Shown: in pieces, positions 1 through 39,199 of the stretch | Layout of the letters: every line of letters starts with the position of its first letter | Numbering within the stretch: position 1 is the stretch's first letter | Assembly (NCBI GenBank): GCA_025055015.1 | Contig: JANWYQ010000031.1 | Coordinates: 1-39,199 of the forward strand | Length of the DNA: 39,199 nt | Origin: Caldilineales bacterium | GTDB lineage: Bacteria; Chloroflexota; Anaerolineae; JAAEKA01 | Reading direction: 5' to 3' | Position numbers and translations under genes: made by a program | The notes under the pieces: model-generated | Database searches by the model: none | The model's input: the letters and a program-made list of their open reading frames with translations, nothing else | What the model was told of the DNA's origin: nothing

Positions 1-1
1 G

Positions 2-181
2 TGTTTGTTCGAGACCAACTGGTTGCGTCCCCATCCAGCCTTGCGTGAGCAGGCCGACAACCTTCCCCAGGGCCGGCGTTATCGGCAGCGGACCCCGGCG
101 ATGGCGATAGGCTTGACCGACCATATCTGGAGTTGGGAAGATTTCTTGACCTTTAGACATTATCACTACTCTAAGGAGTGA
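2..181 (+). CDS. C-terminal end of an IS transposase (5' part outside window)
   Basis: Reading from base 2 gives an open frame of 59 codons ending in TGA at 179-181. The peptide runs ETNWLRPHPALREQ, then RTPAMAIGLTDHIWSWEDFL. I associate this ending (RTPAMAxGLTDHIW) with DDE transposases of IS1-like or unclassified elements common in Chloroflexota; the family assignment is from memory. The catalytic residues would lie upstream, outside the window. The downstream inverted repeat of the element was not identified and should fall between 181 and about 275. Its stop codon is only 6 bp before an in-frame GTG of the next gene, so the AAGGAG at 173-178 is part of this coding sequence rather than a convincing ribosome binding site. 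Confidence 0.7.
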   Translation, partial: CLFETNWLRPHPALREQADNLPQGRRYRQRTPAMAIGLTDHIWSWEDFLTFRHYHYSKE

Positions 182-202
182 CTACCTGTGGCTCGATACC
201 CC

Positions 203-231
203 TTGACAACCGTCGGAGTTTGTGATAATAT
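203..231 (+). promoter_or_regulatory. Sigma-70-type promoter of the GntR gene
   Basis: TTGACA at 203-208 and TAATAT at 226-231 are separated by 17 bp; an overlapping alternative -10 GATAAT lies at 224-229. This places transcription start near 238, between an upstream in-frame GTG (188) and the ATG at 275, and argues that translation begins at 275. The promoter lies just beyond the transposase stop codon, so part of it could come from the IS end. Confidence 0.65.
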
Positions 232-240
232 TAACGTGAC

Positions 241-258
241 TTGTCAGACGACTGACAA
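241..258. promoter_or_regulatory. Operator-like palindrome (candidate GntR autoregulatory site)
   Basis: A perfect 7-bp inverted repeat, TTGTCAG-N4-CTGACAA, sits at the predicted transcription start, 10 bp after the -10 box and 16 bp before the ATG at 275. Size, symmetry and position fit a GntR-family dimer site used for autorepression. That the adjacent regulator binds it is inference. Confidence 0.6.
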
Positions 259-274
259 CCTCGGACCCGGTGGT

Positions 275-1069
275 ATGGCGCAGAAGAACATCGCCCTCGT
301 CGAGCAGGTGATCCTAGAGGTCCTCTCCGCGATCGAAAAGGGGGAGTTCGTGCGCGACGAGGGCCTGTTGCCGTCGGAGACGGAGCTGGCGCATCGGTTC
401 GGCGTCTCGCGCGCCACCGTTCGCGAGGCGCTGGGCAAGCTCGAGGTCGCCGGCGTGGTCGTCCGCCGCCAGGGGATCGGCACCTTCCTCAACCAGGCCC
501 TGAGCAGGCAGCCCGCTCGGATCCATGAGTGGTTTGACGAGGCGCATGGCTTCGTTGATGTGGTGCGGTCCTTTCACCAGGTCGCAGCCCATCGCTTTCT
601 GGATGTCGCCGTTGTGCCGGCGGCGGAGCTGAGCCAGCAGCTGCAGTGCGCGCCCGATGCGCCAGTGCTGGCCATCACCAAACTCATCTACAGCGGGTCG
701 GTGCCCATTATCCATAGCTACAACGCCATGCCGCTGCGCTTGCTGCCCGAGGAGGCGTGGAGCAGAGCCACCGAGCTGGCCATCAGCACCGACTCGATCT
801 ACAAGGTCTTGGAGCTCCACTGCAACGTCCGCGTCCACCACCAGGAGAGCGAGGTGAGCGCGTGCCTCGCCGGTGAAACCCTCGCTCCTTTGCTGGCCTG
901 TCAGCCCGGCGACCCCTGTCTGCGGGTGGAGGAGGTGGCCTACAGCGCCGACCTCACCCCGCTGTTCTACGGCCGCAACCACTTTCGCAGCGACATCGTC
1001 ACCTTCCGCCAGATCAGGCGACCCCTCATCAACATCCGGCCGCCCCAACCCTTTCAGCCTGGCCACTGA
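275..1069 (+). CDS. GntR-family transcriptional regulator with UTRA ligand-binding domain
   Basis: Predicted 264-residue DNA-binding regulator. The N-terminal 75 residues form the GntR winged helix: LLPSETELAHRFGVSRATVREAL is the helix-turn-helix region, followed by VVVRRQGIGTFL, the wing. Residues from about 85 onward match a UTRA (HutC/FarR-type) effector domain that senses a small molecule. I prefer ATG 275 over the in-frame GTG 188 because a promoter and a palindrome lie between them and because 264 residues fits the usual 240-260 for this family. The ribosome site before 275 is weak. The co-directional catabolic and transport genes that follow are the likely regulon; the effector is probably the imported substrate or an intermediate. 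Confidence 0.85.
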   Translation: MAQKNIALVEQVILEVLSAIEKGEFVRDEGLLPSETELAHRFGVSRATVREALGKLEVAGVVVRRQGIGTFLNQALSRQPARIHEWFDEAHGFVDVVRSFHQVAAHRFLDVAVVPAAELSQQLQCAPDAPVLAITKLIYSGSVPIIHSYNAMPLRLLPEEAWSRATELAISTDSIYKVLELHCNVRVHHQESEVSACLAGETLAPLLACQPGDPCLRVEEVAYSADLTPLFYGRNHFRSDIVTFRQIRRPLINIRPPQPFQPGH

Positions 1070-1203
1070 GCCGGGCGCTTGACCCGGTCTCGCACCCAGC
1101 GACGCGTGCGCGACGACTACCTCTAAGCTAGCCCCTAACTGAAGCAACGCTGCGCTTCCCTGCCCGAGGCCGCGGCGTTGGCCTCCGCTACAAAGAGCCT
1201 CCC

Positions 1204-2571
1204 ATGCACGACCTGCAGTCCTTCCTGGTTCAGTACATGTCCGACTATCCGGAGGACGTGGTGCGCGTGACGGAGGCGCTGCCGAGGGATTACCAGGTGA
1301 CGGCCCTGGCCATGGCGACAGAGCAGATGGCCGAGCCGCCGGTGATCGTCTGCGACGCCGTGGAGGCCGCGGGCATGCCGGTGGTGACCAACCTCTTCGC
1401 CTCGCGGGTGCGCATCGCCCGCATTCTGGGGACCACGGTCGAGGCGCTGCACGACCACTGGGCGGCCCGGTCGAAGCACCTGATCCCGCCGGTCGAGGTC
1501 AGCGAGGGGGTGTGCCAGGAGGTTTGCCGGCTGGGCGATGACGCCGACGCGACGCAGCTGCCCTTCATGGTGCACTTCGAGCAGGACGCCGGGCGCTACC
1601 TCACCTCCGGCGTGGTGGCGGCCAGGGACCCAGACACCGGCGCGGTGAACCTGAGCTTTGCCCGCATGCAGCTCAAGGGTCCGCGGCGGTTTGGCATTAG
1701 CGTGCACTCGCGCGGCCACTTGTGGGACTACCAGCGCCGCGCCGAGGCCCGAGGCCGGCCGCTGGATGTAGCCGTGGTGGTCGGCATGCATCCCATCTAC
1801 ATGATTGCAGCGGCCAGCCGCATGCCCATGGGGGTTGACGAGCAGGAGGTGGCCGGCGCCTTGTTGGGCCACCCTCTGGAGGTGGTGCGCGGGGTCACCG
1901 TGGACGTGCCGGTGCCTGCGGCCGCGGAGATCGTGCTGGAGGGGCGCATCGAGCCGAACGTGCGGGAACCGGAGGGGCCCTTCGGCGAGTACACGGGCTA
2001 TGCTACCGCCCGCTCCACCAACAACGTCTTCACCCTCACGGCTATCACCCACCGCCGCCAGCCGTGGTTTCTGGACGTCTGCCCCGGCCACTCGCGCGAT
2101 CACCTGCTGCTGGGCCGGATCCACAAGGAGGCCGAGGTCCTGCGCAAGCTGCGGGAGGTCCTGCCCAACGTCAAGGCCATCCACTACCCCGTCAGCGGCA
2201 CCCACTACCACTGCTACATCTCCATCGCCAAGCAGCGGCCGGGCGACGCGCGGCACTGCGCCCTGCTGGCCCTCGGCCTCGACGCCTACATCAAGCTGGT
2301 GGTGGTCGTGGACGACGACGTGGACGTCCACAACGAGGCCGAGGTGATGTGGGCGCTGGCCACGCGCGTGCAGCCGGCGGAGGATGTCTTCATCGTCCAC
2401 GGCGTGACCTGCAACGTGTTGGACCCGTCGTCCTACGACGGCGTGTCCTCCAAGATGGGCATAGACGCGACGCGGCCCGCAGGCTGGGACGCGCAGCGGA
2501 CATCGCTGCCCAGGGAGGTGGTTCTTAGGGCGCACGATCTCTTGAGATCTCATCGCAACCGGCTTCAGTAG
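1204..2571 (+). CDS. UbiD-family prenylated-FMN-dependent decarboxylase
   Basis: 455 residues, normal for UbiD-like enzymes, which reversibly decarboxylate aromatic or alpha,beta-unsaturated acids using prenylated FMN. Seen: SFARMQ with Arg154, and EGPFGEYTGY with Glu257 and Glu262. These reproduce the spacing of the catalytic Arg-Glu-Glu set (Arg173, Glu277, Glu282 in fungal Fdc1). The family segment VVDDDVDVHNEAEVMWAL and the KMGIDAT motif are present. No ubiX-like prenyltransferase is in the window, so cofactor supply must come from elsewhere. The gene is first in the cassette, 134 bp after the GntR gene; no strong ribosome site was seen. Context with a Mo hydroxylase and an ACMSD-like protein suggests a ring-acid catabolic decarboxylase rather than a ubiquinone enzyme. 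The substrate is unknown. Confidence 0.9.
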   Translation: MHDLQSFLVQYMSDYPEDVVRVTEALPRDYQVTALAMATEQMAEPPVIVCDAVEAAGMPVVTNLFASRVRIARILGTTVEALHDHWAARSKHLIPPVEVSEGVCQEVCRLGDDADATQLPFMVHFEQDAGRYLTSGVVAARDPDTGAVNLSFARMQLKGPRRFGISVHSRGHLWDYQRRAEARGRPLDVAVVVGMHPIYMIAAASRMPMGVDEQEVAGALLGHPLEVVRGVTVDVPVPAAAEIVLEGRIEPNVREPEGPFGEYTGYATARSTNNVFTLTAITHRRQPWFLDVCPGHSRDHLLLGRIHKEAEVLRKLREVLPNVKAIHYPVSGTHYHCYISIAKQRPGDARHCALLALGLDAYIKLVVVVDDDVDVHNEAEVMWALATRVQPAEDVFIVHGVTCNVLDPSSYDGVSSKMGIDATRPAGWDAQRTSLPREVVLRAHDLLRSHRNRLQ

Positions 2572-2623
2572 CGCGGCCCTCTGGCGCTACACCCCCTACC
2601 CATCCACGCCAGGAGATGAGACC

Positions 2624-3511
2624 ATGATCATAGATGTCCACATGCACCCTACGGACCGCATCGACGCCGCGTGGCGACACGGCGGCCGCCCCTTCACCGG
2701 CGAGCGCATGCTCAAGATGATGGATGGCCCTTACATGGTGAACGGCAAGCCCCGCCGCATTGACAAAGCCGTGATCCAGCCGCCGCCGGGCAACACCGTC
2801 TGGACGGATGGCATGCGCACCGGCCGCGAGGGCATTCGCGACTACATGGCCTATTGCACCAAGCTGGTGCAGGAGTACCCGGATCGCTTCATCGGCAACT
2901 TCACCTTCAACCCGCGCTTCGGGGTGGAGAACGGCGTGGCCGAGCTGGAGTTCCACGTCAAGGAGTACGGCTACAAGATGATGAAGCTGCACTCCAACAT
3001 GCACGCCTACCGCCCCGACCGCGCCCTGGACTGGATCCGGCCGGCGGTGAAGAAATGCGCAGAGCTGGGCGTGGTCGTCATGATGCACACGGGCGACGGC
3101 CCCTACAGCATCCCCACCCAGTTCTACCCCATCATCCGGGAGTTTCGCGACGTCAACTTCATCATCGCCCACTTCGGCGTCCAGACGGGCGGCGTCTACT
3201 GCTTCGAGGCCCTCTGGATGGTGCTGGACAGCCCCAACGTCTACGTGGAGTCCGGCTGGATGCTCCAGTCGCGGCTGGTGGAGTTCGTGCAGATGATGCC
3301 TAAGGACCGCCTGCTGCTGGGCACCGACTCCCCGCCCAACGAGCCGGGGATGTGGATCCACGAGCTGGCAGTGCTCTGCCAGGACTTCCCCCAGGGCTGC
3401 AACCTGAGCGAGGAGGACCTGGAGGGCTTCCTGGGCAACAACGCGGCTAAGCTCCTGGGCATTGAGCCCACCCCGCCGCCGCCGGGCGAGCCGAAGATCC
3501 TGCGCTACTAA
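2624..3511 (+). CDS. Amidohydrolase 2 family (ACMSD-like) metal-dependent hydrolase or decarboxylase
   Basis: 295 residues with a TIM-barrel amidohydrolase layout. Metal ligands can be read as His6-x-His8 in IIDVHMH, His155 in VVMMHTGD, His183 in IIAHFG and Asp235 in LLLGTDS. This is the ACMSD/gamma-resorcylate decarboxylase pattern, so the reaction may be a non-oxidative decarboxylation or hydrolysis of a ring acid. The start is supported by AGGAGATGAGACC just before the ATG. It lies 52 bp after the UbiD gene in the same direction and probably shares its transcript. The C-terminal tail is proline-rich (TPPPPGEP). The family is well supported; the substrate cannot be named. Confidence 0.85.
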   Translation: MIIDVHMHPTDRIDAAWRHGGRPFTGERMLKMMDGPYMVNGKPRRIDKAVIQPPPGNTVWTDGMRTGREGIRDYMAYCTKLVQEYPDRFIGNFTFNPRFGVENGVAELEFHVKEYGYKMMKLHSNMHAYRPDRALDWIRPAVKKCAELGVVVMMHTGDGPYSIPTQFYPIIREFRDVNFIIAHFGVQTGGVYCFEALWMVLDSPNVYVESGWMLQSRLVEFVQMMPKDRLLLGTDSPPNEPGMWIHELAVLCQDFPQGCNLSEEDLEGFLGNNAAKLLGIEPTPPPPGEPKILRY

Positions 3512-3538
3512 GCCCGAGCCGGCAGAACGACCGGGACA

Positions 3539-3618
3539 GGACTGGCAGCCCTGCCGCTCTCGTCGCCTCCCCTCTCTGCGCCGCCGCATCCCTTGCGCCG
3601 AGCGAGGGCTGCCAGTCC
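3539..3618. repeat. 14-bp perfect inverted repeat in the amidohydrolase-coxM-like gap
   Basis: GGACTGGCAGCCCT at 3539-3552 is the exact reverse complement of 3605-3618, with a 52-nt pyrimidine-rich loop. There is no T tract, so a simple intrinsic terminator is unlikely. It could act as an mRNA processing or stability element, or be a dispersed genomic palindrome. Confidence 0.6.
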
Positions 3619-3633
3619 CTCTTCCATCCCGCT

Positions 3634-4515
3634 ATGCACCGCTTTGATTATCTGGAGCCCGCCACCCTGTCCGAGGCGGTGGCGCTGTTGGCGCAGCACG
3701 GCGCTCGCGCACGCGTGCTGGCCGGCGGCACCGACCTGCTGACCGCCCTGAAGGAGGGCTGGGAGCGACCTGACTGGGTGCTCAGCATCGGCCGCGTCGC
3801 CGACCTCCGCTACATTCGCTACGACTCGCGGGACGGTCTGCGCATTGGCGCGCTGGCCACGGTGCGCGAGGTGGAGACCTCCCCCCTGGTGCGCAAGCAC
3901 TACCCCGTCTTGGCCGAGGCCGCCGGCACGCTGGCGTCCGTTCAGATCCGCAACTTGGCCACCCTGGCCGGCAACGTGTGTCGGGCTTCCCCCTCCGGCG
4001 ACACCCTGCCGGCCCTGCTGGTTCTCGACGCAGAAGCGCGCCTGGTGGGCCCGTCTGGTGAACGACGGGTGCCCCTGGCGCGTTTCTTCGTTGGGCCGGG
4101 CCGCACGGTGATGGAGCCCACGGAGCTCCTGGCGGAGCTGGTGCTGCCACCGCCGCGACCGGGAACGGGCGCCCACTACATCAAGCACAGCCTGCGGCGG
4201 GCCATGGACCTGGCAGTGGTGGGGGTGGCGGCCCTGGTAGCGTTGGACGGCGAGACCTGCGTGGACGCCCGCATTGCGCTGGGCGCGGTGGCGCCGACGC
4301 CCATCCGCGCGCTGGCCGCAGAGGAGCAGCTGGTGGGCCGGCCGATCACGCCCGACGCGGCCGAGGCAGCCGCCGACCTGGCGCAGGCCGCGGCTCGGCC
4401 CATCACCGACGTGCGCGGGACGGCTCCCTATCGGCGCCGGATGGTGCACGTGCTCACTCGACGGTGCATCCTGCGCGCGGCGGAGCTGGCCCAGAGCCAG
4501 GGGAGGCTGCCGTGA
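3634..4515 (+). CDS. Molybdenum hydroxylase, FAD-binding (medium) subunit, CoxM/XdhB-like
   Basis: 293 residues, the usual size for the medium subunit of xanthine dehydrogenase/CO dehydrogenase-type hydroxylases. It carries electrons from the Fe-S subunit to FAD and on to the acceptor. FAD-binding motifs are visible: AGGTDLLTALKEG near residues 30-42, and TLAGNVCRASPSGDTLPALLVLDA around 107-130, matching the family TIGGN...ASPAADTPPALLALDA pattern. It is followed by the small and large subunits with 4-bp overlaps (GTGA, then ATGA), so the three are translationally coupled. Cytoplasmic; no signal peptide. Confidence 0.92.
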   Translation: MHRFDYLEPATLSEAVALLAQHGARARVLAGGTDLLTALKEGWERPDWVLSIGRVADLRYIRYDSRDGLRIGALATVREVETSPLVRKHYPVLAEAAGTLASVQIRNLATLAGNVCRASPSGDTLPALLVLDAEARLVGPSGERRVPLARFFVGPGRTVMEPTELLAELVLPPPRPGTGAHYIKHSLRRAMDLAVVGVAALVALDGETCVDARIALGAVAPTPIRALAAEEQLVGRPITPDAAEAAADLAQAAARPITDVRGTAPYRRRMVHVLTRRCILRAAELAQSQGRLP

Positions 4516-4985
4516 AACGACCGGTTACTCTGACGATCAACGGCGAGCGGCAAGAGGTTGCGGTGGAGCCTTGGTGGACCCTTCTGGACGTGCTGCGCGA
4601 GGAGCTGGGCCTCACGGGTGCCAAGAAGGGGTGTGACCGGGGCGACTGCGGCGCCTGCACCGTGCTGCTGGACGGCAAGCCGGTCACCTCGTGCATGGTG
4701 TTGGCGGTGCAGGCCGATGGCCGCCAGGTCGTCACCGTGGAGGGCCTGGCGGCGCCGGGGCATCTCCACCCCGTGCAGCGCGCGTTTGTGGACTACGGCG
4801 CCGTCCAGTGCGGGTTCTGTACGCCGGGGATGATCATGGCCGCCGTGGCCCTGCTGAACGAGACGCCACACCCCACCGAGGCCGAGGTTCGGGCGGCTCT
4901 GACCGGCAACCTGTGCCGCTGCACCGGCTACGCCAAGATCGTGCAAGCGGTGATGGCCGCGGCCCAGCATGGAGGTGCGGCATGA
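4512..4985 (+). CDS. Molybdenum hydroxylase, [2Fe-2S] (small) subunit, CoxS/XdhC-like
   Basis: 157 residues. An N-terminal plant-type ferredoxin domain carries Cys41, Cys46, Cys49 and Cys61 (CDRGDCGAC and C61). The C-terminal [2Fe-2S] helical domain carries Cys100, Cys103, Cys135 and Cys137 (QCGFCTPGM and LCRCTGY). All eight cluster ligands are present. It transfers electrons from the Mo centre to the FAD subunit. The start is GTG 4512 because it overlaps the preceding stop as GTGA; an upstream in-frame ATG at 4464 would give an unlikely 16-residue extension inside the previous gene. Confidence 0.93.
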
Positions 4986-7249
4986 GCGCCCATCTTGGCC
5001 CGACGCCGTTGCGCGTGGTCGGCCAGCGCGTGCCCAAGGTAGACGGCGTGGACAAGGCCACGGGCGTCGCCCAGTACACCGTGGACGTGCGCCGGCCGCG
5101 CATGTTGTACGCACGCCTCCTGCGCAGCCCCCACGCCCACGCCCGCATCCGCCACATGGACGTCAGCCGCGCGCAGGCCCTGCGCGGGGTGCGCGCCATC
5201 CTGACCTACCGCGACGTTCCGCCCGTGGTCCACGCCGGCCAGCCGCAGCCGCGCGCGGGCTCCCTGGCGCGCGACCAGCGCATCCTCGAGGACCGCGTCC
5301 GCTTCGTGGGCGACGGCGTGGCGGCCGTCGCTGCCGACCACCCCGACATCTTGGAGGAGGCGCTTGCGCTGATCCAGGTGGACTACGAGGTGCTGCCGGC
5401 CGTCTTCGATCCCTTCGAGGCCATGCAGCCGGCCGCGCCCTCTCTGCACGGCACCGACCGCAACCTGGTGATCCCGCCCTTCATCGTGCGGCACGGGGAC
5501 GTGGAGCAAGGGTTCGCCGAGGCAGACTACATCTTCGAGGGCCGGTACGAGACCTCACGCCCCATGCCGGCCTACATGGAGCCCGACGCCTGCGTGTGCG
5601 AGTTCGATCCGTCGGGCAGGCTGACGGTGTGGATCTCCACGCAGGCGCCCTTCATGGTGCGCGGCTCCCTCAGCGAAGTGCTGGGCATCCCCATGAGCAA
5701 GATCCGGGTGATCTGCGAGCACATGGGAGGCGGCTTCGGCGCAAAGCAGGACCTCTACCAGTACCCTTACTTATGCGTCCTGCTGGCCCAGCGCACCGGT
5801 CGGCCGGTGAAGATGGAGTACACCCGCGAGGAAACCTTCGTGGCCGGCCGCTCCCGCCACCCGGTGGTCATCGAACTCCGCCAGGGGGTGACCCGGGACG
5901 GCCGGCTGACGGCGCGACAGGCGCGCTTCGTCGCCAACTCCGGCGCCTACGCGTCCCACGGGCCGGGGATCACCCGTGTCGGCACCAACGCGCTGGCCTC
6001 GCTGTACAAGTGCCCCCACGTCTACATCGAGGGCCTGTGCGTGTACACCAACGCGCCCATTGCCGGCGCGTTCCGGGGCTACGGCGCGCCCCAGGCCTAC
6101 TTCGCCCTGGAGTCCCAGATGGACGAGATCGCAGCGCAGCTCGGGTTGGATCCTATCGAGCTGCGCATGCGCAACATGTTCCAGCCCGGCGACCGCGGGC
6201 CGGCCGGCACCCCCTTCAGGGAGGTGATGCTGCCCGCTTGCCTGCAGCGCGGGGCTGAGCTGATCGGCTGGGCGGAGAAAAGACAGCGTCCGGCCGACCC
6301 AGGCCCCATCAAGCGGGGCGTCGGGGTGGCCTGCCAGCTCCACTCCGCCACCTCCTACCCGGCGGTGAAGGAGGCTGCGGGCGCAGTGGTGAGCATCAAC
6401 GAGGACGGCACCGTGCAGCTCCTGATCGGCGCCGCGGACCTCGGCACCGGCGCCAAGACGGTGATGGCCCAAATCGCTGCCGAGACCCTGGGCGTCGGCC
6501 TGGATGCCATCCGGGTCGTCTCCGGCGACACAGACGTGACGCCCTACGACATCGGCGCCTACGCCAGCCGCACTACCTTCATCGCCGGCGGCGCAGTCCA
6601 GCGGGCAGCCGAAGACGCCAAGCGTCAGCTCCTCGACCTCGCCGCGCAGGAGCTGCACGCGGAGCCAGCCGATCTACACGTCACCGACGGCGTGGTGGCC
6701 AGCCGCAGCGACCCCGGCCGACGCATAGCCGTCAAGGACCTGGTAGCCTCGCCCGGCGGCCGCTCCGCCCGCACCATCGTCGGCCGCGGGACCTTCGCCC
6801 CGCGCAACGACTACTCCTTCGCCGCCCAGTTCGCCGAGGTGGCCGTGGACACGGAGACCGGGCAGGTGGAGGTCCTGCAGATGGTGGCCGTCCACGACGT
6901 CGGGCGGGTCATCAACCCGACCACGGCCGAGGGACAGGTGGAAGGCGCGCTGCACCAAGGCATCGGCTATGCGTTGATGGAAGACCTGGTGGTAGACGGG
7001 GTGAGCGGGAAAGCCCTCAACGCCAACTTCGCGGACTACAAGATGTTGACTGCGTTGGACATGCCCAAGATCTACGTGGAGCTGTTGGAGTCCGTGGATG
7101 ACCTAGGGCCTTTCGGCGCCAAGGGCCTGGCCGAGGACGGCGTCTGTCCGACCGCAGCTGCCATCGCCAATGCCATCTACCATGCCACCGGCGCTCGGGT
7201 CCGGCAACTGCCCATTGCGCCCGACCGACTGCTGGAGCTCATCCCCTAG
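4982..7249 (+). CDS. Molybdenum hydroxylase, molybdopterin-binding (large) subunit, XdhA/CoxL-like
   Basis: 755 residues starting [14 protein letters not shown], with ATG overlapping the previous stop (ATGA). The catalytic subunit hydroxylates a carbon next to nitrogen, or an aldehyde, using water-derived oxygen. Seen: TQAPF with Gln221; GGGFGAK at 249-255, a Moco-binding loop; GAFRGYGAPQ, of the xanthine dehydrogenase/aldehyde oxidase type, not the AYRCSFR loop of true CO dehydrogenase; and GAKGLAEDG near the C-terminus with Glu718 as the likely catalytic base. It is therefore an N-heterocycle, purine or aldehyde hydroxylase and not a CO dehydrogenase. The transporter and decarboxylase neighbours favour an imported ring compound. 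Confidence 0.92.
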   Translation: MSAHLGPTPLRVVGQRVPKVDGVDKATGVAQYTVDVRRPRMLYARLLRSPHAHARIRHMDVSRAQALRGVRAILTYRDVPPVVHAGQPQPRAGSLARDQRILEDRVRFVGDGVAAVAADHPDILEEALALIQVDYEVLPAVFDPFEAMQPAAPSLHGTDRNLVIPPFIVRHGDVEQGFAEADYIFEGRYETSRPMPAYMEPDACVCEFDPSGRLTVWISTQAPFMVRGSLSEVLGIPMSKIRVICEHMGGGFGAKQDLYQYPYLCVLLAQRTGRPVKMEYTREETFVAGRSRHPVVIELRQGVTRDGRLTARQARFVANSGAYASHGPGITRVGTNALASLYKCPHVYIEGLCVYTNAPIAGAFRGYGAPQAYFALESQMDEIAAQLGLDPIELRMRNMFQPGDRGPAGTPFREVMLPACLQRGAELIGWAEKRQRPADPGPIKRGVGVACQLHSATSYPAVKEAAGAVVSINEDGTVQLLIGAADLGTGAKTVMAQIAAETLGVGLDAIRVVSGDTDVTPYDIGAYASRTTFIAGGAVQRAAEDAKRQLLDLAAQELHAEPADLHVTDGVVASRSDPGRRIAVKDLVASPGGRSARTIVGRGTFAPRNDYSFAAQFAEVAVDTETGQVEVLQMVAVHDVGRVINPTTAEGQVEGALHQGIGYALMEDLVVDGVSGKALNANFADYKMLTALDMPKIYVELLESVDDLGPFGAKGLAEDGVCPTAAAIANAIYHATGARVRQLPIAPDRLLELIP

Positions 7250-7378
7250 GTGTCTTCCGCCGGCCTGCGCGGCGCCGGCGAACTGGCTCGTCAGGAGCGA
7301 CGTTGCCACCAACGGCGGAGTCGTTCGCCGGGCTCTTGGCGACAAGCGTACATCACCCAGAGCAAAGGAGAGTACTCG

Positions 7379-8560
7379 ATGCCATCTACAGCTGCTGGAG
7401 CTGCCGTCCGCCCCGGTGGTCGTAGGCTTATTGATTGGCAGGACGTCGCCGTCAAAATCGCTCTGCCTGTCTCGGCGATGTTGCTTGCGCTCCTGATCGG
7501 CGCCGTCCTGTTGCTGCTCTTGAAGGTCAATCCCCTCGAGGCGTATGCGGCCATGGTGCGAGGGGTCTTCGGCAGCACCTTCGGGTTCACGCAGTCGCTG
7601 GTCAAGGCCACGCCGCTGCTCCTCGTCGGGCTGGGCATCTGCATCGCCTTTCGCGCCCGCGTGATCAACATCGGCGGCGAGGGGCAGATCATTGCCGGCG
7701 CGCTGATGACCACCTGGTTCACCCTCCAGTTTCGCGACTGGCCTGGCTGGCTGCTCACCCCTGTCACCCTGCTGTTGGGCTTTCTGGCCGGCGCGTTCTG
7801 GGGCTTCATCCCCGGCGTCCTGAAGGCGCGGCTGCAGGTGAACGAGATCCTGAGCACGGTGATGATGAACGCCATCGCGCTGCAGTTCATGAACTTCCTC
7901 CTGCGCGGCCCGCTGATGGACCCCGAGGGCGTGCGCTTGGGCACGTACTTGCCCCAGTCCGAGCAGCTGCCCCAGCAGGTCTGGCTCGGCCGCCTGGTGC
8001 CGCAAACCCTCCTGCACACCGGGTTGATCCTCGCCGTAGTGCTGGCCGTTGCGGTCTACATCTTTCTCTGGCGCACCACCATCGGCTACCGCATCCGCGC
8101 CGTGGGCTACAACCCCGACGCCGCGCGCTATGCCGGCATCAACGTTCCCTTCTACCAGGCCATGTCGCTGACCCTGGCCGGAGGCTTCGCCGGGCTGGCC
8201 GGCGCGGTGGAGGTCATCGGCGTTCAACACCGCCTCTTGGAGGGGATCACCAGCGGATACGGCTTCTCCGGCATCGTGACCGCCCTGTTCGGCGGGCTGC
8301 ACCCGCTGGGCACCATCCCTGCATCTTGGCTCTTCGGCAGCCTGCTGGTGGGCGCCGACATGATGCAGCGGGCTGTGCAGGTGCCCTCGGCCTTGGTTGA
8401 TACCCTCTTGGGGCTGATCGTGCTGTTCGTGGTCAGCACCAACATGCTCTCGCGGCGCTGGTCCAGGTGGCGCGCCGCCCGCCGAGTCCAGAGCAAGAGC
8501 GCCGAGGCCCCGGCGCTCGCGCCGGCCCTGTCTGCTAGCTCCACCCAGGAGGTGAACTGA
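7379..8560 (+). CDS. BMP-type ABC transporter permease 1 (NupP/YufP-like)
   Basis: 393-residue inner-membrane permease of the BPD_transp_2 family (branched-chain amino acid/ribose/nucleoside type). Many hydrophobic segments start at about residue 22 (IALPVSAMLLALLIGAVLLLLL). The family EAA-like region contains the GEGQIIAGAL and VNEILSTVMMNAIALQF segments. ATG 7379 is chosen because AAAGGAG lies 8 bp upstream; the frame stays open upstream to the previous stop but shows no start signal. It pairs with the next permease through a TGATG overlap. The 129-bp gap upstream is GC-rich with a possible GCCGGC hairpin and no clear promoter. Confidence 0.9.
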   Translation: MPSTAAGAAVRPGGRRLIDWQDVAVKIALPVSAMLLALLIGAVLLLLLKVNPLEAYAAMVRGVFGSTFGFTQSLVKATPLLLVGLGICIAFRARVINIGGEGQIIAGALMTTWFTLQFRDWPGWLLTPVTLLLGFLAGAFWGFIPGVLKARLQVNEILSTVMMNAIALQFMNFLLRGPLMDPEGVRLGTYLPQSEQLPQQVWLGRLVPQTLLHTGLILAVVLAVAVYIFLWRTTIGYRIRAVGYNPDAARYAGINVPFYQAMSLTLAGGFAGLAGAVEVIGVQHRLLEGITSGYGFSGIVTALFGGLHPLGTIPASWLFGSLLVGADMMQRAVQVPSALVDTLLGLIVLFVVSTNMLSRRWSRWRAARRVQSKSAEAPALAPALSASSTQEVN

Positions 8561-9492
8561 TGGACGACATTCTCAGCGTTGCGGCCTTGGTCGGCATCCT
8601 AACCTCCGCCGTGCGCCTGGCCACCCCCTATCTCTACGCTGCCATCGGCGAGGCCTTTGGGCAGCTCTCAGGCGTGGTCAACCTGGGCGTGGACGGCATC
8701 ATGCTGGTGGGCGCGTTCATGGCCATCTTCGTGGCCCTCGGCACGGGCAGCCTGTGGCTGGGCGTCCTGGTGGCCATTGTCGCCGGCCTCTTGATGGGGC
8801 TGCTGATGTCGGTGATCAGCGTCACCCTGAAAGCTGAGCAGGGCATCAGCGGCATCGGCCTGTACATGTTTGGCCTGGGCCTCTCGTCCCTGCTCTTCAA
8901 GGTCCTCTTCGGCACGGTGAAGACCATCGTCGGCTTCCAGCCGGTGAAGATTCCCATCCTCGGCGACATCCCCATCATCGGCCCGGTGCTCTTCCAGCAA
9001 AGCGTGCTGGTGTACGGCGCGTTCCTGCTAGTGCCCCTGGCCTGGTGGATCCTCGAGAAGACCACCTGGGGCTTGCGTATCAAGGCGGTGGGTCAGAACC
9101 CGGCTGCTGCCGACTCGCTGGGCGTGAACGTGAACCGCGTGCGCTACGCTAGCGTCTGCCTCGGCTCGGCGCTGGCCGGCCTGGCGGGCGCGTCCCTCTC
9201 CTTGGCGATGGTCAACCTCTTCCAGGAGAACCTCACCGCCGGCATGGGCTTCATCGCCGTGGCCTTGGTCTACTTCGGCAGCTGGCGGCCCGCGGGCATC
9301 CTGTTCGGCGCCCTGCTCTTCAGCACCGTCAACGCGCTGCAGCTCTGGATGCAGGTGCTGGGCGTGAAGATCCCGGCCGACGCCGCCGTGATGCTGCCTT
9401 ACCTGCTGACCATCGTCGTGCTTGCCCTCACCGTGAGTCGCGTGCGCGGGCCGGCGGCCCTCAACCGGCCCTTCGAGCGCGGCGAAGCGTAA
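8560..9492 (+). CDS. BMP-type ABC transporter permease 2 (NupQ/YufQ-like)
   Basis: 310-residue, highly hydrophobic BPD_transp_2 family permease. The segment GEAFGQLSGVVNLGVDGIML is typical of this subfamily's first loop. Its ATG overlaps the previous stop codon (TGATG), giving translational coupling and a heterodimeric membrane channel with permease 1. Family members move nucleosides, purine nucleobases or related compounds. Confidence 0.9.
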   Translation: MDDILSVAALVGILTSAVRLATPYLYAAIGEAFGQLSGVVNLGVDGIMLVGAFMAIFVALGTGSLWLGVLVAIVAGLLMGLLMSVISVTLKAEQGISGIGLYMFGLGLSSLLFKVLFGTVKTIVGFQPVKIPILGDIPIIGPVLFQQSVLVYGAFLLVPLAWWILEKTTWGLRIKAVGQNPAAADSLGVNVNRVRYASVCLGSALAGLAGASLSLAMVNLFQENLTAGMGFIAVALVYFGSWRPAGILFGALLFSTVNALQLWMQVLGVKIPADAAVMLPYLLTIVVLALTVSRVRGPAALNRPFERGEA

Positions 9493-9525
9493 CCCCTATC
9501 CCCATTCCCGCAAGGAGGAAACCGT

Positions 9526-10524
9526 ATGAAACCCCGTGTCCTGTTCGTTGCCCTGGCGATCTTGAGCGTCCTCGTGGCCGCCTGTGCGGGGCCGGCGCCT
9601 CAAGCCAGCCAACCGGCCAAGCCGCTGCGCGTGGCCGTCATCATGCCCAGCGCCACCACGGACTACGCCTTCAGCCAGTCCATGTGGAGCGCTCTGAAGA
9701 AGGTCCAGGAGGAGATGGGCGGCGAGTCCAAGATGGAGCTCAAGTACTCCGAGAACATGTTCAAGGTGCCGGACGCCGCGGCGGCCATCCGCGACTACGC
9801 GAGCCAAGGGTTCGACATCGTCATCGCCCACGGCTCGCAGTACGTCGCTTCCGCCGGCGAGATCGCCAAGGACTTCCCCAACGTCACCTTCGTGTGGGGA
9901 ACGGACGTCAAAACCTTCGACCTGCCCAACGTCTACGCCTACACCCCGGCCGCGGAGGAGGGTGGCTATGTCCAGGGCGTGATGGCGGCCATGATGACCA
10001 AGAACGGCCTGATCGGCATCACCGGCCCCGTGGAGGTGGGCGACGCCAAGGCCTATGTCAACGGCTTCGAGCAGGGCGTCAAGGCGGTCAACCCCAACAT
10101 CAAGATCAACAAGACCTGGACCGGCTCCTTCTCCGACGTGGCCCTGATGACGGAGGCGGCCAAGACCCACATCGCGGCTGGCGCCGACGTCCTGACCGGC
10201 TCGTCGCAGTCGGCCGTGGGGTCCATCAACGCAGCCAAGGAGAAGGGCGATGTGCTCTGGTTCGGCCTGCAGTCCGACCAGGCGCCGCTGGCGCCCAAGA
10301 ACGTGGTCTCCTGCGTGGTCTACGACTGGGCGCCCATGCTCAAAGAGGTCATCGCAGCGCGGCAGGCCGGCCAGCCGGGCGGCAAGGTTTTCGTCCTCCG
10401 TCTGAAGGACGGCGGCCTCAAGGTGGTCATGAACCCTGAGGTGGCCGTCCCCGCCGAGGTGAAGAAGGCGGCCGAGGAGGCCGTCGAGGGGATCCAGAAC
10501 GGCACCATCAAGGTTACCCCATAG
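9526..10524 (+). CDS. BMP-family substrate-binding lipoprotein of the ABC transporter
   Basis: 332 residues. A lipoprotein signal peptide ends in the lipobox LVAAC with Cys20 as the acylated residue, anchoring the protein on the outer face of the membrane. The mature part is a BMP/PnrA-like periplasmic-binding fold that delivers substrate to the two permeases. Characterised relatives bind nucleosides or purine-like ligands, but specificity cannot be read here. A strong AAGGAGGAAACC precedes the ATG. Confidence 0.9.
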   Translation: MKPRVLFVALAILSVLVAACAGPAPQASQPAKPLRVAVIMPSATTDYAFSQSMWSALKKVQEEMGGESKMELKYSENMFKVPDAAAAIRDYASQGFDIVIAHGSQYVASAGEIAKDFPNVTFVWGTDVKTFDLPNVYAYTPAAEEGGYVQGVMAAMMTKNGLIGITGPVEVGDAKAYVNGFEQGVKAVNPNIKINKTWTGSFSDVALMTEAAKTHIAAGADVLTGSSQSAVGSINAAKEKGDVLWFGLQSDQAPLAPKNVVSCVVYDWAPMLKEVIAARQAGQPGGKVFVLRLKDGGLKVVMNPEVAVPAEVKKAAEEAVEGIQNGTIKVTP

Positions 10525-10547
10525 CGTCATCCCAGCGCGTTCCTTGC

Positions 10548-10585
10548 ACGGCCTGACAGGTCTCCGCCAAGGCCTGTCAGGCCGT
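10548..10585. repeat. 13-bp perfect palindrome between the lipoprotein and ATPase genes
   Basis: ACGGCCTGACAGG at 10548-10560 pairs perfectly with 10573-10585 around a 12-nt loop. No T tract follows, so it may stabilise the upstream lipoprotein mRNA or be a dispersed CCTGACAGG-type palindrome of this genome. Confidence 0.65.
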
Positions 10586-10607
10586 CAGCCAGGCCTAGGA
10601 GAGAGAC

Positions 10608-12236
10608 ATGGCGATCCCGAAGCCCCGAAACAACAGCGGCGCTGACGCAACAGCGCAGCGGCGCATCCAGCGCATCGAGATGTGCGACATCGTCAAGCGC
10701 TTTCCCGGCGTGCTGGCCAACGACCGGGTCTGCTTCGACGTCAAGGCCGGCGAGGTGCATGCCCTGTTGGGAGAAAACGGCGCGGGGAAGAGCACCCTCA
10801 TGCGCCAGCTCTTCGGCCTGTACAAGCCCGACGAGGGCGAGATCCTGATTGACGGCCAGCGGGTGGAGTTCAACTCCCCCGCCGACGCCATCCGCGCCGG
10901 CATCGGTATGATCCACCAGCACTTCATGCTGGTGCCCACGCTGACGGTGACGCAGAACGTGGCCCTGGGCCTGAAGTCCTCGCGGGAGCCGTTGACCGAC
11001 CTGGACGTCGTGGCCAAGCGGGTGCGCCAGCTTTCCGAGGAGTACGGCCTGAAGGTGGACCCGGACGCCTACATCTGGCAGCTCTCCGTGGGCGAACAGC
11101 AGCGGGTGGAGATCCTCAAGGCGCTCTACCGCAACGCCAGCATGATCATCCTGGACGAGCCTACGGCGGTGCTGACGCCCCAGGAGGTGAAGGACCTCTT
11201 CGCTACCTTGCGGCGCATGGTGCAGGAAGGGCATGGCCTGGTCTTCATCTCCCACAAGCTGTACGAGGTCTTGGCCATCAGCGATCGCGTGACAGTGCTG
11301 CGGGACGGCCGGGTCATCGGTACTCGGGAGACCAAGGACGTGACGCGCGACGAGCTGGCCAGGATGATGGTGGGCCGCGAGGTCAAGCGGCTGAGGGCGC
11401 AGCCCCAGCAGGCTGGGGAGCCGCTGCTGCAGATCCGCGCGCTGCGCGCCATGGGCGACCGCGGCACCGAGGCGCTGAGGGGCATTGACCTGGAGGTGCG
11501 CTCCGGCGAGATCGTGGGCATCGCCGGGGTGTCGGGCAACGGGCAGCGGGAGCTGGCGGAGTGCCTGGGCGGCCTCCGCAAGGCCACCGCCGGCACCATC
11601 CTCGTGGCCGGCAAGGACCTGACCCACGCGTCGGTGCAGCAACGCTTGCAGGCAGGGCTGGCCTACATCCCGGAGGAGCGCATGCGTGACGGCGCTATCA
11701 AGGAGTTCTCGGTGCTGGAGAACATGTTCCTGTTGGACCATGCCTCGCCCAAGTACACCCACGGCATCTTCCTCGACTTTCGCCGCATGCGGGAGCACGC
11801 TGCAGCGCTGGTCAAGGAGTACACCGTGAAGACGCCCAGCCTGGAGACGCCCATCAAGAACCTGTCGGGCGGCAACATCCAGAAGACCATCATGGCGCGC
11901 GAGCTCTCGCGCGAGCCGCGCGTCCTGGTGGCGGCGCAGCCCTCGCGCGGCATTGACATCGGCGCCACGGAGTACATCCACCAGCGCCTGTTGGAGCAGC
12001 GCGCGTCCGGCCAGGCCATCCTGCTCATCTCCGAGGACCTGGACGAGGTGCAAGCCTTGTCCGACCGCATTGCGGTGATGTACGAGGGCCGGATCGTCGG
12101 CATCGTGGGCCGCGGCCAGGCTACTGCCGAGCAGCTTGGCCTCATGATGGCCGGGGTGCCGATGGAGGAGGCCATGGGCGCTGCGCCGACGGCGCCCACG
12201 GCAGAGCAGCCTATCGAGGTATCCTCCGTGGTGTAG
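10608..12236 (+). CDS. ABC transporter ATP-binding protein with two ABC domains (NupO/YufO-like)
   Basis: 542 residues with two fused nucleotide-binding domains, as in RbsA/YufO. Domain 1: Walker A GENGAGKST at 55-63, signature LSVGEQQRV, Walker B MIILDEP, and the H-loop segment VFISHKL. Domain 2 begins near residue 265. Its Walker A is degenerate (GVSGNGQREL, lacking GKS), while the signature LSGGNIQK is kept and the Walker B region reads VLVAAQPSRGIDIGA. A degenerate second site is normal for this subfamily. It energises the two upstream permeases. Gene order is permease, permease, binding protein, ATPase. Confidence 0.93.
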   Translation: MAIPKPRNNSGADATAQRRIQRIEMCDIVKRFPGVLANDRVCFDVKAGEVHALLGENGAGKSTLMRQLFGLYKPDEGEILIDGQRVEFNSPADAIRAGIGMIHQHFMLVPTLTVTQNVALGLKSSREPLTDLDVVAKRVRQLSEEYGLKVDPDAYIWQLSVGEQQRVEILKALYRNASMIILDEPTAVLTPQEVKDLFATLRRMVQEGHGLVFISHKLYEVLAISDRVTVLRDGRVIGTRETKDVTRDELARMMVGREVKRLRAQPQQAGEPLLQIRALRAMGDRGTEALRGIDLEVRSGEIVGIAGVSGNGQRELAECLGGLRKATAGTILVAGKDLTHASVQQRLQAGLAYIPEERMRDGAIKEFSVLENMFLLDHASPKYTHGIFLDFRRMREHAAALVKEYTVKTPSLETPIKNLSGGNIQKTIMARELSREPRVLVAAQPSRGIDIGATEYIHQRLLEQRASGQAILLISEDLDEVQALSDRIAVMYEGRIVGIVGRGQATAEQLGLMMAGVPMEEAMGAAPTAPTAEQPIEVSSVV

Positions 12237-12242
12237 CCGGGG

Positions 12243-12261
12243 CTCGACGGCCGGCGTCGAG
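12243..12261 (+). terminator. GC-rich hairpin after the transporter operon
   Basis: CTCGACG at 12243-12249 and CGTCGAG at 12255-12261 form a 7-bp stem just after the ATPase stop codon. A T-run occurs only about 18 nt later (12279-12283), so intrinsic termination is possible but weakly supported. Confidence 0.35.
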
Positions 12262-12281
12262 ACAAGGAGGTCCCGCCCTTT

Positions 12282-12309
12282 TTGACACCGGCCGAATTCA
12301 GGTTATAAT
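12282..12309 (+). promoter_or_regulatory. Consensus promoter of the tRNA-Leu gene
   Basis: TTGACA at 12282-12287 and TATAAT at 12304-12309 are separated by 16 bp. Both hexamers match the sigma-70 consensus exactly, and the tRNA begins 14 bp after the -10 box, as expected for a strong stable-RNA promoter. Confidence 0.85.
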
Positions 12310-12323
12310 GCGCGCAGTGGTAC

Positions 12324-12406
12324 GCCCCCGTGGTGGAATTGGCATACACGGCAGGTTGAGGGCCTGTGCCCTAGCGGGCGTGTCCGTTCGAGTCGGACCG
12401 GGGGCA
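12324..12406 (+). tRNA. tRNA-Leu (anticodon GAG)
   Basis: An 83-nt class II tRNA. The acceptor stem GCCCCCG (12324-12330) pairs with CGGGGGC (12399-12405), discriminator A at 12406. The anticodon stem GCAGG/CCTGT encloses loop TTGAGGG with anticodon GAG at 12358-12360. The long variable arm GCCC-TAGC-GGGC is typical of leucine tRNAs. The T arm is GTCCG-TTCGAGT-CGGAC. The CCA end is not encoded (ACCT follows). Confidence 0.95.
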
Positions 12407-12420
12407 CCTGGGTAGACAAG

Positions 12421-12458
12421 CGAGAAAGGTCGGCTGAGGCCTTTCTCGTTTTCTTTTT
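12421..12458 (+). terminator. Intrinsic terminator of the tRNA-Leu gene
   Basis: CGAGAAAGG (12421-12429) pairs perfectly with CCTTTCTCG (12440-12448) and is followed directly by the T-rich run TTTTCTTTTT (12449-12458). Confidence 0.9.
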
Positions 12459-12533
12459 GTGGCCGACGAGCTTGGAGCTGGATCGCGGCGCTGCCGCTGC
12501 AGCCCAGCCTCGCGGTCCCTCTGGACAGCACCG

Positions 12534-13793
12534 ATGACCGCTCGACGACAGCAGGTCCCCTGGCTGTTGGCCCTGGCGCTGCTGCTGGCGCTGACGGCCG
12601 CGCCCACGGCGCGCGCCGGCCGCGCAGCCGCCGCCGGCCGACCGCTGCTGCACGCCCTCCTCTGGCGCGCGGAGCTGGGCGACCTACCCCTGGGTCCGGG
12701 CACGCCGGCCTTGTGGGCCTTGGCCCGCTCCACCGGCGATCTGGCGTCGCCCTCGCCGTCACCCCGGGCAACGACCAGGCGCCTGCAGATCCGCCAGGCG
12801 CTTGAGCAGGCGGACCAGCGGCTGACCGCGCTGGGCTATCGGCCGCGGCTGGCCGGCATCGCTGCCGGCACGCGCGGCCGCTACGCCGAGGCCCAGGCGC
12901 ACCTGGAGGCCGCCCATCGCAGCCGCCCCAGGGACATCTTCGCCCTGGTGGCCTTGGGCAACGTGTTGGACGCTCAGGGGGATCGGGCAGCCGCGGTGGC
13001 GGCCTGGCGCTCGGTGTCCGCGCTGCGGCCTCTGGCGGCGCAGCTCCACCGCTGGGGCGCACAGCTGGCCCAGGCCGGCGCGCGCTCGCGCGCCGAGGCT
13101 GCGCTGGCCCTCGCCGTGGCCGTGGACCCTGCCTTTGGCGATGGCTACTACGCGCTGGGCGGCTTCTACTGGGGTCTGGACGGCGCCAGGGCGGCGGAGA
13201 TGTACCGAGCCGCGCTGGCCGCAGGTGGCCTCACCCCCTACCAGGAGCGCATGGCGCAGGCCAAGCTGGCCCTGCTGGAGGACCGCCCGGCCGACGCCAT
13301 CGCTCCCCTGGAGGAGGCCAGCCAGCTTCGCCCCGAGGACCCGGAGGCGGTGGAGTTCCTGGGCAGCGCACTGCGCCGCCTGGGTCGCAGCGACGAGGCC
13401 ATCGCCTTTTTCGCCCGCGCAGCGCAGCTCAACCCCGCCTCGCCCTGGCCGCTGGTGCAGCTCGGCCAGGTACACCTGCAGCTAGGCAACTACCCAGAGG
13501 CGATCACGGCTCTCCGTCAAGCCCTGGCGCGGCGCACCGACTTGCCCCTGGCCTTCGATCTCTTGGCCCGCGCCTACCTGGCCGAGGGCCAGGCCCAGCA
13601 GGCGGCGGCCGCCTGGCGCCAGGCCATTGCCCTGCGTCCGGACACCGCCGCCTACTTCGTGGGGCTGGGGGACGCGCTTCGGGCGGCCGGCAACCCTGCC
13701 GAGGCCGTCGCCGCCTACGAGGCTGCCCTGCGCCTGGACCCCGACAACCTCCAGGCCGTGCGCGGGCTGCGCGCGGCCGCGGGCCAGCCGTGA
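12534..13793 (+). CDS. Exported tetratricopeptide-repeat protein
   Basis: 419 residues from ATG 12534 (MTARRQQ). A Sec signal-like segment (VPWLLALALLLALTAAPTARA, residues 8-28) is followed by an Ala-rich helical protein with TPR motifs. Examples are RYAEAQAHLEAAHRSRPRD, PEAVEFLGSALRRLGRSDEA and NPAEAVAAYEAALRLDPDN, giving roughly seven or eight units across residues 85-415. TPR proteins scaffold other proteins; no enzymatic motif is present. An in-frame GTG at 12459 lies right at the tRNA terminator and is an unlikely start. Function unknown; export suggests an envelope role, possibly with the adjacent surface protein. Confidence 0.8.
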   Translation: MTARRQQVPWLLALALLLALTAAPTARAGRAAAAGRPLLHALLWRAELGDLPLGPGTPALWALARSTGDLASPSPSPRATTRRLQIRQALEQADQRLTALGYRPRLAGIAAGTRGRYAEAQAHLEAAHRSRPRDIFALVALGNVLDAQGDRAAAVAAWRSVSALRPLAAQLHRWGAQLAQAGARSRAEAALALAVAVDPAFGDGYYALGGFYWGLDGARAAEMYRAALAAGGLTPYQERMAQAKLALLEDRPADAIAPLEEASQLRPEDPEAVEFLGSALRRLGRSDEAIAFFARAAQLNPASPWPLVQLGQVHLQLGNYPEAITALRQALARRTDLPLAFDLLARAYLAEGQAQQAAAAWRQAIALRPDTAAYFVGLGDALRAAGNPAEAVAAYEAALRLDPDNLQAVRGLRAAAGQP

Positions 13794-13830
13794 CTCCGGC
13801 TGCGGCGTCGCTTGCCGTTTCTCCCCCAAC

Positions 13831-13873
13831 AAAAAAGCGCCTGCCCTCCCTAGCCATCGGGGAGAGCAGGCGC
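13831..13873 (-). terminator. Intrinsic terminator of the repeat-rich surface protein gene
   Basis: GCGCCTGC (13837-13844) pairs with GCAGGCGC (13866-13873), with further CTCC/GGAG pairing inside. The AAAAAA at 13831-13836 becomes a U tract on the minus-strand transcript. It may also limit read-through from the TPR gene. Confidence 0.75.
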
Positions 13874-13891
13874 AACCCGGCCAGATGAGGC

Positions 13892-16378
13892 TCAGAACTG
13901 CTCCGCCAGCCGCATGATCAGCGGCAGGTAGAACCGCTGCAGCGGCACGGGCGTAGCCGTAGGCGTGGGCGACGGCGTGGCCGTGGGGGTCGGCGTGGGC
14001 GTGCGAGTAGCCGTGGGTGTGGAGGTAGCCGTGGGCGTGGGGGTCGGCGTGTCGGTCGGCGTGGCCGTGGGCGTAGCCGTCGGCGTCGAGGTGGGCGTGG
14101 GCGTGCGGGTGGCGGTGGGTGTCGGCGTGGGCGTGGAGCGGATCTCGCCGAAGTCCACCTGCACCTTGACCCCCAGCCGCGGCACGGTGACCGTGCGCTC
14201 GTTGGGCGTGGTGCTGGTCCAACCCTCCGGCTGCACCTGGGAGACGGTGTAGGTGCCCGGCGTGCGGATCAGGAAGGCGTACCAGCCGCAGCAGCCGCTG
14301 GTGGTGGAGCGGCCGCCGCTCAGGTTCACCGTCACACCGCCGATGCCCGTCTCGCCCAGCCAGGGCTGGTAGACCCCATCCCCGTTGCGGTCGTCGAACA
14401 CCCACCCGCCGATCTCCGACTGCGGCGGTCCGATCTCGAAGCTGACGCTGTCCGTCAGGTTGAAGGTGAAGCCGTTCGCGTCCTGGGCGCCGGTTACCTG
14501 GGCCGTGTTGGTGGAGCTGGTGCAGGCGGTGGTCGGCGTGAAGGTCAGGTTGACGGTCACGCTCTGGCCAGGCGCTAGGGGCCCGGTGGCCGTGGTCAGG
14601 TCGAACCAGGTCAGGGAGGGCGACAGGCTGTCGGGCGGGATGCTGGCGCTGACGAACTGCATGCAGGTGGGATTGAAGGTGTCCTGCAGCGGCAGGCGGG
14701 TAATGGTGGTGCTGCCGATGTTGCGGATCTCCACGGCAAAGGTGGCCGGTTGGCCGCTGATCACCGCGTTGTCGGCCGGGTAGGGCCCGGTCAGTCGCTT
14801 GTCCAGGCTCAGGTTGGCTGCGAGCACGCGGGCCGTGGCCTGGGCCGAGGTGGACACGCCCCGGGCTGGCGCGCTGGCGGTCCAGGTGACGACGTTGTCG
14901 GTGCTCTGGTTGAGGGTGGTGGTGCGGGTGATGAACACCGTGCCGCCGGGGCCCAGCGGGTAGGAGAGGCCGGCGGCGATGGTGCCCAGCCGGTTGTCCA
15001 CCACCGTGTGCTGGGTTAGCGTCACTGTGCCGGTGTTGCGGACGCGGAAGCAGTAGGTCACCCGGTCGCCCGCCTTGATGGCTAGGGTGTTGCCGGCGGC
15101 GCAGGTGTTGGGATCGGTGCCTACCGTCTTGGTCACCACGATGGACGCCACCTCCACCAGGGCAGAGTCGCTGTCGGTCACCGACAGGCCCAGGGCCGGC
15201 ACGCGGGCCGTCCACGTCATCGCGTTGGCCGTGGTGCTGGTCAACACGGCGGACTTGGTGATGAAGGTGCTGGCTCCCGGCAGCAGGTTGCGGGCCAGGC
15301 CGCTGGCAATAACGCCCAGCCGGTTGTCCACCACGTCGTGCAAGGGCAGGGCCACGCTGCCGGTGTTGGTGGCCCGGTAGCAGTACACCACCCGCGTGCC
15401 CGCCGCCACGTAGAGCGGGTCGCTGGTGCCGCAAGCCAGCGGGTTGGTGCCGGCCGTCTTCTGGACCTGCAGCGACGCCACCTCCACCCGGGCCGTGTCG
15501 CTGTCCTGCACCGTCACGTCCCAGTCGGGCAGGGTGGCGGTCCAGGTGGCGACGTTGGTGACAGCCGTGTCCACGGTGGTGGCCACGGTGATGAACGCGC
15601 TGGCGCCGGGCGTCAAGGTGTACGGATAGCTGGCCAGGATGACGCCCAGCTCGCTGTCCACCAGGTCGTGCAGCGGCAGGTCCACGCTGCCCGTGTTGGT
15701 GACCTGGTAGCAGTAGACCACCTCGCTGCCGGCGACCACGCTGACCGCGTCGGTGGCCGCGCAGGTCAGCCGGCTGGTGCCCACGGTCTTGGTCAGCTCC
15801 AGGTTGGCGACGTGGACGGTGGCCGTGTCGCTGGCCAACACCGGCGGGGTCAGCCCGCCGGTGCCTGCCGTCCACACGGCCAGGTTGGCCACGCTTTGGG
15901 TGACCACGGCGGTGGCGGTGAGGGTGGCTGTGCCGCCGGGCGGCAGGGGATAGGCTAGGTTCAAGGCGATGGTGCCCAGCTGGCTGTCGAACAGGCTGTG
16001 GCGGGTCAGGGTGACCGAGCCGGTGTTGCGCACCTGGTAACAGTACACCACCTCGGTGCCGGGAGCGACCACGAGGGTGTCGTCGGACCCGCAGACCAGC
16101 GGGTCCAGGCCCACGGTCTTGGTGAGCACGATGGCTGCAGCCAGGGGACGGGCAAGAGGAGCGGCCTTAGCGCCGGGCTGGATGGAGCCGATGGCCTTGG
16201 GCGGCGGCAGCCGGGCCGGCTGCTGGGCCTCGGGCGCAGCCTTGGCGAGGCCTATGGGCCCGGCCACGCCGCCGGCGCCGGGCTGGGCCGCCAGGGCCAC
16301 CGCCCCGGCCGTGAGCACCAGGCCCAGCCCAAGGGCGAGCGCTAGGGCCAGGAGCTGTGTCTTTCGTGCGGTAGACAT
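13892..16378 (-). CDS. Large secreted surface protein: four 110-residue repeats, DUF11-like and SdrD-B-like domains, Thr-Pro stalk
   Basis: 828 residues. A Sec signal peptide (residues 1-31, [20 protein letters not shown]) is followed by four tandem repeats of exactly 110 residues beginning near 85, 195, 305 and 415. Each has KT(V/A)G...C..., VYC(Y/F)...NTG and VD(N/S)xLG motifs, and a Cys pair 17 residues apart (96/113, 206/223, 316/333, 426/443), probably a disulfide. A DUF11-like domain (about 525-650) follows, then an SdrD-B-like domain starting [19 protein letters not shown] Thr-Pro stalk (about 745-810) precedes the tail [16 protein letters not shown]. There is no LPXTG signal. AGGAGG lies just before the ATG on the minus strand. 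Likely a cell-surface or adhesion protein; anchoring mode unknown. Confidence 0.85.
13949..14146 (-). repeat. Low-complexity DNA encoding the Thr-Pro stalk
   Basis: A run of GGCGTG/GGGCGT-like 6-bp units (plus-strand reading) encodes TPT, TAT and TPTPT tripeptides on the minus strand. The number of units is likely to vary between strains by slippage, changing stalk length without shifting frame. Confidence 0.7.
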
Positions 16379-16680
16379 CTTCGTTCCTCCTCGACGATGA
16401 TCGTTCTCTTTTGCGTCAAGAGCAATGAGGCGTAGCTTAGGGCAGGCCCTGAGCTCGTCCGAGGTCCCGTGGCGGGCTTCGACAAGCTCAGCCGCTAGTA
16501 GGGCCTCGACAGGTCACCGGCCGCGAAGCCTTGACAAGGCCAGCATAGCTCAGTCGCATGAAAAGGAGATGAAAAACAGGCCGGCATTTCCTTACATTTT
16601 TTGCACGCAAGCCACAACGTGTCCCCGCACGGGCCTCCGGCTTGGCGCTCCTTTCTTTGGCGTGGTAAAATCTCTGCGCT
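16379..16680. other. 302-bp divergent intergenic region with imperfect inverted repeat and a possible promoter
   Basis: No gene seen. CTGAGCTCGTCCGAG (16449-16463) is an imperfect inverted copy of CTTCGACAAGCTCAG (16477-16491), a common dispersed hairpin type. For the plus-strand glycan operon, TTGGCG (16642-16647) and TAAAAT (16666-16671) at 18-bp spacing lie just before ATG 16681. That would give a nearly leaderless transcript. The minus-strand gene has a clear AGGAGG but no convincing promoter. Confidence 0.45.
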
Positions 16681-18357
16681 ATGGCAGCCTCCTCCCCACC
16701 TTCCGCTCCAAAGGTGTTGGTCATCGGCCTGGACGGCGCCACCTGGGACATCGCTCGCCCTCTTATGGCCCAGGGCCGTCTTCCGAACCTGGCGCGGTTG
16801 ACGGCTGACGGCGCGGCCGGCCCCCTCGCCTCCACCGTTCCCCCCATCTCTGCGGCCGCGTGGGTCACCTTCCTCACCGGCCAAAACCCCGGCCGCCACG
16901 GCGTCTACCAGTTCCGCAAGATGGACCTGCGGCGGTACGGCGGCTACCGGGACGAGTTTGCGGCCAGCCACGACTACCGCGGCCGCAGCCTGCCGGAGCG
17001 GGTGGGCCAGCACGGCCGTCGGGTGGCCGCCGTCGGCGTGCCCATGACCTACCCTCCGTTCCCGGTCAACGGCTTCCTGGTCAGCGGCTTCCCCCGGCCT
17101 TTCGGCCCCCAGGCGCCTGTCTACCCGCCTGAGATGGCAGCGCGCTTAGGGCGCTGGGACGCCATGCCGGACGCCTTCAACTTCTCCCTCTCGCCGGCCA
17201 AGACCGTGGAAGCCTCTGCCTACTGGACGCGTCGCTACACCGACATTGCCTTGGCCGCCCTGGCGGAGGGGATCTACGACCTGGTGATGGTGGTGTGGAA
17301 CCACACCGACACCATCCCCCACCTCTACTGGCGCTACACCGACCCGACCTTTCCCGCCTACGACCCGCGCGGGGCCCAGCGCTTCGGCCGGGTCATTGCG
17401 CAGCAGTACGAGCTGGCCGACGCCGAGATCGGCCGGCTCCTGGCTGCGCTCCCCGACGACAACACCCTGGTGCTGGCCATGTCCGACCACGGCATGGGGC
17501 CCTTTCCCCATCGCCGCGCGCACCTCAACGTCTGGCTGGCGGAGCACGGCTGGCTGCGCCTACGGCCAGCCGCCGGCCGCCGCCCCCATCCCTTCAATCG
17601 AGCCGTCTCCACCGTGCGGCAGCGCCTGCCCACCCAGTGGCGCCATCGGCTGCGGGATCGCCTGCCGGCCTCGTGGCGGGCGCGCCTCTTCGCCCGCCAG
17701 CTGGACCTGGATCGAGTGGACTGGCTGCGCACCCAGGCCTACCGCCTGGCCGTGTTCCCCACGGTGGAGGGGATCGTGGTCAACCTGCGCGGGCGGCAGG
17801 CGCAAGGCATCGTCTCCCCCGGCGCCGAGTACGAGGCCGTGCGGGACGCCATCCTGGCCGGCCTGGCCGCGCTCCGGGACCCGGACACCGGCCAGCCTAT
17901 CGTGCGCCGCGCCGCCCGCCGCGAGGAGCTCTTCGCCGGCCCCCACCTGGACGAGATCCCCGACATCCTGGTGGAGCTCCGCGATTCCTACACCGGCGGC
18001 CCGGCGCTGAGCGGCCCCCTGGTCACCCCGGTGCCGATGGCGGAGCTGCGCCGCCACAGCGCCACCCATCGGCCGGACGGCCTCTTCGTGCTCCATGGGC
18101 CGGGGGTGCGCCGCGGGGTTTGGGTGGAAGGCGCCTCGATCGCGGACCTGGCGCCCACCTTGTTGCACGCCATGGGCCTGCCCGTGGCCGCCGACATGGA
18201 CGGCCGCGTGCTGCATGAGGCCTTGGAGCCGGCCTGGCAGCGTCCCGTTGTCCTGGCCGAGTACGGCCTGGTCGCCAGCGGCAACGGCCATCGGCTGAGC
18301 GCTGCCGAGGAGGACGCCATTCGGCGCCAGCTGGCCGGCCTCGGCTACCTGTCGTGA
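16681..18357 (+). CDS. Alkaline-phosphatase-superfamily phosphodiesterase/phosphotransferase (type I PDE-like)
   Basis: 558 residues. Seen: VLVIGLDGATWD with metal ligand Asp18; PPISAAAWVTFLTG, where Ser57 occupies the nucleophile position; AMSDHGMGPF and HLNVWL with metal-binding Asp/His; and a late His motif RHSATHRPDGLFVLHGPG. This is the bacterial PDE/nucleotide pyrophosphatase-like branch, often found with glycan clusters, that hydrolyses or transfers phospho-groups. There is no signal peptide or membrane anchor, so it appears cytoplasmic. It is the first gene of a long glycan operon, ending 16 bp before the polymerase gene. The substrate is unknown. Confidence 0.8.
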   Translation: MAASSPPSAPKVLVIGLDGATWDIARPLMAQGRLPNLARLTADGAAGPLASTVPPISAAAWVTFLTGQNPGRHGVYQFRKMDLRRYGGYRDEFAASHDYRGRSLPERVGQHGRRVAAVGVPMTYPPFPVNGFLVSGFPRPFGPQAPVYPPEMAARLGRWDAMPDAFNFSLSPAKTVEASAYWTRRYTDIALAALAEGIYDLVMVVWNHTDTIPHLYWRYTDPTFPAYDPRGAQRFGRVIAQQYELADAEIGRLLAALPDDNTLVLAMSDHGMGPFPHRRAHLNVWLAEHGWLRLRPAAGRRPHPFNRAVSTVRQRLPTQWRHRLRDRLPASWRARLFARQLDLDRVDWLRTQAYRLAVFPTVEGIVVNLRGRQAQGIVSPGAEYEAVRDAILAGLAALRDPDTGQPIVRRAARREELFAGPHLDEIPDILVELRDSYTGGPALSGPLVTPVPMAELRRHSATHRPDGLFVLHGPGVRRGVWVEGASIADLAPTLLHAMGLPVAADMDGRVLHEALEPAWQRPVVLAEYGLVASGNGHRLSAAEEDAIRRQLAGLGYLS

Positions 18358-18373
18358 AACGCCTTCTGTCGCC

Positions 18374-19813
18374 ATGACCATCGGACGCGTCGTCCCGCGT
18401 GAGATCCGCCTCCATCCGGCCTGGCTCCTCGGGCCTCTCGGCCTGCTGGCCAGCGTGGCCGTCGGCCTGGCCCAGGGCTACTTGCAGTCGGCCTACGTGC
18501 CCCTGGCGGTGGTGGGCGGGCTGGCAGCCGCGGGATGGCTGGCGTTGGTGGTTTTTCGGCCGGAGTGGGCGCTGCTGGCCTACGCCTTTGCGGCGGTCAA
18601 CCTCAACGGCGTGGACCTGCCCACGCCCATCGGCGGCCTGCGCCTTAGCCCCGACATCCTGCTCACCTCGGTGCTGATGGTGGGCATGTTGCTGCGTCTC
18701 CTGCTGACGCGACAGGGGCTCAGCCGTCTGCCGATCACCTTTCCCTACCTGGTCTTCCTGGCCGTGCCCTTCATCACCCTGGCCCTCTCCCCGGTGCCGC
18801 TGCAGTCGGTGAAGGGCGCGTTCCGCTTCGTGGGCTACTACGCCCTGATGTGGCTCATCGTGGACGTGGTGCGCACGCCGCCGCAGGCCATGCGCATGGT
18901 GGGCGCCATCCTGGTTTCGCCTGCGATCCCCGTGTTGGTAGGGTTCTACCAGCTGGCCACGGGCGGCGGCCAGGTGATCCGCGCCGGCGAGAGCTTCAAC
19001 CGAGTGTACGGCCTGGCCGGTGGGCCCTTCACCCTGGCCTTCTACCTGGTGCTGGTGATCCCGCTGCTGCTGGTCTTCCTGTTGGAGCGGGACCTGGGCG
19101 ACCAGGGAGAGGCGGACGGCCCGCGGCCTATCTACCGCCGGCGCCGGCTGTTGGCGCTGCTGCTGGTCGGCAGCCTGCTGGGCCTGCTCTTCACCTTCAT
19201 CCGCGGGGCGTGGCTCTCCTTAAGCGTGGTGGTCGTGCTCCTCGGCATCCTGCGCTACCGCCGGTTGCTGTTCCTTTTCCCGGTCTCCGTAGCCGGCCTG
19301 TTGTGGCTTTACGCGCCGGCCCAGGCCCGCCTGGCCGAGACCCTCAGCCCCACCAGCACCTGGTTTGGCCGGCTGCGGCTGTGGAACTTCGCGCTGGAGT
19401 GGATCGCCACCAGCCCCTTGGTCGGCGTGGGCATGAAGGCCTTCGAGTACTACTACGTGCTCCTGGCCGCGCCCATCACCGGCGCCGGCATCCCCCGGCG
19501 GGTGCGCTTCCTGATCGGCCAGCGGCCGCACAACGAGGTGCTGGGCTTTCTGCTGGACGTCGGGATCATCGGCACGGTGGCCATGGTCGCCGTGTTGTTC
19601 ATCGTGGTCCGGCTGGCCGTGCGCGTCTATCGCCGGGCGCCGCAGCCCGCCCTCCGTCTCTTCGCCCTCGGCTTCCTGATGAGCGCGGCCGGCATGTTCA
19701 TCGGCGCCATGGGCGACAACGTCTTCTCGCAGCCCTCGGTGGCCGTCTACTTTTGGATCATGGCCGGGCTGATCATGGCCATCGAGCGGCACATGCTGGC
19801 TCCCACGGCCTGA
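18374..19813 (+). CDS. O-antigen ligase/polymerase-like (Wzy_C family) membrane protein
   Basis: 479 residues with about ten to twelve hydrophobic segments spread over the whole length. The long hydrophilic loop (roughly residues 330-385) contains GQRPHNEVLGFLLDVGIIG. This matches the PHNxxLxxLxxxGxxG signature of the Wzy/WaaL superfamily, whose members polymerise or ligate lipid-linked glycans on the outer face of the membrane. With no LPS expected in this phylum, it is more likely a polysaccharide polymerase or protein/lipid glycan ligase. The exact acceptor cannot be inferred. Confidence 0.85.
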   Translation: MTIGRVVPREIRLHPAWLLGPLGLLASVAVGLAQGYLQSAYVPLAVVGGLAAAGWLALVVFRPEWALLAYAFAAVNLNGVDLPTPIGGLRLSPDILLTSVLMVGMLLRLLLTRQGLSRLPITFPYLVFLAVPFITLALSPVPLQSVKGAFRFVGYYALMWLIVDVVRTPPQAMRMVGAILVSPAIPVLVGFYQLATGGGQVIRAGESFNRVYGLAGGPFTLAFYLVLVIPLLLVFLLERDLGDQGEADGPRPIYRRRRLLALLLVGSLLGLLFTFIRGAWLSLSVVVVLLGILRYRRLLFLFPVSVAGLLWLYAPAQARLAETLSPTSTWFGRLRLWNFALEWIATSPLVGVGMKAFEYYYVLLAAPITGAGIPRRVRFLIGQRPHNEVLGFLLDVGIIGTVAMVAVLFIVVRLAVRVYRRAPQPALRLFALGFLMSAAGMFIGAMGDNVFSQPSVAVYFWIMAGLIMAIERHMLAPTA

Positions 19814-19869
19814 CGCCGACGCACCGGGGACTTGTGCCCTGCGGGCGTCTCGGCTGTCTCGGCGCACCT

Positions 19870-20949
19870 ATGTTGCGCATCCTGATGATTGGGCCGGAGC
19901 CGCACGTGGGCGGCGGCATCTCGGCTGTGGCCGGTGCCCTGCTGGAGTCCGACCTGCCGCAGCGCTGTCGGCTGACCTACCTGGCGGAGGGCGCGCGGCG
20001 TCGTGGCCCTGGCGTCAAGCTGGTCCGCTTTCTGACGGCCCTGGGCGGCCTGGTTCGTCGGCTGGCCCAGGGCCAGGTGGACGTGGTGCACCTGCACGTG
20101 GGCGGCGGCAGCAGCCTCTATCGCCACGCCCTGTATCTGGCCCTGAGCCGGCTGGCCGGCCGGCCGGCCGTGCTGCACTGGCACCTGCCGGCCGAGGCCG
20201 CCTCTGCGGACCAGGGCGGCCGCGTGGCCCGTTGGATGCTCCATCGGGCCGCGGTGGTCATCGCCCTCTCGCCCAGCTGGCAGGCTGCGCTCGCCGACCT
20301 GGCAGGTCGGGATCGGGTCGTCCTCCTGCCCAACCCGGTGGACTGCGCCGCCATCCGGCCCCCGGCCGACCCGACCGCGCGCAGCGAGGCCACGGTGCTC
20401 TTCTTGGGTGACTTCTCCGCCCGCAAGGGCGCAGCGGACCTGGTGGCTGCGGCGGCCTTGGTGCTGGCTCAACGTCCTGATGCCCGCTTCGTGCTCTGCG
20501 GCGGCCGGCCGCCGCCGGCGCTGCAGCAGCGGGCGGCGGCCCTGGGCCCGGCCGTGTCCTTCCCCGGTGTGGTTCAGGGCGATGCCAAGCGAGGGCTGCT
20601 GCAGGAGGCCGCCGTGCTGGCCCTGCCCTCCTACGCCGAGGGGCTGCCGGTAGCCCTGCTGGAGGCCATGGCCGCCGGCCTGCCGGTGGTCGCCACCCCG
20701 GTGGGCGGCATCCCCGACCTGGTGCAGGAGCCCGACCACGGCCTGTTGGTGCCGCCGGGCGACGCGGCGGCCCTGGCTGCGGCCATCCTGCGCCTGTTGG
20801 GCGACGCCGACCTGCGCCGGGCCATAGGCCGACGCAACCGATGGGTGGCGGAGACGCGCTTCGACGTGAAGGTGTACGTGGAGCGGCTGCTGGCGGTGTA
20901 CGAGGGCATGGTGTGGAACTCGTCGCCGCGGGACTTGCGGGTCGGTTGA
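19870..20949 (+). CDS. Glycosyltransferase family 4
   Basis: 359 residues starting MLRILMIGPEPHVGGGISAV, with the N-terminal GGI loop typical of GT-B enzymes. The C-terminal nucleotide-sugar domain has the LFLGDFSARKGAADLV segment and the EX7E signature (YAEGLPVALLEAMAAGLPVVATPVGGIPDL). It transfers a sugar from an NDP-sugar to a lipid-linked intermediate at the cytoplasmic membrane. The frame stays open for 340 codons upstream inside the polymerase gene, but ATG 19870 is where homology-like sequence begins. Linkage and donor are unknown. Confidence 0.9.
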   Translation: MLRILMIGPEPHVGGGISAVAGALLESDLPQRCRLTYLAEGARRRGPGVKLVRFLTALGGLVRRLAQGQVDVVHLHVGGGSSLYRHALYLALSRLAGRPAVLHWHLPAEAASADQGGRVARWMLHRAAVVIALSPSWQAALADLAGRDRVVLLPNPVDCAAIRPPADPTARSEATVLFLGDFSARKGAADLVAAAALVLAQRPDARFVLCGGRPPPALQQRAAALGPAVSFPGVVQGDAKRGLLQEAAVLALPSYAEGLPVALLEAMAAGLPVVATPVGGIPDLVQEPDHGLLVPPGDAAALAAAILRLLGDADLRRAIGRRNRWVAETRFDVKVYVERLLAVYEGMVWNSSPRDLRVG

Positions 20950-21007
20950 GACGGCGCCTTCGACGGCCGGTCGGAGTCGAGCCTTTCGGCGGGTTGGCTC
21001 GCCCAAG

Positions 21008-21068
21008 CCGGCTGAAGCCTCAATTCCTGGGGTGGTGGGCGTCCTTGTCCATCCCCGGCTGAAGCCTC
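21008..21068. repeat. Direct repeat CCGGCTGAAGCCTC in the intergenic region
   Basis: The 14-mer CCGGCTGAAGCCTC occurs at 21008-21021 and again at 21055-21068, with similar flanks (AATTCCTGGGGTG and GATTCCCGATGGTG). GGCT/AGCC within it can form a mini-hairpin. The 161-bp gap holds no other gene or clear promoter. Confidence 0.7.
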
Positions 21069-21110
21069 GATTCCCGATGGTGTGGAGCGGGAACTCCTTG
21101 CCTGGTAGCC

Positions 21111-22598
21111 ATGTTCAACGTCTTGATCTACATCGTAGACGCCTTGCGCGCAGACCACCTGAGCTGCTACGGCTACGGCCGGCCCACCACGCCACACCTG
21201 GACGCGCTGGCGGCCGACCCCCACGCCGCGCGCTTCACCCGCGCCTACAGCACCAGCACCTGGACCAGGCCGGCCGCAGCCTCCATCCTCAGCGGCTGCT
21301 ACCCGCCGGCCCACGCCGTCCGCACCCGCGCCGACCTGTTCACGCGGGCTGTGCCGCGGCTGCCCGCCCTGTTGCAATCAGCCGGCTATCGCACCATGGC
21401 CGTCAGCGCCATCGGCAACGTCTCCTCGGCCCTGGGCTTCGGCATCGGCTTCGACCGCTTCGTGGACCTGTACAAGGACGTCAGCCTGGCCGGCTGCCGC
21501 GCGGTGAGCACTGCGGCCGCGTGGAAGCTCTATTTCGAGACCGACGCCACGGTGGTGCTCCCCCTGGCCGAGGACGTGAACGCTGCAGCCCTGGCATGGC
21601 TGGAGGAACAGCGCGGGAGCAACCGCCCCTGGTTCCTCTTCCTGTGGGCCCTGGATCCCCACGACCCCTATCGCCCGCCGCCGGGCTACGACCGCTGGTC
21701 CGATCCGGCCTACCGCGGGCGCATAGACGGCAGCAGCGAAAGCACCCGTCGGGCCCGCACCCCGGCCGACGTCCAGCGCCTGATAGACCTCTACGACGGC
21801 GAGGTCGCCTACACCGACGAGCAGATCGGCCGTCTGTTGGAGCGGCTGCGCGCGCTGGGGCTGTACGACCAAACGTTGGTGGTGGTGGCCGGCGACCACG
21901 GCGAGGCCTTCGGCGAGCACGGCGACTTCGTCCACGGCCACCTGGCCTACGAGGAGGTGTGGCGGGTGCCGCTGTTGATCAAGTTCCCGCCAGCCCTGCG
22001 GCCGGCGCGCAGCGTCTGCGACTCCCTGGCGCAGCTCACCGACATCGCGCCCACAGTGCTGGACGCGCTAGGCCTAAGTCGGCTGGCCGAGGGCATGCAG
22101 GGCTACAGCCTGGTGTCCCAGGTGCGGCGGCGCAGCCTACCCCCCCGGCCGGCCGTGTACGCCGAGACCCAAGCGTCTCTCAGCAACCACCGTCTGCTGG
22201 CCGTGAGCGACGGCCGTTGGAAGTACCTGCGGGTGGACCCGCCAGGCGACTACACGGCGTCCGCAAAGCCTGCGCCCCTGTCCTGGAGGCAACGTCTGGC
22301 CGGCTACCTGCGCCAGCTCACCAATCGCGCCATGCTAGGCCGCGCCTTGCGCAACCCCATGTTCTACGTGCGCCGCCAGGCGGCCGACAGCGAGCTGTTG
22401 TTCGACCTGGCGGCAGACCCCGGCGAGCAGCAAAACTTGGCGGCCGAGCGCCCCGACGTGGTGCAAGAGATGAACGCCATGCTGGAGGCCTGGCTGGTGG
22501 AGTGTCGGGTCTACGGGAGCCTGTCCGACGTCCACGCTCAGGGGTTGGGCCTGGACGCCGCCACCCGTCAACAGCTGGAGGGGTTGGGCTACCTGTGA
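21111..22598 (+). CDS. Sulfatase-like hydrolase/transferase with Thr in place of the formylglycine Cys
   Basis: 495 residues of the sulfatase branch of the alkaline-phosphatase superfamily. Metal ligands: Asp10 in YIVDALRADHLSCYG and the segment VVVAGDHGEAFGEHG. The active-site loop reads STWTRPAAASILSG; aligned with the sulfatase CxPxR motif, the Cys is Thr52 and the Arg is Ala56. It therefore cannot carry formylglycine. A Thr nucleophile is used by phosphoethanolamine- and phosphoglycerol-type transferases in the superfamily, so it may add or remove a phospho-substituent on the glycan. No membrane anchor is seen. The stop overlaps the next GTG (GTGA). No strong ribosome site. Confidence 0.82.
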   Translation: MFNVLIYIVDALRADHLSCYGYGRPTTPHLDALAADPHAARFTRAYSTSTWTRPAAASILSGCYPPAHAVRTRADLFTRAVPRLPALLQSAGYRTMAVSAIGNVSSALGFGIGFDRFVDLYKDVSLAGCRAVSTAAAWKLYFETDATVVLPLAEDVNAAALAWLEEQRGSNRPWFLFLWALDPHDPYRPPPGYDRWSDPAYRGRIDGSSESTRRARTPADVQRLIDLYDGEVAYTDEQIGRLLERLRALGLYDQTLVVVAGDHGEAFGEHGDFVHGHLAYEEVWRVPLLIKFPPALRPARSVCDSLAQLTDIAPTVLDALGLSRLAEGMQGYSLVSQVRRRSLPPRPAVYAETQASLSNHRLLAVSDGRWKYLRVDPPGDYTASAKPAPLSWRQRLAGYLRQLTNRAMLGRALRNPMFYVRRQAADSELLFDLAADPGEQQNLAAERPDVVQEMNAMLEAWLVECRVYGSLSDVHAQGLGLDAATRQQLEGLGYL

Positions 22599-23287
22599 CG
22601 TCGGCCGCCGTCGAGCTCATCACCGAGGCTTGGGCCCATCGCCATGCGCCGCCCGGCTATCTGCCGATCAAGCGCGGCCTGGACGTAGTCGTCTCCCTGG
22701 CGGTGTTGCTGTGGGGCCTGCCCCTGTGGGTGGCGATCGCCCTGGCCATCAAGCTCACCTCCCCCGGCCCGGTGTTCTACCGCGGGACGGTGATCGGCAA
22801 GGGCGGTCGCCCCTTCCGCTACTACAAGTTCCGCACCATGGTGGCCGACGGCGACAACACGGCCCACCGCCAGTGGCTGGAGCGCTTCGTCAAGGAGGAC
22901 GCCGCCTACGCTCTGGACGCAGCGGGCCGGCCGGTGTTCAAGGTGGTGGCCGACCCGCGGGTGACGCCCGTGGGCCGCTGGCTGCGCCGGCTGAGCCTGG
23001 ACGAGGTGCCGCAGATGATCAACGTGCTGCGGGGCGAGATGAGCCTGGTGGGCCCGCGGCCGCCCGTCCCCTACGAGTACGAGCACTACGACGCTGTGGC
23101 CAAGCAGCGGCTGAGCGTCACCCCCGGCATCACCGGCCTCTACCAGGTCACAGCGCGCAGCCAGGTGGGCTTCAGCCGCATGTTGGCCCTGGACCTGGAG
23201 TACATCCGCCGGCGCTCCCTCTGGCTGGACCTGCGCATCATGCTTAAGACGCCCTGGGTCATGCTCACCGGCAAAGGCGCCGGCTGA
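22595..23287 (+). CDS. Phosphoglycosyl transferase (bacterial sugar transferase, short form)
   Basis: 230 residues, polyprenyl-phosphate sugar-1-phosphate transferase that starts glycan assembly. Seen: [27 protein letters not shown], the re-entrant membrane helix; [15 protein letters not shown]; the catalytic Asp136-Glu137 dyad in [23 protein letters not shown]; and the C-terminal [10 protein letters not shown]. All core motifs are intact. It lacks the N-terminal multi-spanning domain of WbaP-type enzymes, so it resembles PglC-like monotopic enzymes. GTG 22595 overlaps the sulfatase-like stop. Confidence 0.9.
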
Positions 23288-23296
23288 GGAAGGGAC

Positions 23297-24496
23297 ATGC
23301 GCATCCTCTACCTCACCCACAACGTGACGTGGAAGGGGGGCGGCGCGTTCTTCCGCGCCTATCACCAGGCTCGCCACCTGGTGCGCCGGGGCCACGCCGT
23401 CACCGTGGTGAGCATCTCGCCGACGGCCCGCTGCCGCTTTCGCCAGCTCCAGGTGGAGGGGGTGACCATCGTCGAGGCGCCGGACCTGTTGCCCGGCCAG
23501 GCCCGCTCCGGGTGGGACCTGTGGGACGCCGCGCAGCGCATCCGCCGGTTTCGGACCGGCCAGTTCGACCTGGTGCACGGCCTGGAGTCGCGGCCGGTGG
23601 TGGCCCTGCCGGCCCTCTGGTTCAAGCGGACGTGGGGCGTGCCGGTGGTGCTGGACTGGGCGGACTGGTATGGCCGCGGAGGGACGGCGGCCGAGCGCAG
23701 CCCCCGGATCCGTTGGTTCATGGAGCCGGTGGAGACCTTCTGCGAGGAGTTCTTCCACCCGCGCGCGGACGCCTGCGTGGCCATGGGGGAGCCCCTGGCC
23801 GAGCGTGCGGTGCGCGTCGGCATCCCTCGCGAGCGGATCCTGAACCTGCTGCACGGCTGCGACCCCGAGGGCCTTGTCCCCTACCCTGTTGACGCGGCGC
23901 GCAGCAGGCTGGCGGGTTTGCCAAACGACGCTTTCGTGTTAGGATATGTGGGTGTCATGCGGCAAACCACGGCCGAGCTGCTCTTTCCAGCGTTTCGGCT
24001 GCTGCGCCGGCGCGCCGGCTGTCCGGTGAAGCTGGTGTGCGCGGGCAACCACAAGCTCAAGGGCTTCTGGGACTACGTGCCGGCCGACTGCGCCGAGGAC
24101 GTGATCGAGACCGGCTGGATCTCCTACGAGGCCTTGAACCTGTACCTGTCGGCCTGCGACGTGACCGTGCTGCCCTTCCGGCGCACCATCGCCACCGACA
24201 ACATCTGGCCGTCCAAGCTCAACGACTACCTGGCCGTGGGCCGGCCCACCGTGGGTACTGCCATGCGCATCCTCCGGCCCCTCTTTGAGCAGCAGGAGAT
24301 CGGCCTGCTGACGGCCGACGAGCCTGAGGCCTTTGCCGAGGGCTGCCTCCGGCTGCTGCACGACCCCGAGGGCCGCCGGCGGATGGGCGAGAACGCGCGG
24401 CGCCTGGCCGAGGGCGAGCTCTCCTGGCCCCGCCTGGTGGACCGCCTAGAGCAGTTCTACGCCGGCCTGCTCGCAGAAGCCAAGAGAGAACCATGA
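23297..24496 (+). CDS. Glycosyltransferase family 4
   Basis: 399 residues with a GT-B architecture. N-terminal MRILYLTHNVTWKGGGAFFRAYHQARHLVRRGHAV is a typical GT4 acceptor-domain opening. The C-terminal domain includes ALNLYLSACDVTVLPFRRTIATDN, WPSKLNDYLAVGRPTV and a closing helix LVDRLEQFYAGL. The usual EX7E is replaced by this PxKLxDYLAxGRP form, seen in several GT4 groups. AGGAAGGGAC precedes the ATG. The stop overlaps the next start (ATGA). Donor and linkage unknown. Confidence 0.85.
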   Translation: MRILYLTHNVTWKGGGAFFRAYHQARHLVRRGHAVTVVSISPTARCRFRQLQVEGVTIVEAPDLLPGQARSGWDLWDAAQRIRRFRTGQFDLVHGLESRPVVALPALWFKRTWGVPVVLDWADWYGRGGTAAERSPRIRWFMEPVETFCEEFFHPRADACVAMGEPLAERAVRVGIPRERILNLLHGCDPEGLVPYPVDAARSRLAGLPNDAFVLGYVGVMRQTTAELLFPAFRLLRRRAGCPVKLVCAGNHKLKGFWDYVPADCAEDVIETGWISYEALNLYLSACDVTVLPFRRTIATDNIWPSKLNDYLAVGRPTVGTAMRILRPLFEQQEIGLLTADEPEAFAEGCLRLLHDPEGRRRMGENARRLAEGELSWPRLVDRLEQFYAGLLAEAKREP

Positions 24497-25536
24497 CGTT
24501 CAACTGGTCCGGCAAGAAAGTTCTGGTCACCGGCGGCGCCTCCTTCATCGGCAGCCACCTGGTGGACGCCTTGGTGCGGCGCGGCGCCCACGTGCGGGTT
24601 GCCGACGACCTCTCTAGCGGCAAGCTGGCCAATCTGGCCCAGTCCCTGGCGCACATCGAGTTCACCCAGGGAGACCTGCGCGACCGCAGCGTGGCCGAGC
24701 GGGCCGTGCGGGGCATGGAGGTCGTCTTCCACCTGGCTGCCTCCCACGGCGGCCGCGGCTACATTGACACCCACCCCGTGGAGTGCTCCACCAACATGGT
24801 GCTGGACGGCACCGTCTTCCACGCGGCCTGGCGCGGCGGCGTGGAGCGTATCTGCTTCGCCAGCTCCGCCTGTGTCTATCCCACCACGCTGCAGGAAGAG
24901 GTGCGCACGGCGCAAAACGGCCCGGTCTACCTGCGCGAGGAGTGGGCCGACCCCTTCGTGCCCGGCCGCGCGCTGGCCGACGGCGAGTACGGCTGGGCCA
25001 AGCTGATGGGCGAGATGACCTTGCGCGCCTACCACCGCCAGTACGGCCTCAAGACCGCCTCCTGCCGTCTCTTCACGGCCTACGGCGAGCGGGAAAACGA
25101 GACCCACGCAGTGATCGCCTTGATCGCCAAGGCCTTCGTGGGCATGGACCCCTACGAGATCTGGGGCACCGGCGAGCAGGACCGCAACTTCACCTACGTG
25201 GCCGACATCGTGGAGGGAATGATCCGCGCCGCGGAGCGCATCGAGGACGGCAGCGCGGTCAACGTCGGCGCGGCGGAACACATCAAGATCAAGGAGGTGG
25301 CGCAGCGCATCTTTGAGATCACAGGCTTTCGGCCGCGCGCGCTGCACTTCGACCTCACCAAGCCGGTGGGCGTCTTCAGTCGCGCCGCAGACCTCACCCG
25401 CGCCCGCGCGCTGCTAGGCTGGGAGCCGAGCACGCCCTTCGACGAGGGTTTGCGCCGCACCATCGAGTGGTACTACGCCACCCACGACCGCGACGAGGTG
25501 GCGCGCACGCTCAGCGTGCGCTTGACGGAGCGCTAA
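24493..25536 (+). CDS. NAD-dependent epimerase, GDP-mannose-3,5-epimerase-like (extended SDR)
   Basis: 347 residues. The Rossmann motif is TGGASFIGSH (second glycine replaced by Ser). Catalytic Tyr166-xxx-Lys170 is in EYGWAK. Several segments resemble plant GDP-mannose 3,5-epimerase: HLAASHGGRGYI, FASSACVYP with Cys127 at the epimerase acid/base position, and WGTGEQDRNFTYV. That enzyme acts on GDP-mannose; next to HddA/GmhA/GmhB the likely substrate here is GDP-mannose or GDP-manno-heptose. Cytoplasmic, overlapping the previous gene by 4 bp. Subfamily assignment is from motif memory, not a search. Confidence 0.75.
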   Translation: MTFNWSGKKVLVTGGASFIGSHLVDALVRRGAHVRVADDLSSGKLANLAQSLAHIEFTQGDLRDRSVAERAVRGMEVVFHLAASHGGRGYIDTHPVECSTNMVLDGTVFHAAWRGGVERICFASSACVYPTTLQEEVRTAQNGPVYLREEWADPFVPGRALADGEYGWAKLMGEMTLRAYHRQYGLKTASCRLFTAYGERENETHAVIALIAKAFVGMDPYEIWGTGEQDRNFTYVADIVEGMIRAAERIEDGSAVNVGAAEHIKIKEVAQRIFEITGFRPRALHFDLTKPVGVFSRAADLTRARALLGWEPSTPFDEGLRRTIEWYYATHDRDEVARTLSVRLTER

Positions 25537-25540
25537 ATCC

Positions 25541-25939
25541 ATGCTGCGCAATGTGCTGATCGCCAAGATCCACCGGGCCACGGTCACCGCGGCGGACCTG
25601 CACTACGTCGGCTCCATCACCCTGGACCCGGAGCTGATGGAGCTGGCGGGCATCCTGCCGTGGGAACGGGTGCAAGTGGTGGACATTGACAACGGCAACC
25701 GGCTGGAGACCTACGTCATCCCCGGCCGACGCGGGGCGCGCGAGGTGCAGCTCAACGGCGCGGCCGCGCGGCTGGTGGCGCCCGGCGACAAGGTGATCGT
25801 CATGGCCTACGCCTGGGCGGACATGGCCGATCTGGCCAACCATCGCCCCGTAGTCTTGCTGATGGGCGAGGGGAACCAGGTGCGCAAGGTGTACCGGCCC
25901 GACCCCGCCATCCTCCACGCCGAAGACCAGGAGGGGTGA
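25541..25939 (+). CDS. panD: Aspartate 1-decarboxylase (pyruvoyl enzyme)
   Basis: 132 residues. MLRNVLIAKIHRATVTAAD followed by YVGS places the self-cleavage site at Gly24-Ser25, the same numbering as E. coli PanD. Lys9 and the GNRLETYVI segment are conserved, as is the second-half motif NGAAARLVAPGDKVIVMAY. Cleavage makes a pyruvoyl group from Ser25, and the enzyme converts aspartate to beta-alanine for pantothenate/CoA. It is unusual to find it between two sugar epimerases: it starts 4 bp after one and overlaps the next as TGATG, so it is co-transcribed with glycan genes. Confidence 0.93.
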   Translation: MLRNVLIAKIHRATVTAADLHYVGSITLDPELMELAGILPWERVQVVDIDNGNRLETYVIPGRRGAREVQLNGAAARLVAPGDKVIVMAYAWADMADLANHRPVVLLMGEGNQVRKVYRPDPAILHAEDQEG

Positions 25940-27087
25940 TGACCACCGTCCTGGTGACCGGCGGCGCCGGGTTCATCGGCTCCCACACGGTGGACTTGCT
26001 GCTGGCCCGCGGCTACCGGGTGCGCATCCTGGACGCTCTGCTGCCTCCGGTGCACCGCGGCGGCCAGCCGCCCGACTACCTGCCGGCGGACGCAGAGCTG
26101 CTGGTGGGCGACGTGCGCGACCGGGCGGCGCTGCGCCGCGCCTTGGAGGGGGTGGAGCTGGTCGTGCACCTGGCCGCATACCAGGACTACTTGACCGACT
26201 TCAGCCGCTTTTTCGACGTCAACGCCACCGGGACCGCGCTGCTCTACGAGCTGATCGTCAACGAGCGGCTGCCGGTGCGCAAGGTGGTGGTGGCCAGCAG
26301 CCAGGCGGTCTACGGTGAGGGCAAGTACCGCTGCCCGCGGGACGGCGTGCAGTATCCACCGCTGCGGCCGGAGAGCCAGCTGCGCGCCGGCCAGTGGGAG
26401 GTGCGCTGCCCCGCCTGCGGCCGGCCCATGCAGCTCTGCCCCACCGACGAGGCGGTGGTCAACCCCCACAACCAGTACGCCATGTCCAAGCACGCGCAGG
26501 AGATGATTGCCCTGAACCTAGGCCAGCGCTACGGCATTCCCACGGTGGCCCTGCGCTACTCCATCACCCAAGGGCCGCGGCAGAGCTTCCGCAACGCCTA
26601 CTCCGGCATCTGCCGCATCTTCGTCACCCGCCTGCTGGCCGGCCGCGCGCCCGTGGCCTACGAGGACGGCCGCCAGCTGCGGGACTACGTCTCCGTGGAA
26701 GACGTGGCCCGAGCCAACCTGCTGGCGCTGGAGGACCCGCGCGCCGACTACCAGGCCTTCAACGTCGGCGGCGGCCAGGCTGTCAGCGTGCTGGAGTACG
26801 CCGCGTTGGCGGCCGAGGTGCTGGGCGTGGACATCCCCGTGCAGGTGCCGGGGGAGTATCGCTTCGGCGACACCCGTCACATCGTGTCCGACATCGGCAA
26901 GCTCCAGGCGCTGGGCTGGCAGCCCCAGACCTCCCTGCGCCAGATCATCGCCGACTACGCGGAGTGGGCCAGCCGCCAGCCCGACCTGCAGGACTACTCC
27001 GAGCGCGCCGAGCAAGTGATGAAGGCCGTGGGCGCGGTGCGCCGAGCCGCTGTCTTGCCCGCGCCGGCCGGGAGTCGCCTATGCTGA
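25939..27087 (+). CDS. NAD-dependent sugar epimerase/dehydratase with a Cys4 insert (extended SDR)
   Basis: 382 residues from ATG 25939 (a GTG one codon earlier is possible). Rossmann motif VTGGAGFIGSH; catalytic Tyr180-xxx-Lys184 in NQYAMSK; SSQAVYGEG. Between VYGEG and the catalytic Tyr is an insertion with Cys132, Cys157, Cys160 and Cys167 (C-x24-CPAC-x6-C), resembling a zinc knuckle. Similar insertions occur, as I recall, in dTDP-L-rhamnose 4-epimerase-like SDRs of actinobacteria and Burkholderia; that assignment is tentative. It overlaps the downstream kinase by 7 bp. It acts on an NDP-sugar in the cytoplasm. Confidence 0.82.
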   Translation: MTTVLVTGGAGFIGSHTVDLLLARGYRVRILDALLPPVHRGGQPPDYLPADAELLVGDVRDRAALRRALEGVELVVHLAAYQDYLTDFSRFFDVNATGTALLYELIVNERLPVRKVVVASSQAVYGEGKYRCPRDGVQYPPLRPESQLRAGQWEVRCPACGRPMQLCPTDEAVVNPHNQYAMSKHAQEMIALNLGQRYGIPTVALRYSITQGPRQSFRNAYSGICRIFVTRLLAGRAPVAYEDGRQLRDYVSVEDVARANLLALEDPRADYQAFNVGGGQAVSVLEYAALAAEVLGVDIPVQVPGEYRFGDTRHIVSDIGKLQALGWQPQTSLRQIIADYAEWASRQPDLQDYSERAEQVMKAVGAVRRAAVLPAPAGSRLC

Positions 27088-28199
27088 TCGCCCGCGCGCC
27101 TGTGCGCATCAGCCTGGCCGGCGGCGGCACCGACCTACCGGCCTACTACACCCAGTACGGCGGCGCGGTGATCAACACCACGGTGGACAAGTACTTCTAC
27201 GTGGTGCTGCGGGTCTACGACGGCGACACCTTGCAGATCACCTCGTCCGACTACCGCACCTTCTACCGCCAGGACCCCGCGGTGGACGAGAGCTCCCTCC
27301 CCGACGACGGCATCTTAGAGCTGCCGCGCGCAGTGCTGCACGCCTTCGGCATCCGCCGCGGCCTCTCCATGTTCCTGGCCTCGGAGATCCCTCCCGGCAC
27401 CGGCCTGGGCTCCTCCAGCGCGGTCACCGTGGCCATCCTCAAAGCCTTGAGCACCGCCTGCGGCGAGCACCTCACCAAGGCGGAGCTGGCCGAGCTGGCC
27501 TGCTACCTGGAGCTGGAGGAGATGCGCATGCCCATCGGCAAGCAGGACCAGTATGCGGCGGCATTCGGCGGGCTGAACGAGATCGTCTTCACCGCCGACG
27601 GCGCACAGGTGACCCCCCTAGACCTGCCGTGGGACACGCGGCAGCGGCTCCAGAGCCACCTGATGCTCTTCTTCACCGGCCACGCCCGCAACTCCGCCGC
27701 TATCCTGAAGCAGCAGAGCGCGGCCAGCCGCCAGCCCAGCTCCGCCACCGTGGAGGCGCTGCACCGGGTGAAGGCCATGGTGGCCGACGTAAAGCGTGCC
27801 TTCGTCACCGGCGATCTGGACGCGTTCGGCGAGCTGCTGCACGAGAACTGGACCCAGAAGAAGCGCTTTGCCGCCGGCATCAGCAACGACCTGATTGACG
27901 ACAGCTACGAGACCGCCCGCCGGCTGGGCGCGCTGGGCGGCAAGATCACCGGCGCAGGCGGCGGTGGGTTCCTGATGCTCTACTGCGAGCCCCGCTTCCA
28001 GCCCCAGGTCACCGACGCGCTGGAGGCGCGCGGGCTGCGGCGCATGGACTTCCGCTTCGACAGCACCGGCGCGCGCGTCTTGATGAACGCCGGCCTGACC
28101 CTGGCCTCCACCACCGCGCGTAGCCGCCTCTTGGCGCTGTTGCAGCGGCTGGGGCGGCCCGTCCTGCCCATCCCGGCCGACTGGAGGATGGTGCGATGA
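27081..28199 (+). CDS. GHMP-family kinase, D-glycero-D-manno-heptose 7-phosphate kinase-like (HddA-like)
   Basis: 372 residues starting MLIARAPVRISLAGGGTDLPAYY, the HddA-type GHMP motif 1. ATP loop PPGTGLGSSSAVTVA lies at about 103-117, and motif 3 GGKITGAGGGGFLMLYC near the C-terminus. HddA phosphorylates heptose 7-phosphate at C1 in the GDP-D-glycero-alpha-D-manno-heptose pathway. GmhA- and GmhB-like genes two and three positions downstream complete three of the four steps. Fucokinase-like activity is the main alternative. The start overlaps the SDR gene; the frame is open further upstream but lacks kinase-like sequence there. Confidence 0.82.
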   Translation: MLIARAPVRISLAGGGTDLPAYYTQYGGAVINTTVDKYFYVVLRVYDGDTLQITSSDYRTFYRQDPAVDESSLPDDGILELPRAVLHAFGIRRGLSMFLASEIPPGTGLGSSSAVTVAILKALSTACGEHLTKAELAELACYLELEEMRMPIGKQDQYAAAFGGLNEIVFTADGAQVTPLDLPWDTRQRLQSHLMLFFTGHARNSAAILKQQSAASRQPSSATVEALHRVKAMVADVKRAFVTGDLDAFGELLHENWTQKKRFAAGISNDLIDDSYETARRLGALGGKITGAGGGGFLMLYCEPRFQPQVTDALEARGLRRMDFRFDSTGARVLMNAGLTLASTTARSRLLALLQRLGRPVLPIPADWRMVR

Positions 28200-29686
28200 G
28201 TCGCACGACGCAGCGGCGGCTGATCCTGGCGCTAGTGGTGCTGGACGCGGTCGCCGTGTCCCTGGCCCTGGCGCTGGCCTACTGGCTGCGCATCGGCAGC
28301 GGCCTCCTCCCGGAGCGGCCTTTCGAGGACCCCGTGGTCTACCTGCGCATGAGCGCGCTGACGGTGCCCATCTGGCTGGCCATCTTCGCGCTGAACCGGC
28401 TGTACGACCTGCGCTTCACCCTGGCCGGGCTGGAGATGTATGTGCAGGTGGCTCGATCCTGCCTGTACGGCGTGGCTGCGGTGGTGCTGCTCAGCTACTT
28501 CGTGCGGTTGGCCGTCCTCAGCCGGGGGTGGCTGCTGCTGGCGTGGCTGTTCGGCGTGCTGCTGGTAGGCGGCGGCCGTTTCCTCTTCCGGCGGCTGGTC
28601 TATGCCCTGCGCCGACGGGGGCGGCTGCGTTCCCGCGCGGTGATCGTGGGCGCCAACGAGCAGGGACGGGCCATCGCGCGCCAGTTCCAGGCCGCCCGCC
28701 GGGCCGGCGTCGAGGTGGTGGGCTTCATTGACGACTTCCTGCCTGCCGGCGCGCTGGTGCCCCTGGACGACACCCGACCCTCGGCCGCAACCCTGCGGGT
28801 GCTGGGCGGGCCCGACCGCCTGGCCGAGGCGGTGCGCACCTACGGCGTCTCCGAGGTGGTGGTGGTGACCAACGCTGTGGCCTGGGAGACCTTCCAGGAG
28901 ATCCTGCGGGCCGCGCACGGCAGCGTCAACGGCGACGACCTGCCGGTGGAGATCAAGCTCTCCCCCGGCTTCTACGAGATCCTCACCACCGGCGTGCGGG
29001 TCACCCAGGACGCCTACGTGCCCTTGTTGGTCGTCAACCGCCAGCGCATCACCGGCGCAGACGCAGTGCTCAAGGGGCTGCTGGACTACACCCTCTCTCT
29101 GGCCGCGTTGGCTGTTGCCTGGCCCTTCATGTTGGGCGTGGCCCTGGCCCTGCGCCTGTTCACCCGCGGGCCGGTGATCGAACGGCATCAGGTGCTGGCC
29201 GCCGGCGGCGGCACCTTCACCACCTGGAAGTTCCACACCGGCTTAGGCCACACCCCGCGGCCCCGCTTCACCCATCCCCTCAGCGACGTGCTGGACAGCC
29301 TGGCCCTGGCCAACGGCGCGTCGGCGGTGGCCCTGCCGGCGGAGCAGGTGCTGGGCCTGCAGCGCTTCCTCTACGCCACCGGCCTCGACAAGCTGCCGCA
29401 GATCGTCAACGTGCTGCGCGGGGAGATGAGCTGGGTAGGGCCCCGTACCATCTCCGTGGGTCAGGTAGAGGTGCACTCCCCCTGGCTGCCCAACCTGCTG
29501 ACGGTCAAGCCGGGGCTGACGGGGCCGTGGGCCGTGGGCGACAAGCGCACGCTGGACGAGGAGATGCGCCTGACGTTGTACTACATTCGCAACTGGACCA
29601 TCTGGCTGGACCTGCAGATCTTGGCCGGCACGGCGCGACGGGTGCTGCGGCTGGAGCGCGCCAAGGCCCAGCTGCCAGAGCGGTGA
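28196..29686 (+). CDS. Large polyprenyl-phosphate phosphoglycosyl transferase-like protein with altered catalytic dyad
   Basis: 496 residues with a WbaP/WcaJ-like layout: four N-terminal transmembrane helices (about 10-130), a Rossmann-like CoA-binding domain (AVIVGANEQGRAIARQF and VVGFIDD), then a C-terminal sugar-transferase domain from about 295. The core is degenerate. KFRT has become KFHT, and the Asp-Glu dyad of LDELPQ reads Asp398-Lys399 (GLDKLPQ). [13 protein letters not shown] and KPGLTGPWAV are kept. The dyad Asp is the covalent nucleophile and the Glu assists in studied members, so activity is uncertain: it may be altered, regulatory or inactive. It overlaps the kinase gene by 4 bp. 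Confidence 0.8.
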   Translation: MSRTTQRRLILALVVLDAVAVSLALALAYWLRIGSGLLPERPFEDPVVYLRMSALTVPIWLAIFALNRLYDLRFTLAGLEMYVQVARSCLYGVAAVVLLSYFVRLAVLSRGWLLLAWLFGVLLVGGGRFLFRRLVYALRRRGRLRSRAVIVGANEQGRAIARQFQAARRAGVEVVGFIDDFLPAGALVPLDDTRPSAATLRVLGGPDRLAEAVRTYGVSEVVVVTNAVAWETFQEILRAAHGSVNGDDLPVEIKLSPGFYEILTTGVRVTQDAYVPLLVVNRQRITGADAVLKGLLDYTLSLAALAVAWPFMLGVALALRLFTRGPVIERHQVLAAGGGTFTTWKFHTGLGHTPRPRFTHPLSDVLDSLALANGASAVALPAEQVLGLQRFLYATGLDKLPQIVNVLRGEMSWVGPRTISVGQVEVHSPWLPNLLTVKPGLTGPWAVGDKRTLDEEMRLTLYYIRNWTIWLDLQILAGTARRVLRLERAKAQLPER

Positions 29687-29694
29687 GAGGGACC

Positions 29695-30348
29695 ATGACC
29701 GAACCACAGATGCCAGCGGACCCGGCGGTGGGCGAGTACCTGGCACAGGTGCGCGGGGTGCTGGCCCGGCTGTCGCCGGAGCAGATCACGGCTGCGGTGG
29801 ACCTACTGTTGGACACGTGGCGCCGGCGGGCGCGGGTGTACGTGTGCGGTAACGGCGGCAGCGCGGCCATCGCCTCCCACTTCGCCGGCGACCTGAACAA
29901 GGGGGCCAACGTGGCGGGGCGCCATCGCTTTCGCGCCGTGGCCTTGGTGGACAACGTGCCGGCGCTGATGGCCTGGAGCAACGACGAGGGCTACCACGTG
30001 GGGCTGATGGAGCCGCTGCGCAACTTCGTCGAGCCCGGCGATCTGGTGATCGGCATCAGCGGCAGCGGCAACTCGGCCAACGTGGTGGCAGCCATCGAGC
30101 TGGCCAACGCCGTGGGCGCCTCCACCCTGGCCCTGTGCGGCTTCGACGGCGGCCGCCTGCGCCGGCTGAGCCAGGTGGCGGTGCACGTGCCCTCCCACAG
30201 CATGGAGCAGGTGGAGGACGCGTTCACGGTGATCTGCCACGTGCTGCTGTACACCCTGCGCCGCCGCATTCGCCACGAGCCGCCGGCCCAGAACCCCCTG
30301 CTGGCCAGCGCAACGGACGCCTATCCGGGGGAGCTGGACCATGGGTGA
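29695..30348 (+). CDS. gmhA: SIS-domain sugar-phosphate isomerase, sedoheptulose-7-phosphate isomerase-like
   Basis: 217 residues. VYVCGNGGSAAIASHFAGDL (about 48-67) and GDLVIGISGSGNSANVV are the SIS-domain phosphosugar-binding loops. GmhA converts sedoheptulose 7-phosphate to D-glycero-D-manno-heptose 7-phosphate, the first heptose step. The ATG follows GAGAGGGACC; an earlier in-frame ATG lies inside the previous gene and is unlikely. It overlaps gmhB by 8 bp. The gmhA label rests on family motifs plus the adjacent HddA- and GmhB-like genes. Confidence 0.85.
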   Translation: MTEPQMPADPAVGEYLAQVRGVLARLSPEQITAAVDLLLDTWRRRARVYVCGNGGSAAIASHFAGDLNKGANVAGRHRFRAVALVDNVPALMAWSNDEGYHVGLMEPLRNFVEPGDLVIGISGSGNSANVVAAIELANAVGASTLALCGFDGGRLRRLSQVAVHVPSHSMEQVEDAFTVICHVLLYTLRRRIRHEPPAQNPLLASATDAYPGELDHG

Positions 30349-30940
30349 CGCTCCCTTGGGGCGGGCGGTGTTCCTGGACCGCGATGGCGTGATCGTCGTG
30401 AACCACACCGACTACGTGCGGTCGTGGGAACAGGTGCAGTTCTTGCCCGGCGCGCTGGACGCCCTGCGGCGGCTGGCCGGCACCCCGCTGGCGGTGGTGG
30501 TGGTCACCAACCAGTCGGCGGTCGGGCGAGGGCTGATGTCCCTGGACCAGATGTGGGCCATCAACGCCGGCATCGCGGCCACGGTGTCCGTGCAGGGTGG
30601 GCGCTTGGACCGGGTGTACGCGTGTCCCCATCGGCCTGACGAGGGGTGCGCCTGCCGCAAGCCGGCGCCCGGCATGTTGCTGGCGGCTGCGGCCGACATG
30701 GGACTGGACCTGTCCCGATCCTACCTAGTGGGGGACGCGGTGAGCGACGTAGAGGCGGCGATGGCGGTGGGCGCGCAGCCGATCCTGGTGCTCACCGGCC
30801 GCGGCGAAGCGCAGCGGGCCGGGCTGCGCGCGAAGGGCTACGACGTGCCGGTGGTCGCCGACCTGGCGGAAGCGGTGGCGTGGATCCTAGCGCGCGAGAC
30901 GGGGGACGGCGATCGGCAATCGGCGGATGGTGTCGGCTAG
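30341..30940 (+). CDS. gmhB: HAD-family D-glycero-D-manno-heptose 1,7-bisphosphate 7-phosphatase
   Basis: 199 residues. HAD motif I is FLDRDGV with Asp13 and Asp15, motif II VVTNQSAVGRG and motif IV VGDAVSDVEAA. The GmhB zinc loop is present: Cys95-x-His97 ... Cys103-x-Cys105 (CPHRPDEGCACRKP). It removes the 7-phosphate from heptose 1,7-bisphosphate, giving heptose 1-phosphate for nucleotidyl transfer. Last gene of the glycan operon, followed by a hairpin. Histidinol-phosphatase is an alternative within the family, but the neighbours favour the heptose role. Confidence 0.88.
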   Translation: MGDAPLGRAVFLDRDGVIVVNHTDYVRSWEQVQFLPGALDALRRLAGTPLAVVVVTNQSAVGRGLMSLDQMWAINAGIAATVSVQGGRLDRVYACPHRPDEGCACRKPAPGMLLAAAADMGLDLSRSYLVGDAVSDVEAAMAVGAQPILVLTGRGEAQRAGLRAKGYDVPVVADLAEAVAWILARETGDGDRQSADGVG

Positions 30941-30990
30941 CCGGCCGCACGATGGGCGCTGGGAGACCTGGCTGCTCAACCTGGCCAGCA

Positions 30991-31027
30991 AAGAAGGGTG
31001 CGCGCCGCAACCGGCCGCACCCTTCTT
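30991..31027 (+). terminator. 12-bp perfect hairpin ending the glycan operon
   Basis: AAGAAGGGTGCG (30991-31002) pairs perfectly with CGCACCCTTCTT (31016-31027). The U-rich 3' arm CTTCTTCGT is only partly T-rich, but position and stem strength suit a terminator. Confidence 0.65.
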
Positions 31028-31038
31028 CGTGTGACGGA

Positions 31039-31246
31039 GCTCGCACCGGGGTGTGCGTATGGGTTCGCACCTAGGGGTGCGAACTCCGCATTCGGAACTC
31101 GTTCGCACCAGGGGGTGCGAACTCCGCAGCGCGGTTGGCATTGCGGTTCGCACCTGGGGGTGCGAACTTCGCGGGAAATGACCTTTTGCCTGCGGAGGGA
31201 GGCGCCCCCAGGCGCCGGCGGGTTGTTCGCACCGGGTGGTGCGAAC
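31039..31246. repeat. Array of four 22-bp palindromes (plus one degenerate), left copy
   Basis: The palindrome GTTCGCACC-N4-GGTGCGAAC occurs perfectly at 31063-31084, 31101-31122, 31146-31167 and 31225-31246, with loops TAGG, AGGG, TGGG and GGGT. A degenerate relative is at 31039-31060. An additional palindrome, GGCGCC-CCCA-GGCGCC, lies at 31201-31216. Unit spacing is irregular (16 to 57 bp) and intervening bases differ, so it is not a CRISPR. Together with the terminator and heptamers it fills the 367-bp gap between gmhB and eno, where no gene is seen. Confidence 0.9.
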
Positions 31247-31259
31247 TCCACGGTGGACT

Positions 31260-31301
31260 GTTTACCGTTTACCGTTCACTGTTCACCGTCTACCGTTCAC
31301 C
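31260..31301. repeat. Heptamer array, six GTTYACY-type units
   Basis: Six head-to-tail 7-bp units in perfect register: GTTTACC, GTTTACC, GTTCACT, GTTCACC, GTCTACC, GTTCACC. The array ends 6 bp from the eno stop codon and 13 bp from the last palindrome. Confidence 0.9.
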
Positions 31302-31307
31302 GCCCCC

Positions 31308-33762
<2,455 letters not shown>

Positions 33763-33798
33763 GAGGGAGCTCCTGGGGGATGGACCGTCCTGCGCACT

Positions 33799-33871
33799 GC
33801 GTAACTCACACCTCGTAACCCCAATGAAAAAGCTACACGGCACGAGTTACGTACTACGCATTACCGGTTAC
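33799..33871. repeat. Degenerate heptamer arrays (NNNTTAC/NNGTAAC type)
   Basis: GCGTAAC, TCACACC, TCGTAAC (33799-33819) and GAGTTAC, GTACTAC, GCATTAC, CGGTTAC (33844-33871) keep a 7-bp register. The second array ends directly beside the acyl-CoA synthetase stop codon (33873-33875). The units are more diverged than the GGTGAAC type. Confidence 0.65.
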
Positions 33872-33872
33872 T

Positions 33873-35972
33873 TCACTTCAGTACCAACCGCATGTCAATG
33901 CCCAGCGCGCCCTTGCCGCGCTCGAACACCATCAAGGGGTTGATGTCCAACTCGACGATCTCTGGGAAGTCCGTGACCAGTTGGCTCAGCCGCAACATCA
34001 CGTCCACAATCGCGTCTAGGTCGCTGGGAGGCTCCCCGCGCACGCCCTTGAGCAGAGAGTAGGAGCGGATCTCGCTCAGCATCTCCCGCGCCTGCTCGCG
34101 GTCAATGGGTGCGACGCGGAAGGTGACGTCCTTGAGGGCCTCCACGTAGATGCCGCCCAGGCCGAACACCAGCAGCGGCCCGAACTGCGGGTCGCGGTTC
34201 ATACCCAACAGCACCTCCTTGCCCCCGCGCACCTGCTGCTGCACCAGACAGCCCCAGATCTCGGCCGTGGGCTGGTAGCGCTGGGCGCGGTAGACCATGA
34301 GGTCGAAGGCGTCTCGCACCTGGTCGGCCGTCTGCAGGTTCAGCTTGACGCCGCCGATGTCGGTCTTGTGCAGGATGTCGGGCGAGGCGATCTTAAGCAC
34401 CACCGGGAAGCCGATCTCCTCGGCGGCCGCCGCGGCCTGGTCGGGCGTCTTGGCCAAGACCGATTTGGGGAAGGGAATGCCGTAGGCGGCCTGGATGGTG
34501 CGCGCTTCGGCGTCGCCGATGGTCAGGCGGCCGTCGGCCCGCACCCGGCGCAGCACCTCGGCCACCGCCTCTCGGTCCACCTCGAAGCGCTCGATCTTGG
34601 GCACGGGCCGCTCCTGCCAGCGCTTCTGGCGCACCATCGCTGCCAGCGCGTTGACGGCCCGCTCCGGCACCGGGTAGTTGGGCAGGCCATGCTCCACCAA
34701 GATGCGCTCGCCCGCGGCGATGGTCTGCTTGCCCATGAAGGCGGTGAGGATCGGCTTGCCGCTGCGCTTGGCCACGGCCGTGACGGCCGCTGCCGTCTCC
34801 TGGATCTGGGTCATGATCTGGGGCGTCAGGATCACCAGGATGGCGCCCACGTTGGGGTCGTCGGCCACGGCGTTGATGGCCAGGGCGTAGCGGTCGGCCA
34901 TGGCGTCGCCCAGCACGTCCACCGGGTTGAGCACGCTGGCGGCCGGCGGCAGGCCCTCGCGCAGCTTGGCCTGGGTCTCGGCCGTCAGCGTGGCCAGCCG
35001 CAGGCCGGCCCGCTCCAGCGCGTCGGTGGCCATGATGCCCGGCCCGCCGGCGTTGGTGACCACGGCTACGGCGTCGGTGGCCGGCAGAGGCTGACGGGCA
35101 AAGGCCACCGCCATGTCGAACAGGTCCTGCACCGAAGTGGCCCGCAGGACGCCGGCCTGCAGGAAGGCGGCCTCGTAGGCGCGCTCGGAGCCGGCCAGGG
35201 TGCCGGTGTGGCTGGACACGGCGCGGCTGCCGGCCTGGGTGGTGCCCGATTTCACGGCGATTACCGGCTTGCGCTTGCTCACCTGGCGCGCCACCTCGAT
35301 GAAGCGCGCGCCGTCGGCGATCCCCTCCAGGTAGGCCGTGATCACGCGGCTGTTGGGGTCATCGCCCCAGGCCTGGAGGAAGTCAATCTCGTTCAGGTCC
35401 GCCTTGTTGCCCAGGCTGACGAACCGGCTGAACCCGATGCCGTCGGCCAGGGCCATGTCCAGGATGCTGGTGCACAGTGCGCCCGACTGAGACATGAAGG
35501 CGATGCCGCCCTGCTTGGGCATGCCTAGGGCAAAGCTGGCCTGCAGGGGCACAAAGGTGTCAATGATCCCCAGACAGTTGGGGCCGATCATGCGCATGCC
35601 GTAGCGCCGCACGGTGGCCAGCAGGTCCCTCTCCATAGCCAGGCCCTGCGGGCCCACCTCACGGAAGCCGGCCGTGATGACGATGATCCCGCCCACGCCT
35701 TTTTGGCCGCACTCCTCCACGACCGCCAGCACCGCCTGGCTGGGCACCACGATCACCGCCAGGTCAACCTCGCCCGGCACGGCCAGCACGCTGGGGTAGC
35801 AGCGCCGGCCCATGATCTCCTCGGCCTTGGGGTTGATGGGATAGACGTCGCCGGGGAAGCCGTGCGTGACGATGTTGTAAACGACAGCGTGGCCCAGCTT
35901 CTTCGGATCGGCGCTGGCGCCCACCACAGCTACCGAGCGAGGGTTAAAGAAGGGATCCAAAGTGAGAGCCAT
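33873..35972 (-). CDS. ADP-forming acetate/acyl-CoA synthetase, fused alpha-beta
   Basis: 699 residues. An N-terminal CoA-binding Rossmann domain (SVAVVGASADPKKLGHAVV, VYPINPKA) is followed by succinyl-CoA-ligase-like domains. The phospho-His is His255 in AVSSHTGTLAG. The C-terminal ATP-grasp domain (from about 470) ends ELDINPLMVF. It converts acyl-CoA + ADP + Pi to acid + ATP, saving energy in fermentation, or runs in reverse. The fused order matches the archaeal/Chloroflexota type. It heads a minus-strand unit with the DRTGG and eno genes. The ribosome site is weak. Substrate could be acetate or a branched/aryl acid. Confidence 0.9.
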   Translation of the reverse strand: MALTLDPFFNPRSVAVVGASADPKKLGHAVVYNIVTHGFPGDVYPINPKAEEIMGRRCYPSVLAVPGEVDLAVIVVPSQAVLAVVEECGQKGVGGIIVITAGFREVGPQGLAMERDLLATVRRYGMRMIGPNCLGIIDTFVPLQASFALGMPKQGGIAFMSQSGALCTSILDMALADGIGFSRFVSLGNKADLNEIDFLQAWGDDPNSRVITAYLEGIADGARFIEVARQVSKRKPVIAVKSGTTQAGSRAVSSHTGTLAGSERAYEAAFLQAGVLRATSVQDLFDMAVAFARQPLPATDAVAVVTNAGGPGIMATDALERAGLRLATLTAETQAKLREGLPPAASVLNPVDVLGDAMADRYALAINAVADDPNVGAILVILTPQIMTQIQETAAAVTAVAKRSGKPILTAFMGKQTIAAGERILVEHGLPNYPVPERAVNALAAMVRQKRWQERPVPKIERFEVDREAVAEVLRRVRADGRLTIGDAEARTIQAAYGIPFPKSVLAKTPDQAAAAAEEIGFPVVLKIASPDILHKTDIGGVKLNLQTADQVRDAFDLMVYRAQRYQPTAEIWGCLVQQQVRGGKEVLLGMNRDPQFGPLLVFGLGGIYVEALKDVTFRVAPIDREQAREMLSEIRSYSLLKGVRGEPPSDLDAIVDVMLRLSQLVTDFPEIVELDINPLMVFERGKGALGIDMRLVLK

Positions 35973-36064
35973 AAGTGCTCGACATAAGTAGAGGATGAGA
36001 AAAGGGGAAAAGGGACGGCTCGAAGGCTTGTGAACCCGCGAGCAAAGTGGGGAAACCGGTGCCT
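35973..36064. other. Leader of the acyl-CoA synthetase gene, no gene seen
   Basis: The stretch is purine-rich on the plus strand. GCTCG and CGAGC (around 36028-36053) could pair. I found no match to a riboswitch consensus that I can defend. Confidence 0.3.
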
Positions 36065-36093
36065 ATGATACCGCAGGTGAGAGAAGTTGGCAA
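36065..36093 (-). promoter_or_regulatory. Minus-strand promoter of the acyl-CoA synthetase operon
   Basis: On the minus strand TTGCCA (36093-36088) and TATCAT (36070-36065) are separated by 17 bp. The predicted transcript starts near 36058 and leaves a leader of about 85 nt. The -35 overlaps the small hairpin GTTGGC-AAA-GCCAAC on the plus strand (about 36087-36101). Confidence 0.55.
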
Positions 36094-36149
36094 AGCCAAC
36101 GGCTCGCTGCGCAAGTATGGATGGGAGGGCTGAATGTATGCCATCGCGC

Positions 36150-36178
36150 TTGTGACCGCCTTGCACCGATGGTATACT
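36150..36178 (+). promoter_or_regulatory. Promoter of the cysteine desulfurase-mnmA unit
   Basis: TTGTGA (36150-36155) and TATACT (36173-36178) with a 17-bp spacer. Transcription should start near 36185, about 50 nt before the desulfurase ATG, and diverges from the acyl-CoA synthetase promoter. Confidence 0.65.
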
Positions 36179-36192
36179 GGTCTCTGAGACCA
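36178..36192. promoter_or_regulatory. Operator-like palindrome at the desulfurase transcription start
   Basis: TGGTCTC-T-GAGACCA is a perfect 7+1+7 palindrome overlapping the last base of the -10 box and the start site. The position fits a repressor operator. The cognate regulator is unknown; no regulator gene is adjacent. Confidence 0.55.
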
Positions 36193-36194
36193 TT

Positions 36195-36229
36195 GTCTAC
36201 CGTTCACCGATCACTGTTCACCGGTAACC
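36195..36229. repeat. Heptamer array forming the desulfurase 5' leader
   Basis: Five units, GTCTACC, GTTCACC, GATCACT, GTTCACC, GGTAACC, run to 4 bp before the ATG at 36234. They occupy most of the predicted leader and leave no Shine-Dalgarno sequence. Confidence 0.85.
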
Positions 36230-36233
36230 GACC

Positions 36234-37394
36234 ATGTCCGCGCCCAACATCGTCTACCTGGACCACGCCGCCACCACACCCATGCGGCCGGAGGTGCTGG
36301 ACGCCATGCTGCCTTACTTCGTCCAGCACTACGGCAACCCTAGCAGCCTGCACCGGGTGGGCCGCGAGGCCGCCAAGGCGCTGCGCCGCGCGCGCGAGCA
36401 GATGGCGGACGTGCTGGGCTGCTCGCCCAACGAGCTGATCGTCACCGGCGGCGGCACGGAGGCCAACAACCTGGCGCTGCGCGGGGTCGCCCTGGCCCAG
36501 CGCCAGCGCGGCCGCGGCCGACACCTGATCGTCAGCGCGGTTGAGCACAAGGGCGTGTTGGAGACCGCCTACCAGCTGCGCGACTGCTTTGGCTTCGAGC
36601 TGACGGTGCTGCCGGTGGACGCAGCGGGCCGGGTGGACCCAGTGGACCTGGCCGCGGCCATCCGGCCCGACACGGTGCTGGTGAGCATCATGGCGGCCAA
36701 CAACGAGGTGGGGACCCTGCAGCCGCTGGCCGACCTGAGCGCGATCTGCCGGGAGCGAGGCGTCCCCTTCCATTGCGACGCCGTCCAGGCCTCGCCGACG
36801 CTCTCCCTGCGGGTAGATGGGCTGGGGGTGGACCTGATGACCCTGGCTGCGCACAAGTTCTACGGCCCCAAGGGCGTGGGCCTGCTCTACGTCCGCCGCG
36901 GGGTGCCCCTCATGCCTCAGATCACCGGCGGCAGCCAGGAGAACAAGCGCCGCGCCGGCACCGAGAACGTGGCGGGCGCGGTGGGCATGGCGACCGCGCT
37001 GGCGCTCTCTCAGGCGGAGCGGGACGAGGAGGCGCAACGGCTGGCGGCTCTGCGCGAGCGGCTGATCGAGGGCGTCCTGGCGGCCGTCCCCGACGCATAC
37101 CTCACCGGCCACCGCTCGGAGCGCATGGTCAACCACGCCAGCTTCGTGGTGCGGGGCGTGGAGGCCGAGGGCATGTTGATCGGCTTGGACATGGCCGGCA
37201 TCTGCGCTAGCAGCGGCTCGGCCTGCACCAGCGGCGCCCACGAGCCCAGCCACGTGCTCACCGCGATGGGCGTACCGGCCATGGACGCGGTTGGCCACCT
37301 GCGCCTCAGCCTGGGCCACAGCAACACCGACGCGGACGTGGACCGGGTGCTGGCCGTGTTGCCCGGCTTGGTGGAGCGGCTGAGGAGAGGGTGA
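36234..37394 (+). CDS. Cysteine desulfurase (IscS/NifS family)
   Basis: 386 residues, PLP-dependent, moves sulfur from cysteine to a protein persulfide. Seen: YLDHAATTPMRPEVLDAM, the conserved His in EHKGVLE, Asp182 in FHCDAVQA, the PLP Lys208 in AAHKFYGPKG, and active-site Cys331 in SSGSACTSGAHEPSHVL. A standard IscS-type layout. Directly upstream of mnmA, so the likely sulfur recipient is tRNA 2-thiouridine synthesis, with Fe-S assembly also possible. No Shine-Dalgarno: the leader is a heptamer array. The stop codon lies inside the next heptamer array. Confidence 0.95.
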   Translation: MSAPNIVYLDHAATTPMRPEVLDAMLPYFVQHYGNPSSLHRVGREAAKALRRAREQMADVLGCSPNELIVTGGGTEANNLALRGVALAQRQRGRGRHLIVSAVEHKGVLETAYQLRDCFGFELTVLPVDAAGRVDPVDLAAAIRPDTVLVSIMAANNEVGTLQPLADLSAICRERGVPFHCDAVQASPTLSLRVDGLGVDLMTLAAHKFYGPKGVGLLYVRRGVPLMPQITGGSQENKRRAGTENVAGAVGMATALALSQAERDEEAQRLAALRERLIEGVLAAVPDAYLTGHRSERMVNHASFVVRGVEAEGMLIGLDMAGICASSGSACTSGAHEPSHVLTAMGVPAMDAVGHLRLSLGHSNTDADVDRVLAVLPGLVERLRRG

Positions 37395-37522
37395 GCGGGG
37401 AGCGGTGAACGGTAAACGGTGAACGGTAAACGGTGAACGGTGAACGGTAATCAGTGATCAGTGATCAGTGATCAGTGATCGGTAGTCAGTGATCGGTGAT
37501 CGTTAACTCGTAACCTGCGACC
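37390..37522. repeat. Nineteen-unit heptamer array between the desulfurase and mnmA genes
   Basis: The units run in unbroken 7-bp register: GGTGAGC, GGGGAGC, alternating GGTGAAC and GGTAAAC, GGTAATC, four AGTGATC in a row, GGTAGTC, AGTGATC, GGTGATC, GTTAACT, CGTAACC, TGCGACC. The TGA stop of the desulfurase (37392-37394) is inside the first unit. Nothing else is seen in the 189-bp gap. Confidence 0.93.
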
Positions 37523-37583
37523 GGAATAGCGGCGACTGGCTCTGTTGCAAGTTATCGGTTGCGCACTCCTTAGTTTACGCGCT

Positions 37584-38759
37584 ATGCCTCGCGTTGTTGT
37601 TGCCATGAGCGGCGGGGTGGATAGCTCCTTGGCCGCAGCCCTGCTGAAGGAGCGGGGCTACGAAGTGATCGGCGTGATGATGCGCCTGTGGGCCGAGCTG
37701 TCGGCCGGCGAGGCCAGCACCAACAAGTGCTGCTCGCTGGAGGCGGTCAACGACGCGCGCCGCGTGGCCGATGCGTTGGACATCCCCTTCTACCTGATCA
37801 ACGTTGAGCAGCCGTTTAAGGAGCGGGTGGTGGACTTCACCGTGGCCGGCTACCTGGCCGGGGAGACGCCCAACCCCTGCGTCCAGTGCAACCGCCACAT
37901 CCGCTTCGACTACCTGTTCAACTACGCCATGCGCCTGGGCGCAGACTACCTGGCCACCGGCCACTACGCCCGCGTCCGCCGCGTAGAAAGTGTGCCGTCT
38001 TTAGCTGAAAGCCATGAGACGCTCTCTACCGACCGCGGATCACCGATCACCGATCACCGGTCACCGCTCACCGGCTACTACCAGCTCCTCACCGCCGTTG
38101 ACCTGGACAAGGACCAGAGCTACGTGCTGCACGTGCTGACCCAGCGCCACCTGGCGCGGGTGCTCTTTCCGGTGGGCGAGTACACCAAGGCCGAGGTGCG
38201 ACAGATGGCGGCGGAGCGCGGGCTGCCCGTGGCCGGCCGGCGGGAGAGCCAGGACCTCTGCTTCCTGGCCGACGGTGACTATCGCCGCTTCCTGCGCGAC
38301 TGGGCGCCGGCCGGCGCCATCCGGCCCGGCCCCATCGTGGACAGCAGCGGCCGGGTGTTGGGCCAGCACAGCGGCCTGCCCTTCTACACCGTTGGCCAGC
38401 GCAAGGGATTGGGCATCGCGGCCCGCGAGCCGCTCTACGTGCTGCGCCTGGAGCCGGCCACCAACACCGTGGTAGTGGGCCCGGCGGCGGAGCTGGGCCG
38501 CGACCGGCTGACTGCGCGCACGGTGAACTGGATCGCCGGCCGGCCGCCGGATGGGCCGATCCGCGCCCAGGTGAAGATCCGCTACAAGGCGCAGCCTGTG
38601 GCGGCCACCGTGATCCCCCTGCCCAACGACCGGGCAGCGGTGCGCTTCGATCGCCCGCTGCGGGACATCACCGCCGGCCAGGCGGCCGTGTTCTACGACG
38701 GGGAGGTGTGCCTGGGGGGTGGGTTGATTGAGGTGGAGGAGGGGGTCGGTGAGCGGTGA
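37584..38759 (+). CDS. mnmA: tRNA 2-thiouridylase MnmA with a repeat-derived insertion
   Basis: 391 residues from ATG 37584 ([15 protein letters not shown]), about 30 longer than usual. The PP-loop SGGVDSS is at 9-15, catalytic Cys102 in NPCVQCN and second catalytic Cys226 in [14 protein letters not shown] and DKDQSYVL are conserved. It thiolates U34 of tRNAs for Lys, Glu and Gln using sulfur from a desulfurase such as the one upstream. Between [10 protein letters not shown] and [16 protein letters not shown] sits an extra stretch (about residues 134-164) partly encoded by heptamer repeats. The last residues GER and the stop also come from a heptamer array. An earlier ATG at 37545 adds 13 non-conserved residues. 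Confidence 0.95.
38024..38079. repeat. Heptamer array inside the mnmA reading frame
   Basis: Clear units GATCACC x3, GGTCACC, GCTCACC span 38038-38072, flanked by degenerate CTCTACC, GACCGCG and GGCTACT. GATCACC is the reverse complement of the GGTGATC unit at 37495-37501. The array is translated as [12 protein letters not shown] within the protein. Confidence 0.9.
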
Positions 38760-38810
38760 GCGGTGAACGGTAAACCGTGAACGGTGAACGGTAAACGGTG
38801 AACCGTGAAC
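38748..38810. repeat. Nine-unit heptamer array over the mnmA stop codon
   Basis: Units GGTGAGC x2, GGTGAAC, GGTAAAC, CGTGAAC, GGTGAAC, GGTAAAC, GGTGAAC, CGTGAAC in register. The mnmA stop TGA (38757-38759) lies in the second unit. Confidence 0.92.
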
Positions 38811-38816
38811 AGCGGA

Positions 38817-39000
38817 GTTCGCACCCCCAGGTGCGAACGCATGCCCAGCGTGGAGTACGCACCCCCAGGTGCGAACCCGTAAGCGCCGTGCTTCTCTGTG
38901 GAGTGCGAACCCCCAGGTGCAAACCCCCCGGCGCCTGGGGGCGCCTCCCTCCGCAGGCGAGAGGTGATTTCCCGCGGAGTTCGCACCCCCAGGTGCGAAC
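38817..39000. repeat. Array of four 22-bp palindromes, right copy, inverted relative to the left copy
   Basis: Perfect palindromes (GTTCGCACC-N4-GGTGCGAAC, loop CCCA) at 38817-38838 and 38979-39000; near-perfect at 38855-38876 and degenerate at 38903-38924. The segment 38921-39000 is the reverse complement of 31146-31225 with 6 mismatches in 80. The 408-bp interval from mnmA to the next gene holds this array, the heptamers, about 107 bp with nothing recognisable (39001-39107), and a promoter. Confidence 0.9.
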
Positions 39001-39107
39001 TCAATCGGGCACGTTGCGTTTCCCTGCGGCTACCAGTGCCCGGCGCAGTTCAGCGGAGCCGCCGCAGCCGCGTGTACCGGGCGCCCGCACGCCTGCCCGG
39101 CCGGTTG

Positions 39108-39136
39108 TTGACACACCCCTACCCCTGCGGTACAAT
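39108..39136 (+). promoter_or_regulatory. Sigma-70-type promoter for the gene at the window end
   Basis: TTGACA (39108-39113) and TACAAT (39131-39136) with a 17-bp spacer; expected start near 39143, about 26 nt before the GTG at 39169. Confidence 0.75.
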
Positions 39137-39168
39137 GACGCCATCTTTGTGACGGAGAAAACGAGCCC

Positions 39169-39199
39169 GTGAGCGAGTTCTACTACGGCGGACAGGCTG
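39169..39199 (+). CDS. Start of a probable DUF1385 (YqhQ-like) membrane protein gene, cut by the window end
   Basis: GTG 39169 begins M-S-E-F-Y-Y-G-G-Q-A, preceded by GGAG and a consensus promoter. YYGGQA recalls the opening of DUF1385 proteins (YGGQAVIEGVMMR). Only ten residues are visible, so identity is tentative. Confidence 0.5.
   Translation, partial: MSEFYYGGQA

Follow-up and report, generated by a model that had tools for sequence, protein, structure and literature searches.

The palindromes that cluster in two arrays within 39,199 nucleotides of a Caldilineales genome (contig JANWYQ010000031.1; the window) are best read, with a probability of about 0.83, as BIME-like REP arrays with a GNGGAG foot, which serve as substrates of a REP-associated tyrosine transposase (RAYT). 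Their copy number, one-sided tag, inverted partner hairpin (REP2), stems compensated between species, and a clade of RAYT genes flanked by the hairpins in relatives all point to a REP/RAYT system in which GGAG takes the place of the usual GTAG.

The hairpins would then be non-autonomous substrates of the RAYT, an HUH-Y1 enzyme. To judge from RAYTs already studied, its targets would be the hairpin and tag of single-stranded DNA, with cutting and rejoining nearby, a step that would spread copies into intergenic sites. Repeated copying of a module in which REP1 and REP2 have one tag and loop, in opposite orientation, could then give rise to the arrays.

Anatomy of the REP1 hairpin

The palindromes are genuine and far from random. 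Allowing up to three mismatches, GTTCGCACC-N4-GGTGCGAAC matches the window eight times against 0.03 expected, and none of 100 shuffles reached eight. The sequence-only reading had counted six perfect and at least three degenerate copies in two arrays, and this is borne out, with perfect palindromes starting at 31063, 31101, 31146, 31225, 38817 and 38979, imperfect ones at 38855 (one mismatch) and 38903 (three), and a ninth at 31039 (five). The palindromes of 31063-31246 occupy the minus strand, those of 38817-39000 the plus strand, and every copy in the window carries its GNGGA tag on a single side. In tag-strand orientation, the six perfect copies have the loops CCTA, CCCT, CCCA, ACCC, CCCA and CCCA. 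Rfam at gathering thresholds gave no match in the window.

A larger set was assembled from 42 fetched stretches plus the window, in which matches with up to three mismatches gave 113 copies in 44 clusters; it leaves out at least six places found by model search, on contigs C11, C13, C20, C43, C138 and C163. Aligned on one strand, the 113 copies define a 27-nt unit, REP1, of the form GCGGA-GTTCGCACC-CCCA-GGTGCGAAC, in which a GNGGAG tag is followed by a 9-bp stem around a 4-nt loop, the last G of the tag doubling as the first base of the stem. The base before the GGA of the tag is C in 90 of the 113 copies. A control with the tag reversed was set aside, as it also admitted true copies tagged GAGGA. 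The loop is CCCA in 84 copies and CCTA in 14, and is thus conserved and directional on the tag strand rather than freely varying as had been supposed; positions further out are little conserved.

REP1 folded as single-stranded DNA forms the expected hairpin from either strand. The earlier proposal of a hairpin or a symmetric binding site therefore holds for the hairpin but fails on symmetry, the tag being one-sided and the loop directional. Stem changes among the 113 copies of the window genome mostly break the pair, with two compensated cases, at pair 3, and the constancy of the stem within this genome therefore reflects a homogeneous repeat family. The elements had also been called REP-like but longer than REPs; they are REP-like, but 27 nt falls inside the 20-40 bp range given in the accessible text of one survey (PMC3733652).

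Organisation of the arrays

Both window arrays are intergenic by gene calls, as first described. Of the 44 REP1 clusters, none falls within a gene as called by a self-trained gene caller. The array at 31063-31246 sits between a HAD-like hydrolase gene and an enolase gene. Its minus-strand REP1 copies, each found by pattern and covariance model, occupy 31063..31089 (tag GCGGA, loop CCTA), 31101..31127 (GCGGA, CCCT), 31146..31172 (GCGAA, CCCA) and 31225..31251 (GTGGA, ACCC), next to the degenerate palindrome at 31039..31060 (minus strand, five mismatches, pattern match). The array at 38812-39000 comes after a tRNA methyl transferase-type gene (37584-38759) and holds, on the plus strand, two consensus copies (38812..38838 and 38974..39000) and one with a single stem change (38850..38876), all three found by pattern and covariance model, together with a degenerate copy with three changes (38898..38924; pattern, model E 0.1).

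Each array also contains an oppositely oriented partner hairpin, REP2, which the sequence-only reading missed. Its form is GCGGAGNNA-GGCGCC-CCCA-GGCGCC, with the tag and loop of REP1. The window copies lie at 31192..31216 on the plus strand (tag GCGGAG, stem GGCGCC, loop CCCA) and at 38930..38954 on the minus strand, both opposite to their REP1 neighbours and both with model E 0.18. Twenty REP2 hairpins were found within 300 bp of a REP1, and all 17 that could be oriented by their tag are opposed to it. Some REP2 copies fold further with one bulged A; by inspection, the two in the window pair in GGCGCC only.

In the window genome, 64 of 65 pairs of adjacent REP1 copies are head-to-tail and their spacing ranges from 22 to 134 bp, which agrees with the earlier description of clusters without a fixed period. 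Of 32 multi-copy clusters, 31 keep a single orientation. The model search showed REP1 and inverted REP2 alternating regularly on contig C13, three times over. The arrays of REP1 and inverted REP2 are, in short, built like a BIME. An inverted stretch of 79 nt is common to both window arrays (94%). An all-against-all comparison of arrays was set aside, the matches listed being driven by the REPs and by heptamers and showing no clean module boundaries.

Distribution in the window genome and in relatives

The window genome (4.14 Mb in 238 contigs, 91.6% complete) carries 74 exact palindromes and none of the reversed pattern, so that the palindrome is present well beyond the window, and a covariance model gave at least 135 matches when 150 of 6204 candidates were scored. 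A contig end is no more than about 300 bp away from many of the REP arrays (contigs C9, C13, C20, C53, C83, C90, C98, C111, C134, C145, C210, C217 and C234 of this genome), and the repeats therefore probably break its assembly.

An exact-pattern search of 60 genomes, the own genome and relatives, found the palindrome in the own genome only, and for this reason a structure model (R1) was built, from 20 hand-picked copies. Of 298 genomes of the class, R1 matched 21, the own included. Of 400 genomes drawn from the phylum it matched three, namely the own, a second member of the class and a third genome that gave one weak hit. Among these matches the same tag stands on other stems (GTTCGCATC, GTTCGCACG, GTTTGCACC, GTCCGCGCC, GTGCGCATC and GTCGGCATC), and the foot of the tag in relatives is often AGGA rather than CGGA. 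When the 150 best of the 372 local matches (57 distinct rows) are aligned, pairing holds in 97.3% of cells and changes on both sides occur in five of the nine stem pairs, in 28 cells against a shuffle mean of 2.7, figures to be read with the model biasing which sequences are found, the alignment leaning to its structure and the shuffles leaving relatedness in. Compensation, proposed earlier as a check on the stem, is thus mostly lacking within the window genome but present across related families and species, where it supports the hairpin.

A scan of a genome collection for GGAGTTCGCACC-N4-GGTGCGAA, which may leave out records of the window's own genome, returned 38 stretches, 36 of them from a Caldilineaceae MAG (Gw_Eff_bin_337, entered as both G060 and G102), one from an Anaerolineae MAG (Co_bin.203, entered as both G061 and G121) and one from a Methanoculleus MAG; the members of each pair share the same hits and contigs. 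The window genome is assigned to one class with G102 and G121 and hence presumably to the Anaerolineae of the Chloroflexota. The Methanoculleus match (L106) was taken as chance, with a GTCA loop and no model match in that genome. In the Caldilineaceae MAG the tag of the copies reads G[CAT]GGAG and the loop CCCT, and a second hairpin in the opposite direction often follows. In the fetched loci of this genome, eight of 11 neighbouring REP1 pairs are dimers with inward tags and a period of 52-55 bp. On contig C11 of G066 (L133/L154), two kinds of GAGGA-tagged hairpin alternate in a regular BIME-like satellite with a 165-bp tandem period.

A RAYT clade flanked by the hairpins

Searches for PF01797 genes found one in the own genome, matches in two of three genomes reached via loci, and matches in all twelve of a set of hairpin-bearing genomes. 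In two loci a PF01797 gene is flanked by tagged hairpins, in G256 (L169) and G156 (L177), and the two proteins are 60% identical. The G256 gene lies between inverted copies: about 35 bp separate the end of the upstream copy from the matched part of the gene, and about 38 bp lie between that part and the start of the inverted copy. The G156 gene also has copies on both sides. The G256 protein scores above the cut-off of NCBIfam REP_Tyr_transpos. It also matches E. coli TnpAREP (4er8) with E 7e-8, in an alignment that takes in the HUH stretch (HLH against HMH) as well as the tyrosine stretch.

A profile of these two proteins, run over 396 genomes of the class with an E limit of 1e-15, hit 65 of them. 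Six proteins scored 288-378 bits and the next 166 bits, and a quick FastTree tree of 59 Y1 proteins places the six in one apparent group. Under a strict rule (tag GNGGA followed by G, at least 8 of 9 pairs, a locus of roughly 1.5 kb on each side), hairpins occur at four of the six clade genes against none of 59 other Y1 loci, a few of which overlap (p 2e-5). Of the two clade genes that fail the rule, L199 has degenerate GAGGAG-tagged hairpins by eye and L201 has none. By inspection, the RAYT gene is directly followed in G256 and in G280 by tagged hairpins with a second stem, the G280 one resembling the REP2 of the window genome that has a bulged A. From these associations we infer that the clade probably cleaves and mobilises the hairpins.

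The search for a RAYT suggested by the sequence-only reading thus succeeded in relatives, but found no clade RAYT in the 91.6%-complete window assembly. None was found in the REP-rich genomes G102, G003, G108, G289 and G066 either. These absences in six genomes, together with the two clade genes that fail the strict rule and the mostly uncompensated stem changes within the window genome, count against the RAYT reading. The clade RAYT of the window species was either lost or missed in the assembly; many arrays lie at contig ends, so a RAYT flanked by arrays could have dropped out, and the species presumably had such a gene or still has one, unassembled. According to the text available from one study (PMC3686654), it is quite frequent in pseudomonads and stenotrophomonads for REPs to be abundant while their RAYT is absent.

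The two Y1 genes that the window genome does have belong to other branches and have no such hairpins nearby. Both were rejected as the cognate enzyme, the PF01797 gene on C227 being flanked by other repeats and lying on a different branch, and the gene on C149 lying on another branch away from these hairpins. The four PF01797 genes of the Caldilineaceae MAG were likewise rejected, being flanked by other repeats, one of GTAG type. Most examined Y1 genes of the class sit between tandem hairpin repeats of their own, which differ from one another (L119, L121, L122, L124, L125, L170, and L016 on C227 of the own genome). Examples are GTAGGTGCGGTT-N3-AACCGCAC at L124 and L125, TTCCGGAA types at L122, and an array with a 62-bp period at L170.

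Alternative explanations

The same hairpins might be tagged REPs without a dedicated enzyme, either relics or sequences that an unrelated transposase has spread, and their proximity to RAYT genes would reflect chance or secondary landings. The failure to find a clade RAYT in most REP-rich genomes, the window's included, would fit such an origin, for which the CGTC REPs, as described in the accessible text of PMC3733652, are a precedent. Against it stand the contrast between clade genes and other Y1 loci (4/6 against 0/59) and the reported frequency of abundant REPs that lack their RAYT in the pseudomonad and stenotrophomonad cases already cited (PMC3686654). We consider this origin unlikely, though clearly ahead of the two readings that follow.

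An RNA role for the hairpins, as transcription terminators or as stabilisers of mRNA 3' ends that selection on gene expression maintains, is very improbable. The hairpins are stable (folded as DNA) and mostly adjoin gene ends, and both window arrays follow, on their tag side, a gene in sense. A T-run after the hairpin, as in an intrinsic terminator, was found on neither strand in any of the 113 copies, however, and the positional bias relative to gene ends that had been proposed as a check is not significant, 42 of 74 neighbouring gene ends being 3' ends (p 0.3). Between tandem genes the element is sense in eight cases and antisense in 12; six clusters lie between convergent genes and four between divergent ones, and 14 have no called gene on one side. 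The one-sided DNA tag and the RAYT linkage would also go unexplained, although a secondary effect of the hairpins on mRNA is possible. Least probable of all is that they are operator sites for a symmetric DNA-binding protein, whether a regulator or a nucleoid protein. A near-perfect palindrome in intergenic arrays is what such a protein would call for, but tag and loop make the site one-sided, one orientation prevails in nearly all multi-copy clusters, and compensated stems with a fixed tag and loop across species are unexpected for a protein that reads the duplex. The earlier interpretation of the palindromes is partly supported, and substrates of a RAYT remain the preferred account.

Comparison with known REP systems

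Published REP work centres on GTAG/GTGG feet read by RAYTs and on CGTC REPs, for which no enzyme is known. In their accessible text, Di Nocera et al. (2013; PMC3733652) distinguish two tag superfamilies, GTAG and CGTC, and Quentin et al. (2018; PMC6006769) report that most RAYT subclasses with REPs use feet of the form GT[AG]G and that the foot of the rare class 3 proteins is CnGA.

The closest likeness is to the GTAG REPs and BIMEs with their RAYT (TnpAREP) in E. coli, Pseudomonas and Stenotrophomonas, which are also short, intergenic palindromes of high copy number tagged on one side, with inverted partner hairpins, RAYT genes between inverted copies and an enzyme of the Y1-HUH family. The present family differs in its foot, GNGGAG, which has GGAG in the GTAG position rather than GT[AG]G, and in its 9-bp stem and 4-nt CCC[AT] loop; with GGAG in the window-genome foot, in place of GTAG or GTGG, it falls outside the GTAG superfamily. 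Cleavage at CT has been explained by positions 3 and 4 of GTAG, according to the part of PMC8266576 that treats cleavage. GGAG keeps both letters and would hence be expected to direct cleavage at CT, a prediction only. CT stands directly before the tag in 18 of the 113 copies against a background of 5.8%, an enrichment too mild to be relied on.

Resemblance to REPINs is seen in the inward REP1 dimers of G060 and in the inverted REP1-REP2 pairs of the window genome, in which, in contrast, inverted REP1-REP1 pairs are nearly absent (1/65). The CGTC REPs (Di Nocera et al., 2013), as far as their description is accessible, share an 8-9 bp stem, a 4-5 nt loop and the lack of an adjoining transposase gene, the last as in the window genome, but the window tag is not CGTC and relatives have a RAYT clade with flanking hairpins. 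Class 3 TnpAY1 elements (Quentin et al., 2018), whose proteins are marked by a Y----Q motif, were compared by description; they too are hairpins of high copy number next to a Y1 transposase, their foot is other than GTAG, and CGGA in the window genome fits CnGA. The associated protein scores as REP_Tyr_transpos, however, and CnGA is not kept, since the C that prevails in the window genome is replaced by A (AGGA) in many relatives.

GGAG does not occur as a word start in the main text of PMC3733652, PMC6006769, PMC8266576, PMC2817692, PMC3686654 or PMC12306157, and a literature search on REPs or RAYTs with GGAG, Chloroflexota or Anaerolineae, with most subscription papers outside its scope, found no description of the family among the papers listed. 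A natural RAYT clade paired with a guide one base away, and with several compensated stems, would make the guide, stem and loop rules of TnpAREP testable by comparison, and the window genome offers a case of an abundant REP population for which no matching RAYT was found. GGAG REPs are also a repeat marker for uncultured Chloroflexota, where the arrays are often at contig ends.

Heptamer arrays and other features of the window

Of 39 clusters with at least 100 bp available on the tag side, 19 have tandem heptamers of the GGTGAAC type there, no more than 250 bp away, against one of 40 on the other side (p 1e-6), with one further array on a short tag-side flank. Those on the tag side are always on the tag strand, at a gap of 0 to 99 bp from the tag, and no fixed phase between heptamers and tag was found. 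Candidate explanations are directional insertion of the REPs next to heptamers and joint copying of the two. A fuller proposal, in which a distinct Anaerolineae RAYT clade reads GNGGAG instead of GTAG and leaves the stem free while tag and loop stay fixed, with the heptamers as directional landing sites or co-copied sequence, is tentative and in its entirety rather doubtful.

In the window, heptamer arrays of the GGTGAAC/GGTGATC type lie at 31260-31301 (minus strand), 36195 (minus), 37404-37501 (plus), 38038-38079 (minus) and 38748-38810 (plus), and three of the five have no adjoining REP. The first and last are on the tag side of the two REP1 arrays and are possibly part of the element; the first bases of the one at 38748..38810 overlap the end of the preceding gene. 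The array at 38038-38079 falls within that same called gene.

Elsewhere, the minus-strand gene at 13892-16378 contains, at 13932-14148 and 14978-16127, GGCGTGGGCGTG-like repeats based on 6 nt and spaced by 12 and 18 nt, as well as a 330-bp repeat present four times, and its sequence predicts a repeat-domain protein with a low-complexity stretch. A tRNA-Leu (gag) gene at 12324-12408 is the sole tRNA gene found in the window.

Follow-up and report, generated by a model that had tools for sequence, protein, structure and literature searches.

A long run of seven-nucleotide units closes the cysteine desulfurase gene shown above. The question raised by this locus is where such heptamer arrays come from and why they lie and face as they do relative to genes. 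The window, defined here as the whole stretch of DNA analysed, is 39,199 nucleotides in length and belongs to a genome (G000) of 4.14 Mb in 238 contigs that is 91.6% complete. Its arrays and the genes around them are listed in Table 1.

Table 1. Heptamer arrays and adjoining genes in the 39,199-nt window.
Feature	Positions	Strand	Remark
6-unit CRGTRAN array, 5 bp past the enolase stop codon	31261..31302	-	sense to enolase
Degenerate intergenic heptamers, GTAAC (+) on the left and GTTAC (-) on the right	33795..33872		direct reading
5-unit CRGTRAN array, antisense, 3 bp ahead of the cysteine desulfurase start codon	36196..36230	-	
Cysteine desulfurase gene (NifS/IscS type), flanked by two arrays	36234..37394	+	
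Main array, 17 in-register CRGTRAN units	37389..37507	+	each unit with at most 1 mismatch
TCGTAAC and CTGCGAC, weak units prolonging the main array to 19	37508..37521	+	direct reading
mnmA (tRNA 2-thiouridine synthase), host of an intragenic array	37584..38759	+	
5-unit CRGTRAN array inside mnmA, antisense to mnmA	38039..38073	-	pattern scan
9-unit CRGTRAN array over the mnmA 3' end	38747..38809	+	pattern scan

The main array provides the in-frame TGA stop codon of the cysteine desulfurase gene (37,392-37,394), and the 9-unit array likewise provides the mnmA stop codon (38,757-38,759). The enolase gene is encoded on the minus strand. The first-pass annotation had described 19 strict heptamers at 37390-37522, and 17 of these stand, the 18th and 19th being weak. 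It had also named related arrays at 31260, 33799, 36195, 38038 and 38748, in both orientations. Both orientations are present, and four of these five loci carry CRGTRAN arrays. The locus at 33799 is instead a degenerate pair of another heptamer type and was flagged by no scan. Of 20 mononucleotide shuffles of the window, 18 contained no array and the others one each, against five in the real window. An Rfam scan of positions 30,000-39,199 returned a single sub-threshold hit, taken as chance. Elsewhere in the window, a GC-rich repeat with units of 12, 18, and 24 occupies positions 13,949-14,136, within a minus-strand gene (13,892-16,318).

The arrays are confirmed to be real and far beyond chance. 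Exact three-unit matches number 368 in the whole genome, compared with 1 for a reversed control pattern, which bears out the earlier proposal of a genome-wide repeat family like the short heptamer repeats of cyanobacteria. With one mismatch allowed across three consecutive units, the counts are 719 and 37. Among the tandem periods of the genome, seven and its multiples predominate by a wide margin, and this holds across several sequence families. Autocorrelation over 385 kb found 16 period-7 arrays of 35 bp, and periods that are not multiples of 7 gave 0 to 2 each. When perfect runs of 20 bp or longer are counted, period 7 has 28 and each of the other periods has between 0 and 13, with periods 9 (13 runs) and 14 (10 runs) next in line; this census covers 0.89 Mb (890 kb) of the 4.14 Mb and includes contigs picked since a first pattern search had listed arrays there, which biases densities upward. 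Samples of 400 kb from two cyanobacterial chromosomes contained 37 and 66 period-7 arrays, the next periods being 12 (15 arrays) and 9 (20 arrays).

Other heptamer families in the same genome are AATGGNC, AGARGKC, and GGGGAGC. The AATGGNC pattern has 113 matches, versus 0 for its reversed control. Among all the loci examined, in this genome and in others, there are arrays that keep register where one heptamer family turns into another, as in the passage from TCAGAAG to TCATCGT to TCACCGA (locus L107, 5,520-5,690, and locus L105, 1-113).

The main units of the arrays are CGGTGAA, CGGTGAT, CGGTAAA, and CAGTGAT. Mismatches over unit positions 1 to 7 number 15, 77, 14, 19, 167, 90, and 133, respectively (p about 5e-63), so that variation is concentrated at positions 5, 7, 6, and 2. 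Neighbouring units are identical at a frequency of 0.139, compared with 0.140 after units are shuffled within each array, and positions in adjacent units share little information. A universal GTNA core was considered and rejected. Of 85 bystander units, 37 carried it where 20 were expected, but in families far from CRGTDAN the count was 9 of 46 against 9.4, and the units are not independent.

Turnover of units is indicated indirectly by two relatives, G001 and G004, which contain macro-repeats with a near-constant spacer. These serve as a natural record of repeat turnover. Their lengths step by 7, as in 61/68, 81/74, 72/65/58, and 75/82, with the 60- and 74-bp copies differing by a further 1 bp. 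Since the spacers are nearly constant, the 7-bp steps appear to outpace substitutions. The comparison is between macro-repeat copies within each of the two genomes. Macro-repeats of about 60-85 bp, in which the heptamer part varies in number and subtype, are located at L114 (17,900-18,950), L113 (18,930-19,200), and L107 (6,290-6,800). Slippage followed by mutation had been suggested as the source of the subtypes. The 7-bp length steps in the sister genomes agree with the slippage part of that suggestion. It is nevertheless insufficient, because it predicts like neighbours and even mutation, and neither was found. The unit pattern could stem from exchange between arrays, from selection that acts on fixed positions, or from synthesis in steps on a variable template. 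Loss of mismatch repair is ruled out as the cause because MutS is present in the studied genome, as it is in 98 of 100 genomes.

The placement of the arrays was determined with gene calls of our own, made by a codon-usage model, in which 85% of the DNA is coding. In the studied genome, 44 of 54 arrays are intergenic or at the edge of a gene, and the other 10 are inside called genes. Eight of these 10 are antisense, which leaves the repeat open in all frames. All 25 arrays that overlap a stop codon or start no more than 8 bp past it are sense, and 11 of the 12 that end within 27 bp of a start codon are antisense. The new observation is that the unit points outward from its gene both at stops and at starts, whatever the unit sequence. 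The CRGTDAN strand reads away from the abutted gene, at both gene ends, in 161 of 179 arrays from six sequence sets (p = 7e-30) and in 34 of 34 in the studied genome; for the other heptamer families the G-rich strand is outward in 88 of 103 (p = 1e-13), and these tests, which were sequential and used overlapping data sets and differing thresholds, agree but are not independent. Ordinary 30-bp gene flanks give 40 to 74% on the same measure. Purine content was tried as the axis of polarity and was weaker than G over C.

Array pairs are convergent in 55 cases and divergent in 2. When the count is limited to pairs 60 bp or more away from called genes, the ratio is 9 convergent to 1, in regions where the gene calls are incomplete. 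In most sets, the arrays have a sharper border at the 5' end than at the 3' end. Border phase is non-uniform, which is suggestive and is partly due to related elements in Okeania. The orientation rule, like the location of one array within mnmA, had been overlooked in the first-pass annotation.

A palindrome, GTTCGCACC-N(3)-GGGTGCGAAC, occurs in clusters of two to four copies, two of them in the window (31,063-31,246 and 38,817-39,000), with about 87 copies genome-wide. In the sampled genome there are eight clusters, six of which border the inner side of a heptamer array at a distance of 4-36 bp. The palindrome is nearly absent from relatives (2 in G003).

The array within mnmA is in frame with the full protein, is open in all frames because it is antisense to the gene, and contributes coding sequence to a loop insertion about 28 residues long. 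In the studied genome and in G001, G003, G004, and G005, a heptamer segment, degenerate in some of the five, lies between the counterparts of residues 138 and 140 in a solved MnmA. The segment is absent in G002 and in the relatives inspected outside the family. The units in the slots in and around mnmA are CGGTGAA in the studied genome, GTAACGA in G001, GCGTGAG/ACGTGAA in G003, and mixtures in G004. The presence of different units in orthologous slots shows that slots persist and their sequences change. A second new result is thus that the same slots around and inside mnmA carry different heptamers in related genomes.

A search of Chloroflexota relatives for the same heptamers, as had been proposed, found the exact CRGTRAH triple in 22 of the 100 genomes of the class searched, the studied genome included. 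Most relatives in the class lack it. All six family members searched have it, G000, G001, G003, and G004 being rich in it and G002 and G005 sparse. A four-unit CRGTDAH search of GTDB genomes matched at least 117 stretches, and taxa were read from the 80 listed, which are a sample with several records from the same genera. Among the matches listed are Cyanobacteria, Chloroflexota, Bacteroidota, Poribacteria, Acidobacteria, Planctomycetes, Zixibacteria, Parabeggiatoa, a few Actinomycetota, and others, and in many of them subtypes are mixed in register as in the studied genome. The degenerate unit also occurs in Beggiatoa. The earlier statement that the unit differs from that of cyanobacterial repeats did not hold, as the same degenerate unit, with subtypes mixed within one array, is present in Microcystis, Planktothrix, Calothrix, Okeania, and Scytonema. 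At five Okeania loci (L131, L166, L181, L185, and L200), CAGTTAT arrays have near-identical borders (...CATTT|CAGTTAT...CAGT|ACC) followed by possible hairpins. These may be a distinct dispersed element.

The existence, period, spread, and polarity of the arrays, the reuse of slots, and the 7-bp steps in sister genomes are established by these counts and comparisons, and the mechanism behind them is only moderately supported. The simplest account of the polarity is a stop-codon filter, in which orientation is set only by the TGA or TAA of CGGTGAA facing the gene end, the reverse strand being read through. The filter explains the stop-overlapping arrays of the studied genome, whose stop register (-27, -20, -13, and -6) is trivial because TGA/TAA lies in the unit, and it explains why 8 of 10 intragenic arrays are antisense. 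Where none of the units of an array has an outward-strand stop codon, the rule is kept all the same, by all seven such arrays at stops and all eight at starts, and ahead of starts it is kept in 56 of 60 arrays overall. Stop codons were rejected as the general cause of polarity on the 15 of 15 compliance of stop-free arrays, and the filter alone is a very unlikely explanation. Least probable of all is a mobile element, in which the arrays would be the ends of a transposon-like insert with heptamer terminal repeats and would for that reason form inward-facing inverted ends. In its favour are the convergent pairs and, in the studied genome, the palindromes clustered at the inner edge of arrays. 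Against it, an unsystematic look between arrays saw no conserved inner sequence or core, the gaps span roughly 0 to 250 bp, and many arrays are solitary. A role as functional RNA elements, with effects in mRNA on translation initiation or termination, on mRNA protection, or through a hairpin of convergent arrays, is a tentative alternative and on balance an unlikely one. Selection would then keep sequence, orientation, and position. This fits arrays placed 0-8 bp past stops and 0-27 bp ahead of starts in strict orientation, and units conserved at positions 1, 3, and 4 and variable at 2, 5, and 7. According to MacGregor 2015 (PMC4679880), TAACTGA repeats end most often 1 nt ahead of starts, and a section heading there speaks of few ribosome-binding sites at them. 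The same slot is, however, filled by unrelated units in related genomes, most class relatives are without the exact triple, one array lies within mnmA, and repeat-adjacent genes had no common function in earlier studies. A ribosome-site idea was dropped because CAGTTAT is not ribosome-site-like. A Rho-site idea was dropped as well, since cyanobacteria, to our knowledge, lack Rho.

Healing of DNA ends is an improbable source. Intergenic breaks would be extended at the 3' end by telomerase-like addition of 7-nt units from a variable template and then joined. The result would be G-rich 3' strands that lead out of every gene, pairs that converge, units in random order, and a step of constant size. 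The outward G-rich strand at both gene ends, the convergent pairs, the random order of subtypes with fixed variable positions, and the non-uniform border phase all agree with it. Yet it names no enzyme or template, it leaves the abutment to genes within a few bp unexplained, and slippage alone accounts for the 7-bp gains and losses in macro-repeats. Its broader form is less probable again, namely that a dedicated or moonlighting DNA synthesis shared across phyla adds degenerate 7-nt units to 3' ends at intergenic breaks. If true, it would be a bacterial counterpart of telomere healing, and the fusion of ends would leave arrays that converge, each with its G-rich strand directed outward from the adjoining gene.

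The reading favoured here, to which we give about an even chance, is turnover of tolerated heptamers combined with selection at gene borders. Heptameric arrays would form a microsatellite-like class that fills non-coding slots just past stops and just ahead of starts, and some tolerant protein loops. Whole 7-bp units would be gained and lost through misaligned DNA synthesis or unequal exchange, and arrays with differing unit sequence would arise repeatedly in the same slots. Polarity would be selected at the gene border, such that no G-rich or start-like sequence is directed into a gene, and one-directional array growth may aid it. The fixed step of seven would come from the enzymology of the synthesis. 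Functional use of arrays by single genes is possible and is not needed by this reading. Three results count against turnover with border selection. Simple slippage should leave identical neighbours, and the studied genome has no excess of these. CAGTTAT is neither G-rich nor start-like, so border selection is not obvious for such units. Convergence persists at 9 to 1 at 60 bp or more from called genes, where border selection should be weak. The favoured reading explains neither the step of seven nor the recurrence of the same units in distant phyla.

The excess of heptamers in bacterial genomes was reported as early as 2007, as cited in Rehm 2015 (PMC4692102), and no accepted explanation was found in the literature. 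Borg tandem repeats (Schoelmerich 2023, PMC9879509), as far as an excerpt of that paper describes them, are similar in being fast-evolving arrays found both between genes and in ORFs, where they add disordered segments to proteins. They differ in being A-rich and in belonging to an archaeal extrachromosomal element, and unit lengths do not enter this comparison. The studied arrays have a 7-bp tandem unit and dispersed copies enriched outside genes, as do heptameric short tandem repeats, and are filed here with the heptameric repeats of MacGregor 2015 and Rehm 2015. The resemblance to the STRR heptamers of Calothrix and other cyanobacteria, which the first-pass annotation had noted, is upheld to the extent that these are cited in Rehm 2015. 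Both are short tandem heptamers with several families per genome; the host phylum differs, and the likeness is by description, not by letter-by-letter units.

The TAACTGA repeats of Beggiatoaceae, Cyanobacteria, and Bacteroidetes (MacGregor 2015, PMC4679880) are also dispersed, mostly intergenic heptamers. TAACTGA is CAGTTAT on the other strand, rotated, and thus one form of the degenerate unit. The main units of the studied genome are not TAACTGA and share only the CRGTDAH pattern with it. The TAACTGA unit is nearly invariant in the BOGUAY genome, where close variants are rare, whereas the studied arrays mix subtypes within arrays and have a higher G+C. The two sets have the same orientation toward starts, and their intragenic copies lie in the stop-free direction. 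By a separate orientation count, start-adjacent arrays in the studied genome are directed toward the nearby start codon by 12 to 1. TAACTGA repeats at starts in Beggiatoa show the same polarity, and a small Microcystis sample was mixed (PMC4679880). Indels of 7 nt in these repeats are reported between Cyanothece strains (PMC4679880).

The G-rich GGGNATC heptamers of Xanthomonas and Nostoc (Rehm et al. 2015, PMC4692102) are likewise genome-wide and lie nearer to the ORF on the 5' side, whatever the ORF direction, with the G-rich strand sense past stops and antisense ahead of starts. Unlike them, the studied units contain no G-triplets (at most GG), and the arrays have no four-unit preference (3 to 17 units), so a G-quadruplex role does not carry over. 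The reports on Beggiatoa and cyanobacteria and on Xanthomonas and Nostoc are thereby joined with the studied genome by one orientation rule that is independent of unit sequence. This rule and the refilling of slots with different heptamers make why seven, and why facing away from genes, a testable question in laboratory cyanobacteria or Xanthomonas.

Follow-up and report, generated by a model that had tools for sequence, protein, structure and literature searches.

Heptamer repeats within the coding sequence of mnmA and other conserved enzyme genes in a family of Chloroflexota

The mnmA locus

The stretch of DNA analysed here (39,199 nucleotides of a Caldilineales draft genome, referred to as the window) carries a gene for tRNA 2-thiouridine(34) synthase (mnmA; 37584–38759, plus strand, 391 amino acids), identified by curated models, invariant motifs and fold. 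In profile searches its product passed both NF001138 (425 bits against a cut-off of 284, E = 1.4e-127) and TIGR00420 (344 bits against a cut-off of 237), and a 71-sequence alignment showed that the motifs of MnmA are kept, including SGGVDS (invariant columns S9–S14), C102, the region of C226 and KDQSY, C102 and C226 being nearly invariant. The gene product is MnmA, and its catalytic role is predicted from these sequence features. Pfam returned the MnmA domains and weak matches to related nucleotide-binding folds, and nothing else. The gene is present as one copy in the 4.14 Mb draft genome, a second protein match being spurious. A cysteine desulfurase gene (36234–37394), likely the sulfur donor for MnmA, is located directly upstream.

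The window carries arrays of a 7-bp unit, in direct (D, plus strand) or inverted (I, minus strand) orientation. In the gap between the cysteine desulfurase gene and mnmA, a D array of GGTGAAC, GGTAAAC and AGTGATC units (37390–37515, plus strand) starts at the stop codon of the former. A second D array lies at the mnmA 3′ terminus (38741–38810, plus strand); its first units encode the last residues of the enzyme and supply its TGA stop (38757–38759). Both genes thus have their stop codon where a heptamer array begins. One I array (36188–36236, minus strand) immediately precedes the cysteine desulfurase gene, and another, intergenic and composed of GTTCACC and GTTTACC units, at 31260–31301 (minus strand). 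The window also contains a cluster of a REP-like palindrome, GTTCGCACCCCCAGGTGCGAAC, at 38814–39010. With two mismatches allowed, this palindrome gave 142 matches per strand in the genome, about 30 in the family genome G003 and 0–4 in other family members, and it often adjoins heptamer arrays.

An expanded, repeat-containing loop in MnmA

The loop between GHYAR and KDQSY counts 52 residues in the window MnmA, compared to 24–27 in 91 of 106 sampled MnmAs. The preliminary description had already called this loop unusually long, by about 30 residues; the expansion is real, with a count nearer to 27. The additional DNA (37986–38072, plus strand, approximately residues 135–163) is absent from MnmAs outside the family. 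It comprises a run of five GATCACC units (38038–38073, minus strand, I orientation), which is free of stops in all frames and is translated on paper as DHRSPIT, embedded in a wider heptamer-like stretch with degenerate units on both flanks (38024–38079, minus strand). Tandem Repeats Finder (TRF) described the run as period 7, 5.1 copies, 93% matches and unit GATCACC. Starting from 38038, 26 of 28 lag-7 comparisons matched, a value equalled in none of 2000 synonymous-codon shuffles and none of 2000 codon-order shuffles. As had been proposed, these units are those of the nearby intergenic array, in the form of its reverse complement: the GATCACC-type units are the GGTGATC and GGTGAAC units of the flanking arrays read in reverse complement (37404–37515 and 38741–38810).

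The description of the whole insert as a heptamer repeat holds for the run at 38038–38073, which makes up only about 44% of the extra loop DNA. The 5′ part (37974–38041, plus strand) is unique in the genome and forms a weak, imperfect inverted repeat; a dispersed-repeat origin of this half found no support, no good second copy of 37984–38037 being present in the genome. At the RNA level, the hairpin of the whole window insert is not significant (z = −1.2).

An AlphaFold2 (AF2) model of the window MnmA reached a mean pLDDT of 91.5 and a pTM of 0.89, and matched solved MnmA structures (Foldseek: 2HMA, E = 1.6e-42, TM 0.83–0.89; the fold also matches 2DET). The insert itself, between beta strands 129–134 and 165–170, was modelled at pLDDT 39–46, residues 143–156 being below 50. 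According to the model, the insert is a disordered beta-hairpin tip on an intact enzyme fold, in line with the earlier suggestion that a conserved enzyme tolerates the repeat in a surface loop.

Distribution of the heptamer in the genome and in the class

The heptamer follows the consensus NGTRANC, with GGTGATC and GGTGAAC (reverse complements GATCACC and GTTCACC) as dominant units. A 21-base pattern of three units was found at 523 positions in the genome, against one for the reversed control. When a similar pattern was searched in 199 Anaerolineae genomes, G000, G004 and G001 gave 444, 511 and 391 matches, the other three family genomes 36, 8 and 4, and each of 193 further genomes at most 16. 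The family set consists of six draft genomes. The reversed control pattern itself (CCACTWG-type heptamers) gave 31–103 matches in G105, G171 and G198, also Anaerolineae, which points to independent heptamer families within the class. In stretches L223–L241 of G001, the commonest period-7 unit was of the AATGCGT/AACGAGT type, beside the GGTGAAC type.

Array statistics were obtained with a simple ORF caller on 1.29 of the 4.14 Mb (31%) of the genome. This portion contained 69 heptamer arrays, against 12 in the reversed control, most of them intergenic. Seventeen arrays were located inside called genes, twelve of these in the orientation without a stop in any frame. Intragenic arrays in L155, L179, L251 and L262 were left out as probable 5′ over-extensions of ORFs. 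Arrays appeared to be directed away from the adjacent gene (D by the left gene 9:2, I by the right gene 20:1); this rule was given no weight as evidence, as it is biased by the ORF caller, which halts at D arrays and continues across I arrays.

Inserts in other conserved genes

That heptamers can enter coding sequence, as initially stated from mnmA, was borne out by other genes and by four sister species that carry such inserts. A copper-type P-type (P1B) ATPase (L176) holds two inserts, one after DKTGTITEGRPRVTD and one before VVAMVGDGINDAPA, and adenylation domains of nonribosomal peptide synthetases (NRPS; twice in L204, and in L145/L146 and L254) hold an insert between PDPF and LYKTGDL. 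In valyl-tRNA synthetase (ValRS, valS; L218) there is one insert, ahead of LADRWILSRL. Because the full-length ValRS gene is single-copy and the only one found in the genome, it makes a stronger case than mnmA for tolerance in an essential-type enzyme. The inserts typically consist of a direct arm (GDQLSVIGDQLSV) with an inverted arm after it, and several are predicted to form strong RNA hairpins (first copA insert of G000, z = −5.8; valS of G004, z = −4.6; mnmA of G003, z = −4.0).

Two further loci were noted. In L148 (2500–4089, minus strand) a CoxM-like FAD domain and a CoxS-like 2Fe-2S domain form one ORF with a degenerate heptamer linker between them, possibly a gene fusion through an intergenic array. 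The adenylation domain of an NRPS module in L204 (7036–17280, plus strand) holds a second, unrelated repeat of EAVTTKDRAPLGSGGF units.

Stop codons and probable translation of the inserts

Each D-orientation unit contains TGA or TAA at bases 3–5, and a run of three units puts one of these in frame. In the direct arms among the eleven conserved coding sequences examined, none of the 17 in-frame units retained its stop, a zero that is partly forced because intact ORFs were the ones examined, compared to 25 of the 30 off-frame units of the same arms (p = 1e-8). Among intergenic units, 241 of 297 contain the stop. The purging of stops in the translated frame only suggests that the inserts are translated, and is not what splicing or bypassing would predict. 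Removal of the segment before or during translation, by intron-like splicing, ribosomal bypassing or intein-like excision, would suit its position, splitting a conserved protein between two conserved motifs. It is nevertheless most improbable: the loss of in-frame stops would be needless in a segment that is removed, no stop interrupts the ORF, and neither an intein nor a self-splicing intron would fit into so short a segment. No splicing domain or intron core was found in the MnmA insert, an open frame of about 27 codons.

Filled, short and empty sites in related genomes

In the sister genus all four MnmA loops are expanded (52, 55, 44 and 74 residues), and the loop counts 33 residues in a third, more distant genus. 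Loop length varies among relatives (52, 52, 55, 44, 74 and 33 residues including the window), and the differences do not follow the expected steps of 21 bp. The expanded loops differ in sequence and most contain heptamers in one or both orientations; a loop conserved at the protein level in relatives without heptamer DNA, which would have argued for an ordinary domain feature, was not encountered. The G004 mnmA loop (L008) also holds an 8-bp array (CAATCTAC), indicating that non-heptamer repeats too enter this loop.

Since the genome is a draft of 238 contigs and repeats are prone to assembly errors, an artefact of the metagenome bin might be suspected. Expanded loops were, however, found in five separately assembled genomes, each in frame, an array of five 7-bp copies fits within one sequencing read, and in-frame continuity is seen at many sites, which makes such an artefact highly implausible.

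An adaptive, functional extension of MnmA, involved for instance in binding of the tRNA or the sulfur donor and repetitive by chance, is a further explanation, and one that we hold to be unlikely. The expansion has persisted in each of the five genomes from the two closest genera, which account for the only five loops above 41 residues among the 106 sampled MnmAs, and loops of 29–41 residues are present in unrelated MnmAs of this sample. On the other hand, the loop sequence is unconserved among species that are 76–78% identical elsewhere, AF2 predicts disorder, unrelated enzymes hold the same repeat and the DNA matches intergenic repeats.

The ValRS insert was found at the same place in G000, G003, G004 and G005; no insert could be recognised in G001, and G002 has none. 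The ATPase orthologue of G002 lacks the first insert, as read from its sequence, and, judged by the length of the alignment gap (about 16 residues against 56 in G000), the second as well; the ATPase loops of G005 are shorter and without the GGTGATC/GGTGAAC heptamer. The mnmA and valS sites were probably filled before the two genera split and have turned over since, and the MnmA insertion is probably old, turning over and common to both genera, not recent. The resemblance between inserts in different genes of one species exceeded that obtained when labels were permuted (p = 0.0016; 14 hand-picked inserts), which fits an exchange between sites inside one genome.

Proposed origin of the inserts

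The explanation that we consider probable is a lineage-specific heptamer repeat, propagating or slipping, that selection has filtered into permissive loops. The heptamer would have multiplied mostly between genes, through slippage together with some form of copying between sites. Copies would also arise in genes, where selection would spare those in flexible surface loops and inter-domain hinges. Survival there would require an open frame, provided either by the I orientation or by a D arm whose in-frame TGA or TAA units have mutated. In mnmA, the insert would lengthen a beta-hairpin tip with a disordered, translated peptide and leave the fold intact. The inserts in MnmA and in the other enzymes would then be neutral. 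The movement of copies between sites is itself something we infer; neither a transposase nor a mobile carrier came to light for the heptamer arrays, and no target-site duplication was seen.

Replication slippage in situ, starting from chance seeds in each gene without movement between sites, is a less probable yet serious candidate. Among long simple repeats, those with heptanucleotide units are the most frequent in most bacterial genomes, and polymerase slippage has been put forward as a cause (PMC4679880, PMC4692102), and the unit variants in our data differ from site to site. Slippage alone, however, does not make the pairs of D and I arms seen in many inserts, and it agrees poorly with the presence of NGTRANC at hundreds of sites in few genomes and hardly in others, or with the resemblance between inserts in different genes of one species. 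A bolder version, in which the D–I inverted pair is an actively propagating element, appears unlikely to us; its copies, made through template switching or a dedicated mechanism, would settle time and again in loops of housekeeping enzymes and keep supplying the lineage with new protein sequence.

The repeat, with a 7-bp unit whose length is not divisible by three, is carried in frame by central enzymes, including the only full-length ValRS found in the genome. The record of codon phase shows a route to translatability, as every third unit loses only its in-frame stop, and the empty, short and long states of one site across species provide a natural series from repeat DNA to protein and for loop tolerance. 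A small family of uncultured Chloroflexota would thereby offer a new natural example of junk-like DNA becoming protein.

Comparison with known repeat systems

Simple repeats of prokaryotes are usually associated with intergenic DNA or with the switching of surface genes. No papers on inserts such as those described here were found for Chloroflexota in the open-licence literature.

Heptamer direct repeats at many, mainly intergenic sites place the present arrays among the tandem heptamers of the STRR/TAACTGA type. TAACTGA arrays have been reported in Beggiatoaceae, Cyanobacteria and Bacteroidetes (MacGregor 2015, PMC4679880), and resemble ours in being mainly intergenic and species-specific, with forward arrays that supply gene-end stops and reverse arrays that are open in all frames. 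AGTTATC, the rotated reverse complement of TAACTGA, is one base from AGTGATC and occurs here as a minor variant only, the exact TAACTGA unit not being the repeated one. Within ORFs, TAACTGA copies fall mostly at the ends of proteins or in hypothetical ones, forward arrays being necessarily at ORF ends (PMC4679880), whereas the present inserts lie mid-enzyme, at the same sites in several species, with forward arms opened by loss of the in-frame stop. STRR and G-rich heptamers, such as GGGAATC in Xanthomonas and GGGGA(C/T)T in Nostoc (PMC4692102) or GGGACCG in Geobacter metallireducens (PMC2700814), likewise form genome-wide arrays that vary in length between relatives and are in some cases intragenic; their units are different, and the passages available from these sources do not concern in-frame tolerance in conserved cores.

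Housekeeping genes that contain in-frame repeats have been described before, with the Rickettsia palindromic elements (RPEs) and with the protein-coding palindromes of Wolbachia and of Methanocaldococcus (Ogata 2000, 2002, via PMC10969869 and PMC2996958). RPEs share with the heptamer inserts the in-frame presence of short repeated DNA in unstructured segments of housekeeping proteins, and several of our inserts are likewise inverted repeats with strong predicted hairpins, unlike that of the window MnmA. RPEs are, however, families of elements about 150 bp long that encode a conserved peptide, as opposed to a 7-bp tandem array of variable length, without fixed ends or a family sequence and with arms that may differ in heptamer type; the heptamer inserts thus share the in-frame insertion and lack the fixed element of about 150 bp. 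By analogy, the heptamer appears to work like RPEs, and we do not claim that it is one. What is new here is the presence of tandem heptamers in conserved enzymes, with a forward arm opened through loss of the in-frame stop.
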